NCBI GenBank assembly: GCA_019115085.1
Contig: DXEF01000047.1
Coordinates: 1 to 44,946 of the forward strand
Reading direction: 5' to 3'
Length of the DNA: 44,946 bases
Origin: Candidatus Agathobaculum pullicola
GTDB lineage: Bacteria; Bacillota; Clostridia; Oscillospirales; Butyricicoccaceae
Shown in pieces: positions 1 through 44,946 of this stretch. Positions within the stretch are counted from its first letter, which is position 1. Each line of letters begins with the position of its first letter. Position numbers and translations under genes: made by a program. The notes beneath the pieces are model-generated. The model saw nothing but the letters and a program-made list of their open reading frames with translations. It ran no database searches and had not been told where the DNA came from.

Positions 1-349
1 TTTGCGCATAGAAAATGGCGTCCGAGGTGCCTACCGCGGCAATTTTGCCGGTATTGACCGACTGTACGCTGCCGTCTTGCGTGAGCATGACAAAGAAATA
101 GCACGTTTTATAGAGGAGTTCGGGCGATAGAGGCGGTTCCTTTTTGGGGAAGGGTTCGTCCGGCGGTACGGCATGATTGGGTTTTGGGAAACATCCATTG
201 TTGCTGGCCAGAAGCGAGAGCGTCGCGTCGGCATCCCGAATGATTTGACTATAGTAGACAAGATTGACAGCGCTCATGATAACCAGCAGTACAGCCAACA
301 GCGAGCCCATAGACGCAATAATCAGATTGATGCGCAGTTTTCGGATCAT
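1..349 (-). CDS. Sensor histidine kinase, N-terminal part (runs off window)
   Basis: The reading frame starts at the ATG at 347-349 and stays open to the window edge, giving about 116 residues. A short basic N-terminus (MIRKLR) is followed by one hydrophobic segment at about residues 8-31, then an apparently extracytoplasmic stretch rich in Pro and charged residues. This is the usual layout of the sensor part of a two-component histidine kinase. The kinase core lies outside the window, so the call rests on this topology and on the overlap with a response-regulator gene: its ATG overlaps the regulator's TGA (ATGA at 346-349), the usual regulator-kinase coupling. The regulator is broken, so the kinase may have lost its partner or be decaying too. 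The ligand cannot be inferred. Confidence 0.65.
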   Translation of the reverse strand, partial: MIRKLRINLIIASMGSLLAVLLVIMSAVNLVYYSQIIRDADATLSLLASNNGCFPKPNHAVPPDEPFPKKEPPLSPELLYKTCYFFVMLTQDGSVQSVNTGKIAAVGTSDAIFYAQ

Positions 350-741
350 GGCAGTTCCACCAGCCAATAGCCCGCGTTTCGGATGGCTTTGATTTGGATA
401 TTGGCTTGCAGCGCGGACAGCTTTTTGCGCAAATAGGAGATATAGACCCAAACCACAGTGATTTCCGCTTCACTGTCATCGCCCCGGATTTTTCCAGCAG
501 GCGTTCGGACGGAATCAGGTTGTGCGGGTTGCGCATGAGCAGCTCGAGCACCTGAAACTCCTTGTTGGCCAGCCGGAAACCGCCTGCCGAGGTGGATAGC
601 TCAGTCGCAATTGTCCGCCTCCAGATAATCCAGCGCGGCTTGCCCATTGTCCACGGCGTCCACGGAATAGTTATTCCGCTCCAGAATGGAAACCAGCGCC
701 TTGGACAAGGCTTTTTCATCCTCGGCCAGTAATAACCTCAT
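346..741 (-). pseudogene. Decayed OmpR-family response regulator (internal deletion plus frameshift)
   Basis: From the ATG at 739-741 the frame reads a normal receiver start (MRLLLAEDEKALSKAL, with the acidic ED pair) up to EADNCD, then hits a stop near 604. The sequence resumes one frame over directly in the winged-helix domain (FRLANKEFQVLELLMRNP). The phospho-acceptor region and the rest of the receiver, about 85-90 residues, are missing. A second frameshift near 490-500 (LLEK, then IRGDDSEAEITVVW) is needed to read the recognition helix and wing to the C-terminus GYWLVELP. The gene cannot make an intact regulator. A good ribosome binding site (AAGGAG) still precedes the start. The downstream kinase gene overlaps its stop. 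Sequencing or assembly error could explain the single-base shift but not the missing receiver half. Confidence 0.8.
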
Positions 742-814
742 GTGTTCTTCTCCTTATCAGAGTATTCGATAACCGTTTTGCGTCTTTTGCTTTTATTATG
801 CAATACCAGTACAA

Positions 815-832
815 CTTTAAATAGAGTTAAAG
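815..832. promoter_or_regulatory. 18-bp dyad, possible operator
   Basis: CTTTAA, six bases, then TTAAAG form a perfect interrupted palindrome in the divergent region between the decayed two-component genes (minus) and the alarmone synthetase (plus). It lies about 55 bases upstream of the candidate -10 of the plus-strand gene. A regulator-binding site is plausible but there is no direct evidence. Confidence 0.3.
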
Positions 833-862
833 TGCAGCGGATGATACAGCAGGGGCTGCCGA

Positions 863-891
863 TTGTGCGACAAGTGGAACTGTGGTATAAT
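863..891 (+). promoter_or_regulatory. Sigma-A promoter of the alarmone synthetase gene
   Basis: An extended -10 (TGG then TATAAT at 886-891) lies 17 bases after a weak -35 (TTGTGC at 863-868). The gene start at 930 follows, with GGAGGG at 918-923. The extended -10 compensates for the poor -35. Confidence 0.6.
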
Positions 892-929
892 AATAAAAAC
901 ATTGCATCGTTGTAGACGGAGGGAATAGC

Positions 930-1595
930 ATGGATTTTGCGGATTTTTTTGCGATGGATAAATTATCACAGCATGATGAGGAACAACTGCTCGAGTCCGC
1001 GATGCAGCTGCAACAGATGATGATGCTTTATGAGGCGGGTATCCGTGAAATCAAAACCAAACTGGATATTTTAAGCGATGAATCGCGCATTTCAGGCAAG
1101 CCCAGCCCCATCGACTCCATTAAAAGCCGTATCAAAACCCCGCGCAGTATCATTGGTAAGCTCAAGCGGCGCGGGTATCCCATCTCGCTGCAATCCATGA
1201 TGGAAAACCTTAACGATATCGGCGGCATCCGCGTGATTTGTCCGTTTATTGAAGATATTTACACCGTGGCCGATATGCTGATGCGGCAGGATGATTTGAC
1301 GCTGATTGACCGAAAGGATTATATTGAAAATCCCAAGCCCAACGGCTACCGTAGCCTGCATCTGATTCTGGAGGTGCCGATTTTCTTGTCTGATCGCACG
1401 AAACCCGTGCGCATCGAGTTGCAGCTGCGCACGATTGCGATGGACTTCTGGGCAAGTCTGGAGCATCAGCTGCGCTACAAGTCCGATGTCAAGGTGCCGA
1501 CCCATATCTCGGATGACCTGAAGGCATGCGCGGATGTCATTGCCGCAACGGATGAGGAGATGCAGCGCATCGCCAAAGAATTACACGTACTCTGA
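930..1595 (+). CDS. relQ: Small alarmone synthetase (RelQ/YjbM-type GTP pyrophosphokinase)
   Basis: This cytosolic enzyme transfers pyrophosphate from ATP to GDP or GTP to make (p)ppGpp, the stringent-response alarmone. The 221-residue length matches single-domain small alarmone synthetases: there is no HD hydrolase domain and no TGS/ACT regulatory domains. RelA_SpoT synthetase motifs are visible: IKTPRSIIGKLKRRGYP (basic ATP-binding segment, about residues 67-83), DIGGIRVICPF (about 96-106), NPKPNGYRSLHLIL (about 134-147, with the catalytic-loop Tyr and Arg) and RIELQLRTIAMDFWASLEHQLRYK (about 161-184, with the conserved Glu and the WASLEHQLRYK signature). The start is set by GGAGGG eight bases upstream. 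It is followed 20 bases later by rmuC and may be co-transcribed with it. Confidence 0.93.
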   Translation: MDFADFFAMDKLSQHDEEQLLESAMQLQQMMMLYEAGIREIKTKLDILSDESRISGKPSPIDSIKSRIKTPRSIIGKLKRRGYPISLQSMMENLNDIGGIRVICPFIEDIYTVADMLMRQDDLTLIDRKDYIENPKPNGYRSLHLILEVPIFLSDRTKPVRIELQLRTIAMDFWASLEHQLRYKSDVKVPTHISDDLKACADVIAATDEEMQRIAKELHVL

Positions 1596-1615
1596 ACCGA
1601 AAGGAATTACTCTTT

Positions 1616-2884
1616 ATGCAATACATACCCGTTATTACGCTGGCACTGGTCGTGGTGCTGCTGGTGCTTGTCCTTGTGTTGCTCACCAGACGGCCGCAGA
1701 CGTCCGGCGGCAGCGACGCGAACAACTCGATTACGGCGCTGGGCACGCTGGTCAACCAAAATCTGCGCGAGGGGCGCGAGGCGCAGATGAGCCAGCTGTC
1801 TGCAATGGACCAAAGCCTTGCGGGAAAAATGGGCGCGGTGACCGACCAGCTCGGTCAGTTTGAACGGCGACTGCACGGCTTCACCGCGGAAACCACGCAG
1901 AATCTGGAGAATATCCGTGTCACGGTGGATCAGAACCTGCGCGCTATGCAGGCGGATAACAACAAAAAGCTGGATGATATGCGGCAGATTGTGGATGAGA
2001 AGCTGCAAAAAACGCTGTCCGAGCGAATGAATGAGTCGTTCCGGCTGGTCAATGAGCGTCTGGAGCAGGTTTATAAGGGTCTGGGCGAGATGCAGACGCT
2101 CGCGCAGGGCGTAGGCGATTTGAAAAAGGTGCTGACGAACGTCAAAACGCGCGGCATTGTGGGGGAAATCCAGCTTGGCGCGATTTTGGAGGACATCCTC
2201 GCGCCCGAGCAGTATGCCGTCAACGTCGCCACGCGACCGAACAGCCGCAACGTGGTGGAGTACGCGGTCAAGCTGCCGGTTGAGGATGGCGGACACGTCT
2301 GGCTGCCCATCGACTCTAAATTCCCGGGTGATACCTACGGTGCGCTGCGCGACGCCTATGAGGAGGGCTCGCGCGAGCAGATCGATGCCTGCGCAAAAGC
2401 GCTGATCGCTACGCTGAGGTCGGAGGCGAAGGATATTCGCGACAAGTATCTGGAGCCGCCGTATACGACGGATTTCGGCATCCTGTTTCTGCCGTTTGAA
2501 GGTCTGTACGCTGAGGCGGTCAGCCGCGGCATGGTGGAGGTGCTCCAGCGTGATTACCATGTCAATATCGCCGGGCCAAGCACGATGGCGGCACTACTCA
2601 ACAGCTTGCAGATGTCGTTCCGCACGATTGCAATTCAGAAGCGCTCGGGCGAGGTGTGGAGCGTACTGGGTGCGGTCAAGACCGAGTTTGACAAGTTTGA
2701 GGCCTGCCTGACGCAGACGCAGACAAGGCTGGATCAGGCCAGCCGCGAGCTGGATAAGCTGGTCGGCACGCGCACACGCGCGATTCGGCGCAAGCTCAAG
2801 GGCGTGACCGAGCTGAGTGAAGCGGAAAGCCAGTCGGTGCTCGGTTTGACGAACGGTGTCGATGTACCGGAGGATGAGGAGTAA
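1616..2884 (+). CDS. rmuC: RmuC family DNA recombination protein
   Basis: RmuC proteins are membrane-anchored, nuclease-fold proteins that limit recombination between short inverted repeats; their exact biochemistry is still poorly defined. The 422-residue product has one N-terminal membrane helix (about residues 5-23, a Val/Leu run ending in TRR), a long coiled coil (about 40-170, with repeated LENIRVTVDQNLRAMQ-type heptads) and the RmuC core (about 178-375). The core includes GIVGEIQLGAILEDIL, VEYAVKLP and WLPIDSKFPGDTYGAL; the last two carry the PD-(D/E)XK-like acidic and Lys residues. GAAAGGA precedes the ATG. A hairpin terminator follows the stop, so the transcript started at relQ probably ends here. 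Confidence 0.92.
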   Translation: MQYIPVITLALVVVLLVLVLVLLTRRPQTSGGSDANNSITALGTLVNQNLREGREAQMSQLSAMDQSLAGKMGAVTDQLGQFERRLHGFTAETTQNLENIRVTVDQNLRAMQADNNKKLDDMRQIVDEKLQKTLSERMNESFRLVNERLEQVYKGLGEMQTLAQGVGDLKKVLTNVKTRGIVGEIQLGAILEDILAPEQYAVNVATRPNSRNVVEYAVKLPVEDGGHVWLPIDSKFPGDTYGALRDAYEEGSREQIDACAKALIATLRSEAKDIRDKYLEPPYTTDFGILFLPFEGLYAEAVSRGMVEVLQRDYHVNIAGPSTMAALLNSLQMSFRTIAIQKRSGEVWSVLGAVKTEFDKFEACLTQTQTRLDQASRELDKLVGTRTRAIRRKLKGVTELSEAESQSVLGLTNGVDVPEDEE

Positions 2885-2890
2885 AGCAAG

Positions 2891-2917
2891 GGGGCTGTCC
2901 GGTGGAGGGACAGCCCC
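2891..2917 (+). terminator. Hairpin terminator after rmuC
   Basis: A perfect 10-bp stem (GGGGCTGTCC / GGACAGCCCC) with a 7-base loop begins just after the rmuC stop. The following tract is only moderately T-rich, so termination may be partial. Confidence 0.6.
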
Positions 2918-2939
2918 TTCATAAATTCTTAAGAAAGAT

Positions 2940-2955
2940 TTCACAGTTTTGTGAA
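2940..2955. promoter_or_regulatory. Interrupted palindrome upstream of the small ORF
   Basis: TTCACA, four bases, then TGTGAA sit about 60 bases before the start of the 34-residue ORF, within its likely promoter region (an AT-rich GATAAAATAAAAT follows at 2977-2989). It could be an operator. The regulator is unknown. Confidence 0.3.
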
Positions 2956-3013
2956 GGACAGGCAGTGCAAAACAGGATAAAATAAAATCAGAAATACAAA
3001 GGAGGATCGTGGT

Positions 3014-3118
3014 ATGAATCAGGACAACGAAAAAGCAAATGGACTGTGGGATTGGTTTCGGCACTGGACAGATGTCCTGTTCGGCCCGATCGAGCGCGGC
3101 AAATACCGCGGCTGGTAA
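3014..3118 (+). CDS. 34-residue peptide of unknown function
   Basis: A short open frame starts at the ATG at 3014 and ends with TAA at 3116-3118, encoding MNQDNEKANGLWDWFRHW and continuing to IERGKYRGW. Support for a real gene comes from a near-perfect ribosome binding site (AAAGGAGG, ending nine bases before the ATG), an AT-rich promoter-like region with a palindrome just upstream, and a strong terminator immediately downstream. The peptide is rich in aromatic residues (four Trp) and Arg/Lys, has an acidic-polar N-terminus, and no membrane helix or signal peptide. I do not recognise a family. It is transcribed convergently with the orphan regulator at 3177. Confidence 0.55.
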   Translation: MNQDNEKANGLWDWFRHWTDVLFGPIERGKYRGW

Positions 3119-3124
3119 CGCGGA

Positions 3125-3175
3125 AAAAGCGTCCCGGCGGCCCATGCGAAAGCATGTGGCTGCGGGGACGCTTTT
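3125..3175. terminator. Bidirectional terminator with nested hairpin
   Basis: AAAAGCGTCCC (3125-3135) pairs with GGGACGCTTTT (3165-3175). Inside it CATGC-GAAA-GCATG (3143-3156) forms a second stem with a GNRA tetraloop. A-tract and T-tract flank the stem, so it can stop both the small ORF (plus) and the regulator gene (minus). Confidence 0.75.
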
Positions 3176-3176
3176 C

Positions 3177-3851
3177 TTATGCCTCGATGTAATAGCCCAC
3201 GCCGCGTTCGGCATGTATCTGCGTATCCGAGCCGATGGTGCGCATCTTGCGGCGCACCAGAGATAAGTAGACCTCGATGGCGTTGTAGGCGGATTCACTG
3301 TCGATGCCCCATACCTTTTGCCGCAGGGTTTCGCGCGGCAGCACCTGACCGGTGTGCAGCAAAAACAGTTCGATAAGCTGCATTTCCTTGCAGGACAAGC
3401 GAACCTTACCCTCTGGTCCTTGCAGCATGCAATGCCCGCGATCAAGCGATAAATCGCCGGCCTGTAGGATACGGGGCTGCAATACCGGACTGCGTCGGCT
3501 GAGCGCGCGGATGCGTGCCAGCAGTTCTCCGATCAGGAAGGGCTGGGTCAGCACATCGTCCGCGCCGGCGTCCAGCACCAGAATGCGGTCGCGCGCGGAC
3601 AGACGCGCCGCCACAATCAGCAGCGGCACGGACATACCGTCCTCCCGCAGTGTGGGAAGGAGTGCGGTCAATTGCTGCGCTGCAGCCTTGCCTGCACTGT
3701 CAATTAACAGGACTGCGACGTCATACAGCCCTTCCGGGCAGAGAAGCGGCTCCGTGCCGGGCATGCGGATATGGTCGAATAAAATGTGCTCATGCCGGAG
3801 CGCTTGCGGAATCTTTTTGTTGTCGGTTTCCCCAATCAGAAGAATACGCAT
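3177..3851 (-). CDS. Orphan OmpR-family response regulator with degenerate receiver
   Basis: The 224-residue product has a receiver-like domain (about 1-115) and a winged-helix DNA-binding domain (about 125-222: GDLSLDRGHCMLQG, RLSCKEMQLIELFL, AYNAIEVYLSLVRRKM, ERGVGYYIEA). The receiver lacks key phospho-switch residues. The N-terminal acidic pair is replaced by IGETDN, the conserved Thr/Ser position is Ala (IVAAR) and the invariant Lys of the KPF motif is Gln (TQPF, about residue 103). Asp51 in LLIDS is kept. This suggests phosphorylation-independent or altered control. The ATG at 3849-3851 is preferred because GAAAGGAGA ends seven bases upstream; a TTG six bases earlier has no spacing to that site. 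No kinase gene is adjacent. It is divergent from the export operon at 4022, whose promoter carries an OmpR-type direct repeat. Confidence 0.88.
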   Translation of the reverse strand: MRILLIGETDNKKIPQALRHEHILFDHIRMPGTEPLLCPEGLYDVAVLLIDSAGKAAAQQLTALLPTLREDGMSVPLLIVAARLSARDRILVLDAGADDVLTQPFLIGELLARIRALSRRSPVLQPRILQAGDLSLDRGHCMLQGPEGKVRLSCKEMQLIELFLLHTGQVLPRETLRQKVWGIDSESAYNAIEVYLSLVRRKMRTIGSDTQIHAERGVGYYIEA

Positions 3852-3945
3852 GAACAATCTCCTTTCGTTTCGGGGGTGCTTTTTATTGTGCGCGACATAT
3901 GTGGAGTTTTTGTGTAAGAGCGGTGGAAAAATTGTTAAGTTGCGG

Positions 3946-3967
3946 TTTCTTCAATCTTTCTTCAAAC
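3946..3967 (+). promoter_or_regulatory. Tandem 11-bp direct repeat, likely OmpR-type operator
   Basis: TTTCTTCAATC (3946-3956) is followed immediately by TTTCTTCAAAC (3957-3967), identical at 10 of 11 positions and spaced exactly one helical turn, as in OmpR/PhoB-family sites. It ends nine bases before a -10-like TATGAT at 3977-3982, where no good -35 exists. This is the usual architecture of an activator-dependent promoter for the export operon at 4022. The divergent orphan regulator at 3851 is the obvious candidate binder. Confidence 0.6.
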
Positions 3968-4021
3968 AGTTGCGCTTATGATGATACGCGGTAATAAAAC
4001 CTGAGCAGGAGGGAGCAAAGA

Positions 4022-5665
4022 TTGAAACTGCCGTTTGATAAATTGCGCGATAAAAAGCCTGAAAAGGGGAGCAAGATGCTCTCTGCGGGCAGCGAAGTCA
4101 AGGCGGAGTATTCCGCGGAAAGCGTGCCGCCCGGGGCGCACAGCAAAAAGAAAAAACGGAGAACATGGAAAAAGAAGGTGGTCATTCCGGCCGCGCTGGT
4201 TGTTGTGCTTGCCGGTGTGTTTGGTGTGCGGCACTTTTTACTGTCCGGAAAGGGAGAGGTGACGCAAGCCTTTACCGAGAGCCAAGCTACAAGGCAGGAC
4301 ATTCAGCTGACTTTGTCCGCGACCGGCACCATTGAACCGGCCAATCAGTATGACGTCACCAGTTCGGTGCAGGGCGAGGTGCTCTCCTGCACGTTTGAGG
4401 AAGGCGATCAGGTGCAGGCTGGCGCGACGATTGCGGATGTGCGCGATGCCTCGTCCATGGAGCTGACCGTGCCCTTTAATGCCTCGGATGCGGTCGGATT
4501 TCGTGTGGGAGCAGCGGCAACGGTCACGATGGATAGCTCGTTTGAAACGCTGACCGGCACCGTTACAGCGATTGACGCGGCGGATACCGTGCTGGACGGC
4601 TATCAGATTGTCCGTTATGTGACCATTCAGGTAAGCAATCCGGGCGGTCTGTCCACTTCCTCGGCGGCAAGCGCGACAATAAACGGCGTGGCCTGCAATC
4701 AGGGGGCAAACTTTACCTATCTGTCTGAATTTACCATCACGGCGGGCACCTCCGGCAAGGTGGCGAGCCTGTCCATGCAGGAAGGCGCGTCCGTGTCGGC
4801 GGGGCAGACCGTAGCAACGCTGTCCTCCACTTCGGTGGAAAATCAGGTGGAAAACAGCAAGCTGTCGCTTGCCCAGCAGCAGCTTTCCTATCAGAATACG
4901 GTCAATAAGCTGGACGATTATACCATCACCGCGCCCATAGACGGCACGGTGATTACCAAGAACACCAAGGTGGGGGACACGCTTGACGCCACCAACGGCC
5001 AGACGACGCTGGCGGTCATTTATGACCTGTCCTATCTGACCTTTGATATTTCGCTTGATGAACTGGACATCAACCAGGTGCAGGTCGGTCAGACGGTTCA
5101 TATCATCTGTGACTCGCTCGAGGATGCCGGTATGATCGAACGCATGGTGACCAAGGTCTCGGTCGCAGGGACGACGGAAAACGGTGTGACCAGCTATCCG
5201 GTGACCGTGCAGATTGACAACCCGCCGGAGGATCTGCTGCCCGGAATGAACGTGGACGCAACCATTGTGGTGGATGAGGCATCCAATGCCGTCGCCGTGC
5301 CGATTTCCGCGGTGCAGCGCGGAAATATCGTCTATGTCAAGGATGACAGTGCGAAGAATACAGACGAAACCATGGTAAACGGCACGCTGCTGCCCGACGG
5401 CTGGAAAGCGGTCGAGGTGGAAACCGGCTTGTCGGATGACAATTACATCGAGATTGTCTCCGGTATTGCGGAAGGCGATACGGTTTATGTGCCTCAGGTG
5501 ATGCGCGACACTTCCGGTGAGGAGAGCGAGATGGGCATGATGCCCGGCGGTATGGGTGGTATGTCCGGCGGGCAGATGGGCGGCATGCCCGGCAGCGGAG
5601 GTGGTATGCCGTCCGGCAGCGGTGGAGGCGGCAGACCTTCCGGCGGCGGAGGCGGTATGCCATGA
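4022..5665 (+). CDS. MacA/HlyD-family efflux periplasmic-adaptor-like subunit
   Basis: This is a membrane-anchored adaptor of a tripartite-type ABC exporter, working with the ATPase and permease encoded next. The 547-residue product has a basic, polar N-terminus, one membrane helix (about 57-77, VVIPAALVVVLAGVFGV), then two lipoyl/barrel-sandwich halves. These show ATGTIEPANQYDVTSSVQGEV and EEGDQVQAGATIADV near 100-135, and SGKVASLSMQEGASVSAGQ and DGTVITKNTKVGDTL further on. A beta-barrel region follows. The second half of the hybrid motif is unusually long, and an extra Met/Gly/Ser-rich tail occupies the last 45 or so residues (repeated MGGM and GGGMP). The start is a TTG eight bases after AGGAGGG; no ATG is suitably placed. 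Its stop overlaps the next ATG by two bases, indicating translational coupling. Confidence 0.88.
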   Translation: MKLPFDKLRDKKPEKGSKMLSAGSEVKAEYSAESVPPGAHSKKKKRRTWKKKVVIPAALVVVLAGVFGVRHFLLSGKGEVTQAFTESQATRQDIQLTLSATGTIEPANQYDVTSSVQGEVLSCTFEEGDQVQAGATIADVRDASSMELTVPFNASDAVGFRVGAAATVTMDSSFETLTGTVTAIDAADTVLDGYQIVRYVTIQVSNPGGLSTSSAASATINGVACNQGANFTYLSEFTITAGTSGKVASLSMQEGASVSAGQTVATLSSTSVENQVENSKLSLAQQQLSYQNTVNKLDDYTITAPIDGTVITKNTKVGDTLDATNGQTTLAVIYDLSYLTFDISLDELDINQVQVGQTVHIICDSLEDAGMIERMVTKVSVAGTTENGVTSYPVTVQIDNPPEDLLPGMNVDATIVVDEASNAVAVPISAVQRGNIVYVKDDSAKNTDETMVNGTLLPDGWKAVEVETGLSDDNYIEIVSGIAEGDTVYVPQVMRDTSGEESEMGMMPGGMGGMSGGQMGGMPGSGGGMPSGSGGGGRPSGGGGGMP

Positions 5666-6396
5666 TGAATACGCAACAGGATATAACCGGAACACCCCTT
5701 ATCGAGCTGCGCGACGTTTATAAGATCTATCATATGGGCGACACGGATGTGCATGCTTCGGACGGGGTTTCGATGAAAATTTACAAGGGCGAATTTGTGG
5801 CGATTGTGGGTCAGTCCGGTTCGGGAAAAAGCACGCTTATGAATATCATCGGCTGCCTGGATGTGCCGACGAGCGGACAATATTTTCTAAACGGCGAGGA
5901 TGTTTCCGAGCTGACGGATGACGAACAGGCCGAGATTCGGGGCAAAACGCTGGGGTTTATTTTTCAGCAGTACAACCTGATTCCCAAGCTGAACGTGCAG
6001 GAAAACGTGGAGTTGTCGTTGCTGTACGCGGGCATACCGGCGCACGAGCGCGCCGAGCGGGCGCAGTTTCAAATTGCGCGCGTGGGTCTGGCGGGCAAAG
6101 AAAAAAACCTGCCAAGCCAGATCTCCGGCGGCCAGCAGCAACGCGTTTCCATCGCCCGCGCGCTTGCGGGCAACCCTTCGGTCATTCTTGCGGATGAACC
6201 GACCGGCGCGCTCGATTCGCGCACCAGCCGTGAGGTACTGGATTTTCTGCAAAAGCTCAACGACGAGGGCAATACCATCGTTCTGATTACGCATGATAAC
6301 AGTATTGCACAGGAGGCAAAGCGCGTCATCCGCGTGGCCGATGGCAAGATCATCTTTGACGGCCCGGCGCGCGAGGCCTTTCCGAGAGGAGACTGA
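5662..6396 (+). CDS. ABC transporter ATP-binding protein (MacB/LolD-type)
   Basis: This cytoplasmic ATPase powers the MacB-type permease encoded downstream. The 244-residue protein carries every canonical motif: Walker A GQSGSGKST (about residues 50-58), Q-loop FIFQQYNLIP, signature SGGQQQRVSIARAL, Walker B VILADEPTGALDS, and H-loop LITHD. The spacing and the GQSGSGKSTLMNIIGCLD segment are typical of the MacB/LolD/FtsE subclass rather than importers. The start overlaps the upstream TGA (ATG 5662-5664); a second ATG directly follows at 5665. Only three bases separate it from the permease gene, which lies in the same operon. The exported substrate is unknown: MacB-type systems move peptides, lipoproteins or drugs in different bacteria. 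Confidence 0.94.
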   Translation: MMNTQQDITGTPLIELRDVYKIYHMGDTDVHASDGVSMKIYKGEFVAIVGQSGSGKSTLMNIIGCLDVPTSGQYFLNGEDVSELTDDEQAEIRGKTLGFIFQQYNLIPKLNVQENVELSLLYAGIPAHERAERAQFQIARVGLAGKEKNLPSQISGGQQQRVSIARALAGNPSVILADEPTGALDSRTSREVLDFLQKLNDEGNTIVLITHDNSIAQEAKRVIRVADGKIIFDGPAREAFPRGD

Positions 6397-6399
6397 CAG

Positions 6400-7575
6400 A
6401 TGGGATTTACACAGGCGTTTAAACTGGCGCTCAAAAGTCTGGCTGGCAGTAAGCTGCGTGCGTTTCTGACGATGCTGGGTATTATCATCGGCGTCGGATC
6501 GGTGATTATTCTTGTCTCGCTCATGCAAGGCATGACGGGTGAGGTCACCTCGATGTTTGAGGATATGGGCACAAATATGCTGACTGCCAATGTTACCGGC
6601 CGTGGCTCGTCCCGCACGGTAGATGTGGATGATATGTATGAGCTGTACGAGGGCAACACCGATGTGTTCATGGGGATGAGTCCGACCGTATCCGGTATGG
6701 GTTCGGTTAAGACCGCAGCCGATTCGGACAGCTTTTCGTCCACCTCGGTCAGCGGTGTTTCTGAACAGTATGCGGAGATCAACGGTCTGGGACGGCAAAG
6801 CGGCCGGTTTATCAGCTATGCGGATTTGGAGGCGCGCAGCAAGGTTGCCGTGGTCGGTACTTATGTGGCAAATATGCTGGGCGGCAATGCGGTCGGGCAG
6901 ACGGTTAAGGTCAATGGAAACGCGCTGACCGTTGTTGGCGTGATTGAGCAGCAGGATGACTCGACGGAAGGCTCACCGGACGACTGCATTTACCTGCCCT
7001 ATACGACCGCCTCCAAGCTGACCTTCGGGCAGATTGCTACATATACCTTTGCCACATGGGATTCCTCGCTCAATGCGCAGGGTACGACCATTCTGGATAA
7101 CGCTTTGTATGCGGTGTTTGAAAACGAGGATTTTTATACCATATCTGATATGCAGGAAATGATTGACTCGATGGAGGAGATGACCGGCATGATGACCATG
7201 GTGCTGGTCGGTATTGCGGGCATTTCGCTGCTTGTGGGTGGTATTGGCATCATGAATATTATGCTGGTATCGGTTACCGAGCGCACACGTGAAATCGGCA
7301 TCCGTAAATCGCTCGGCGCGAAAAAACGCGATATCATGCGGCAGTTTGTCATTGAAGCGGGTACCACGTCGGCGCTGGGCGGTGTAATTGGCATTGTGTT
7401 CGGTGCGGCGGTAGCGCTCGCGCTTGGGCAGGCAATTGGCATCAATGCGGCGCCGTCGGTCAGTGCGGTCGGCGTTAGCTTTGGCGTTTCGGTGTTCATC
7501 GGTGTATTTTTCGGCTTTATGCCGGCCAATAAGGCGGCAAAGCTCAACCCGATTGACGCGCTGCGCTATGATTAA
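6400..7575 (+). CDS. MacB-type ABC transporter permease (FtsX domain)
   Basis: This 391-residue integral membrane protein has the four-helix MacB/FtsX plan: one N-terminal helix (FLTMLGIIIGVGSVIILVSL, about 21-40), a large extracytoplasmic domain (about 50-265, MacB_PCD-like) rich in Gly/Ser/Thr, then three C-terminal helices. The latter include GIAGISLLVGGIGIMNIMLVSV followed by the coupling segment TERTREIGIRKSLGAKKRDIMRQF, the family hallmark. GAGAGGA lies upstream of the ATG. It is encoded between the ATPase and the SLH protein in one transcription unit. Because the ATPase is a separate polypeptide, this is the split arrangement usual in Gram-positives, with MacA-like protein as a membrane-tethered partner. 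Confidence 0.93.
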   Translation: MGFTQAFKLALKSLAGSKLRAFLTMLGIIIGVGSVIILVSLMQGMTGEVTSMFEDMGTNMLTANVTGRGSSRTVDVDDMYELYEGNTDVFMGMSPTVSGMGSVKTAADSDSFSSTSVSGVSEQYAEINGLGRQSGRFISYADLEARSKVAVVGTYVANMLGGNAVGQTVKVNGNALTVVGVIEQQDDSTEGSPDDCIYLPYTTASKLTFGQIATYTFATWDSSLNAQGTTILDNALYAVFENEDFYTISDMQEMIDSMEEMTGMMTMVLVGIAGISLLVGGIGIMNIMLVSVTERTREIGIRKSLGAKKRDIMRQFVIEAGTTSALGGVIGIVFGAAVALALGQAIGINAAPSVSAVGVSFGVSVFIGVFFGFMPANKAAKLNPIDALRYD

Positions 7576-7588
7576 AAGGAGGAGAAGC

Positions 7589-9436
7589 ATGAAAAGGATA
7601 CTTTCGCTGCTGTTGACGGCGACGGTGCTGCTCGGATGCCTTCCGACATCATTTGCCGCGTCGGCAGTGTCGGAAAGCGTGGTGGAGCAGATTATCCGCT
7701 CGACTGGCATCATGGTGGGTGACATGAGCGGCAATATGAATCTGGACAAAACAGTCACCCGCGCGGAATATGCCAAGATGCTGGTCGCGGCATCCAGCTA
7801 CAAAGACAAGGTGGCGGGCACGTCCAATGTCTCGCCGTTCAAGGATGTGCCCTATACGCATTGGGCGGCGGGTTACATCAAAACAGCAGTGCAGCAGGGC
7901 TGGCTGACCGGCTATCTGGATGGCAGTTATAAGCCGAATCAGACGGTGACGCTGGAGGAAGCGGCTACCGGCTGTCTCAAGCTGCTCGGCTACACCACCG
8001 AGGATTTTGCCGGTTCTTACCCGTATGCACAGCTTGCGCTCTATCAGTCGCTGGGGCTAAACACAGGCGTAACGGCGTCGCAAGGCACGACCATGACCCG
8101 CCGCAACATGATGTATCTGTTTTATAATCTGCTAAACGCCGACACCAAGGACGGACAGGTCTATGCACAGGTGCTGGGCTACACCCTGAACAGCAACGGA
8201 GAAATCGACTATTTGAGTATGGTGTCGGACACCATGGAAGGGCCGTTTGTGGTAGAGGGCAGCCTGTCAGAGCTGGTTTCGAGCGAAAACAAGACGGTTT
8301 ATCGCAACGGCTACGCATCCACGGCCGATATGGTACGGAAGTATGATGTCATTTACTATAATGACTCGACCATATGGGCTTACGTCAATGCGGTCAGCGG
8401 TACTTATCAGTCGGCGTCGCCTTCCACTTCTTCGCCGACATCGGTCACGGTTGCGGGCAATATCTATGAAATCGAGACGAGCGAAGCAGCCTATGCGCTG
8501 TCAGCGCTCGGCGGGCTGAACATCGGCGATGTGGTCACGCTGCTGCTCGGTCGAGACGGCAAGGTAGCCTATGCACTGCCCGCAGAGGACTATGCCGCAT
8601 CGGTTGCCGGTGTAGTCACAGCGGTTGGCACAGGTACCTACTATAATGCGGTCGGCAATGCGTATACCGCCCGCACCATCACCGTCACAGCGACTGACGG
8701 CGGCAGCTATGTATATCCCTGCTCCAAAACCACGATAGAAGAGGGCGATTTTGTTGCAATCGGTTTCGGTTCGTCCGAAACCGATGTTTCTATCCTGCAA
8801 TCCGCCTCCCTGACCGGTACGGTATCGGGCCGCACCATCGGCAGCCGCACCATGGCGGATGACATCCGGATTCTGGATGTCAACGATACCGCAGCTGTAC
8901 GCGTTTATTATTCGCGGTTAGACGGTGCGGTGCTGGAAAGCCGTGATGTGCGTTATTATGCGGTAAACGACGCGGGACAGATTACGGATTTGATTTTGCA
9001 GGACTTTACAGGCGATCTGTATGAGTACGGTATTATCACCTCAGCCAAAAATGAGTCGAACGGTATGAGCACATCGGGCGAGTATACCTATCTGGTAAAC
9101 GGTGAGGAAAAAACGCTGACCACCAGCGGCAGCTCGCTTGGTGCGTCAGCCGGACCGGCGCGCCTGACGATGGAAAACGGGCAGCTGCAATCCGTGCGTG
9201 CGCTCAATCCGATCAAAAATCCGGATGGTATCACGCAGCTTGGCGTGACAAAGGATGGGGAAAGCTGGTTATTCTGGGATGACTGCGCGGTGTATCTGTA
9301 TGAGAACGCAAATTATAGCCTCCTCTCACTGACCGAACTGCGCAACAATTTTGATGTATATAACGTCGCCTGCTATTACGATAAGGATACCGACGACGGC
9401 GGACGTATTCGTATTGTGATTGCGCGTCCTGCATAA
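7589..9436 (+). CDS. SLH-domain surface protein
   Basis: The 615-residue product begins with a signal peptide (MKRILSLLLTATVLLGCLP, then SFAAS, likely cut after SFA; the Cys in LLGCLP is probably not a canonical lipobox). S-layer homology modules follow: a divergent one at about 27-70 (NMNLDKTVTRAEYAKML), a clear one at about 82-138 (FKDVPYTHWAAGYIKTA, then GWLTGYLDGSYKPNQTVTLEEA) and a third at about 145-195. SLH modules bind pyruvylated secondary cell-wall polymer. The remaining 400 residues are beta-rich, Ser/Thr-rich and of unknown function. The start is the ATG at 7589 because AAAGGAGGAG sits just before it. It lies 13 bases after the permease stop, so it is part of the export operon and may be an accessory or cargo of the exporter. 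A terminator follows. Confidence 0.88.
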   Translation: MKRILSLLLTATVLLGCLPTSFAASAVSESVVEQIIRSTGIMVGDMSGNMNLDKTVTRAEYAKMLVAASSYKDKVAGTSNVSPFKDVPYTHWAAGYIKTAVQQGWLTGYLDGSYKPNQTVTLEEAATGCLKLLGYTTEDFAGSYPYAQLALYQSLGLNTGVTASQGTTMTRRNMMYLFYNLLNADTKDGQVYAQVLGYTLNSNGEIDYLSMVSDTMEGPFVVEGSLSELVSSENKTVYRNGYASTADMVRKYDVIYYNDSTIWAYVNAVSGTYQSASPSTSSPTSVTVAGNIYEIETSEAAYALSALGGLNIGDVVTLLLGRDGKVAYALPAEDYAASVAGVVTAVGTGTYYNAVGNAYTARTITVTATDGGSYVYPCSKTTIEEGDFVAIGFGSSETDVSILQSASLTGTVSGRTIGSRTMADDIRILDVNDTAAVRVYYSRLDGAVLESRDVRYYAVNDAGQITDLILQDFTGDLYEYGIITSAKNESNGMSTSGEYTYLVNGEEKTLTTSGSSLGASAGPARLTMENGQLQSVRALNPIKNPDGITQLGVTKDGESWLFWDDCAVYLYENANYSLLSLTELRNNFDVYNVACYYDKDTDDGGRIRIVIARPA

Positions 9437-9444
9437 TACCGACA

Positions 9445-9475
9445 AAAAGGGTTTCTCCATCAGAGAAACCCTTTT
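9445..9475 (+). terminator. Terminator of the export/SLH operon
   Basis: AAAAGGGTTTCTC (9445-9457) pairs perfectly with GAGAAACCCTTTT (9463-9475) across a 5-base loop, ending in a T run. Confidence 0.85.
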
Positions 9476-9483
9476 GATATTTC

Positions 9484-9512
9484 TTGCGCTTTGCACAAAT
9501 GGAAGCTATAAT
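9484..9512 (+). promoter_or_regulatory. Promoter of ybaK
   Basis: TTGCGC (9484-9489), 17 bases, TATAAT (9507-9512). The gene starts 32 bases after the -10, with TTGGAGCGAG as ribosome binding site. Confidence 0.6.
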
Positions 9513-9544
9513 AACTGTATAAAACGCAGATTGGAGCGAGAAAA

Positions 9545-10024
9545 ATGGCTTCGGATAAAACCAATGTGATGCGCGTGCTGGAACAGCATAAAATCGCGTA
9601 TACCGCACATGAATATCCGCACGGCAAGGAAGCGGTGGACGGCGTGACGGTGGCTGAATTACTCGGCCAGAACGTGGAACAGGTGTTCAAAACGCTGGTC
9701 GCGCGCGGCCGTTCGGGCAGTTATCATGTGTTTGTCATTCCGGTGGCGAAGGAGCTTGACCTGAAAAAAGCCGCCAAGGCTGCGGGCGAGAAGTCGGTCG
9801 AGCTGGTGCATGTCAAGGAGCTGCTGGGACTGACGGGATATGTGCGCGGCGGCTGTTCGCCGGTCGGTATGAAAAAAGCATTTGCGACGGTGTTTGACGA
9901 GCGTGTCAACGGCATCCCGACCGTGATCGTATCGGCGGGTAAAATCGGATACCAGATTGAGTGCGCTCCCGCAGACCTGATTGCACTGACGCGGGCCAAA
10001 ACCGCGCCTATCACGACGGATTGA
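9545..10024 (+). CDS. ybaK: Cys-tRNA(Pro) deacylase YbaK/EbsC
   Basis: YbaK is a free-standing editing enzyme that hydrolyses Cys wrongly attached to tRNA(Pro) by prolyl-tRNA synthetase. The 159-residue product has the family length and motifs: an N-terminal helix with NVMRVLEQHKIAYTAHEYPH, EQVFKTLVARG around residues 42-52 containing the conserved Lys, VIPVAKELDLKKAAKAAG, and the C-terminal GYVRGGCSPVGMKKAFATVFDE with the GxxSP/Cys-Ser-Pro-Val loop typical of YbaK. Its own promoter lies just upstream, so it is probably a single-gene unit. Its 3' end overlaps the convergent gene at 10011 by 14 bases. Confidence 0.93.
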   Translation: MASDKTNVMRVLEQHKIAYTAHEYPHGKEAVDGVTVAELLGQNVEQVFKTLVARGRSGSYHVFVIPVAKELDLKKAAKAAGEKSVELVHVKELLGLTGYVRGGCSPVGMKKAFATVFDERVNGIPTVIVSAGKIGYQIECAPADLIALTRAKTAPITTD

Positions 10025-10784
10025 GCAATTCCTCGGCATCCGGAAACAGCGCGAATACGGTCTGCACGCCGCAGCCGGTCAGCTGTGCGAGCTTGGCCTC
10101 CAAGGTAGAGGCGTCATCGAACAGCACGAAATGTGCGCGGCCGTCGGTGTCGGTGTAGGTGAAGTATTTGGCGCACAGCTCGCGGGAGAAAAATGGCTGC
10201 GCGCCGGTGTGCATGAGCAGCGCCTCGCGCTCAACCTTGGTCAAAGTCTTACCGTTCGGTGTGGTAGAAGGCAGGGTGAAATCCTGCGAAACCGGCTGTA
10301 AAAACGCCGCGACGCGCGCCGCGCCATAGATGCCCTGCAAAGACGAGATATAGGCCGTCAGGCTGCCGCCTGAAAGTGCGGTCGGTGTGGTCAAAACCGC
10401 ATGCGTCAGCTGGCGGCCGCAGGATAGCGGGACAAAAAACGGGATATCCGCCTCATGAAGCGCGGTATCAAAAGCGCTCAGCAGCGCGCGGCCGCGCGGG
10501 GTATCATGTTCAAAGTCCGCAAATACGCCGGGAGCGCCGGTGCGCTTGGCTTCAAAAACCAGATCGGATGCCAGCCGGTCGGGATTGCACATCGCCAGAT
10601 CGAGCGGCGGGTCGCATAAGCCGAGCAGACAGTTGGCCTGTGCGGTGGGCAGCTGCAAACGCTGCAAGGCGCCTTTGGGCGTAATGCCCAGACAAAGGTG
10701 AAGTACGGGCATGCCTTGCCCGGCTGCGCGTGCCGTATCCCGGCCGGTGCATACCAGCACCAGATTTTTCGTATATACCATCAT
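10011..10784 (-). CDS. Hypothetical protein, possibly a degenerate GH18/YaaH-like TIM barrel
   Basis: The 257-residue product has no signal peptide. Alternating hydrophobic strands suggest a TIM barrel: KNLVLVCTGRD at the start, PGVFADFEHD near the middle and DIPFFVPLS. The C-terminal segment RAHFVLFDDASTLEAKLAQL then GVQTVFALFP resembles the end of glycoside hydrolase 18 domains of spore-associated YaaH-type proteins (HxVWFEDxxSxxAK, then a Trp/Phe-rich strand). FADFEHD may be the relic of the DxxDxDxE catalytic loop, but the canonical acidic triad is not evident, so enzymatic activity is doubtful. The start is the ATG at 10782-10784, six bases from AAGGGAG; an upstream in-frame ATG at 10886 lacks such a site. 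The family assignment is tentative. Confidence 0.55.
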   Translation of the reverse strand: MMVYTKNLVLVCTGRDTARAAGQGMPVLHLCLGITPKGALQRLQLPTAQANCLLGLCDPPLDLAMCNPDRLASDLVFEAKRTGAPGVFADFEHDTPRGRALLSAFDTALHEADIPFFVPLSCGRQLTHAVLTTPTALSGGSLTAYISSLQGIYGAARVAAFLQPVSQDFTLPSTTPNGKTLTKVEREALLMHTGAQPFFSRELCAKYFTYTDTDGRAHFVLFDDASTLEAKLAQLTGCGVQTVFALFPDAEELLNPS

Positions 10785-10909
10785 GATCGACTCCCTTGTG
10801 TTCGGGACAGCGCGCAAAGCGGAGGTTGCGGCGCTGCACTGGACTTTTTGGACAAATTCTATTACACTATATGTGGCATTCGCCAAAGTGAGAACGCAGG
10901 AGTGAACGA

Positions 10910-11422
10910 ATGAACAAACTGATTCCGGATTATGTGTTTGACTCTATTTATGATATTACGCCCGCGCTGCTGGGGCAGCATGGGATTCGCGGCGTGCTGA
11001 TTGATCTGGACGGCACGATGGCCTCGCACAAAGCGGCGCTGCCGCCGGATACGCTCGCGCCTTTCGTGCGTACGCTGCGCGAGGCCGGCATGCAGGTGCT
11101 GGTGTTTTCCAACAACCGAGAGCGGCGCGTAGGAAAATTTTGCGACGCGCTCGGCGCAGACTATATTTGCCGGGCGACAAAACCGCTTTCGTTTGGCTTT
11201 CGCCGCGCGGCAAAGCAGCTTGGTCTGCCGCTTAGCCAGATTGCTGTCGTGGGCGACCAGATTTTTACAGATGTGCTTGGCGGGAACTGCGTCGGCGCAC
11301 TGACCTGTTATGTGCAGACACTGGATCGGCATTATTTCTGGGTGAACGTGCGCTATCAGATTGAGCGCGGCTTTATCGAGCGCGGCAAGCGCAGAATGGA
11401 GGCAAGAGGACGACATGAATGA
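10910..11422 (+). CDS. yqeG: YqeG family HAD IIIA-type phosphatase
   Basis: The 170-residue protein matches the YqeG family of small HAD-superfamily phosphatases, cytosolic and of undefined physiological substrate. HAD motif I is VLIDLDGTMASHK (nucleophile and acid/base Asp at about residues 34 and 36), motif II is VLVFSNN (Ser), motif III Lys is in ATKPLSFGF, and motif IV is IAVVGDQIFTDVLGGN. The N-terminal PDYVFDSIYDITPALL is characteristic of YqeG. GCAGGAG precedes the ATG. The 3' end overlaps the next start by eight bases, beginning a four-gene run (yqeG, TIM-barrel nuclease-like gene, aroQ, peptidase). Confidence 0.9.
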   Translation: MNKLIPDYVFDSIYDITPALLGQHGIRGVLIDLDGTMASHKAALPPDTLAPFVRTLREAGMQVLVFSNNRERRVGKFCDALGADYICRATKPLSFGFRRAAKQLGLPLSQIAVVGDQIFTDVLGGNCVGALTCYVQTLDRHYFWVNVRYQIERGFIERGKRRMEARGRHE

Positions 11423-12275
11423 GGCAAGATTCGGCCCGGCGGGCAATTCCGAGTCCTTTGCTGCCGAGGGATTTAAGAAAAGTGAGGACGCGCCTGCATG
11501 GCTGGCTGCCAAGGGCCTGACTGCGTTTGAATATCAGTGCGGCCGCGGCGTGCGCTGCGGGGAGGAGACAGCGCGAAAAATAGGCGCGGCGGCAGCGCTG
11601 CATGGTATCCGAATGAGCATCCACGCGCCGTATTTTATCAATCTGTCCTCCGAGGAAACCGAACGGATGGAAAAAAACATTGGCTATGTGCTGGAAACAG
11701 CGCGGCTGGCCGTGCCGCTGGGCGCGACGCGCATGGTGGTGCACTGCGGCGGTCAAGGCAAGCTGACGCGCGAGCGCGCGATGCGCAACACGCATGAAAA
11801 TATCAAAAACATTCTGCGCGCTTTGGAGCAGGAGCACTTGACCGGCTGTACGGTTTGCTTGGAAACTATGGGCAAGAAAAGTGTGCTCGGCTCAGCGGAA
11901 GAGGTTTGCGAGCTGGTTGCAGCGGACGAGCGTCTGCTGCCCTGTATCGACTTTGGCCATCTCAACTGCCGCACGGACGGCGGCATGTCGACGCGCGAGG
12001 ATGTAGTGCGCCTGTTTGATCGGATGGAGAACACCATCGGTGTGGAGCGTACGCGCGTGCTGCATGCGCATTTTTCGCATATTGAATACAACGCAAAGGG
12101 TGAGGTGCGGCATCTGACCTTTGCCGATACGGAATACGGGCCGGACTTTACGCCGGTGGCGCAGGAGGCTGCGGCGCGGGGCTACACCCCGACCTTTATT
12201 TGTGAATCGGCCGGAACACAGGCCGAGGATGCAGTGACGATGATGCAAATTTTTCACAAGGAGATAGAAAAATGA
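11415..12275 (+). CDS. Endonuclease IV-like TIM barrel protein
   Basis: The 286-residue product belongs to the AP-endonuclease family 2 / xylose-isomerase-like TIM barrel superfamily. Metal-ligand segments are visible in order: [12 protein letters not shown] (His), [10 protein letters not shown] (His), [14 protein letters not shown] (Glu), [14 protein letters not shown] (Asp, His), [20 protein letters not shown] (His) and TFICES (Glu), close to the set that binds three zinc ions in endonuclease IV (Nfo). It may repair abasic sites or act on an unknown sugar. The N-terminus [15 protein letters not shown] matches the GPxGxxxxF start of Nfo-like proteins found in Clostridia. The start overlaps yqeG by eight bases, and the stop overlaps aroQ by four (ATGA). 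Confidence 0.85.
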
Positions 12276-12706
12276 AAAAAGTGCTGCTGATTCATGGACC
12301 CAATCTCAATCTGACCGGTCAGCGTGAGCCGGGCATTTACGGCTCGGAGACGCTGGCCGCCATCAACGCAGAGGTGGTCAACAAATGCCAGCGTCTGGGG
12401 ATGGAGTGTACGGTGTTCCAATCCAACTCGGAAGGCGCGCTCATTGACCGTATTCACGCGGCGCGTGAGGACTGTGACGCCATCATCATCAACGCGGGCG
12501 CATATACGCATTACAGCTATGCGCTGCGCGACGCCATTGCCGCAGTGCGTCTGCCTGCTGTGGAGGTACACATGTCCAATGTACATGCGCGCGAGGAGTT
12601 CCGGCATAAGTCGGTCATTGGGCCGGTGTGCGCGGGCGTGATTGCGGGCTTCGGAAAGCATAGTTATCTGCTGGCCGTGGACGCGGTCAAGGCAATCATC
12701 GGATGA
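12272..12706 (+). CDS. aroQ: Type II 3-dehydroquinate dehydratase
   Basis: AroQ converts 3-dehydroquinate to 3-dehydroshikimate, the third step of the shikimate pathway to aromatic amino acids. The 144-residue protein has the expected length of the dodecameric type II enzyme. Signatures are [20 protein letters not shown] (about residues 5-24, with the catalytic Tyr and Arg), [35 protein letters not shown] (Asn and the anhydride-bridging region), [19 protein letters not shown] (catalytic His) and [14 protein letters not shown]. The ATG overlaps the upstream TGA, with GAGATAG serving as a weak ribosome binding site, so translation is probably coupled. No other shikimate genes are in the window. 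Confidence 0.96.
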
Positions 12707-12716
12707 GGCGATAGGA

Positions 12717-13781
12717 ATGAAACGAAAACAATTGCAGGAGCTGCTGCTGGAAGCGCCGTATGATGCGCTGGTGCTGACAAGTGAGGTCAACCGCCGCTAT
12801 GCGACAGGGTTTCACTCGTCGGCGGGTGTGGTGTATCTGTCCGCGGAGCAGGCGGTGTTCTATACGGATTTCCGCTATGTGGAAGCAGCGCGCGCAGCAG
12901 TCACGGATTTTGAGGTGCGCGAGATTGGTGTGGGCCGCAGCTACACCGCAGCCGTCAACGAGCTGATTGAGCAGGACGGTGTGCGGACAGTGGCGCTGGA
13001 GGACGAGGCGCTGACGCATGCCGAATATACCCGATGGGCAACTGCGCTGCATGCCACGGCCAAGCGTCTGGAGGATCGTATTGCTCGTTTGCGCGTGACC
13101 AAAGAGGATGACGAGGTAGAAAAGATTGTCGCGGCGCAGCGCATTGCTGAGCAAGCGTTTGAGGAAGTCATGAATGATATCCGTGTTGGCGTAACCGAGA
13201 AAGAGATCGCCGCGCGCTTGACTTATCTGATGCTGCACTACGGGGCGGAGAATATGTCGTTCGACCCAATTGTGGTATCGGGAGCGAACAGCTCCAAGCC
13301 GCATGGTGTCCCGACCGATAAAACGATTGCGGCGGGGGACTTCGTAACGATGGATTTCGGCTGCATTGTGGACGGTTATTGCTCGGATATGACGCGCACG
13401 GTCGCGGTTGGGCACGTGACTGAAGAAATGCAGCGCGTGTACGATATTGTGCTGGATGCGCAGCTGGCGGGTATCGCGTGCTGTAAGGCGGGGATATCCG
13501 GCCGGGAGGTGGACGGCGCGGCGCGCCGTGTGATTGAGGCGGCGGGTTACGGCGATGCCTTTGGTCACGGCTTTGGTCATGGCGTGGGACTGGAAATTCA
13601 CGAGGCGCCGACCGCGTCCTCACGTTCCGATGCGCTGCTGCCCGCCGGGAGTATTCTAACGGCTGAGCCGGGCATTTATCTGCCCGGGAAATTCGGTGTG
13701 CGTACCGAAGACATGCTGTATGTCATTGAGGATGGCTGCATCAATCTGACCGAAGCGCCAAAGACGCTGCGCATTTTGTGA
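12717..13781 (+). CDS. Xaa-Pro aminopeptidase (M24 'pita-bread' metallopeptidase)
   Basis: This cytosolic enzyme removes N-terminal residues preceding proline, or splits Xaa-Pro dipeptides. The 354-residue protein has a creatinase-type N-terminal domain (about 1-125) and an M24 catalytic domain (about 130-350). Metal ligands are evident: Asp in VTMDFGCIVDGYCSDMTRTV (two Asp), His in HGFGHGVGLEIHE, Glu in LTAEPGIYLPG, and Glu in GVRTEDML. The catalytic-site His is in NSSKPHGVPTD. The length and N-terminus (MKRKQLQELLLEAPYDALVLTSEVNRRYATGF) match the YqhT/PepQ-like group common in Firmicutes, often placed next to aroQ and efp. The ATG at 12717 follows GATAGGA. It is the last gene of the yqeG cluster, with a terminator 20 bases on. 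Confidence 0.93.
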   Translation: MKRKQLQELLLEAPYDALVLTSEVNRRYATGFHSSAGVVYLSAEQAVFYTDFRYVEAARAAVTDFEVREIGVGRSYTAAVNELIEQDGVRTVALEDEALTHAEYTRWATALHATAKRLEDRIARLRVTKEDDEVEKIVAAQRIAEQAFEEVMNDIRVGVTEKEIAARLTYLMLHYGAENMSFDPIVVSGANSSKPHGVPTDKTIAAGDFVTMDFGCIVDGYCSDMTRTVAVGHVTEEMQRVYDIVLDAQLAGIACCKAGISGREVDGAARRVIEAAGYGDAFGHGFGHGVGLEIHEAPTASSRSDALLPAGSILTAEPGIYLPGKFGVRTEDMLYVIEDGCINLTEAPKTLRIL

Positions 13782-13802
13782 AAATCAAACATCAGACAGA
13801 AA

Positions 13803-13836
13803 AAAGCACCGGAAACGCTTGCGTTTCCGGTGCTTT
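13803..13836 (+). terminator. Terminator of the yqeG-aroQ-peptidase cluster
   Basis: AAAGCACCGGAAACGC (13803-13818) pairs perfectly with GCGTTTCCGGTGCTTT (13821-13836), effectively a long stem with a CTTG loop, starting shortly after the peptidase stop. Confidence 0.85.
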
Positions 13837-13851
13837 GCTGTCAAGGCAACA

Positions 13852-13933
13852 CCGCACAATTGCATCTTCGATGCTTTGCGGAAATTTTTTACCCAGATTT
13901 TATTGTGATTTCTTGCAATACATCAAGTATTGC
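13852..13933. other. Structured non-coding element, possible dispersed repeat
   Basis: Between the terminator and the HPr-like gene, no ORF is credible, but base pairing is dense: CCGCA (13852-13856) with TGCGG (13877-13881) encloses GCATC-TTC-GATGC (13862-13874), and GCAATAC (13915-13921) pairs with GTATTGC (13927-13933). ACGCAAA occurs twice shortly after (13957-13978 region). There is no second copy in this window. It may be a dispersed intergenic repeat or the 3' untranslated region of the minus-strand gene. Confidence 0.35.
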
Positions 13934-14029
13934 CGCGAAACTGTGCCGCATCTGGACGCAAAATTGACACGCAAATCATTCTTGCTGAATGATGCAGTTT
14001 GCCTTAAGTATTTTGGATACGGGAGGAGA

Positions 14030-14272
14030 TTACTCCTCGTCCTCGATTTCCAGATAGTCAGCCAGATCCTTAAACAGGGCAGTCGGATCGACATCATCCT
14101 CCAGAACGATCTGCAGCGGCTCGTTAAGGGAGAGCAGGAACATGCCAAGCAGGCTCTTGGCATCTACCATGCCGCTCTTGCCGTGAATCCAAATGTCAAA
14201 GCCGTACTTGGTGACAATTTTGTTAATCTTCTGAATATCATCCGTATTTTTTACGCGGATACCTCTGGTCAT
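14030..14272 (-). CDS. HPr-like protein lacking the phospho-histidine
   Basis: The 80-residue product has the length and C-terminal half of HPr. IHGKSGMVDAKSLLGMFLLSL (about residues 34-54) aligns with the HPr region around regulatory Ser46 (NLKSIMGVMSL), and a terminal acidic helix follows. The N-terminal active-site loop (GIHARPA in HPr, with His15) is replaced by NTDDIQKINK, so it cannot carry phosphate from enzyme I to sugar permeases. The Ser equivalent is kept, as in Crh. It may therefore be a regulator or a related fold. The ATG at 14270-14272 is chosen because GGAGG lies eight bases upstream; the ATG 15 bases earlier overlaps that site. An extended -10 promoter lies upstream. Confidence 0.75.
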   Translation of the reverse strand: MTRGIRVKNTDDIQKINKIVTKYGFDIWIHGKSGMVDAKSLLGMFLLSLNEPLQIVLEDDVDPTALFKDLADYLEIEDEE

Positions 14273-14317
14273 AATGATTGCCTCCATTTCTAAAGCACTG
14301 TGTTCTTTTCTGCTATC

Positions 14318-14326
14318 ATTATAGCA
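14318..14326 (-). promoter_or_regulatory. Extended -10 promoter of the HPr-like gene
   Basis: On the minus strand TGC followed by TATAAT forms an extended -10. The region 17-18 bases upstream (CTTTCC) is a poor -35. The ribosome binding site and start follow about 35-45 bases downstream. Confidence 0.55.
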
Positions 14327-14486
14327 TAAAAATATAGAAAGGAAAGAACTTTTTACGTTATTCGGTATTTTTCATCATTATGAGGCGGGGAGAGGGATGT
14401 GTTTCGTGATTCTTGTGTTTAATGCACAAATGATACGTAGTAAAACTGTGTAATGTGCAAATTTCATACGAATATAACCAAAAAAG

Positions 14487-14512
14487 AACAGCCTGCGTAT
14501 CAGCAGGCTGTT
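14487..14512 (-). terminator. Terminator after the anti-sigma gene
   Basis: AACAGCCTGC and GCAGGCTGTT form a perfect 10-bp stem with a 6-base loop. On the minus strand it is followed by CTTTTTT, as expected for a rho-independent terminator of the sigma/anti-sigma operon. Confidence 0.85.
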
Positions 14513-14570
14513 GCATACCCAGCCGGAACAGCCCCACACCGTCCGGCCTCATTTACCCCCACAGGGCTTT

Positions 14571-15980
14571 CTACTCTTCTATCGAAATGGTGATATGATT
14601 GATTCGGATAGCTGTAATCGTTTCGGTTTGCAGGAAACGACGGCTTTCAGAATCGCTCTGATATTGGTATTCGATGCCGAACTGCGCTGTTGCTGCATCA
14701 GAATTGTCCAAGCTGAGCGAGTTTCCGCGTGAAAGCGTCTGTACGGTGCTGCCATCTCGCAGAACAAGCGTTACAACCGGTGTCTCACGGTCGTCGAAAT
14801 ATAGCGGATCCTCGGATGTGGGATCGATCGGCATGGTGCCGGAAAGCTCCACGCCCAGAGGCGTAATGGTGAGCTGCTCGAGACGAATACCGTCTGCCAT
14901 GGTCAGACCTAACTCACGCGTCAGCGTTTTTACGCTTGGCGCGCTGAAAGAAAACGACCAGCCGGTTTCGGTCAGAGGCGTATAACGTCGGTAAGAAATT
15001 TGCGGCTCCAGATAGGGCAAATCAGCCTCTGTTAGCCCATTAAACTGGGTTTCGCAAAGTTCAGTGGCGTGGCCCGCATCACCATAGCTGTGCAAAGAGC
15101 CATAGTACAGATGATTGTTGCGGATATCCCGTAAGGCATCGATTTGTGCGGTCACGCTGTCATAGGAATCATATTCGGGCATGCGGAGCGAAACACACAA
15201 AGTGTCGCCCTCAAAGGCGACGCCTGCAAATTGGATTTCGGGGGATGGATAGGCCTGCGGCAAGATAGCGCGCGTGCAGTCCTGCTGTTTCAGGGCGGTG
15301 AGCCGCTCGGCTCCGCTATCCTCCGCCTGATAGGAAACCGGATGCGAACGATAGATCGCGGCAAGATTCACAGGGACTGGAAATGTATCGGTCTGCTCCA
15401 TACAGGATGCCGGATCAATGGTCAGAGTCAGCTGACGGTCGCCGGGATCTTCGGTCAGCGAGAATGCCTCATAGTAATACTCTACCGAAGGGTCCTGACT
15501 GTCCATCGAACCCATCCCGCTGGAGGAGACGCAGTATTCATCCGAACCGTCCATCAGCAGGTTGGAATTGCCCAAAAGGGTGATGCGTGAATCGGTGTTG
15601 ACGATGGAGTTATCCGCATAGCGGAAAGAATAGAGGACCGCAACGTCGTCCTCGCTGACGATAGCGTCTTCCAGCGTGATGGTGCATCCCTCGACCGTCT
15701 GCGTTTGCCGCACGGGAGTGGCCAGACCGCCCGGTATCATTACGTTCTGTCCAAAAAGTGCGTTCCAGCCGCCGGAGAACTGCACCACGGCCGCAGCGGC
15801 AGTTGCGGTCAGCAAAACCGCGGCAAGGATAGCGGCCAGAAAGCGTTGCGGGCTGCGCAGCGGCATGCGGCGGCTGCGGCGGGCGCGCTGCTCGCGTACC
15901 GCACCGATAATATCATACATCGGCGTTTCGATCTGCTCCAGCGCTTGGCGGATGCGCAGATCATCCGGTGTGAGTTTCAT
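14571..15980 (-). CDS. Membrane anti-sigma-like protein with DUF4179 domain
   Basis: This is probably the regulator of the ECF sigma factor encoded immediately upstream. The 469-residue product has a short cytoplasmic part (about 1-48, QALEQIETPMYDIIGAVREQ and a run of Arg), one membrane helix (about 49-70, FLAAILAAVLLTATAAAAVV) and a large extracytoplasmic domain. The latter begins GGWNALFGQ and TQTVEGCTITLEDAIVSEDDVAVLYSF, which matches DUF4179 of ECF-associated proteins, and continues as beta-rich sequence to the end. The cytoplasmic part is short and lacks a ZAS zinc motif. The start at 15978-15980 is set by AGGAGCAAGG. It overlaps the sigma gene by 20 bases. The signal sensed is unknown. 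Confidence 0.85.
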   Translation of the reverse strand: MKLTPDDLRIRQALEQIETPMYDIIGAVREQRARRSRRMPLRSPQRFLAAILAAVLLTATAAAAVVQFSGGWNALFGQNVMIPGGLATPVRQTQTVEGCTITLEDAIVSEDDVAVLYSFRYADNSIVNTDSRITLLGNSNLLMDGSDEYCVSSSGMGSMDSQDPSVEYYYEAFSLTEDPGDRQLTLTIDPASCMEQTDTFPVPVNLAAIYRSHPVSYQAEDSGAERLTALKQQDCTRAILPQAYPSPEIQFAGVAFEGDTLCVSLRMPEYDSYDSVTAQIDALRDIRNNHLYYGSLHSYGDAGHATELCETQFNGLTEADLPYLEPQISYRRYTPLTETGWSFSFSAPSVKTLTRELGLTMADGIRLEQLTITPLGVELSGTMPIDPTSEDPLYFDDRETPVVTLVLRDGSTVQTLSRGNSLSLDNSDAATAQFGIEYQYQSDSESRRFLQTETITAIRINHITISIEE

Positions 15981-16497
15981 ATTCCTTGCTCCTCCTCTCT
16001 GCCGGTGTGCCTTGCAATGCTTGGGCCAGCTTTTTTCGTGCGCGCTCATACCGTTTGCGAAGGGTTGCGGCCTGTTTGCCGTAAATAACGGCGAGTGCAT
16101 CAAAACTGCGCTGCTCGATGACCCGGCTGTATACCAGCGCGCGCTGCTCGGGCGATAGGGTTTCGAGTGCGCGACGCAGATCCTCCCCGATATAATCCGG
16201 GTCGGTAGCCATAGGCGGCGGCGTGACAAGCTGGCGCTTGCGGTGGCGCAGCAGGTCGACGCAGGTCGTATAGGCAAGGCGGTACAGCCATGCGCTCAGG
16301 CTGGTGCCCGGACAAAACCGGTGATGGTTGTCATAGGCTTTGATAAACGTGGTCTGCACGGCATCCTGTGCTTCGTGATAGTCGCATAGAATGTGATGAC
16401 AATATCGCAGAAGCGGCTGACCGTACAGCGCGATGGCATCTGCGAGCGCTGTCTCGCTGCCTTCAGCAAAGCGCTCGTCGAGTGGGCGGGCGTCCAT
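15961..16497 (-). CDS. ECF-type RNA polymerase sigma factor
   Basis: The 178-residue protein is a group IV sigma factor, directing RNA polymerase to its own regulon under control of the adjacent membrane protein. Region 2 shows ADAIALYGQPLLRYCHHILCDYHEAQDAVQTTFIKAYDN with the DAVQTTF core-binding element and AWLYRLAYTTCVDLLR. Region 4 shows LRRALETLSPEQRALVYSRV followed by SFDALAVIYGKQAATLRKRYERARKKL as the helix-turn-helix. The ATG at 16495-16497 is preceded by AAAGGGGGCG; upstream in-frame starts lack a site. An ECF-type promoter (TGTCAC, 16 bases, CCGTTAT) lies upstream and suggests autoregulation. Confidence 0.93.
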   Translation of the reverse strand: MDARPLDERFAEGSETALADAIALYGQPLLRYCHHILCDYHEAQDAVQTTFIKAYDNHHRFCPGTSLSAWLYRLAYTTCVDLLRHRKRQLVTPPPMATDPDYIGEDLRRALETLSPEQRALVYSRVIEQRSFDALAVIYGKQAATLRKRYERARKKLAQALQGTPAERRSKEYETHTG

Positions 16498-16534
16498 GAC
16501 TGCGCCCCCTTTCTTAGGAACATGTTCACCCATT

Positions 16535-16563
16535 ATAACGGATGTCAGGCACATTTTGTGACA
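16535..16563 (-). promoter_or_regulatory. Candidate ECF promoter (overlapping a TATAAT) of the sigma gene
   Basis: On the minus strand TGTCAC (16558-16563) is followed after 16 bases by CCGTTAT (16535-16541), the spacing of ECF promoters. TATAAT (16532-16537) overlaps the -10, so housekeeping sigma could also read it weakly. The 16-base geometry equals that of the twin motifs before the second ECF gene at 35104. Confidence 0.45.
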
Positions 16564-16638
16564 GTGTTTCCGGAATTTTTCCGTTTTGTTACTAAAATCC
16601 TATGAAATGGGATGGACTGAGAAAATAAATGAACAAAA

Positions 16639-16673
16639 AAACACCGTCGAAATTGTACATTACGACGGTGTTT
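16639..16673 (-). terminator. Terminator of aspS
   Basis: AAACACCGTCG (16639-16649) pairs with CGACGGTGTTT (16663-16673); on the minus strand the stem is followed by a run of seven or more T. It begins 12 bases after the aspS stop. Confidence 0.85.
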
Positions 16674-16684
16674 ACGGTTATATT

Positions 16685-18010
16685 TTACGGCTCGAGGCGG
16701 TTCATGTCACGCGGGAACATGGACGCATCACGCACGTTGGTAAGTTTCAAAAGCTGCATGGTCAGACGCTCCAGACCGATGCCCAGACCGCCGTGCGGCG
16801 GCATGCCGTATTTGTGCAGCATGGTGAACGATTCAAACAGCTCGACGTTCATCTTGCGTGCTTCCAGCTTGGCAATCTGCTCCTGATAATCGTGGATACG
16901 CTGGCCGCCGGTGGTGATTTCCAGACCGCGGAACAGCAAATCGAACGACAGGGCGAGCTTGGGATCCTCTGGGTCGTCCATCGCATAGAACGGGCGCTTG
17001 GCAGACGGGAAGTGGGTGACGAATACGAACTCGCTGCCGTGCTCTTCCTTAGCCCACTGGCAGAGCAGGACTTCCTCGTCCGGGTTGAGGTCGTAGCGGT
17101 TTTTGGACTTGTGGCCGTACTTCTCCTCCATAATCTGCTTGGCCTCATGGAAGCGGATGGTGGGAATCTCGGTGATTTCCGGGATATCCGCCTTGAGCAG
17201 AGCAAGCTCTTCCGGGCAGTGCTCCTTGACATAAGCCATGACCGATTTGAGCATGCCGGTTTCCATCGCCATGACATCATACATCGAGTCAATGTATGCC
17301 ATCTCAAAGTCCAGACCGATATATTCATTCAAATGACGCGAGGTGTTGTGACGCTCGGCGCGATATACGCTGCCGACTTCAAACACACGACCGAACGCGC
17401 CGGCGAGATACTGCTTGTGGAACTGCGGAGACTGCGCAAGATAGGCCGGCTGGCCGAAGTAGTCGAGCTTGAACAGGTTCGCGCCGCCTTCCGCACCCGC
17501 AACCACAATCTTGGGTGTGTGAATGTGGGTAAAGCCTTGCGACTGCATATACTGTGCAAAGCCGTCCGCGATTGCACCCTGCACGCGGAACACCGCTTGC
17601 TTGATGGGATGGCGCAGCGTAATCGGACGCAGCGGCAAATCTACGTCGAGCGACAGGCCCATATACTTCTTGCCCAGCGGTACCGGCAGCTGGTCGTACG
17701 GACGACCAATCACCTGGATAGCGCTTAGCACAACCTCGATGCCGTGCTCGGCGCGCGGCTCTTCGTGTACCGCACCGGTAACCTCAAGCACCATGGCATC
17801 CTTAATTTCGGCGCGCTTGATGCCGCCGATTTCGTCTCCCTGAAAGGTGCACTGGATGAGACCGCGCTCAACACGCATGATGACGAACGCAAAGTCCGAC
17901 ATATCGCGCACGCGGTGCACCGTACCGCGGAAGGTGACTTCGCCGCCGACTGCATCACACACACGCTTTACGGTATCGACATACTGGCCCGCTTCGTGAA
18001 TCATTTCCAT
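16685..18010 (-). CDS. aspS: Aspartyl-tRNA synthetase, archaeal/non-discriminating type
   Basis: This class II synthetase charges tRNA(Asp) with Asp. The archaeal-type form often also charges tRNA(Asn), whose Asp is then amidated by GatCAB. The 441-residue length matches archaeal-type enzymes, not the bacterial form of about 590 residues with a GAD insertion. An OB-fold domain comes first (about 20-110, TFRGTVHRVRDMSDFAFVIM). Class II motif 2 reads FEVGSVYRAERHNTSRHLNEY, with the RAExxNTxRHLNE signature typical of archaeal AspRS; motif 3 is GGLGIGLERLTMQLL. The Glu/His of AspRS rather than the AsnRS version (RAENSNT) supports Asp specificity. A clear sigma-A promoter precedes it. The type implies acquisition from an archaeal-like lineage, common in Clostridia. 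Confidence 0.9.
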   Translation of the reverse strand: MEMIHEAGQYVDTVKRVCDAVGGEVTFRGTVHRVRDMSDFAFVIMRVERGLIQCTFQGDEIGGIKRAEIKDAMVLEVTGAVHEEPRAEHGIEVVLSAIQVIGRPYDQLPVPLGKKYMGLSLDVDLPLRPITLRHPIKQAVFRVQGAIADGFAQYMQSQGFTHIHTPKIVVAGAEGGANLFKLDYFGQPAYLAQSPQFHKQYLAGAFGRVFEVGSVYRAERHNTSRHLNEYIGLDFEMAYIDSMYDVMAMETGMLKSVMAYVKEHCPEELALLKADIPEITEIPTIRFHEAKQIMEEKYGHKSKNRYDLNPDEEVLLCQWAKEEHGSEFVFVTHFPSAKRPFYAMDDPEDPKLALSFDLLFRGLEITTGGQRIHDYQEQIAKLEARKMNVELFESFTMLHKYGMPPHGGLGIGLERLTMQLLKLTNVRDASMFPRDMNRLEP

Positions 18011-18054
18011 AATTATTAACGCCTCTCTGTTTCAGCATTTTCATACAGGGTCAT

Positions 18055-18083
18055 ATTATACCATTGATTTGCAAAATAGACAA
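18055..18083 (-). promoter_or_regulatory. Sigma-A promoter of aspS
   Basis: On the minus strand TTGTCT (18078-18083), a 17-base spacer ending in TGG, then TATAAT (18055-18060). No T-box leader fits in the short (about 40-base) untranslated region. Confidence 0.75.
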
Positions 18084-18127
18084 GTTTTTTGCGAGAAAAA
18101 GGTGGAAAAACAAGGGATTAAATGGTC

Positions 18128-19573
18128 TTACCGTTTGAGCTTGCGCAGCACGGCCTGCATTTCCGCGCGGCCTTCGCCGCTGGCGACAATGCACACCGCG
18201 TAGACGATTGCGCCCGCAGGTACGGCGCAGGCCAGCTGCAAGAGGTTGCCCACCGGAAGAAGGGTGCAGCCGAAGGCTGCCGCGCCGCACAGCGCGGCGC
18301 TGACGATGATGCGGGTCAGATTTTTGGCAGGTACATGGAACAGAAAACGCCGCCGCACTCGCACACAGGTGATGATAAAGTAGGACGCAAATGCAACAAT
18401 CGAGCCCATGGCGCCGCCGATAAATCCGAACGCGCGCAACAGAATAACGCTGGAAACCACTTTGATAACCGCAGCCACCGCGCTGTTTTGCAGCACATGC
18501 ACGGTAGCCTGTTCCAGTTCGTACGCCTTGTTGGCGTATTCCGTCAGCCCCATAAACAGCATGGCAAGCGCTGTGTACGCAATGACCGGCGCGCCTGCGT
18601 CATATCCTTTGGCAAACAGCACGCGCGACATCGGCAGCGCGACCGCCGTCAGGCCGGCGACTGCCGGTACGGCGATCAGCAGATACAGCCGCACACCCTG
18701 ATCGAGCAGAGGCTTGGCCGAGGACTGTCCGCCCTCGCGCCACGCGCGCAGCACAGCGGGGTATACGCCGCGCATGATGCCCACCGAAATCATGGTGAAC
18801 AGGCCGGAAGCGATAGAGTTGTTGGATGAGTAGATGCCGTAGGAATCCATATCGAAAAAGCCGACGACAAGATACTTGTCAATTTGATTGAGCAACGTGA
18901 CCGAGATGGAAACGCCCATCAGCGGCACGCCGAAGCGCAGGAATTTGCCGAACAGTTCGCGCGAGAACCAGCGCAGTCGCGCGATCGACGGCAGGCCGAG
19001 TGCGATCACCGCGCCAATACCGGCCACACCGTCTGCCATCGTGTTGGCACAGATGGCAGGGAAGGGGGAGGCCGGGTTGCGCATACCGAACACAAGGCCG
19101 TAAGCAACCAGCAGTTTGAGCACGGCGGAGGTGAGGCTGAGCGTGATGGAGGCACGCATACGGCCGAGCTGAATGAGCGCGGAATTGAGAATCTGAAAGA
19201 CCGTGTAGCTGAAAAACATGGTCATAAAGCCCAAATACAGGGGGTCGTGCAGGATCACGGCGGCGCCGCAGCAGAAGACAGCAACCGCCGCGCAGATGAT
19301 GAGGTATACGGTCGAGACGGTCGAGAACAGGCCGCGTCCCTGATCCTTGCCGAACTCTTCCCCGACATAGCGGGTGGCGGCGTTTGCCATCCAGCCGGCC
19401 AGAATCAGATAGGCGATCTGCACGTTGAAGTTGATAAAGTTGAACGTGCCGACGGTGGACTCGTAAAACAGGTGCGTATACAGTGATGTGCATGCAATGA
19501 CCAGCAGGCCTTCGATGACCTTGGCCGGCAGGAACAGCATCGCATCGCGCGTCATGGTATTTTTGGAGGACAA
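18128..19573 (-). CDS. Polysaccharide flippase (Wzx/MATE-like, MurJ superfamily)
   Basis: The 481-residue integral membrane protein has the 12-14 helix pattern of oligosaccharide flippases that move lipid-linked polymer units across the membrane. It starts MSSKNTMTRDAMLFLPAKVIEGLLVIACTSLYTHLF, and the family-typical region FGKFLRFGVPLMGVSISVTLLNQIDKYLVVGFFDMDSYGIYSS lies near the middle, followed by further paired helices. It is divergent from the glycosyltransferase-CsaB fusion, which suggests that it exports the cell-wall polymer those enzymes make. The TTG at 19571-19573 is preferred because GAGGG lies about eight bases upstream. An ATG at 19553-19555 is the alternative and has no ribosome binding site. 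Confidence 0.88.
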   Translation of the reverse strand: MSSKNTMTRDAMLFLPAKVIEGLLVIACTSLYTHLFYESTVGTFNFINFNVQIAYLILAGWMANAATRYVGEEFGKDQGRGLFSTVSTVYLIICAAVAVFCCGAAVILHDPLYLGFMTMFFSYTVFQILNSALIQLGRMRASITLSLTSAVLKLLVAYGLVFGMRNPASPFPAICANTMADGVAGIGAVIALGLPSIARLRWFSRELFGKFLRFGVPLMGVSISVTLLNQIDKYLVVGFFDMDSYGIYSSNNSIASGLFTMISVGIMRGVYPAVLRAWREGGQSSAKPLLDQGVRLYLLIAVPAVAGLTAVALPMSRVLFAKGYDAGAPVIAYTALAMLFMGLTEYANKAYELEQATVHVLQNSAVAAVIKVVSSVILLRAFGFIGGAMGSIVAFASYFIITCVRVRRRFLFHVPAKNLTRIIVSAALCGAAAFGCTLLPVGNLLQLACAVPAGAIVYAVCIVASGEGRAEMQAVLRKLKR

Positions 19574-19606
19574 AGGAAAAACCCTCGCTTTCGGTCAGAT
19601 AAATAT

Positions 19607-19635
19607 AGTATAACATGGTTTTTCGGGAAAAACAA
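19607..19635 (-). promoter_or_regulatory. Promoter of the flippase gene
   Basis: On the minus strand TTGTTT (19630-19635), exactly 17 bases, TATACT (19607-19612). It is back-to-back with the promoter of the fusion gene. Confidence 0.6.
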
Positions 19636-19666
19636 ATAACGGTTTGTAAACAGTGGCACTTGCATT

Positions 19667-19695
19667 TTGCATTTACACGGTATCCATGGTATACT
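19667..19695 (+). promoter_or_regulatory. Promoter of the glycosyltransferase-CsaB fusion
   Basis: TTGCAT (19667-19672), 17 bases, then an extended -10 TGG-TATACT (19687-19695). GGAGGA at 19723-19728 and the TTG start at 19736 follow. Confidence 0.6.
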
Positions 19696-19735
19696 GTCTA
19701 TATCTGTGAGAAAATGTCCTTTGGAGGAATCTGTT

Positions 19736-21985
19736 TTGCGAGTGATGCATGTGATGGGCGGCGGCGACGTGGGCGGCGCTAAGACCCAAATTATGAATAC
19801 CGTCACCGGGCTTGCCAGGCGCAATGAAGTGATGCTGATTTCCTTCCGCGCAGGCCCGTTTGCGGATGAGGCACGCGAGCGCGGCATTGATGTGCGTGTT
19901 ATCGAGCGGCACAACCCGTTCCGCGCGGCACGGGCGATGCGTGATTTGGTCGATCAGTTTCAGCCGGATATCATCCATTGTCACGGCGGCCGCGCCAACC
20001 TGATGGGGGCGATGGTGCGCCGCACGCGCCGCGTGCCGGTGCTGACGACCGTGCACTCGGACTATAAGCTGGATTATCTGGGTAACCCATTCAAGCAGCA
20101 TACCTTTGGCGCGGCCAATGCGGTGGCGCTGCGTTTTCTGGATTTCTACCAGCCCGTGGCCGACCGCATGGCGCGCACGCTCATTGAGCGCGGCTTCGAT
20201 CCAGAGCGCATCGTCAAAATTTATAATGGCATGGACTTTCATCAGCCGGAGGGCGCGTTTGACCGCGCGCAGTACCTGAAAGAGAACTACGGCGCGGAAA
20301 TCGAGGATGGTGACGTGCTGTGCGGCATCGCCGCGCGCCTGACCGCGGTCAAGGACATTGCGACGACTGTGCGCGCCTTTGCCGCAGCGCTGCAGAAGGC
20401 GCCGCAGCTGCGCCTGTTCATTGCAGGCGAGGGTGAGGATGAGGACATGCTCAAAAAACTGTGCGCACAGCTAAATGTAACTGACCGCGTGACGTTTTGC
20501 GGCTGGGTGTTGCCGGTCGAGCCGTTTTTCCGCGCCATGGATATCAATTTGCTGTCTTCGGTATCCGAGACCTTCCCGTATTCCATTCTCGAAGGCGTCT
20601 GCGCGGGCTGCGCGACCATCTGCTCGGATGTGGGCGGTATGTCAGAGCTGATTGACACGGGCGAAAACGGCTATATCTTCCCGATTGGAGATGATAAAAA
20701 GCTCAGCGAATACATGGTGCGGCTGGCAAACGACGCGGAGCTGCGCCAAACCTTTGCGCAGGCGCTGTACGAAAAGGCATCGCGCGATTTCTCAAAGGAT
20801 AAGATGTGCCAGCGGCAGGAAGCCAACTACCGCCATCTGCTGGCGCGTTTCCATCGCCCGAAGGATGAGCGCGAGAGCATCGTTATCTGTGGCGCATACG
20901 GACGCGGCAATGCGGGCGACGACGCGATTTTGGAGGCAATCGTGCAGGAGATGCGCGCGCTCGACCCGGAGCGCACGATCTGCGTTATGTCCCGCCGCCC
21001 GAAGGAGACTCGCCTGACTTACCGCACGGGTGCGGTATACACCTTTAACATCTTTTCGATCCTGCGGCGATTCCGCCGCGCGGCGCTGTATATTAACGGC
21101 GGCGGCACGCTGATGCAGGACGTGACCTCTACCCGCTCCATCTGGTATTACTGCTATACGCTGCGCGCGGCAAAAAAGCGCGGCTGCAAGGTGATGATGT
21201 ACGGCTGCGGCATCGGCCCCATCAACCGCGCGGGCAACCGTAAGATGGCGGCTAAGACGATACAGGGGTCGGTCGACCGCATCACACTGCGCGATGAAAA
21301 CTCCCGGCAGGAGCTGGCGCGTATGGGCGTGACCCGGCCGGACATCCGCGTATCCGCCGACCCGACCATTATTCTGGACGCCGCACCGTATGAGGTGGTG
21401 TCGCTGGCTATGGAGCAGAGCGGCATCGACCCGAACGGGCGCTATATCGGCTTTGGTCTGCGCAACTGGAAGGGACTGGACGCGGCGCTGCCTGCGATTG
21501 CAGCGGCGGCGGATTACGCTTATGAAAAGCATGGCCTGACGCCGGTATTTGTGCCGATTGAGTTTCCCAGCGATTTGACGCCCGCCGAGCGGGTGGGCGC
21601 GCTGCTGCACTGTCCGTGGTATGCGGTGAGAACCCGTCAGCCCATTGAGGTGACCATCGGTATTCTCGCACGAATGAAAACCGTGGTAGGTATTCGCCTT
21701 CATTCGCTGATGTTCTCGGCGGGGCAGGGCGTGCCGGTTGTCGGCATGAGCTACGATATCAAGGTGGACAGCTTTCTCAAATATATCGGCAGCAGCACCT
21801 GTTTGCAGCTGCGCGAGGTGCGCGCAGACGAGCTGTGCGGCCTGATCGATAAGTGTCTGTCCGGTGCGCTGGACGAGGAAGTGCGGCGCAACGCTAAGCT
21901 GCTGCGCGAGCGTGAACATGAAAATGTGCGCGGCGCGGCAATTCTGCTTGGCATTGAAGAAGAAAAGGAGGAGGCAGAAGAGTGA
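19736..21985 (+). CDS. csaB: Glycosyltransferase (GT4)-CsaB polysaccharide pyruvyltransferase fusion
   Basis: This bifunctional protein should both transfer a sugar and add pyruvate ketal to the secondary cell-wall polymer that anchors SLH proteins. In the 749-residue product the N-terminal GT-B glycosyltransferase (about 1-375) starts with VMHVMGGGDVGGAKTQIMN and carries the GT4 motif SSVSETFPYSILEGVCAGC. The C-terminal CsaB domain (about 380-735) has ICGAYGRGNAGDDAILEAIV, LYINGGGTLMQDVTSTRSIWYY, MYGCGIGPI, and the conserved VVGIRLHSLMFSAGQGVPVVGMSYD. CsaB is usually a separate protein of about 370 residues. The TTG at 19736 is chosen since GGAGGA is seven bases away and it yields the family-typical N-terminus; ATG at 19745 is the alternative. 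The stop overlaps the next GTG. Confidence 0.92.
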   Translation: MRVMHVMGGGDVGGAKTQIMNTVTGLARRNEVMLISFRAGPFADEARERGIDVRVIERHNPFRAARAMRDLVDQFQPDIIHCHGGRANLMGAMVRRTRRVPVLTTVHSDYKLDYLGNPFKQHTFGAANAVALRFLDFYQPVADRMARTLIERGFDPERIVKIYNGMDFHQPEGAFDRAQYLKENYGAEIEDGDVLCGIAARLTAVKDIATTVRAFAAALQKAPQLRLFIAGEGEDEDMLKKLCAQLNVTDRVTFCGWVLPVEPFFRAMDINLLSSVSETFPYSILEGVCAGCATICSDVGGMSELIDTGENGYIFPIGDDKKLSEYMVRLANDAELRQTFAQALYEKASRDFSKDKMCQRQEANYRHLLARFHRPKDERESIVICGAYGRGNAGDDAILEAIVQEMRALDPERTICVMSRRPKETRLTYRTGAVYTFNIFSILRRFRRAALYINGGGTLMQDVTSTRSIWYYCYTLRAAKKRGCKVMMYGCGIGPINRAGNRKMAAKTIQGSVDRITLRDENSRQELARMGVTRPDIRVSADPTIILDAAPYEVVSLAMEQSGIDPNGRYIGFGLRNWKGLDAALPAIAAAADYAYEKHGLTPVFVPIEFPSDLTPAERVGALLHCPWYAVRTRQPIEVTIGILARMKTVVGIRLHSLMFSAGQGVPVVGMSYDIKVDSFLKYIGSSTCLQLREVRADELCGLIDKCLSGALDEEVRRNAKLLREREHENVRGAAILLGIEEEKEEAEE

Positions 21986-23160
21986 AAAACCATATCGTTT
22001 GCCTTTCAACCACCAACTATCACCCGTTACCGACGCGCAAGCAGAATGTGATGAGTCGCCTGCGGAACAGCGAGATACTGTACTTTGATCCGCCGGTGTC
22101 GCTGATTGCGCCCCTCAAGGACAAAAAAGCGTCGGCTTATATCAATAAGTATAAGCAGCCGGGGGAAAAGGTCGAAGGGCATGAAAATATCACGGTATAT
22201 GCGCTGCCGCCCGTGCTGCCGTTTTTCAATAAGTTCCGCTGGGTGAACAAAATCAACCAAAAGCGGCAGGCGGCTTTCGTGCGCAAAAAGATGCGCGAGC
22301 ATGGCTTCGGGGACGAAGCCGTGCTGTGGTGCTATTCGCCGTCTTCGTGCGATATTGTCGAGCATGTGCCGCACCGCGCGCTGGTATACGACTGCGTAGA
22401 CCGCCACTCGGCCTACAAGGGCCACATCAACCCGGCGGTGGTCGATCGGATGGAGCGTGACCTGGCGAAACCCGCCGATCAGGTGTTTGCGACGGCGGTC
22501 GGTCTTGCCGAAACGCTGGAAAACATCAATCCGACAACCAGCATGATTCCAAACGGTGCGGCATACGAGATTTTCTCACGTGTGCAGAAGGAAAAGGACA
22601 GTCTGTCTTGCCCGGCGGATATGAAAGACCTGAAGCATCCGGTATTCGGCTTTGTCGGCATGCTGCAGGAGTGCATCGACTATGCGCTGATCGAAAGGCT
22701 GGCAAAGGAGCGTCCGGACGCGACGGTGTTCCTCATCGGCCGCACGCTGCCGGGGGTAGACCTGACGCACTTGCAGAAATATCCGAATATCGTGTTTCAC
22801 GGCCTTGTGCCGCAGCCCGAGCTGCCCGCATACCTTGCGCAAATGGACGTGTGCCTGAACGTATTTCGTGCGGGCGCGTTGAGCAAGGACGTGTCACCGC
22901 TCAAGTTCTATGAGTACCTCGCCACGGGAAAGCCCATCGTTTCCACGCGCGAGCCGCTGCAGGTGGAGGATTTCAAGGACGTGGTTTATATTGCGCACAA
23001 CGCGGATGAATTCCTTTCGATGTGCGACATGGCCGCAGCGGAAAACGACCCGGAGAAGGTGCAGAAGCGGTTGGACTATGGTGCGCAGTGCTCTTGGACC
23101 GAGCGGGTGCATCAGATGGAGGCTGTGCTGTATGCCGGGGGCGTTCTGCACGAAAGCTGA
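21982..23160 (+). CDS. Glycosyltransferase (GT-B fold, TuaH/GT4-like)
   Basis: The 392-residue cytosolic or membrane-associated enzyme is a predicted GT-B sugar transferase for the same cell-wall polymer pathway as the upstream fusion. The N-terminal half shows WCYSPSSCDIVEHVPHRALVYDCVDRHSAYKG, typical of TuaH-like transferases, and MIPNGAAYEIF. The C-terminal half has GFVGMLQECIDYALIERLAKERPDATVFLIG, VFHGLVPQPELPAYLAQMDVCLNVFRAG and PLKFYEYLATGKPIVSTREP, the nucleotide-sugar-binding region. It starts with GTG at 21982 overlapping the previous stop (GTGA), with AAAGGAGGAGG a little upstream. The sugar donor and acceptor cannot be told from sequence. Confidence 0.88.
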   Translation: MKNHIVCLSTTNYHPLPTRKQNVMSRLRNSEILYFDPPVSLIAPLKDKKASAYINKYKQPGEKVEGHENITVYALPPVLPFFNKFRWVNKINQKRQAAFVRKKMREHGFGDEAVLWCYSPSSCDIVEHVPHRALVYDCVDRHSAYKGHINPAVVDRMERDLAKPADQVFATAVGLAETLENINPTTSMIPNGAAYEIFSRVQKEKDSLSCPADMKDLKHPVFGFVGMLQECIDYALIERLAKERPDATVFLIGRTLPGVDLTHLQKYPNIVFHGLVPQPELPAYLAQMDVCLNVFRAGALSKDVSPLKFYEYLATGKPIVSTREPLQVEDFKDVVYIAHNADEFLSMCDMAAAENDPEKVQKRLDYGAQCSWTERVHQMEAVLYAGGVLHES

Positions 23161-23219
23161 CGCACGGGACGAATATCTTTGGGCATTTGCACAAAAGAGG
23201 AAAAAAGAGTGTAAAATGC

Positions 23220-23248
23220 TTGCAATGCACGGGCGTTTTGGATAAAAT
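23220..23248 (+). promoter_or_regulatory. Promoter of the purine operon
   Basis: TTGCAA (23220-23225), 17 bases, TAAAAT (23243-23248), giving an untranslated leader of about 180 bases before purE. No match to the Bacillus PurBox or to a purine riboswitch core is visible. Confidence 0.55.
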
Positions 23249-23292
23249 AATAGTGTATCTTCACCGACCGCCTGATAGAAAGAGGTGCGCAT

Positions 23293-23376
23293 ATGACCGG
23301 CAGTGTTTTCTTGATGCAAACAACAGAAAAGTCCGGGCATTGGTGCACGGTTTCGGGCATTGGTGCAGCACATTGA
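23293..23376 (+). CDS. Possible 27-residue leader peptide of the purine operon
   Basis: An ATG at 23293, six bases after AGAGGTG, opens a frame encoding MTGSVFLMQTTEKSGHWC and onward to GIGAAH, stopping at 23374-23376, ten bases before a 22-base palindrome. The position between promoter and hairpin resembles an attenuator peptide. However, the peptide contains no codon run linked to purines, and its coding region includes a 14-base direct repeat (see below) that may be the real signal. Support is positional only; no family is recognised. Confidence 0.3.
   Translation: MTGSVFLMQTTEKSGHWCTVSGIGAAH
23334..23367 (+). repeat. 14-bp direct repeat in the purE leader
   Basis: CGGGCATTGGTGCA occurs at 23334-23347 and again, unchanged, at 23354-23367, a 20-base period (about two helical turns). 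Such face-matched repeats suit cooperative protein binding; it could also be chance duplication. Confidence 0.6.
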
Positions 23377-23385
23377 ACGCATATA

Positions 23386-23410
23386 GGACACGGGTATACC
23401 CGTGTCCTCA
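23386..23410 (+). terminator. Palindromic hairpin, possible attenuator before purE
   Basis: 23386-23407 is a perfect 22-base palindrome (GGACACGGGTA then its complement), followed by TCATTTGTTTTTG. CCTCA at its end (23406-23410) can instead pair with TGAGG at 23419-23423, which contains part of the purE ribosome binding site. Mutually exclusive structures are thus possible. Confidence 0.5.
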
Positions 23411-23434
23411 TTTGTTTTTGAGGAGGAATTGCAG

Positions 23435-23926
23435 ATGAAAAAAGTTCTGGTCATCATGGGCTCGGACAGCGACCTGAAGGTGATGGAGAAGTGCATCGAC
23501 CGTTTAAAGTCGTTTGCTATCCCGACCAAAGTGCGCATTTGCTCTGCACATCGCACGCCGGCGGTGGCCGAGCAGCTGGCTAAGAACGCTAAAGAAGATG
23601 GCTTCGGCGTTATCATTGCAGCAGCGGGCAAGGCAGCCCATCTGGGCGGCGTGCTGGCGGCCAATACGACCCTGCCGGTTATCGGCGTGCCGATGGGCAC
23701 AAGCGTGATGGGCGGTATGGACAGCCTGCTGTCCATTGTGCAGATGCCCAAGGGTATTCCCGTGGCGACGGTTGCAATCGACGGCGCGGACAACGCCGCG
23801 ATTCTGGCGGCGCAGATAATTGCGCTGTCGGACGACGCGCTCGCGGACAAGCTCGCGCAGTTCAAGGCGGACATGGCAAGCGAGGTCATGGCCAAGGATG
23901 AAAAAATCAAGGCGCAGTTTGCATAA
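23435..23926 (+). CDS. purE: N5-carboxyaminoimidazole ribonucleotide mutase
   Basis: Class I PurE converts N5-CAIR to CAIR in the sixth step of IMP synthesis. The 163-residue protein shows VLVIMGSDSDLKVMEKC (phosphate and substrate loop, about residues 4-20), VRICSAHRTPAVAEQLA (the conserved SAHRTP with the catalytic His) and AAAGKAAHLGGVLAANTTLPVIGVPMGTSVMGGMDSLLSIVQMP. Class I PurE usually works with PurK, which is not in the window. AGGAGG is seven bases upstream of the ATG at 23435; the in-frame ATG at 23402 lies inside the palindrome and is rejected. It is the first gene of the purine operon, 102 bases before purC. Confidence 0.96.
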   Translation: MKKVLVIMGSDSDLKVMEKCIDRLKSFAIPTKVRICSAHRTPAVAEQLAKNAKEDGFGVIIAAAGKAAHLGGVLAANTTLPVIGVPMGTSVMGGMDSLLSIVQMPKGIPVATVAIDGADNAAILAAQIIALSDDALADKLAQFKADMASEVMAKDEKIKAQFA

Positions 23927-23976
23927 AAGGGTAAAGGCGCGGCAGGCGTGACCATTGCGTCGGTCGGGTACAACCC

Positions 23977-23997
23977 AAAACAAAACCGTTTTGTTTT
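23977..23997 (+). other. AT-rich inverted repeat between purE and purC
   Basis: AAAACAAAAC (23977-23986), one base, then GTTTTGTTTT (23988-23997), a perfect inverted repeat. Its stem is weak and A/T-only apart from the centre, so it may be an mRNA-stability or processing element rather than a terminator. Confidence 0.4.
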
Positions 23998-24028
23998 AAA
24001 TTACACACATAAATGGAGGAATATGGAC

Positions 24029-24739
24029 ATGGAAAAGAAAGAACAGCTCTACGAAGGCAAGGCTAAGAAGGTTTTTGCAACCGATGACGCAAATCTGGTC
24101 ATCGTGGACTACAAGGATGACGCGACTGCCTTCAATGGTGAAAAGAAGGGAACAATTGCCGGCAAGGGTGTCATCAACAATGTGATGAGCAACCATATGT
24201 TCCAGCTGCTCGAGCAGCAGGGCGTGCCGACGCATTTCGTCGAGCAGCTTTCCGACCGCGAGACCGTGGTAAAGAAGGTGTCCATCGTACCGCTTGAAGT
24301 GATCATCCGCAATATCTCGGCCGGCTCGTTTGCCAAGCGTTACGGCGTAAACGAAGGCATTGTGTTTGACGAGCCGACCATCGAATTCTCCTACAAAAAC
24401 GACGATCTGGGCGACCCGCTCATGAACGCTTATCATGCAATCGCGCTCAAACTTGCCACCCGCGAGGAGATTGAGCGCATCAAGACCATGGCTTTCAAGG
24501 TCAACGAAGTGATGAAGCAGTATTTTGATACGCTGAACGTCACACTCGTAGATTTTAAACTCGAGTTCGGCAAGACCGCGGACGGCACCATCGTGCTGGC
24601 GGACGAAATCAGCCCGGATACCTGCCGGCTGTGGGACAAGACCACGGGCGAAAAGCTGGATAAAGACCGCTTCCGCCGCGGTATGGGCGGCGTGGAAGAG
24701 GCCTATGAAGAAATCATGAAGCGCGTAATGAGTAAGTAA
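24029..24739 (+). CDS. purC: SAICAR synthetase
   Basis: PurC ligates aspartate to CAIR with ATP to give SAICAR. The 236-residue protein has the family length and motifs: [14 protein letters not shown] at the N-terminus, [40 protein letters not shown] (about residues 88-107), [46 protein letters not shown] (ATP/metal-binding Asp-Glu region). The ATG at 24029 lies eight bases from GGAGGA; an in-frame ATG at 24023 is too close to it. It sits 24 bases before purF. Confidence 0.97.
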
Positions 24740-24763
24740 CCCCGGATTGGAAAAGGCAAATTC

Positions 24764-26239
24764 ATGAAATATCGAATTTTAAAGCAGAGTAAAACCCCGT
24801 TTGATAAGGTGCACGAGGAGTGCGGCGTGTTTGGCATCGCCGCGCCTCCGGGCAAAGAGATTGCGGCCGCGCATGAAGCCTATGTTGCGCTGTTCGCCCT
24901 GCAGCACCGCGGGCAGGAAGCCGCGGGCATCGCGGTCAACAACCGCGGCGTTATCCGCTGCCATAAGGATGTTGGCCTGGTCAGTCAGGTGTTCAGTCAG
25001 GATATTTTGGACGGCATGCCCGGTTCGATGGCCGTCGGCCATGTCCGCTATTCGACAACGGGCAACCAGTCAAGAGAAAATGCGCAGCCGATCGCGATTA
25101 CGCATGTCAAGGGCAACCTTGCCGTGGCGCACAATGGCAATCTGGTCAACGCGGGCGAGTTGCGCCGCCGCATTGAGCTAAACGGCGGCATCTTCCGCTC
25201 CTCGAACGACACCGAGGTGCTGGTGTATACCATCGTTAATGAACGACTCAAATGCGGCAGCATTGAAGAAGCGGTCAAAAACACCATGAGCATCATCGAG
25301 GGCGCGTATTCGCTGGTTGTGATGAGTCCGCGCAAGCTGATTGCCGCGCGCGACCCACACGGGTTCCGTCCACTGTGCATTGGCCTGCTGGATGGGGCGT
25401 ATATTTTCGCCTCTGAAACCTGTGCGCTCGACGCATTGGGCGCACAGTTCGTCCGCGATGTGGAGCCGGGCGAGGTTTGTGTGGTGGAAAACGGTGAGCT
25501 GCGCTCGATGCACTGCGGCGTGCAATGCAAGAGCACGGCCTGCGTATTCGAGTATATCTACTTCGCCCGTCCGGACTCAATTATCGACGGCGCAAGCGTG
25601 GAGCTTGCCCGGCAGGAGGCTGGCAAATACCTGTCCATTGAGCACCCGGTCGGTGCGGATGTGGTCATCGGTGTGCCGGATTCCGGTATCCCTGCCGCTA
25701 TTGGCTATGCAAAATTTTCCGGTATCCCGTATGGCGTCGGACTCATCAAAAATCGTTATATCGCCCGCACGTTTATCCAGCCGGGGCAGGACAAGCGGGA
25801 GCGCTCGGTGCGGCTTAAGCTCAACGCGCTGCGCACGGCGGTAGAGGGCAAGCGCGTCATCATGGTCGATGATTCCATTGTGCGCGGCACGACCTGTGCG
25901 CGGCTGGTAAAGCTTCTGCGTGACGCGGGCGCGGCCGAGGTGCACATGCGCATCTCCGCGCCGCCGTTCCGGCATCCCTGCTTTTTCGGCACGGATATCC
26001 CGGAGCGCAGCCAGCTTTTGGCGCATGGCCGTACGGTTGAGGAAATGCGCGAGATCATCGGTGTGGACAGCTTAGGCTTCCTGTCGCTTGAGGCGGCGCG
26101 CAAAATTGCGGTCGGCTGTAAGCTCGGTTTTTGCGACGCCTGTTTCTCGGGCGAGTATCCGGTTCCCGTGCCGGAGCAGGCGGAAAAGAATATGTTTGAA
26201 AATGAAATACCGCTCGATAGGAACAAAGACAAGGAGTAA
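24764..26239 (+). CDS. purF: Amidophosphoribosyltransferase (active PurF)
   Basis: PurF makes 5-phosphoribosylamine from PRPP and glutamine, the committed purine step. The 491-residue protein has an N-terminal Ntn glutaminase with HEECGVFGIAAP: Cys20 would become the N-terminal nucleophile after removal of a 19-residue propeptide. Glutamine-site residues are in VGHVRYSTTGNQSREN, AVAHNGNLVN and SSNDTEVLVYTIV. The phosphoribosyltransferase half shows VIGVPDSGIPAAIGYAKFSGIPYG and the PRPP loop VIMVDDSIVRGTTCARLV. Cys in HCGVQCKSTAC, PPFRHPCFFG and CKLGFCDACF suit a 4Fe-4S cluster, as in the Bacillus enzyme. A second PurF-like gene begins three bases downstream. Confidence 0.97.
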   Translation: MKYRILKQSKTPFDKVHEECGVFGIAAPPGKEIAAAHEAYVALFALQHRGQEAAGIAVNNRGVIRCHKDVGLVSQVFSQDILDGMPGSMAVGHVRYSTTGNQSRENAQPIAITHVKGNLAVAHNGNLVNAGELRRRIELNGGIFRSSNDTEVLVYTIVNERLKCGSIEEAVKNTMSIIEGAYSLVVMSPRKLIAARDPHGFRPLCIGLLDGAYIFASETCALDALGAQFVRDVEPGEVCVVENGELRSMHCGVQCKSTACVFEYIYFARPDSIIDGASVELARQEAGKYLSIEHPVGADVVIGVPDSGIPAAIGYAKFSGIPYGVGLIKNRYIARTFIQPGQDKRERSVRLKLNALRTAVEGKRVIMVDDSIVRGTTCARLVKLLRDAGAAEVHMRISAPPFRHPCFFGTDIPERSQLLAHGRTVEEMREIIGVDSLGFLSLEAARKIAVGCKLGFCDACFSGEYPVPVPEQAEKNMFENEIPLDRNKDKE

Positions 26240-26242
26240 GAA

Positions 26243-27664
26243 ATGGGAGGATTTTTCGGCGTAGTCTCCAAGCAGGACTGCGTGCTGGATATTTTCTTCG
26301 GCGTGGACTATCATTCACATCTGGGTACGCGCCGCGGCGGCATGATCCTGTATGACAAAGAGCGCGGCTTTCAGCGCCAGATCCACAGCATTGAAAACAC
26401 CCCGTTCCGCACGAAATTTGAAAAAGACCTGCCGGACTTTTCCGGCTGCAGCGGCATTGGCTGCATCAGCGACACCGACCCGCAGCCTCTGCTTGTGCTC
26501 TCCCATCTCGGTCTATATGCGCTGACGACGGTCGGCATCATCAACAACGCGGAGGAGCTGGTTTCCCGGTATTTTTCCGATCATGGCCATCAGTTCATGG
26601 CAATGAGCTCGGGCAAGGTCAACTCCACCGAGCTGGCGGCGGCACTCATCAACCAGAAGGGAGATCTGGTTTCCGGAATCCTGCATGCGCAGGAGTTGAT
26701 TGACGGTTCGCTGACCGTTCTGGTGCTCACGCCGGACGGCATCATTGCCGCGCGCGACCGTCTGGGTCGGCTGCCGGTGCTGATAGGTCGGAATGAGGAT
26801 GGCAGCTGCATTTCATTTGAATCCTTTGCGTATCACAAACTCGGCTATGAGGACGCTTATGAGCTTGGGCCGCGCGAAATTGTCAAGGTGACTGAGGAAG
26901 GTTTCGAAACGCTCTCGCCTGCGGGCGAAGAGATGAAAATTTGCTCTTTCCTGTGGACGTATTACGGTTACCCCAATTCCAACTATGAAGGCGTCAATGT
27001 TGAGGTGATGCGTTACCGCAATGGCGCTATTATGGCGCAGGACGACCAGAAGCGCGGTCTTGCGGGAGATGTGGACTATATTGCAGGTGTACCGGATTCC
27101 GGTGTGCCGCACGCAATCGGCTATGCCAACGAATGTGGCAAGCCGTTTGCCCGCCCGTTTGTCAAGTATACCCCCACGTGGCCGCGCTCGTTCATGCCGA
27201 CCAACCAGAAGGTCCGCAATCAGGTTGCTAAGATGAAGCAGATTCCGGTTCCCGAACTGATCGAAGGCAAAAAGCTGCTGTTTGTGGATGATTCCATTGT
27301 GCGCGGTACACAGCTGCGTGAGACAGTTGAGTTCCTGTATGAGTCAGGCGCCAAGGAAGTGCACATGCGCTCTGCCTGTCCGCCGATTATGTACGGCTGC
27401 AAGTATCTGAACTTCTCCTCCTCCAATTCTGAGATGGAGCTGCTTGCCCGCCGCATCGTGCAGGAACTGGAAGGCGACGAAGGGGAGAAACATCTGGAGG
27501 AATATGCGGACGCCAATACCGAGCGCGGTCAGTGTATGCTGAAAACCATCTGTGAGAAGTTCGGTTTCAGCTCGCTGGGGTATCAGTCGCTTGACGGCCT
27601 TTTGGAGGCCATCGGGTTGGACCGCGACAAGGTTTGTACCTATTGCTGGAACGGTAAGGAATAG
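26243..27664 (+). CDS. PurF paralogue with inactive glutaminase domain
   Basis: The 473-residue protein aligns with PurF throughout, but its N-terminus MGGFFGVVSK has Gly2 where active PurF has the nucleophile Cys (CGVFGI). Other glutaminase residues are also gone: the Arg of VRYSTTG is replaced (LSHLGLYALTTVG), the oxyanion HNGN motif is INNAE, and the Asp of NDTE is Ser (VNSTE). The phosphoribosyltransferase half is well kept: VAGVPDSGVPHAIGYANEC and the PRPP loop LLFVDDSIVRGTQLRETV. Cys in KICSF, SACPP and YGC, and a terminal CTYC, could bind Fe-S. It follows purF by three bases. It could use free ammonia, form a hetero-oligomer with PurF, or regulate it; none is shown. Confidence 0.85.
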   Translation: MGGFFGVVSKQDCVLDIFFGVDYHSHLGTRRGGMILYDKERGFQRQIHSIENTPFRTKFEKDLPDFSGCSGIGCISDTDPQPLLVLSHLGLYALTTVGIINNAEELVSRYFSDHGHQFMAMSSGKVNSTELAAALINQKGDLVSGILHAQELIDGSLTVLVLTPDGIIAARDRLGRLPVLIGRNEDGSCISFESFAYHKLGYEDAYELGPREIVKVTEEGFETLSPAGEEMKICSFLWTYYGYPNSNYEGVNVEVMRYRNGAIMAQDDQKRGLAGDVDYIAGVPDSGVPHAIGYANECGKPFARPFVKYTPTWPRSFMPTNQKVRNQVAKMKQIPVPELIEGKKLLFVDDSIVRGTQLRETVEFLYESGAKEVHMRSACPPIMYGCKYLNFSSSNSEMELLARRIVQELEGDEGEKHLEEYADANTERGQCMLKTICEKFGFSSLGYQSLDGLLEAIGLDRDKVCTYCWNGKE

Positions 27665-27700
27665 GCCGTTTCGCTGAAATAAAGACGAAGGAGTATTACT

Positions 27701-28738
27701 ATGAGTGAGAGCCGTTCTGAAAGCTACAAGGCAGCCGGTGTGGACGTTACCGCCGGTTACGAGGCGGTTAAGCTGATGAAGCCGATGGTTGAATCGACCT
27801 TTACGAAGGGCGTGATGGGCACGCTCGGCGGCTTCGGCGGCCTGTTCCGTCCGGACTTTAAGGGCATGGCTGATCCCATTTTGGTTTCCGGCACGGACGG
27901 CGTGGGCACTAAGCTCAAGTTGGCCTTTTTGATGGATAAGCACGACACGGTCGGCATCGACTGCGTGGCGATGTGCGTCAATGACATCGCTTGCTGTGGT
28001 GCGCAGCCGCTGTTTTTCCTGGATTACATCGCGGTCGGCAAGAATCATCCGGCTAAGATTGCGCAGATGGTCTCCGGCATCGCGGAGGGCTGCCGTCAGG
28101 CAGGCTGCGCGCTAATCGGCGGCGAGACCGCCGAAATGCCCGGCTTTTATCCGGAAGATGAGTACGATATGGCAGGCTTCTCGGTCGGTATGGTCGATAA
28201 GGAGAAGATGATCGACGGCACGAATATCCGTCCGGGCGACGCGCTGATCGGCGTTGCCTCCTCGGGCGTGCACTCCAACGGTTATTCGCTGGTGCGCAAG
28301 ACGCTTGGCATCAACGAAAAGTCCGTGCGCCGCTATATTGATGAGTTTGGCAAGACGCTTGGCGAAGAGCTGCTGACTCCGACTAAGATTTATGTCAAGG
28401 CCATTCAGGGCCTCATGGGTAAGGTGGAGGTCAAGGGTATCAGCCACATCACAGGCGGCGGCTTCTATGAGAACGTGCCGCGTATGCTGCCGGACGGTAT
28501 CTGCGCCAAAATTGAAAAGAGCGCGATGCCGGTGCCGCCGGTGTTTGACCTGATTGCAAAGACCGGCAAGATTCCGGAGCGCGATATGTACAACACCTTT
28601 AACATGGGCGCAGGTCTGGTGCTCGCTGTGGCGGCAGAGGATGCGTCCCGTGCGGTGGCTGCGATTTCGGCCGCAGGCGAAAAGGCATACATCATCGGTG
28701 AGTGTGTGGCTGGTGAAAAAGGCGTCGTGCTCGAGTAA
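27701..28738 (+). CDS. purM: Phosphoribosylformylglycinamidine cyclo-ligase (AIR synthetase)
   Basis: PurM closes FGAM to AIR with ATP in the fifth step of the pathway. The 345-residue protein shows the family motifs: [14 protein letters not shown] near the start, [15 protein letters not shown] (about residues 62-76), [49 protein letters not shown] (about 133-159), [18 protein letters not shown] and [23 protein letters not shown] precedes the ATG. It is 36 bases after the PurF paralogue and 18 bases before purN. Its substrate-making enzyme PurL is not in the window. Confidence 0.97.
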
Positions 28739-28756
28739 AAGAGTGGAGAATCAGTT

Positions 28757-29380
28757 ATGATGAACATCGCAGTTTTGGTTTCGGGCGGCGGCACGAATCT
28801 TCAGGCGCTGATTGACGCGCAGGCCGCAGGTCAGATCGAAAACGGCCGTATTCGGCTGGTGATTTCCTCCAATCCGGACGCATTTGCGCTGGAACGTGCG
28901 GCAAAGGCGTCCATTCCGTCCGCTGTGCTGCGCCGCCGCGACTTTGACAGTGCGGAGGACTACGGCGCGGCGCTGACTGCGCTGCTGGAGGAATACGAGA
29001 TTGGTCTGATCGTGCTCGCGGGCTTTATGACCGTGCTGCCGGACAGCTTTTGCAGCCGCTATGAAAACCGTATCATCAACGTACATCCGTCGCTGATTCC
29101 ATCCTTTTGCGGAGCGGGTTTTTATGGCCTGCGCGTGCATGAGGCTGCCCTTGCCAAAGGGGTTAAGGTGACCGGTGCAACCGTGCATTTTGTCTCAGAA
29201 GTGGTGGATGGAGGCGCAATCATTGCGCAAAAAGCGGTCGAAGTTGAGGAAGGCGATACGCCGGAGACGCTGCAGAAGCGCGTGATGCGTCAGGCCGAGT
29301 GGATTCTGCTGCCGCAGGCTGTCAGTGATTTCTGTGCGGGAAGACTTCACGTCCACGGCGCATGGGTCGCCAGAAAATAA
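28757..29380 (+). CDS. purN: Glycinamide ribonucleotide formyltransferase
   Basis: PurN transfers a formyl group from 10-formyl-THF to GAR in the third pathway step. The 207-residue protein has the expected N-terminus NIAVLVSGGGTNLQALIDA (phosphate loop) and the catalytic set: Asn and His in NVHPSLIPSF (about residues 106-115), His in GATVHFVSEVVDGGAIIAQ and Asp in that same segment. The product EIGLIVLAGFMTVLP matches the active-site strand. The ATG at 28757 follows GTGGAGAATC. It is co-transcribed with purM and the cyclohydrolase gene, 17 bases downstream. Confidence 0.96.
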   Translation: MMNIAVLVSGGGTNLQALIDAQAAGQIENGRIRLVISSNPDAFALERAAKASIPSAVLRRRDFDSAEDYGAALTALLEEYEIGLIVLAGFMTVLPDSFCSRYENRIINVHPSLIPSFCGAGFYGLRVHEAALAKGVKVTGATVHFVSEVVDGGAIIAQKAVEVEEGDTPETLQKRVMRQAEWILLPQAVSDFCAGRLHVHGAWVARK

Positions 29381-29397
29381 GGAGGAAGGAAAGCGTT

Positions 29398-30123
29398 ATG
29401 AGCAAGAATGTGTTCGATATCAGCAATGAGCTGATAAGCAATGCCTATCCGGGACGCGGCATCATTTTTGGCCGCACACAGGATAATAAGCAGAACGTAG
29501 TGGCCTATTTTATCATGGGCCGTTCGGAGAACAGCCGCAACCGTGTATTTGTAAAGACCGATGACGGCATCCGGACCGAGGCCTACGACCCGTCCAAGAT
29601 GACCGATCCCTCGCTCATCATTTATCATCCGGTGCGTCAGTGCGGCGGCAAGCTGGTTGTCACCAACGGCGATCAGACCGATACGATTTGTGAATATCTC
29701 AAAGCAGGGAAAAGCTATATCGATGCGCTGCGTACCCGTCAGTTTGAGCCGGACGCTCCCAACTATACTTCGCGCATCTCGGGCGTCGTCAACGAGGACG
29801 GTTCCTACAGCCTGTCCATCCTCAAGAATTTCACGTCCGACCGTACCTCCAACAAGCGCTTTTTCTATGAATATGACAAGCCGGTGCCGGGTCTGGGGCA
29901 TTTTATTCACACCTATCAGTGCGACGGTGACCCACTGCCGCCGTTCCGCGGTGAGCCAAAGTGCATTCGGATTGAAAAACCGATAGAGCAATTCACCGAA
30001 ATGCTCTGGTCGAGCATGAACGAGCAGAACAAGGTCGCTCTGTTTGTGCGCTATATCGATCTGGAAACCGGCGCATACCGTCAGGAGATCCGCAACAAGC
30101 ACGAGGAGGGCAAGGACGCATGA
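29398..30123 (+). CDS. purO: IMP cyclohydrolase, PurO-type
   Basis: This enzyme would close FAICAR to IMP, the last step, replacing the N-terminal MGS-like domain of ordinary bifunctional PurH. The 241-residue protein matches the IMP_cyclohyd (PurO-like) family: SNAYPGRGIIFGRTQDNKQ, VVAYFIMGRSENSRNRVF, IIYHPVRQCGGKLVVTNGDQTDTI, FEPDAPNYTSRISGVV and GLGHFIHTYQCDG. PurO was first described in archaea and is found alongside a stand-alone AICAR formyltransferase in many Clostridia. Here that partner begins in the overlapping ATGA at 30120-30123, strong support for the pairing. GGAGGAAGGA precedes the ATG. Confidence 0.88.
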   Translation: MSKNVFDISNELISNAYPGRGIIFGRTQDNKQNVVAYFIMGRSENSRNRVFVKTDDGIRTEAYDPSKMTDPSLIIYHPVRQCGGKLVVTNGDQTDTICEYLKAGKSYIDALRTRQFEPDAPNYTSRISGVVNEDGSYSLSILKNFTSDRTSNKRFFYEYDKPVPGLGHFIHTYQCDGDPLPPFRGEPKCIRIEKPIEQFTEMLWSSMNEQNKVALFVRYIDLETGAYRQEIRNKHEEGKDA

Positions 30124-31295
30124 AAGAGCTGGCACTCAAATACGGCTGCAACCCTAATCAGAAGCCCGCGCGCATTTTCATGACCGAGGGCGAGCTGCCT
30201 ATCGAAGTATTAAACGGTAAGCCGGGCTATATCAACTTTTGTGACGCATTTAATTCATGGCAGTTGGTAAAAGCGCTCAAAAAAGCGACCGGTATGCCGG
30301 CGGCGGCGTCCTTCAAGCATGTGTCGCCTGCGGGCGCAGCGCTTGGAAAGCCGCTGACCGAGGTCGAGAAGCAGATGTACTTCGTCGAGGCCGACCATGA
30401 GCTGTCGCCCGTCGCATGCGCCTATATCCGCGCGCGCGGCGCGGGCCGCCTGTGCTCATACGGCGACTGGGCGGCGCTCTCCGACGTGTGCGACGCGGAT
30501 ACTGCATCCTACCTCGCGCATGAGGTGTCCGACGGCATCATCGCGCCGGGTTACACGGATGAGGCGCTCAAAATTCTGAAAACCAAGCGCAAAGGCAGCT
30601 ATAATGTGGTTCAGATCGATCCGGACTATGTGCCCAAGCCGATCGAGCAGCGCGATATTTTCGGTATCCGTTTCGAGCAAGGCTATAACGATTATGAGAT
30701 CAGAGAAGCGCTGCTGAACGATATCGTCACCAATAACAAGGAGCTGCCTGATAGCGCTAAGCACGACATGATCCTGTCGCTGATTACGCTCAAGTACACC
30801 CAGTCCAACTCGGTTTGCTATGTCAAGGACGGCATGACCATTGGTGTCGGCGCAGGCCAGCAGAGCCGTATCCATTGCACGCGACTGGCAGGCAGCAAGG
30901 CGGACAATTGGTTTCTGCGGCAGCATCCCAAGGTGCTCGGCCTGCAGTTTGTGGATGGCATCCGCCGTCCCGACCGTGACAATGCGATTGACGTATACAT
31001 TTCGGATGAGTACGAGGATGTGCTGGCGGATGGTGTCTGGCAGAATACCTTTAAGGTTAAGCCCGAGGCGCTCACGGCTGAGGAAAAGAAGGCATGGATT
31101 GCGAAGAACACGGGCGTGACCGTTGGTTCGGATGCGTTCTTCCCGTTTGGCGACAATGTCGAGCGTGCGCGTAAGTCAGGCGTGCAGTATATCGTGCAGC
31201 CGGGCGGATCGATTCGGGATGACAACGTCATTGAGACGGCGAACAAATATGGTATTGTCATGGCGTTTACCGGCATGCGCCTGTTCCACCATTGA
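30120..31295 (+). CDS. purH: Stand-alone AICAR formyltransferase
   Basis: It transfers formyl from 10-formyl-THF to AICAR giving FAICAR, the penultimate step of IMP synthesis. The 391-residue product corresponds only to the C-terminal AICAR transformylase half of bifunctional PurH (about 520 residues); the MGS-like cyclohydrolase half is absent, its job taken by the PurO-type gene just upstream. Motifs: LKYGCNPNQKPARIF, PGYINFCDAFNSWQLV, AAASFKHVSPAGAALG with the catalytic Lys-His, SNSVCYVKDGMTIGVGAGQQSRIHCTRLAG, SDAFFPFGDNVERARKSGVQYIVQPGGSIRDD and MAFTGMRLFHH at the end. The name purV has been used for this stand-alone form; I keep purH because it aligns with that half. Confidence 0.93.
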   Translation: MKELALKYGCNPNQKPARIFMTEGELPIEVLNGKPGYINFCDAFNSWQLVKALKKATGMPAAASFKHVSPAGAALGKPLTEVEKQMYFVEADHELSPVACAYIRARGAGRLCSYGDWAALSDVCDADTASYLAHEVSDGIIAPGYTDEALKILKTKRKGSYNVVQIDPDYVPKPIEQRDIFGIRFEQGYNDYEIREALLNDIVTNNKELPDSAKHDMILSLITLKYTQSNSVCYVKDGMTIGVGAGQQSRIHCTRLAGSKADNWFLRQHPKVLGLQFVDGIRRPDRDNAIDVYISDEYEDVLADGVWQNTFKVKPEALTAEEKKAWIAKNTGVTVGSDAFFPFGDNVERARKSGVQYIVQPGGSIRDDNVIETANKYGIVMAFTGMRLFHH

Positions 31296-31879
31296 GTCGA
31301 GAAAACGCAGCATCTGCGGCAAATTGGATACTGGCAGCATTGATTGTGCAGATCGCAGCCGCGGCTTGCGTCGGCATGGCGGGCGCATGGACCGGGGCGG
31401 CGCTCATGACGTTGTGCTATCTGATGAACGCATGGGCCGCGTGGCGGCTGCGCTGCCCCTTGGCGCTGAGCGCGGCGCTCATCGGCTGCGTGCTGACTTT
31501 GCTGCTGCCCAACGGCACTCATCCCGACTGGATTGGCAATATTCTGGTCAACCTGTTGTTTTTGGCGATGTATCTGCCCATGCAGAGCGGCTTTGACCGG
31601 AAATTTCGCGCTTTGGATGCGTCCGCGCAGACGCTTCGGCTGGGGCGGACATGGTCGATGACCACGCTTATCCAGCGCGGTGCATCGATGATGGGCTTTT
31701 TGCCGTTGTTTGCCGGGCAGGCGCAGCTGTCGGCTGCGCAGGGGGCGTACACCACGCTGTTTACCTTGCAGATTACGTTGGAAATGATTGCGCTGCTTGC
31801 GGCAATCGTGTCCTATATCTGGATGGTGCGCTATTTGTGGCGCGCCAGAATACTGCTGAAAGCGCAGGTGGAAAAATGA
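31292..31879 (+). CDS. Membrane protein of unknown function in the purine operon
   Basis: The 195-residue product has about five hydrophobic segments: about residues 11-29, 31-50, 55-72, 84-95, and a C-terminal pair near 130-185 (TLFTLQITLEMIALLAAIVSYIWMV). It has a basic C-terminus (RARILLKAQVEK). I do not recognise a family or any catalytic motif. The start is probably the TTG at 31292, overlapping the AICAR formyltransferase stop (TTGA), with translation coupled; no ATG is suitably placed. The next gene, another membrane protein, overlaps its stop by four bases (ATGA). Both are sandwiched between purine genes, so they may be a two-subunit transporter or simply passengers; they lack recognisable permease signatures. 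Confidence 0.65.
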   Translation: MSRENAASAANWILAALIVQIAAAACVGMAGAWTGAALMTLCYLMNAWAAWRLRCPLALSAALIGCVLTLLLPNGTHPDWIGNILVNLLFLAMYLPMQSGFDRKFRALDASAQTLRLGRTWSMTTLIQRGASMMGFLPLFAGQAQLSAAQGAYTTLFTLQITLEMIALLAAIVSYIWMVRYLWRARILLKAQVEK

Positions 31880-32415
31880 AGCTAATTCGCGGCTATTATG
31901 CCTATCTTGCCATCGCCGGGGGACTGCTGCTCAGTCTGGTTTTGCAGAACAACTGGATGCTGCAGATTGTGGCCTATGCGCTGATTTCTGCGGGCGCACT
32001 GTCCTTGCAGCAGGTATCGCGCTGGTTTTTGCGCGCAAGCATCGCAGCTGATGTGTGTATCGGCTTTGAAGTGGTCTGCGGGCCGGCTGTGGTGCCGCCG
32101 GGATTGTTTCGCATGGTGCTGAAATATGCTTCGCTTGTGCCGCTGTTGATGGTCGGCTGCATGTTGCTGATGGCGTTTATGGCGCAGATGCGGGACGCAG
32201 GGCGCGGAACAGGCATCGAATGGGTGATTTTTGTTGTATGGAGCGCGGGATTCATCCTGACGCTGCTTATGGCGCCCGGCTGGCTCAACGACATGGCGCT
32301 GTCGCTGACCGTGACCGCAGTCAATACCCTGACGGTGCTGGGGTACATTGCGTTGCTGGCAGACACATTCCGCGCGCAGAAAGAATACATCCGTACGGAG
32401 GGAGAAAAACCATGA
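31876..32415 (+). CDS. Second membrane protein of unknown function in the purine operon
   Basis: The 179-residue product has hydrophobic segments at about 8-22, 25-45, 80-97 (ASLVPLLMVGCMLLMAFM), 108-128 (EWVIFVVWSAGFILTLLM) and 134-158, i.e. about five helices, with a charged C-terminal tail (AQKEYIRTEGEKP). No family recognised. It overlaps the previous gene by ATGA and purD by ATGA as well, so it is translated within the purine polycistron. It resembles its neighbour in size and topology but no clear sequence identity is visible, so they need not be paralogues. A structural pair within one membrane complex is the simplest guess. Confidence 0.68.
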   Translation: MKLIRGYYAYLAIAGGLLLSLVLQNNWMLQIVAYALISAGALSLQQVSRWFLRASIAADVCIGFEVVCGPAVVPPGLFRMVLKYASLVPLLMVGCMLLMAFMAQMRDAGRGTGIEWVIFVVWSAGFILTLLMAPGWLNDMALSLTVTAVNTLTVLGYIALLADTFRAQKEYIRTEGEKP

Positions 32416-33668
32416 AAGTACTGGTTATCGGCGGCGGCGGGCGAGAGCACGCCATCGTTCATACACTGAAGAAAAGCTCCAAGGTCGACCATATCTGGTG
32501 TGCACCGGGCAACGGCGGCATCGCGCAGGAAGCAGAGTGCGTGGACATTCAGGCAACTGATATTGACGGCGTGGTGGCCTTTGCCAAGGAGCACAAGCCT
32601 GACCTTGTGATGGTCGCGCCGGACGATCCGCTGGCACTCGGTATGGTGGACGCGCTCGAGGAAGCGGGTATCCGTGCCTTTGGCCCGCGTAAGAATGCGG
32701 CTGTGATTGAGGGCTCCAAGTCCTTTGCCAAGGAACTGATGAAGAAATACGGTATTCCAACCGCAGGCTATGCCGTGTTTGAGGATTCGGCGGCAGCGAT
32801 TGCGTATATCAAGGAGCAGGGCGCGCCGATTGTCGTTAAGGCGGACGGTCTGGCGCTCGGCAAGGGTGTCACGGTCGCTATGACCGAGGATGAGGCTGTT
32901 GCAGCGGTTAAAGATGCAATCGACGGCGGCGCGTTTGGCGGCGCGGGTGCGCGCGTCGTCATTGAAGAGTTCCTGACCGGTCCGGAGGTTTCCGTGCTGG
33001 CGTTTGTGGACGGCAAGCATCTCAAGACCATGCCGTCGGCGCAAGATCATAAGCGTGCCTACGACCACGATGAGGGGCCGAATACAGGCGGCATGGGCGC
33101 GTTCTCGCCCTCGCGGTTCTACACCGAGGATGTGGCTGACACCTGTATAGAGACGATTTTTAAGCCCACGGTCGAAGCGATGGCGGCGGAAGGCCGCCCC
33201 TTCAAAGGCGTGCTGTACTTTGGTCTGATGCTGACCCCCAAGGGCCCCAAGGTGATTGAGTACAATGCGCGCTTTGGCGACCCGGAGACGCAGGCGGTAC
33301 TGTCCCGGCTGGAAACCGATCTGTTTGATATTTTCAACGCTGTTATCGACGAAAAACTGGATGAAATCGACATCCGGTGGTCGGATAACGCGGCTTGCTG
33401 CGTATGTATGGCATCGGGCGGCTATCCAAAGGCCTACGAGAAGGGCAAGGTCATCACCGGTTTGGATGATGTGACCGATTCGTTTGTGTTTCATGCAGGC
33501 ACAGCGGTTAAGGACGGTGTATTTGTCACCAGCGGCGGCCGTGTGCTTGGCGTGACCGCGACAGCCCCGACACTGGATGAGGCAATCGTCAAAGCATATG
33601 CGGACGTCAAGAAGATTCATTTTGAAAAAGCGCATTACCGTACGGATATTGGAGTGAAAAAGGGATGA
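32412..33668 (+). CDS. purD: Phosphoribosylamine-glycine ligase (GAR synthetase)
   Basis: PurD joins glycine to 5-phosphoribosylamine, the unstable PurF product, with ATP. The 418-residue ATP-grasp protein has KVLVIGGGGREHAIVHTL (about residues 2-19), PDLVMVAPDDPLALGMVD, FGPRKNAAVIEGSKSFAKELM, PIVVKADGLALGKGVTVAMT, EEFLTGPEVSVLAFVDGK, DHDEGPNTGGMGAFSPS and YNARFGDPETQAVL. The ATG at 32412 overlaps the upstream membrane-protein stop (ATGA); an in-frame region further upstream belongs to that gene's other frame and is ignored. The stop overlaps the YbjN-like gene start by four bases. Confidence 0.97.
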   Translation: MKVLVIGGGGREHAIVHTLKKSSKVDHIWCAPGNGGIAQEAECVDIQATDIDGVVAFAKEHKPDLVMVAPDDPLALGMVDALEEAGIRAFGPRKNAAVIEGSKSFAKELMKKYGIPTAGYAVFEDSAAAIAYIKEQGAPIVVKADGLALGKGVTVAMTEDEAVAAVKDAIDGGAFGGAGARVVIEEFLTGPEVSVLAFVDGKHLKTMPSAQDHKRAYDHDEGPNTGGMGAFSPSRFYTEDVADTCIETIFKPTVEAMAAEGRPFKGVLYFGLMLTPKGPKVIEYNARFGDPETQAVLSRLETDLFDIFNAVIDEKLDEIDIRWSDNAACCVCMASGGYPKAYEKGKVITGLDDVTDSFVFHAGTAVKDGVFVTSGGRVLGVTATAPTLDEAIVKAYADVKKIHFEKAHYRTDIGVKKG

Positions 33669-34189
33669 AGATAGAACAACAGGAACAGATTCTTGCCTGC
33701 ATGGCTGACGTTTTGAACCAGAACGGCTTTCGTGCCGAGGTGATGCGTCAGGAGGGCGCGCCCACGCTGCTGCGCTGTGAGGCGATGCGGCAGGGAAAGG
33801 TTGCCAAGGACGTTGTGATTGAGACGTGCTTTATCCCGCTTCAGCTTCCAAGCGAGGATAGCGGGTTGCTGCAATTTTTCGTCACGCTGTTTCAGGGTGC
33901 GCCGGATACCAATGCAAACCAGCTGCGCCGCGCGTGTGCATATTGCAACGACTTTTGTGCCTTGGGTGCGTTGGGCTTGTATGAGCAAGCGGGGCAGATT
34001 TACCTTAAGCATAATACGCTGCTCGACGGTTCGCTGGAGCTGGAAAAGATCATTCCCTTTGTGGCGGACAACATTTCTGTGTTGCTCGCAGCGGTCGGGC
34101 GGTTTATTGACGGATTGGCGCAGATCGCTTACGCGGGTATGACGCTCGACACGGTAATCGATCAGGAGCTGTTCCCGAAGATGGGCTAG
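33665..34189 (+). CDS. YbjN-domain protein of unknown function
   Basis: The 174-residue protein is predicted cytosolic and resembles the YbjN / type-III-secretion-chaperone-like fold: an N-terminal alpha/beta stretch (LACMADVLNQNGFRAEVMRQ), central strands (VVIETCFIPLQLP), QLRRACAYCNDFCALGALGLYEQAGQIYLKHNTLLDG, then a helical C-terminus (SVLLAAVGRFIDGLAQIAYAGMTLDTVIDQ). The ATGA overlap with purD puts it in the purine operon as its last gene. YbjN-like proteins act as chaperones or stress regulators in other bacteria, but no role in purine synthesis is known. A perfect 20-bp stem terminator follows 26 bases later. Confidence 0.68.
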   Translation: MKIEQQEQILACMADVLNQNGFRAEVMRQEGAPTLLRCEAMRQGKVAKDVVIETCFIPLQLPSEDSGLLQFFVTLFQGAPDTNANQLRRACAYCNDFCALGALGLYEQAGQIYLKHNTLLDGSLELEKIIPFVADNISVLLAAVGRFIDGLAQIAYAGMTLDTVIDQELFPKMG

Positions 34190-34214
34190 AGGATGGCAAG
34201 GTGCGCTTTGCAAT

Positions 34215-34258
34215 CACAACACAAAAAAGGCCGCGTTAGCGGCCTTTTTTGTGTTGTG
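34215..34258. terminator. 20-bp perfect stem terminator of the purine operon
   Basis: 34215-34234 pairs perfectly with 34239-34258 across a GTTA loop; the stem includes AAAAAAGGCCGC and its complement GCGGCCTTTTTT. A- and T-runs on both sides make it bidirectional, serving also the convergent glgB remnant. Confidence 0.9.
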
Positions 34259-34264
34259 AGTATT

Positions 34265-34871
34265 TTATTGAGCGATTTCATTTTTATCGACTTCAAGCAG
34301 AATAGCGCTGAACTTTGTAAGGGTAACGGTAAAAATATCGGGGTCTTGGCCCCATGAAGGATGGTTTTCTTTGAATTGTCCGCCGAAATGCGCCCAGTCA
34401 GTGTTCGGCAGGATTGCCGCGTTGGGCAGGGGAGCAGAAAAGTATACGGCTTATCCGAGAAGTTGCAGACTGCGACCAGATGCTCGCCTGCGCGGCGGGA
34501 ATGGATGAAATTGCAGCTTCCCCACTCGCTTTCCCCCACATCGGGTCGGTGATGACCGAGCAGCAGCCCGGACGCAGTTCCATAGCAAAGCCATAAGGGT
34601 CGCAGTGCTCAACCACCATGCCGCTGTGGGAGGTAATGCGGTACTTGTAGTACTGCCCGGCATGGGCGTTCGGCAGGGAGACCTCCCAGAAACCGCTGCG
34701 GCCATCCTGTGTCAGTTCGTTTTCTTTCCAGTCGTTAAACGCGCCTGTAAGCGTGATTTTGGCGGCATTTGGTGCAAAAACCCGAAAAATGGTCGATTGC
34801 TCTTTGATGTGGGCGCCGAACCAGCGCCATGCGTCGAATACGGTTCCGTCAAAAAAATCCTGCTTGTCCAT
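34265..34871 (-). pseudogene. glgB: 1,4-alpha-glucan branching enzyme remnant (N- and C-terminal parts)
   Basis: From the ATG at 34869-34871 (preceded by GGAGGGGAG) the frame reads the CBM48 domain of GlgB: FDGTVFDAWRWFGAHI, STIFRVFAPNAAKITLTGAFNDW, and CDPYGFAMELRPGCCSVITDP. The catalytic GH13 barrel, some 400 or more residues, is missing. The sequence goes directly to a GlgB C-terminal all-beta domain in other frames: HSRRAGEHLVAVCNFSDKPY (with a frameshift), then YFSAPLPNAAILPNTDWAHFGG, QFKENHPSWGQDPDIFTVTL, and EVDKNEIAQ to a stop at 34265-34267. No active enzyme can result. Loss of glgB suggests glycogen-branching capacity was lost or lies elsewhere. No other glycogen gene is in the window. 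Confidence 0.8.
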
Positions 34872-34971
34872 GAGACTCCCCTCCCGGCACTGTTTGCAGT
34901 ATAGTAACAGTATAGGGGATGGGTTGATAAAACACAACCGCCAAACCAAGGGGGATTTGTTTAATATTTTT

Positions 34972-35000
34972 TGAACCAAATTACCCGGAAACGGCTCTTA
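34972..35000 (+). promoter_or_regulatory. Candidate ECF promoter, distal copy
   Basis: TGAACC, 16 bases, GCTCTTA (34994-35000). The flanking GAACCAAA and GGCTCTTA are identical to those of the second copy at 35040, with 12 variable bases between; the start-to-start distance is 68 bases. The likely activator is the ECF sigma encoded just downstream. Confidence 0.5.
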
Positions 35001-35039
35001 ATACTGGAAGGCCTTTCAAACAGGCGGTGAGAAAATTTA

Positions 35040-35068
35040 TGAACCAAAATGCCGCCGATAGGCTCTTA
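35040..35068 (+). promoter_or_regulatory. Candidate ECF promoter, proximal copy
   Basis: TGAACC (35040-35045), 16 bases, GCTCTTA (35062-35068), 35 bases before the sigma gene start. It shares GAACCAAA and GGCTCTTA exactly with the distal copy. The -35 TGAAC type and 16-base spacing fit ECF promoters of Firmicutes. Confidence 0.55.
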
Positions 35069-35103
35069 TTGACAGGTGCACCAAAACACAAAGGAGCAAA
35101 GTT

Positions 35104-35661
35104 ATGACCGATGAACAACTTGTCAGACGGATGCAGCAGGGCGACATGCAGGCGTTCGATGAATTGTATGAGCGTTATAAAAACGATGCCTACCTGATTG
35201 CCTGCTTGATTACCGGAAACCGTGCTGACGGGGAGGATTTGACACAAGAGGCGTTTGTGACCTGTGTGCGGTCGATTGGGTCGCTTAAGGACGGTTCAAA
35301 ATTTCGCCCTTGGCTACTCAGAACGCTGTCGCGTGCGGCGTGGAAATACTGCCGCAAGGGCAAACGTGAAACACCGGTGTCGGAGTTTTTCGAGACCGGT
35401 GAGGGCGAAAGCGCGCTGTCTGCCGTGCTGCGAACCGATGAACAGCGGCGGCTGTATGAAGCAATGTACGCACTTGACGAAAAACGTCGCACCGTGCTGG
35501 TGCTGTATTATTTCGACAACCGGCCGGTCAAGGAGATTGCGCGCACACTCGGCGTGACTGAGGGTACGGTCAAATCCCGCCTGTTTTCCGCCCGCCGCCA
35601 TCTGCGGCAGGCGCTGACCGAAAAAGACGAAAAGCCGGAGGAGGCTGTGACACATGGATGA
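35104..35661 (+). CDS. ECF-type RNA polymerase sigma factor
   Basis: The 185-residue group IV sigma factor has region 2 (AFDELYERYKNDAYLIACLITGN, DGEDLTQEAFVTCVRSI with the DLTQEAF core-binding element, then SKFRPWLLRTLSRAAWKYCRK) and region 4 (DEKRRTVLVLYYFDNRPVKEIARTLGVTEGTVKSRLFSARRHLRQAL, a clear helix-turn-helix). It is preceded by AAAGGAGC and two near-identical ECF-type promoters, implying positive autoregulation. The membrane regulator encoded next overlaps by eight bases. It is distinct from the sigma factor at 15961, sharing only fold. Confidence 0.94.
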   Translation: MTDEQLVRRMQQGDMQAFDELYERYKNDAYLIACLITGNRADGEDLTQEAFVTCVRSIGSLKDGSKFRPWLLRTLSRAAWKYCRKGKRETPVSEFFETGEGESALSAVLRTDEQRRLYEAMYALDEKRRTVLVLYYFDNRPVKEIARTLGVTEGTVKSRLFSARRHLRQALTEKDEKPEEAVTHG

Positions 35662-36421
35662 GATGAAGATGGAACGCGAGATGCAGAATATGCTGAACCG
35701 GTGCGCAGAGGGGATGCAGGCCCCCGACACGCTCAAGACCCGTATTGATGTTGCGCTGAAAAGCGGAGCGGTGCCGCGCAAGGTGCGCTGCCCGTTTGTC
35801 AAACGCTTGGCAGCGGTTGCGCTGGTGGCGGCAGTAGCCGTCACGGGCGCAGTAGCGGGCAACGGTATTGTGGCCTATACATTTGGCAGTTCATGGTCGA
35901 ATGAGCGCATGAACTACGAGGAGACGCAGGCCGAATTGGTTGACGGCGCCAAGGTGCCGGAGTCGTTTTCAAACGGTTTTGTGTTTGAAAATGCTGTGCA
36001 TGTGTATGGCGGCGAAAAGGATGAGGACGGCAACGTGTTGTGTGAGTGGACGAATATCGACGCGGACTATCAGCGGGATGGCGTGACCATAAATCTGGGC
36101 GTCGGCGAAGCAAAAGACGACGGTACGACCGTGGACACCAGCCGCTTTGACGATACGCGCGCGATTGACGGCGTAACCGTGCAGTACAGTGCAGACGACT
36201 ACAAAGCAGTGCCCGCGGACTACGAGCCGACTGCCGAGGAGCAGGCAGCGATGGAAGCTGGGGATTTGCAGATTGGTTACGGCGCAAATGAAGTAACCGT
36301 GCAGCAGTACCAGTTCCTCTGCTGGGAGAAGGATGGCGTGTCTTACACGCTCAGCGGCTTTGACCTTGATATGACAGCCGATGAACTGTTCCAGATGGCA
36401 CAGGAGATTATCGCGTCGTAA
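35654..36421 (+). CDS. Membrane-anchored anti-sigma-like protein
   Basis: The 255-residue protein has an N-terminal cytoplasmic part (about 1-47, EMQNMLNRCAEGMQAPDTLKTRIDVALK), one membrane helix (about 50-72, RLAAVALVAAVAVTGAVAGNGIVAY) and an extracytoplasmic domain of about 180 residues. The latter resembles DUF4367-type sensor domains: acidic, beta-rich, containing YQFLCWEKDGVSYTLSG and DLDMTADELFQMAQEI. The N-terminal segment is the likely sigma-binding helix bundle but lacks a zinc motif. The ATG at 35654 lies inside the sigma gene's end, so production is coupled. The signal is unknown. A hairpin terminator follows. Confidence 0.82.
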   Translation: MDEMKMEREMQNMLNRCAEGMQAPDTLKTRIDVALKSGAVPRKVRCPFVKRLAAVALVAAVAVTGAVAGNGIVAYTFGSSWSNERMNYEETQAELVDGAKVPESFSNGFVFENAVHVYGGEKDEDGNVLCEWTNIDADYQRDGVTINLGVGEAKDDGTTVDTSRFDDTRAIDGVTVQYSADDYKAVPADYEPTAEEQAAMEAGDLQIGYGANEVTVQQYQFLCWEKDGVSYTLSGFDLDMTADELFQMAQEIIAS

Positions 36422-36465
36422 ACTGCGAAAAATGATAAATTTTGAGGGAAAAAACAACAAAACTT

Positions 36466-36493
36466 AGAAAAGCGTCCGCATGGACGCTTTTCT
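36466..36493 (+). terminator. Terminator of the second ECF operon
   Basis: AGAAAAGCGTCC (36466-36477) pairs perfectly with GGACGCTTTTCT (36482-36493) across a 4-base loop. T-richness on both sides suggests it also serves the convergent gene at 36500. Confidence 0.85.
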
Positions 36494-36499
36494 GCTTTC

Positions 36500-36724
36500 T
36501 CAGTATTGATCGAAGTAGCCCTCGCCGCCATTGGCCAGCGACTTGAGTGCTTGTTCCGCGCGCGTATCCGGATCGTCGGATACGCAGACGGCATCGGTCA
36601 GCGTTTCGCGTGATGTGTGAGGCAGTTCGAAGAACCGCTCCATCGCGCGCGTGTCGTGTCCCATGGCGCTGAGAAAGGAAAAGGGCACGTCGGCTGATAC
36701 ATACTTCCGTTTATCGTGTTTCAT
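36500..36724 (-). CDS. Small hypothetical protein
   Basis: The 74-residue product starts at the ATG at 36722-36724, with AAAGGAG eight bases upstream. The longer in-frame reading to 37399 runs antisense through rlmD and is rejected. The sequence KYVSADVPFSFLSAMGHD, RAMERFFELPHTSRETL, VCVSDDPDTRAEQALKSLANG, GYFDQY is hydrophilic, with no signal peptide or membrane helix. I do not recognise a family. It is divergent from rlmD, sharing a 160-base intergenic region, and probably has its own transcript ending at the hairpin at 36466. Confidence 0.6.
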   Translation of the reverse strand: MKHDKRKYVSADVPFSFLSAMGHDTRAMERFFELPHTSRETLTDAVCVSDDPDTRAEQALKSLANGGEGYFDQY

Positions 36725-36744
36725 GTGTGTTCGCTCCTTTCCGA

Positions 36745-36774
36745 TTGCAGTATGTGCTGCGGACGTGATATAAT
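36745..36774 (+). promoter_or_regulatory. Promoter of rlmD
   Basis: TTGCAG (36745-36750), 18 bases ending TGA, then TATAAT (36769-36774), an extended -10. AAAAGGAG and the rlmD start follow about 15-30 bases on. Confidence 0.55.
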
Positions 36775-36805
36775 ACGGATAATATGGGAAAAGGAGCGCC
36801 ACAAA

Positions 36806-38164
36806 ATGGAGCTTGTCAAAAATAAAATTTATCGCTGCCAAATTGTCGATTACACAGCGGATGGAACCGGAATCGGTAAAATTGACGGTCGGGCGGTGTT
36901 CGTGCCGCGTACGGCAGTAGGCGATCAGTGCGATGTGCGCATCGTGAAACTCACAAAAAACGTGGCGTATGCACGGCTGGAAAAGCTGGTTGTGCCGTCG
37001 GGCGCGCGGATCCGTCCGATATGTCCGGTCGCGGATAAGTGTGGCGGCTGCTGTTATCAACATATCACGTATGAGGAGGAACTGCGCGCCAAGGAAAAAA
37101 AGGTGCGCGATGCACTCACCCGTATTGGCGGACAGGATGGCGCTGTGCTTCAAGGTATCACGGGTGCCCCTACGACCGAGCACTACCGCAACAAGGCGCA
37201 ATATCCGGTCGGGCGGGATGCGGACGGCAATATTGTCACCGGATTCTACCGCCCGCGCAGCCATGATATTGTGCCGGTGGAGCGATGCCTGATTCAGTCG
37301 GAAACGGCTGACCATATCGCGGCCGTCGTGCGGCAATGGATGCAGGAATTTGATGTGCCGCCGTATGACTATGCCGCTAAGCGCGGCACTATACGGCATA
37401 TTTATGTCCGTGTGGGCGAAAAGAGCGGCGAAAGTCAGTTGACGCTGATTGCGGCAACGCGTAAGATGCCCGCGCTGGATGAACTGGTGCGCCGCTTGCG
37501 GGAGGCCGAGCCGTCATTGACCGGTGTTTTGCTCAACCATAATCAGCGCGGGGATAATGTCATTTTGGGTGACCGCACAGATGTGCTGTGGGGCGAACCG
37601 ATGCTCGAGGATCGGCTGTGCGGACATTCATTTTTGCTCTCACCAGAGGCGTTTTATCAGGTCAATCATGCGCAGGCTGAACGGTTATATGCTTGCGCAG
37701 TGGAATTTGCGGGATTGACAGGGCAAGAGACCGTTATCGACCTGTACTGCGGTGCCGGGACAATCACGCTGACACTTGCGGAGCGGGTAAAGCAGGTTAT
37801 TGGTGTGGAAATCGTGCCGGAGGCAGTGGAAAATGCGCGGCAAAATGCGGTTCGCAATGCAATGGATAATGTAGAATTTATATGTGCGGATGCGGGGCAG
37901 GCGGCACGGCAGCTGGCTGTACGAGGTGTGCGGCCGGATGTGCTGGTGGTCGATCCGCCGCGTAAGGGTCTGGATGAGCAGACGCGTGATGCAATCTTGA
38001 AAATAATGCCGCCGCGTGTGGTCTACGTGTCATGTGATCCGGCAACACTTGGACGTGATGTGCGTGAATTGACCGGTGCCGGCTATCGGCTGGTCTGTGC
38101 GCAGGCATTTGATTTGTTCCCGCGAACCGGGCACGTTGAGACGGTTGTTCTTTTGTCCCAATAA
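36806..38164 (+). CDS. rlmD: 23S rRNA (uracil-5-)-methyltransferase RlmD/RlmCD family
   Basis: It methylates C5 of specific uridines in 23S rRNA (U1939 for RlmD, U747 and U1939 for RlmCD) using S-adenosylmethionine. The 452-residue protein has an N-terminal TRAM/OB domain (about 1-55), the 4Fe-4S Cys set CPVADKCGGCCYQH (about 73-86), and a C-terminal Rossmann methyltransferase with VIDLYCGAGTITLTLA (SAM-binding), IGVEIVPEAVENAR, VLVVDPPRKGLDEQTRD, and VYVSCDPATLGRDVREL carrying the catalytic Cys (Cys in SCDPATL). The ATG at 36806 follows AAAAGGAG; in-frame starts upstream lie in the promoter. Whether RlmD or RlmCD specificity applies cannot be decided from sequence. Confidence 0.94.
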   Translation: MELVKNKIYRCQIVDYTADGTGIGKIDGRAVFVPRTAVGDQCDVRIVKLTKNVAYARLEKLVVPSGARIRPICPVADKCGGCCYQHITYEEELRAKEKKVRDALTRIGGQDGAVLQGITGAPTTEHYRNKAQYPVGRDADGNIVTGFYRPRSHDIVPVERCLIQSETADHIAAVVRQWMQEFDVPPYDYAAKRGTIRHIYVRVGEKSGESQLTLIAATRKMPALDELVRRLREAEPSLTGVLLNHNQRGDNVILGDRTDVLWGEPMLEDRLCGHSFLLSPEAFYQVNHAQAERLYACAVEFAGLTGQETVIDLYCGAGTITLTLAERVKQVIGVEIVPEAVENARQNAVRNAMDNVEFICADAGQAARQLAVRGVRPDVLVVDPPRKGLDEQTRDAILKIMPPRVVYVSCDPATLGRDVRELTGAGYRLVCAQAFDLFPRTGHVETVVLLSQ

Positions 38165-38283
38165 AACCGAATGACACCATAGAGATCGGGCCAGCCCTGG
38201 ATGAGTTAGACGCTATTGCTGCCGAGATCAAGGCTGCCTATGAGAAGTCAAGGCATGCGTCAATATTTTCAAATGGTCTGATA
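38165..38283 (+). other. Gene-free stretch with a possible coding relic after rlmD
   Basis: One frame after the rlmD stop reads without interruption NDTIEIGPALDELDAIAAEIKAAYE and beyond, with no start codon or ribosome binding site. It looks like an internal piece of a lost gene, but I do not recognise the family. Confidence 0.3.
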
Positions 38284-38330
38284 GCAAAAACACGGATGAC
38301 TTGCCGTTTGGCAACCATCCGTGTTTTTGC
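38284..38330 (+). terminator. Terminator downstream of rlmD
   Basis: GCAAAAACACGGATG (38284-38298) pairs perfectly with CATCCGTGTTTTTGC (38316-38330), with an additional TGCCG/GGCA stem in the loop. It ends in a T run. Confidence 0.75.
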
Positions 38331-40051
38331 ATTATCCAATCGCTCCTATACGGCTTTGAGCAGACATGTATTCGACTTGCGCTTCTCATTAATATAGGAT
38401 TGATAGGTGATTTTAACTTTGGCTTTTGCCATGCAATAATAAAATTTGGCAGAGGTCCCCCAATCGCGTGCCATTATCCTGTCCGATAGCAAGATTTGCG
38501 AAATTGACTGCATTATGTGAAGTGTCGGAAGAATATACTGGATACATTGGGGAGTTTGCCTTGCTGTGCTTTTTTCGGTAACAATGTTTTCTTCACTCCT
38601 TATTGGTGGTCACTTCAGATACTCTTAGTGTTTAAAGCGTAATTAATAGGAATTAAGGTAGTACTGTTTTTTGTGTGGTGTTGACTGAAGCAGAGTTGCA
38701 TATCCGCTGCTGCTTCGTAGGTATGAAAAAATATCATACTTGTTTTATTTCATAAATATACTATAACATAATAGTATATAAATGGTAAATTTGCTTATAT
38801 AAAATAGAAACCGCGCCAGAGGTAGCGGAAACGCATAGTCTGGATGAGGCGCGGCATGCCATGGGGAAGATGCCAAGGTCGAAACGCGCTATGTTTTTAT
38901 TTAAGAAAGAACTCGAAAACCAGCATGACAATCTGGTTTGATATGGAGGCTGTACACTCTGTCATAAGGCAGTTGCTGTGGTTTGCTGGGTGTTTTGCTT
39001 GCTGGATTTTTCGTCATTCTTAATATGAAAAGGAATAGGTCTTGCTGCTGTGTCTGATGACAGGAAGCGTTCGGTTTGCCTCTCCGGGTGTATTACCTTG
39101 CCGGGCGTTATTTGTGTAACGCCAAATGTACTACAAAAAATCTGCAAATAAAAAGTCAGACTAAATGATGAAATCCAATAACGATTATCTGCAAAAGAAG
39201 GTTGGCTATAAGCAAAGATAGTCATGCTACACCTGCGTTGGACAAGCACACTGGGAGCGCTTATTTCTTTTGATGAAATTTCCTGTACCATCCCCCCTGC
39301 ACAACCTGTTGTGGGGGATAAATTGCTTGTCACGTTGTTTGAGTTGCCGAAGGTGGCCTATAGAAATACCGTTGGGTATCGGAAATCCAATCGGTACTGT
39401 GCAGAAAAAGAAGCGACAAGTCTGTGGTATTCACCTTTGGGAGAGATTAACTGGGCATTAATCTCTCATTCCAATCGACAGCAAGATAACTGCCGGTGTT
39501 GCCGCATTTAGCTGTAATCGGCATAGGCGAGGTTATCAATAGTGTGCCGACGTAGGGATAGGTCTGATTGAGAAGCGTGATGGGATTGTTTTCTGCAACG
39601 ATGTAATAAAACCATACACCCAAGCGATACAGATGCAGTCGGGGTAAGCGTGTCATATCGTCTGCCGGAAAACTCTACAAAGACGGTAGCAATACTTTTA
39701 CTATAGGGTGCGCAGTCTGCGGGATGGGCTGCCGGGAACACACTGCCCAAACTATGGGAGTTGCTATCGACCATGCGTTGATGCGCAAAAACATTCGCGG
39801 GGCTTGACAAAGGTTGCTTCACAAGCGGCTGCGGCCGGAAGAAAAGGGAGAGTGAGTGGGCCCCGAAAGGGCAGCCAAATAATTCTAAGCGGGATCAAGT
39901 GAATTGCCGGAAGCGGCGTACAATAGCGGGAACCACCGGAGGTCTATGGTCTCTGGTAATCCGTATATATCCGATTTGTCAAATGGTGAGATGGCGGTGC
40001 ACTGAAAGAGTATTTTGCGCTCTGTCCAAGGAGCGAATAGGAGGAAAGAAA
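38331..40051. other. About 1.7 kb without a credible gene, AT-rich
   Basis: No frame here combines a start with a ribosome binding site and a recognisable protein. Base composition is clearly more AT-rich than the flanking housekeeping genes. Short decayed-looking coding pieces occur: on plus near 38812-38940 (LDEARHAMGKMPRSKRAMFLF to a stop) and near 39610-39700 (DTDAVGVSVSYRLPENSTKT to a stop). A perfect 7-bp inverted repeat GGCGTTA-N6-TAACGCC lies at 39104-39123. GGGCCCCGAAAGGGCAGCC near 39850-39880 can fold into a small GC-rich hairpin. This looks like a decaying junction next to an acquired surface gene. No intact transposase, integrase or attachment site was identified. Confidence 0.5.
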
Positions 40052-43000
40052 ATGAAACGTAGTGAACCAACCACAGGGATTCGGATCCGACTCTTATCCA
40101 TGCTACTGGTATGTGTCATGGTCTTGGCAATGATTCCTGACGCGGCCTCCGCAGCAGAACCTACCGCAGATGAGATTGAACAGGCGGTACAAAGTAAGCT
40201 GCTGGAGTTGTATCAAGATGTCTGGGTGGAAGGCGACCCAACCAGCAGCAGCCCGGATCAATACCAGATCTATCCGGTCCCGCAGGAGATCAGCTACCCG
40301 GGTGGGGATGCTATGACATTGCCGGATGCAGTTAAAGTTGCTGCGCCTGACACAATCACCCAAGAAACGAAAGACTATTTAAATGAGGTGCTGGGAGAGC
40401 ATGGCCACAGCGCCCAATTCGTGGCGGAAAATGACCAAACCGCGGATCTGTTTCTGGGCTTGGTAGGGGATGGCAGCGCTGCGGCGAGCGCTTTGTCCTC
40501 TGTGCCGTCCGAGCACTACAACAATACGGATGCTTACGCCCTGTCCGTAAGCGGCGGTAAGGTCTCTATTGTATCCAAGGACTCGAGAGGCATCTACTAT
40601 GGTGTGGCTACCCTGAACATGATGCTTTCCTCTTTGGAAGGGGAGCGGCTTGTACCTGTACTCATTAAGGACTACGCCTCCATCCCACTGAGAGGCATTG
40701 TGGAGGGATTTTACGGCGGTTTCACAGAAGAGCAGCGTCGGGAACAGATCCGGTTTTGCCGGGATGTGAAGATGAATATCTTCATCTACGCATCTAAAAC
40801 GGATCCGTATCACCATGAAGAGTGGGAGCAACTGTATCCCCCAGAAGAGATTGCCTATTTTGAAGATCTTGTGCAGATTGGTAAGGAATCAAATGTGGAC
40901 TTTTCTTGGTCTGTCCATACCGGAACCTTTTTCAGAAGTTACAATAGCAGCAATTCTGCCACACAAATTCAGCAGCTCAAAGATAAATTCCAGCAAATGA
41001 TTGATATTGGTGTGCGCCAGTTTGCGATTCTAAATGATGACTTTGGCAGCGGTTCTACCGCAGACGTGGTCTATGTAGTCAACGAAATGAATTCCTGGCT
41101 CACGGGGCAGGGGTTCCCGCCGCTGATTTATTGTCCGCAAAATTATAACAACAGCTGGGCCAACGGAAATGGCAAGCGGGAGATCACTGGTTTAACGGAC
41201 TTGGATGATGATATCATGCTGTTCTGGACCGGCCGGGATGTCAACTCTCCGTTTTGGCAAGACTCTATCAACTATGTGGTGGACAATACAACCGACCCGG
41301 ATGACCCGTCCAGCCATCAAACCCCTGTTTTCTGGGTCAACTATCCTTGCAATGAACATGCCAAATCCGGCCTTTTGCTGGGCAGCGCCAAATACTATTT
41401 AAAAGATGATATTACCGGCTTAGGCGGTGCGGTGTCCAATCCCATCTTTTTCGCAGAAACCAGCAAAGTGGCCTACTTCCAGCTGGCCAACTACTTCTGG
41501 AATGTTCATGATGTGGAGGCCAATGCGGACTATGTGTGGGAACAGAGCTTTAAATATCTCCAGCCGGAGGTATATGATGCTTACTTTACAATTGCCAGAA
41601 ATGCCTGTGAGGCACCTGGCTCTACCCGAATTGCCGGCCAAATTGATGAATCCGCTTATATCGCGGATGCCTTGGAACAGGTAAAGAGCGCCGCGCTGAA
41701 CCGCACTTTGCTCACCGATCCTACCGCCTATGATCATGCGATTACCCTGTTGGCAGAACTGCGTCATATTCAGGATGCGGTGGAGACATTTCAACAGGAT
41801 TGCAAGAACGAGGCTCTCAAAACAGAACTGGCCAATCCTGGCAGCTTAGGAGGCGAATCGGGCGAGGGCTGGCTCCACGCACTCGACAATATGGCAAAGA
41901 CCGCTGAGGCATTATTGCTGGCGGAGCTGGAGATGTGCAAGAGTAATCCCAGCGACGATATCATTTATCGTAACTTCTCCATCGCAACCGCTGAATTGAG
42001 CAGCTACCAAGCGCGGACATACCTCTTCCCTCACGGCAATAATGTACGGCCTGCCGTCAAAGCAGGGACCAAGCGGATTCTCCCGTTTGTCAATGCACTG
42101 ATGAGCGACGTGGAGGCCAGAGCCGACCAGATCATCGGAACAATCGAGGTGGAAATCCCCGCTAACCGCATTTATACCAATATTTCCAGCCTGTCCCGAA
42201 TGCCGCTTACCATTGTTGGGGACGAGTTTAGTGTACGAGGCCTTTTGGATGTGACCATGCAGCAGGGCGACTACGTGGGCATTAAGATGGATGGCATCGC
42301 GGAAATATCACAGGTTGATTTGGAGGGTACTGCGATAGAGGGACTTACCTTGCAATACTCTTATCATGGTGATAGCTGGACTGATATCACGGCAGGGACG
42401 CTTGACGCTCCGATTCTGGCGCGTTATCTGCGGCTGGCCAACTTGAGCAGTCAGCCGAAAACCATCAATCTCAGTCGTCTGGCCGCCGTGGTTGAAAACC
42501 GGAAAGTAGAAGCGAAGGTAAGCGATACCAATATCACTAACCTGAAAGAAAACGACTGGCCTCAGATGCTGGATGGAAATGAGAGTACCTACGTCTGGAC
42601 CGGAAAGAACCAGGCTGCAGGAGACTATTTTACAATTGATTTGGGAAAGGCATTGCCGCTGGGTGAAATCCAGTTTATCACAGCAGACGGCACGCCCAGA
42701 ATCTACTATGCTGAGGTATCGATTTCCACAGACAACAAGGCCTTTACGCCCATCGGTACTATTAATGATGACGGTGTAATCGATCCGCCCTACCGCAAAT
42801 ATACTGTAAATGCTAACCAGCAGGTTGGTCGGTATATTCGCCTGAAAAATACTGGTGCAGCGACAGCGTACATGAAGATCCACGAAGTCTCTATTGGCTA
42901 TGATGACTCCGGCAGAACCCCCTCTGAGCTGATCAGCGTGCCGATGGGCGATGGCCCTGAAGCTGTGATGGACGGCAACCTGTCTACGGTCTTCCGGCTG

Positions 43001-44946
43001 GATGGAACCACCGAAACCCGCATGACCATCCATGTAACGGACAACACGGATGTGGATAGTATCCTCCTGCTCACCGCCGGGATCAGCAATGCCGCGGTAA
43101 GCGTGGAAGATGTTTCAGGTCAGATTCATTCGCTGGGTACAGCTGCCCAGTCCTTAAACCGTTTCTCCTCCTTGCCCGCCAATGGGATCCACACCATTTA
43201 TCTCGACTTCCCACAGGGCACCCCGGCAGTGATAAATGAGTTGCTGCTCACCTACGGTTCTCAGGTGGATGACGTAGGTGAAGCCGTAGACAATATCTAC
43301 TTAAATGAGGGTGAAAGCGCGGACTCCACGGAGGAAGTAAATCTGGCCCTCAAGCGCAGCGCAGAGGCATCCGGCGTTGAGGCAAACACCAGCTATACTG
43401 CCGATCTGGCGGTAGATGGTAACGCTGACACCCGCTGGGCAAGCCAGACCAACAGCGGAGATCGCTGGATTCTGGTAGACTTAGGGGAAGATATCAACCT
43501 GATTTCCTCCTTTAACATCTCCTATCACGCCAAAGTCTATCCGATTAGTTATGAAATTCAGATGTCGAATGACAAAACAAACTGGGTGACGGTCAAGACA
43601 CTGAATAACCAGACGGGAAGTTCGAATATTACCAATACCGCTACGCTTGACAAGCCGGTTGCAGCCCGCTATGTCCGTCTGTTCTTTGGTGGTGACGGTA
43701 ATATGAACCCGAATGCAGCCGTGAAGGGTATCAGCATCAAGGAATTGGAGGTCCTTGGTGTTCGGCGTACAACCTCCATGATCTATATGGGGGTGACACA
43801 GCCTGAACCTGTGACGGTAGATGTGGGAGCGCCTGTGGAGTTGCCAACGCTGCTGGATGCCACCATTTCTGACGGTATGAATGCCGCTGAAACGGAAATC
43901 AGTGTGCTGCCAACATGGACACCTTCAACCATAAGCACCCAGCAGGAAGGCATCATCGATGCCACCTCCCCGCTTCCCACAGGGCGTTTTCTGTACAACA
44001 CCAAAAAACTGTCTGCACAGTTTACGGTTGTTGTGGGCAGCGGTGGCTTGACCAATAGTAATCTGGCCCTGAATCAACCTGCCGACGCCTCCGGCGAGGA
44101 GCTTGTGAGCGGTCAGCCGCAAAAGGCTTCTTACGCCGTGGACGGCAGCGATGCCAGCCGCTGGAGCAGTGGTATCATGCGTCAGGGCAATGCGCAGGCC
44201 ACGGATCAGTGGTTATCTGTCGATCTGGGGACACGGCCGGTTCTTATCAAGGAGATGGATGTAAAATTTCATCTAAAGGTATGGCCTACCGAATTTTATG
44301 TAGAAGCCTCTAACGATAATCAGAACTGGGTTCGTATTGATACCCGCACAAGAGCCGCATCCAATGAGACAGATATTGTTGAGAGCTTTACTTTCAATAC
44401 CCCCATCAGCGCGCGGTACCTGCGCCTTTACTTCCCATCTGGTTCGCTGAATCCGAATTCCAGCACTGGCGCCACGGGCGTTTCCGTTAAGGAATGGATT
44501 GTCACAGGAGATCGATTCCTGAACGCCATCACTTATACGGGTATCAGCGATACTTTTGAGGATAAAACGGTGGACAATAGTGCCACTGTGAAGGATCTGG
44601 ATCTGCCGCCGCTGCTCAATGTCACATGGCAAACAGCAGAGGGTGTCTCTGAGCAGGTGCAGGTGGTAGGTCAATGGGATACACAGGGCTTTGACACATT
44701 ACAAAACCAGACTATCGCGCTGACTGTGTCTCCTCCCACCAGTTCCATGTATCAAAATCCGCAGAATCTTTCTGCGTCTATGAATGTCACCAAAGGTGTT
44801 CCCGGTGATGCGCCCGTCGTGACCACCACGACGCTGGGCAGCGGCAAGGTGAACGAACCGTATTCCGAGAGTCTGTCAGCAACAGGCGAAACCCCAATCA
44901 CTTGGAGCATTTCTTCCGGCAATCTGCCCGCGGGTCTGTCTCTGAG
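40052..44946 (+). CDS. Secreted GH84 beta-N-acetylglucosaminidase with CBM32-like modules (3' end outside window)
   Basis: The frame is open from the ATG at 40052, preceded by GGAGGAAAG, to the window end (about 1,631 residues). A signal peptide (LLSMLLVCVMVLAMIP, then DAASA) is followed by a GH20-like N-terminal domain (about 65-205), then the GH84 catalytic domain: LRGIVEGFYGGF (about 213-224), NIFIYASKTDPYHHEEWEQLYP, and FAILNDDFG with the Asp-Asp catalytic pair (residues 329-330). Such enzymes remove terminal GlcNAc from host glycans, as NagJ/NagH of Clostridium perfringens do, by substrate-assisted hydrolysis. Three discoidin/F5-8-type C (CBM32-like) modules follow at about 829-950, 1095-1236 and 1335-1490, then a bacterial Ig-like region. 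The C-terminus, perhaps with a cell-wall anchor, is not seen. It probably acts on mucin or hyaluronan-like glycans. Confidence 0.92.
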   Translation, partial: MKRSEPTTGIRIRLLSMLLVCVMVLAMIPDAASAAEPTADEIEQAVQSKLLELYQDVWVEGDPTSSSPDQYQIYPVPQEISYPGGDAMTLPDAVKVAAPDTITQETKDYLNEVLGEHGHSAQFVAENDQTADLFLGLVGDGSAAASALSSVPSEHYNNTDAYALSVSGGKVSIVSKDSRGIYYGVATLNMMLSSLEGERLVPVLIKDYASIPLRGIVEGFYGGFTEEQRREQIRFCRDVKMNIFIYASKTDPYHHEEWEQLYPPEEIAYFEDLVQIGKESNVDFSWSVHTGTFFRSYNSSNSATQIQQLKDKFQQMIDIGVRQFAILNDDFGSGSTADVVYVVNEMNSWLTGQGFPPLIYCPQNYNNSWANGNGKREITGLTDLDDDIMLFWTGRDVNSPFWQDSINYVVDNTTDPDDPSSHQTPVFWVNYPCNEHAKSGLLLGSAKYYLKDDITGLGGAVSNPIFFAETSKVAYFQLANYFWNVHDVEANADYVWEQSFKYLQPEVYDAYFTIARNACEAPGSTRIAGQIDESAYIADALEQVKSAALNRTLLTDPTAYDHAITLLAELRHIQDAVETFQQDCKNEALKTELANPGSLGGESGEGWLHALDNMAKTAEALLLAELEMCKSNPSDDIIYRNFSIATAELSSYQARTYLFPHGNNVRPAVKAGTKRILPFVNALMSDVEARADQIIGTIEVEIPANRIYTNISSLSRMPLTIVGDEFSVRGLLDVTMQQGDYVGIKMDGIAEISQVDLEGTAIEGLTLQYSYHGDSWTDITAGTLDAPILARYLRLANLSSQPKTINLSRLAAVVENRKVEAKVSDTNITNLKENDWPQMLDGNESTYVWTGKNQAAGDYFTIDLGKALPLGEIQFITADGTPRIYYAEVSISTDNKAFTPIGTINDDGVIDPPYRKYTVNANQQVGRYIRLKNTGAATAYMKIHEVSIGYDDSGRTPSELISVPMGDGPEAVMDGNLSTVFRLDGTTETRMTIHVTDNTDVDSILLLTAGISNAAVSVEDVSGQIHSLGTAAQSLNRFSSLPANGIHTIYLDFPQGTPAVINELLLTYGSQVDDVGEAVDNIYLNEGESADSTEEVNLALKRSAEASGVEANTSYTADLAVDGNADTRWASQTNSGDRWILVDLGEDINLISSFNISYHAKVYPISYEIQMSNDKTNWVTVKTLNNQTGSSNITNTATLDKPVAARYVRLFFGGDGNMNPNAAVKGISIKELEVLGVRRTTSMIYMGVTQPEPVTVDVGAPVELPTLLDATISDGMNAAETEISVLPTWTPSTISTQQEGIIDATSPLPTGRFLYNTKKLSAQFTVVVGSGGLTNSNLALNQPADASGEELVSGQPQKASYAVDGSDASRWSSGIMRQGNAQATDQWLSVDLGTRPVLIKEMDVKFHLKVWPTEFYVEASNDNQNWVRIDTRTRAASNETDIVESFTFNTPISARYLRLYFPSGSLNPNSSTGATGVSVKEWIVTGDRFLNAITYTGISDTFEDKTVDNSATVKDLDLPPLLNVTWQTAEGVSEQVQVVGQWDTQGFDTLQNQTIALTVSPPTSSMYQNPQNLSASMNVTKGVPGDAPVVTTTTLGSGKVNEPYSESLSATGETPITWSISSGNLPAGLSL

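Follow-up and report, generated by a model that had tools for sequence, protein, structure and literature searches.

A glutaminase-dead relative of PurF in gut bacteria that may start purine synthesis from free ammonia

PurF, the glutamine PRPP amidotransferase, catalyses the committed step of purine synthesis, which is under feedback control and is taken to be driven by glutamine. Ammonia and glutamine versions of one and the same step are spread among bacteria, as in the case of AsnA/AsnB or of NH3- versus glutamine-dependent NadE, and the ammonia forms of these types have no glutaminase domain. CPS I, on the other hand, keeps a glutaminase domain without its nucleophile and is a proven user of free ammonia. 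For PurF itself, the available text of one paper states that the E. coli enzyme deprived of its Cys loses the use of glutamine and still uses ammonia (PMC3261824, citing Mei and Zalkin 1989). The same text by Brown et al. (2011) presents crenarchaeal PurF', a Cys-less PurF paralogue encoded near purF and other pur genes, and raises an ammonia-dependent role as one possibility (PMC3261824). Among open-licence PMC papers, no description was found of a bacterial family such as the one treated here, which we call PurF2, or of PurF replacement by such a protein, and the available part of one review (PMC10912719) makes no mention of an ammonia-driven PurF.

The window analysed is a stretch of 44,946 nucleotides from Candidatus Agathobaculum pullicola (assembly GCA_019115085.1, contig DXEF01000047.1, positions 1 to 44,946, forward strand). 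In it, purF2 encodes a full-length PurF relative and begins three bases past the end of purF, within a run of operon-like order formed by purE, purC, purF, purF2, purM, purN, a purO-like gene and a stand-alone AICAR formyltransferase gene, with purD after two more open reading frames (Table 1). The last two genes of the run (29398-31295) take the place of purH. Both are present in 35 of 80 PurF2 stretches (best 80 of 593 relatives), so that a dependence of PurF2 on this pair is not general; in two loci (L049, L062) the AICAR formyltransferase of the window finds a weak match of 27-28% only, over most of its length. Elsewhere in the window, a 772-aa frame at 19667-21985 fuses a glycosyltransferase (PF13439/PF00534) with a polysaccharide pyruvyl transferase domain (PF04230), and a frame on the minus strand at 34398-34979 encodes the N-terminal region of a glycogen branching enzyme (GlgB_N, CBM_48); it comes to an end at 193 aa, which points to a possible truncation or frameshift of the gene. 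An Rfam search of the window at gathering cut-offs gave no match.

Table 1. Purine genes and residue-level features of PurF2, with their positions in the window.
Feature	Positions	Strand	Basis
purE	23432..23926	+	PF00731 AIR carboxylase, E 4e-62
purC	24023..24739	+	PF01259 SAICAR synthetase, E 2e-90
purF, canonical glutamine PRPP amidotransferase	24764..26239	+	TIGR01134, 517 bits, cut-off 350
AAGGAG, likely purF2 ribosome-binding site, within purF 3' end	26231..26236	+	sequence
purF2, glutaminase-dead PurF-family protein, 473 aa	26243..27664	+	residue alignments; purifying selection in both domains
Gly2 codon, place of the catalytic N-terminal Cys	26246..26248	+	alignment
IGCISDTDPQP, shortened stretch at the glutamine loop (IGHVRYATAGGGGYENVQP in B. 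subtilis); Arg, Tyr lost	26456..26488	+	alignment
Thr96-Val97-Gly98, replacing the His-Asn-Gly oxyanion motif	26528..26536	+	alignment
Ser123 at the position of glutamine-site Asp127	26609..26611	+	alignment
Cys234, putative Fe-S ligand position (B. subtilis Cys236)	26942..26944	+	alignment
GVPDSG, pyrophosphate loop, kept	27086..27103	+	alignment
Flexible loop, Lys308 (KYTPTWPRSFMP) to Lys332; Lys, Arg, Phe, Gln, Arg, Lys kept	27164..27238	+	alignment
VDDSIVRGTQ, predicted PRPP-binding loop	27284..27313	+	DDSIVRGT invariant
Cys386, putative Fe-S ligand position (Cys382)	27398..27400	+	alignment
CTYC (Cys465, Cys468), putative Fe-S ligand positions (Cys437, Cys440)	27635..27646	+	alignment
purM	27701..28738	+	PF02769 + PF00586, AIR synthase domains
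purN	28757..29380	+	TIGR00639, 211 bits, cut-off 150
purO-like IMP cyclohydrolase	29398..30123	+	PF07826, E 4e-61; below TIGR01922 cut-off
Stand-alone AICAR formyltransferase	30120..31295	+	NF005492 (PRK07106), 710 bits, cut-off 415
purD	32412..33668	+	PF01071, PF02844, PF02843, GAR synthetase domains

PurF2 matches B. subtilis PurF (1ao0) over residues 3-410 with an E value of 3e-42, far beyond chance, and scores 173 bits on TIGR01134 (purF), below the curated cut-off of 350, compared with 517 for the neighbouring PurF. The main alignment, in B. subtilis numbering, comprised 22 canonical PurF proteins and 68 PurF2 proteins, these being the window protein and 67 of the best 80 of 593 relatives, a set biased to close relatives. 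Five of the 25 loci L112-L136 did not enter the canonical set: L130-L132 because the Cys pattern missed them, though L131 reads EECAVFG, and L135 and L136 because they have no open frame of the requested length. The initial annotation had read an intact PurF, with Cys20 in HEECGVFGI plus VRYSTTG, HNGN and NDTE, all of which are seen in the upstream gene, HNGN as part of AHNGN. It had further described a paralogue that starts with MGGFFGVV, has lost the Arg, the HNGN and the Asp and has kept VDDSIVRGTQ and the Fe-S cysteines, and the comparison of 68 with 22 proteins confirms this description. Its prediction that glutamine hydrolysis would be lost and PRPP binding kept is well supported by residue conservation.

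The comparison with the glutaminase residues of B. subtilis PurF, proposed at that time as a check, gives the same losses throughout the 68 proteins. The site of the catalytic Cys1 is occupied by Gly in 67 of them and by Ala in one, and there is no propeptide. Arg72 of the glutamine site has become Ser in 68/68, with Tyr73, Thr75 and Gly77 deleted in every case; His101 is replaced by Thr in 65/68 and is His in none; Asn102 has changed to Val, Ile or Thr in all; and the site of Asp127 holds Ser in 63/68 and Asp in a single protein. Moreover, the glutamine loop has lost about 8 residues relative to canonical PurF. Position 2 is Ser in 5 of the 56 tree members, scattered and in no single clade, and these members have lost the remaining glutamine-site residues as well. 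The dead domain has invariant residues of its own in the alignment, namely S25, L27, T29, S76 and D77. Follow-up alignments placed Met1, and not Gly2, opposite the Cys, and there is no Cys there either way. A hidden upstream start restoring a Cys, which had been named as a refuting test, is impossible: the codons preceding the purF2 ATG in its frame are AAG GAG TAA GAA, and this TAA, the stop of purF, lies in frame two codons ahead of the start. A catalytic Cys elsewhere, also checked by alignment, is rejected too: the nearby Cys13 is unconserved, several members having Val or Ala there, and the rest of the glutamine site is lost in any case.

The transferase domain gives the opposite picture of retention. 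The PRPP loop D345-T352 (DDSIVRGT) is kept in 68/68 PurF2 proteins, and the same holds for the four cysteines (236, 382, 437, 440) that would ligate an Fe-S cluster of the B. subtilis type. In the pyrophosphate loop, Pro-Asp is kept in all 68 and the Ser in 67, with Thr in the remaining one. The flexible loop of PurF serves catalysis, and its K305, R311, F313, Q318, R321 and K328 are kept in 68/68 PurF2, while Asn306, Tyr308 and Ile314 are changed; in the window protein, the loop differs from that of PurF by the changed Tyr and Ile and by one inserted residue. Loci were obtained for 30 of the 37 genomes that have PurF2 as their only PurF-like protein (see below), of which eight were missed by the N-terminus pattern; seven of these were added later, and L168 was not. 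The same split between lost and kept residues is found in the 22 further PurF2 of these PurF-less genomes, with the listed kept positions (six of them in the PRPP loop) present in 22/22, in the seven others, and in four PurF2 from Bacteroidota, Peptoclostridium and a phage-labelled contig. As regards membership in the glutamine PRPP amidotransferases, PurF2 lacks the N-terminal Cys and the glutamine site, lies below the TIGR01134 cut-off and has the PRPP and Fe-S features; therefore, we do not file it as a canonical PurF.

Among 21 genus members, the dead domain of PurF2 has a median dN/dS of 0.076 and its transferase domain one of 0.052; in 19 canonical PurF taken from the loci of these members, the glutaminase domain gives 0.104 and the transferase domain 0.052. 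Thus, the dead glutaminase domain is under purifying selection, and a purF2 pseudogene is excluded. A tree built from 56 PurF2 and 22 PurF proteins splits the two groups by a single branch with 100/100 support that is by far the longest, and places the PurF of Bacillota and Coriobacteriia together on the PurF side. This excludes a recent tandem duplication of purF: PurF2 is a deep, separate family, and the pair in the window is the meeting of two old families. The term tandem paralogue used in the initial annotation is then right for the position in this genome and does not hold for the origin. The order purF2 then purF occurs in five other loci (L037, L042, L048, L052, L053). Coriobacteriia loci among the best 80 of 593 relatives are 70-76% identical to the Bacillota PurF2 of the window, and the ten Coriobacteriia PurF2 of the tree group in a single clade (99/92) nested among those of Bacillota, which suggests transfer between phyla. 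A PurF2 of 77% in a MAG labelled Sutterella (Pseudomonadota; L071) also falls among Bacillota PurF2 in the tree, either by transfer or by contamination of the MAG. Spread on phages or plasmids was considered and rejected: the four matches in the plasmid collection, at 51-56%, lie on an 809-kb Peptoclostridium plasmid and on plasmid-labelled Bacteroidota records, and the sole phage-labelled match (65%) is an unverified faecal contig of 12.9 kb.

The distribution was surveyed in 198 genomes of one gut-bacterial order, for which 97% completeness was asked for (G000 has 82%), with thresholds of E<=1e-70 for PurF2 and E<=1e-60 for PurF. PurF2 is found in 114 genomes and PurF in 153: 77 have both, 37 PurF2 only, 76 PurF only and 8, identified by elimination, neither. 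PurF2 is commoner without PurF (37/45) than with it (77/153; Fisher p 1.3e-4). The PurF2-only genomes have purM in 36/37 and purL over the cut-off in 36/37, whereas the genomes with neither protein have purM in 0/8 and purL over the cut-off in 0/8, with a partial match in one (G105; Fisher p 4e-8 for each gene). A TIGR01134 search over the cut-off matched none of the 37 PurF2-only genomes, compared with 13 of 14 control genomes, and 36 or more purF losses in 198 genomes by a per-genome gene miss of 3% would have a p of about 5e-18. As no single-contig assembly is listed among the 37, some could have a purF hidden in gaps. Where PurF2-only genomes have purM (36), no more than 600 bp separate it from PurF2 in 28 cases, and in the other 8 the two genes are not neighbours. 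In G253, G156 and G117, from two families, PurF2 and the pur cluster are on different contigs. The single exception to the co-occurrence is G094, PurF2-only with no purM or purL match. Its PurF2 adjoins sfsA (PF03749; L187:8004-10156), and a frame resembling sfsA likewise adjoins PurF2 in G156 (L185).

A second sample consisted of 80 PurF2 loci from named records, the best 80 of 593 relatives and thus biased to close relatives, in which some stretches end at contig edges. PurF2 is beside pur genes in 55 of these 80 loci, 46 without purF in the stretch and 9 with it, so the earlier argument that tandem placement speaks for a function tied to PurF finds no support. The other 25 loci have no pur gene beside PurF2, and 20 of them are Coriobacteriia by title. 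When 50 of the 80 loci were checked in their whole genomes, canonical PurF was found in 25 (counting one contig-edge fragment and one weak match of 42%) and was not found in the other 25, of which 24 have purM over the cut-off. In a sample of 60 genomes from the family of the Adlercreutzia locus, PurF2 is present in 41, and 33 of these have PurF too; the remaining 8 give a single match, and TIGR01134, run on seven of them, found none over the cut-off. In the phylum sample PurF2 is uncommon (20/299 genomes), and outside the order PurF is also present in all 16 genomes with PurF2.

We think it likely that PurF2 functions as a PRPP aminotransferase and uses PRPP and free ammonia to form 5-phosphoribosylamine (PRA), the precursor with which purine synthesis begins. 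The shortened glutamine loop would leave the path to the PRPP site open for ammonia. Where both proteins are present, as in the window, PurF may work with glutamine at low ammonia and PurF2 may take over at high ammonia. No PurF-independent route had met the purine need in PRA, according to the available part of PMC3485032, so pathway genomes without PurF need some PRA-forming enzyme; PurF2, judged by its residues, is a candidate with the right place and the right active site. Of the three roles that the initial annotation had proposed, the acceptance of free ammonia agrees best with the data: in many genomes retaining purM and purL, no PurF-like protein other than PurF2 was found. A mixed PurF/PurF2 oligomer is ruled out as a general role by the 37 genomes, out of 114 with PurF2 in the order, that gave no PurF match. 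Evidence against our reading comes from the presence of PurF in the other 77 of 114, in 33 of 41 PurF2 genomes of the Adlercreutzia-family sample and in all 16 sampled outside the order, as well as from G094 and from the loci at which PurF2 is away from purM or from all pur genes.

PurF2 might instead make PRA with ammonia or amide supplied by a separate partner, either another glutaminase or an enzyme that releases ammonia, which would dock on its remodelled N-terminal domain. The new invariant residues and the low dN/dS of the dead domain are what one would expect of a binding surface. Outside the pur operon, PurF2 is followed by pepT and gcvT in Bacteroidota (L196:8001-11904; L197:6001-9783) and by pepT in Peptoclostridium acidaminophilum (L195:9001-11800), so that pepT beside PurF2 is a neighbourhood common to several phyla; the glycine cleavage system releases ammonia, and gcvT would be consistent with such a partner. 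However, pepT is near PurF2 in 3 of 131 loci searched and gcvT in 2, all three being the Bacteroidota and Peptoclostridium loci; many of the 131 have short flanks only. Moreover, G173, a PurF2-only genome of 1.2 Mb that is 99% complete, has the compact row purE-purC-purF2-purM-purN-purO-AICARFT-SHMT-purD-purL, in which the serine hydroxymethyltransferase gene (SHMT) is the one extra member and an inspection frame by frame found no added glutaminase gene. We regard a docked partner, which might also be encoded at another place in the genome, as unlikely. The off-operon and PurF-accompanied PurF2 may reflect an older accessory role, and some lineages would then have come to rely on the protein as their only such enzyme. 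In Rubneribacter badeniensis, direct repeats spaced 65-66 nt, with varying sequence in between, lie about 2.5 kb beyond purF2 (L084:13900-16400) and are probably a CRISPR array.

A non-catalytic PurF2, acting as a sensor of PRPP or nucleotides or as a regulatory partner of PurF, would agree with the retained PRPP loop and Fe-S cysteines, with the position beside purF in the window and in 9/80 loci (best 80 of 593), and with the 16/16 PurF2 genomes sampled outside the order that have PurF. Nevertheless, there is no PurF to regulate in 37/114 genomes of the order, 36 of these 37 keep purM and purL, and the six flexible-loop residues from K305 to K328 listed above are invariant, which makes this role quite improbable in our opinion. 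Very improbable, too, is that PurF2 transfers the phosphoribosyl group to another amine and that PurF2-only genomes obtain PRA otherwise, for example from ribose-5-phosphate and ammonia. Chemistry forming PRA independently of PurF does exist in Salmonella, as the text available from PMC3485032 reports, G094 keeps PurF2 without purM or purL, and in some lineages PurF2 is not located near pur genes; but those routes never gave enough PRA for the purine need (PMC3485032, same text), and purM adjoins PurF2 in 28/36 PurF2-only genomes. A decaying or dispensable duplicate, for which the lost glutaminase site could speak, has a negligible probability and is as a general statement already refuted by selection (medians of 0.076 and 0.052 in the 21 genus members) and co-occurrence, besides the 70-76% identity of the Coriobacteriia loci (best 80 of 593) to the Bacillota protein and the 100/100 branch of which PurF2 forms one side.

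Beyond the ammonia-fed activity itself, we put forward tentatively the possibility that part of this gut-bacterial order and some Eggerthellaceae start their purines from free ammonia through PurF2, with PurF displaced, and that the nearly invariant pocket (Ser-His-Leu-Gly-Thr, Ser-Asp) is now an ammonium-selecting or regulatory domain. Ammonia is plentiful in the colon. For Eggerthella lenta, the available text of PMC10234575 reports the production of inosine and hypoxanthine, with a medium stock of amino acids and uracil in which guanine was detected as a likely contaminant; this phenotype is not counted as evidence here. If the dead domain selects ammonium or regulates, purine synthesis would follow gut ammonia rather than glutamine. 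If PurF2 carries out the PurF step without a glutaminase and as the sole enzyme of otherwise present pathways, nitrogen control of purine synthesis in gut anaerobes would have to be modelled differently, and apparent purF gaps in the metabolic reconstructions of these organisms would be explained. In that case, glutamine analogues directed at PurF should leave PurF2 uninhibited, and the 2011 suggestion of an ammonia-dependent PurF' would become directly testable in bacterial genes.

Compared with canonical PurF (EC 2.4.2.14; B. subtilis 1gph/1ao0, E. coli 1ecb), PurF2 is alike in full-length homology and in its place in the pur operon, and both have the PRPP and pyrophosphate loops, the flexible-loop Lys/Arg and the four Fe-S cysteines. 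It differs in the missing N-terminal Cys, propeptide and glutamine-site Arg, His-Asn and Asp, in the shorter glutamine loop (by about 8 residues) and in some 27 extra residues inserted ahead of the final two Fe-S cysteines. The nearest precedent, compared by description, is archaeal PurF': like it, PurF2 is Cys-less and lies near pur genes (55/80 loci, best 80 of 593), whereas crenarchaeal PurF' always occurs with PurF in the species studied, according to the available text (PMC3261824), and PurF2 occurs without PurF in 37/114 genomes of the order. Unlike the ammonia forms AsnA and NH3-dependent NadE, PurF2 has retained and remodelled its glutaminase domain. The nearest functional model, by analogy, is ammonia-dependent CPS I, in which the glutaminase domain is likewise kept without its nucleophile; fold and pathway are unrelated, and the ammonia use that is proven for CPS I is, for PurF2, predicted from its sequence.
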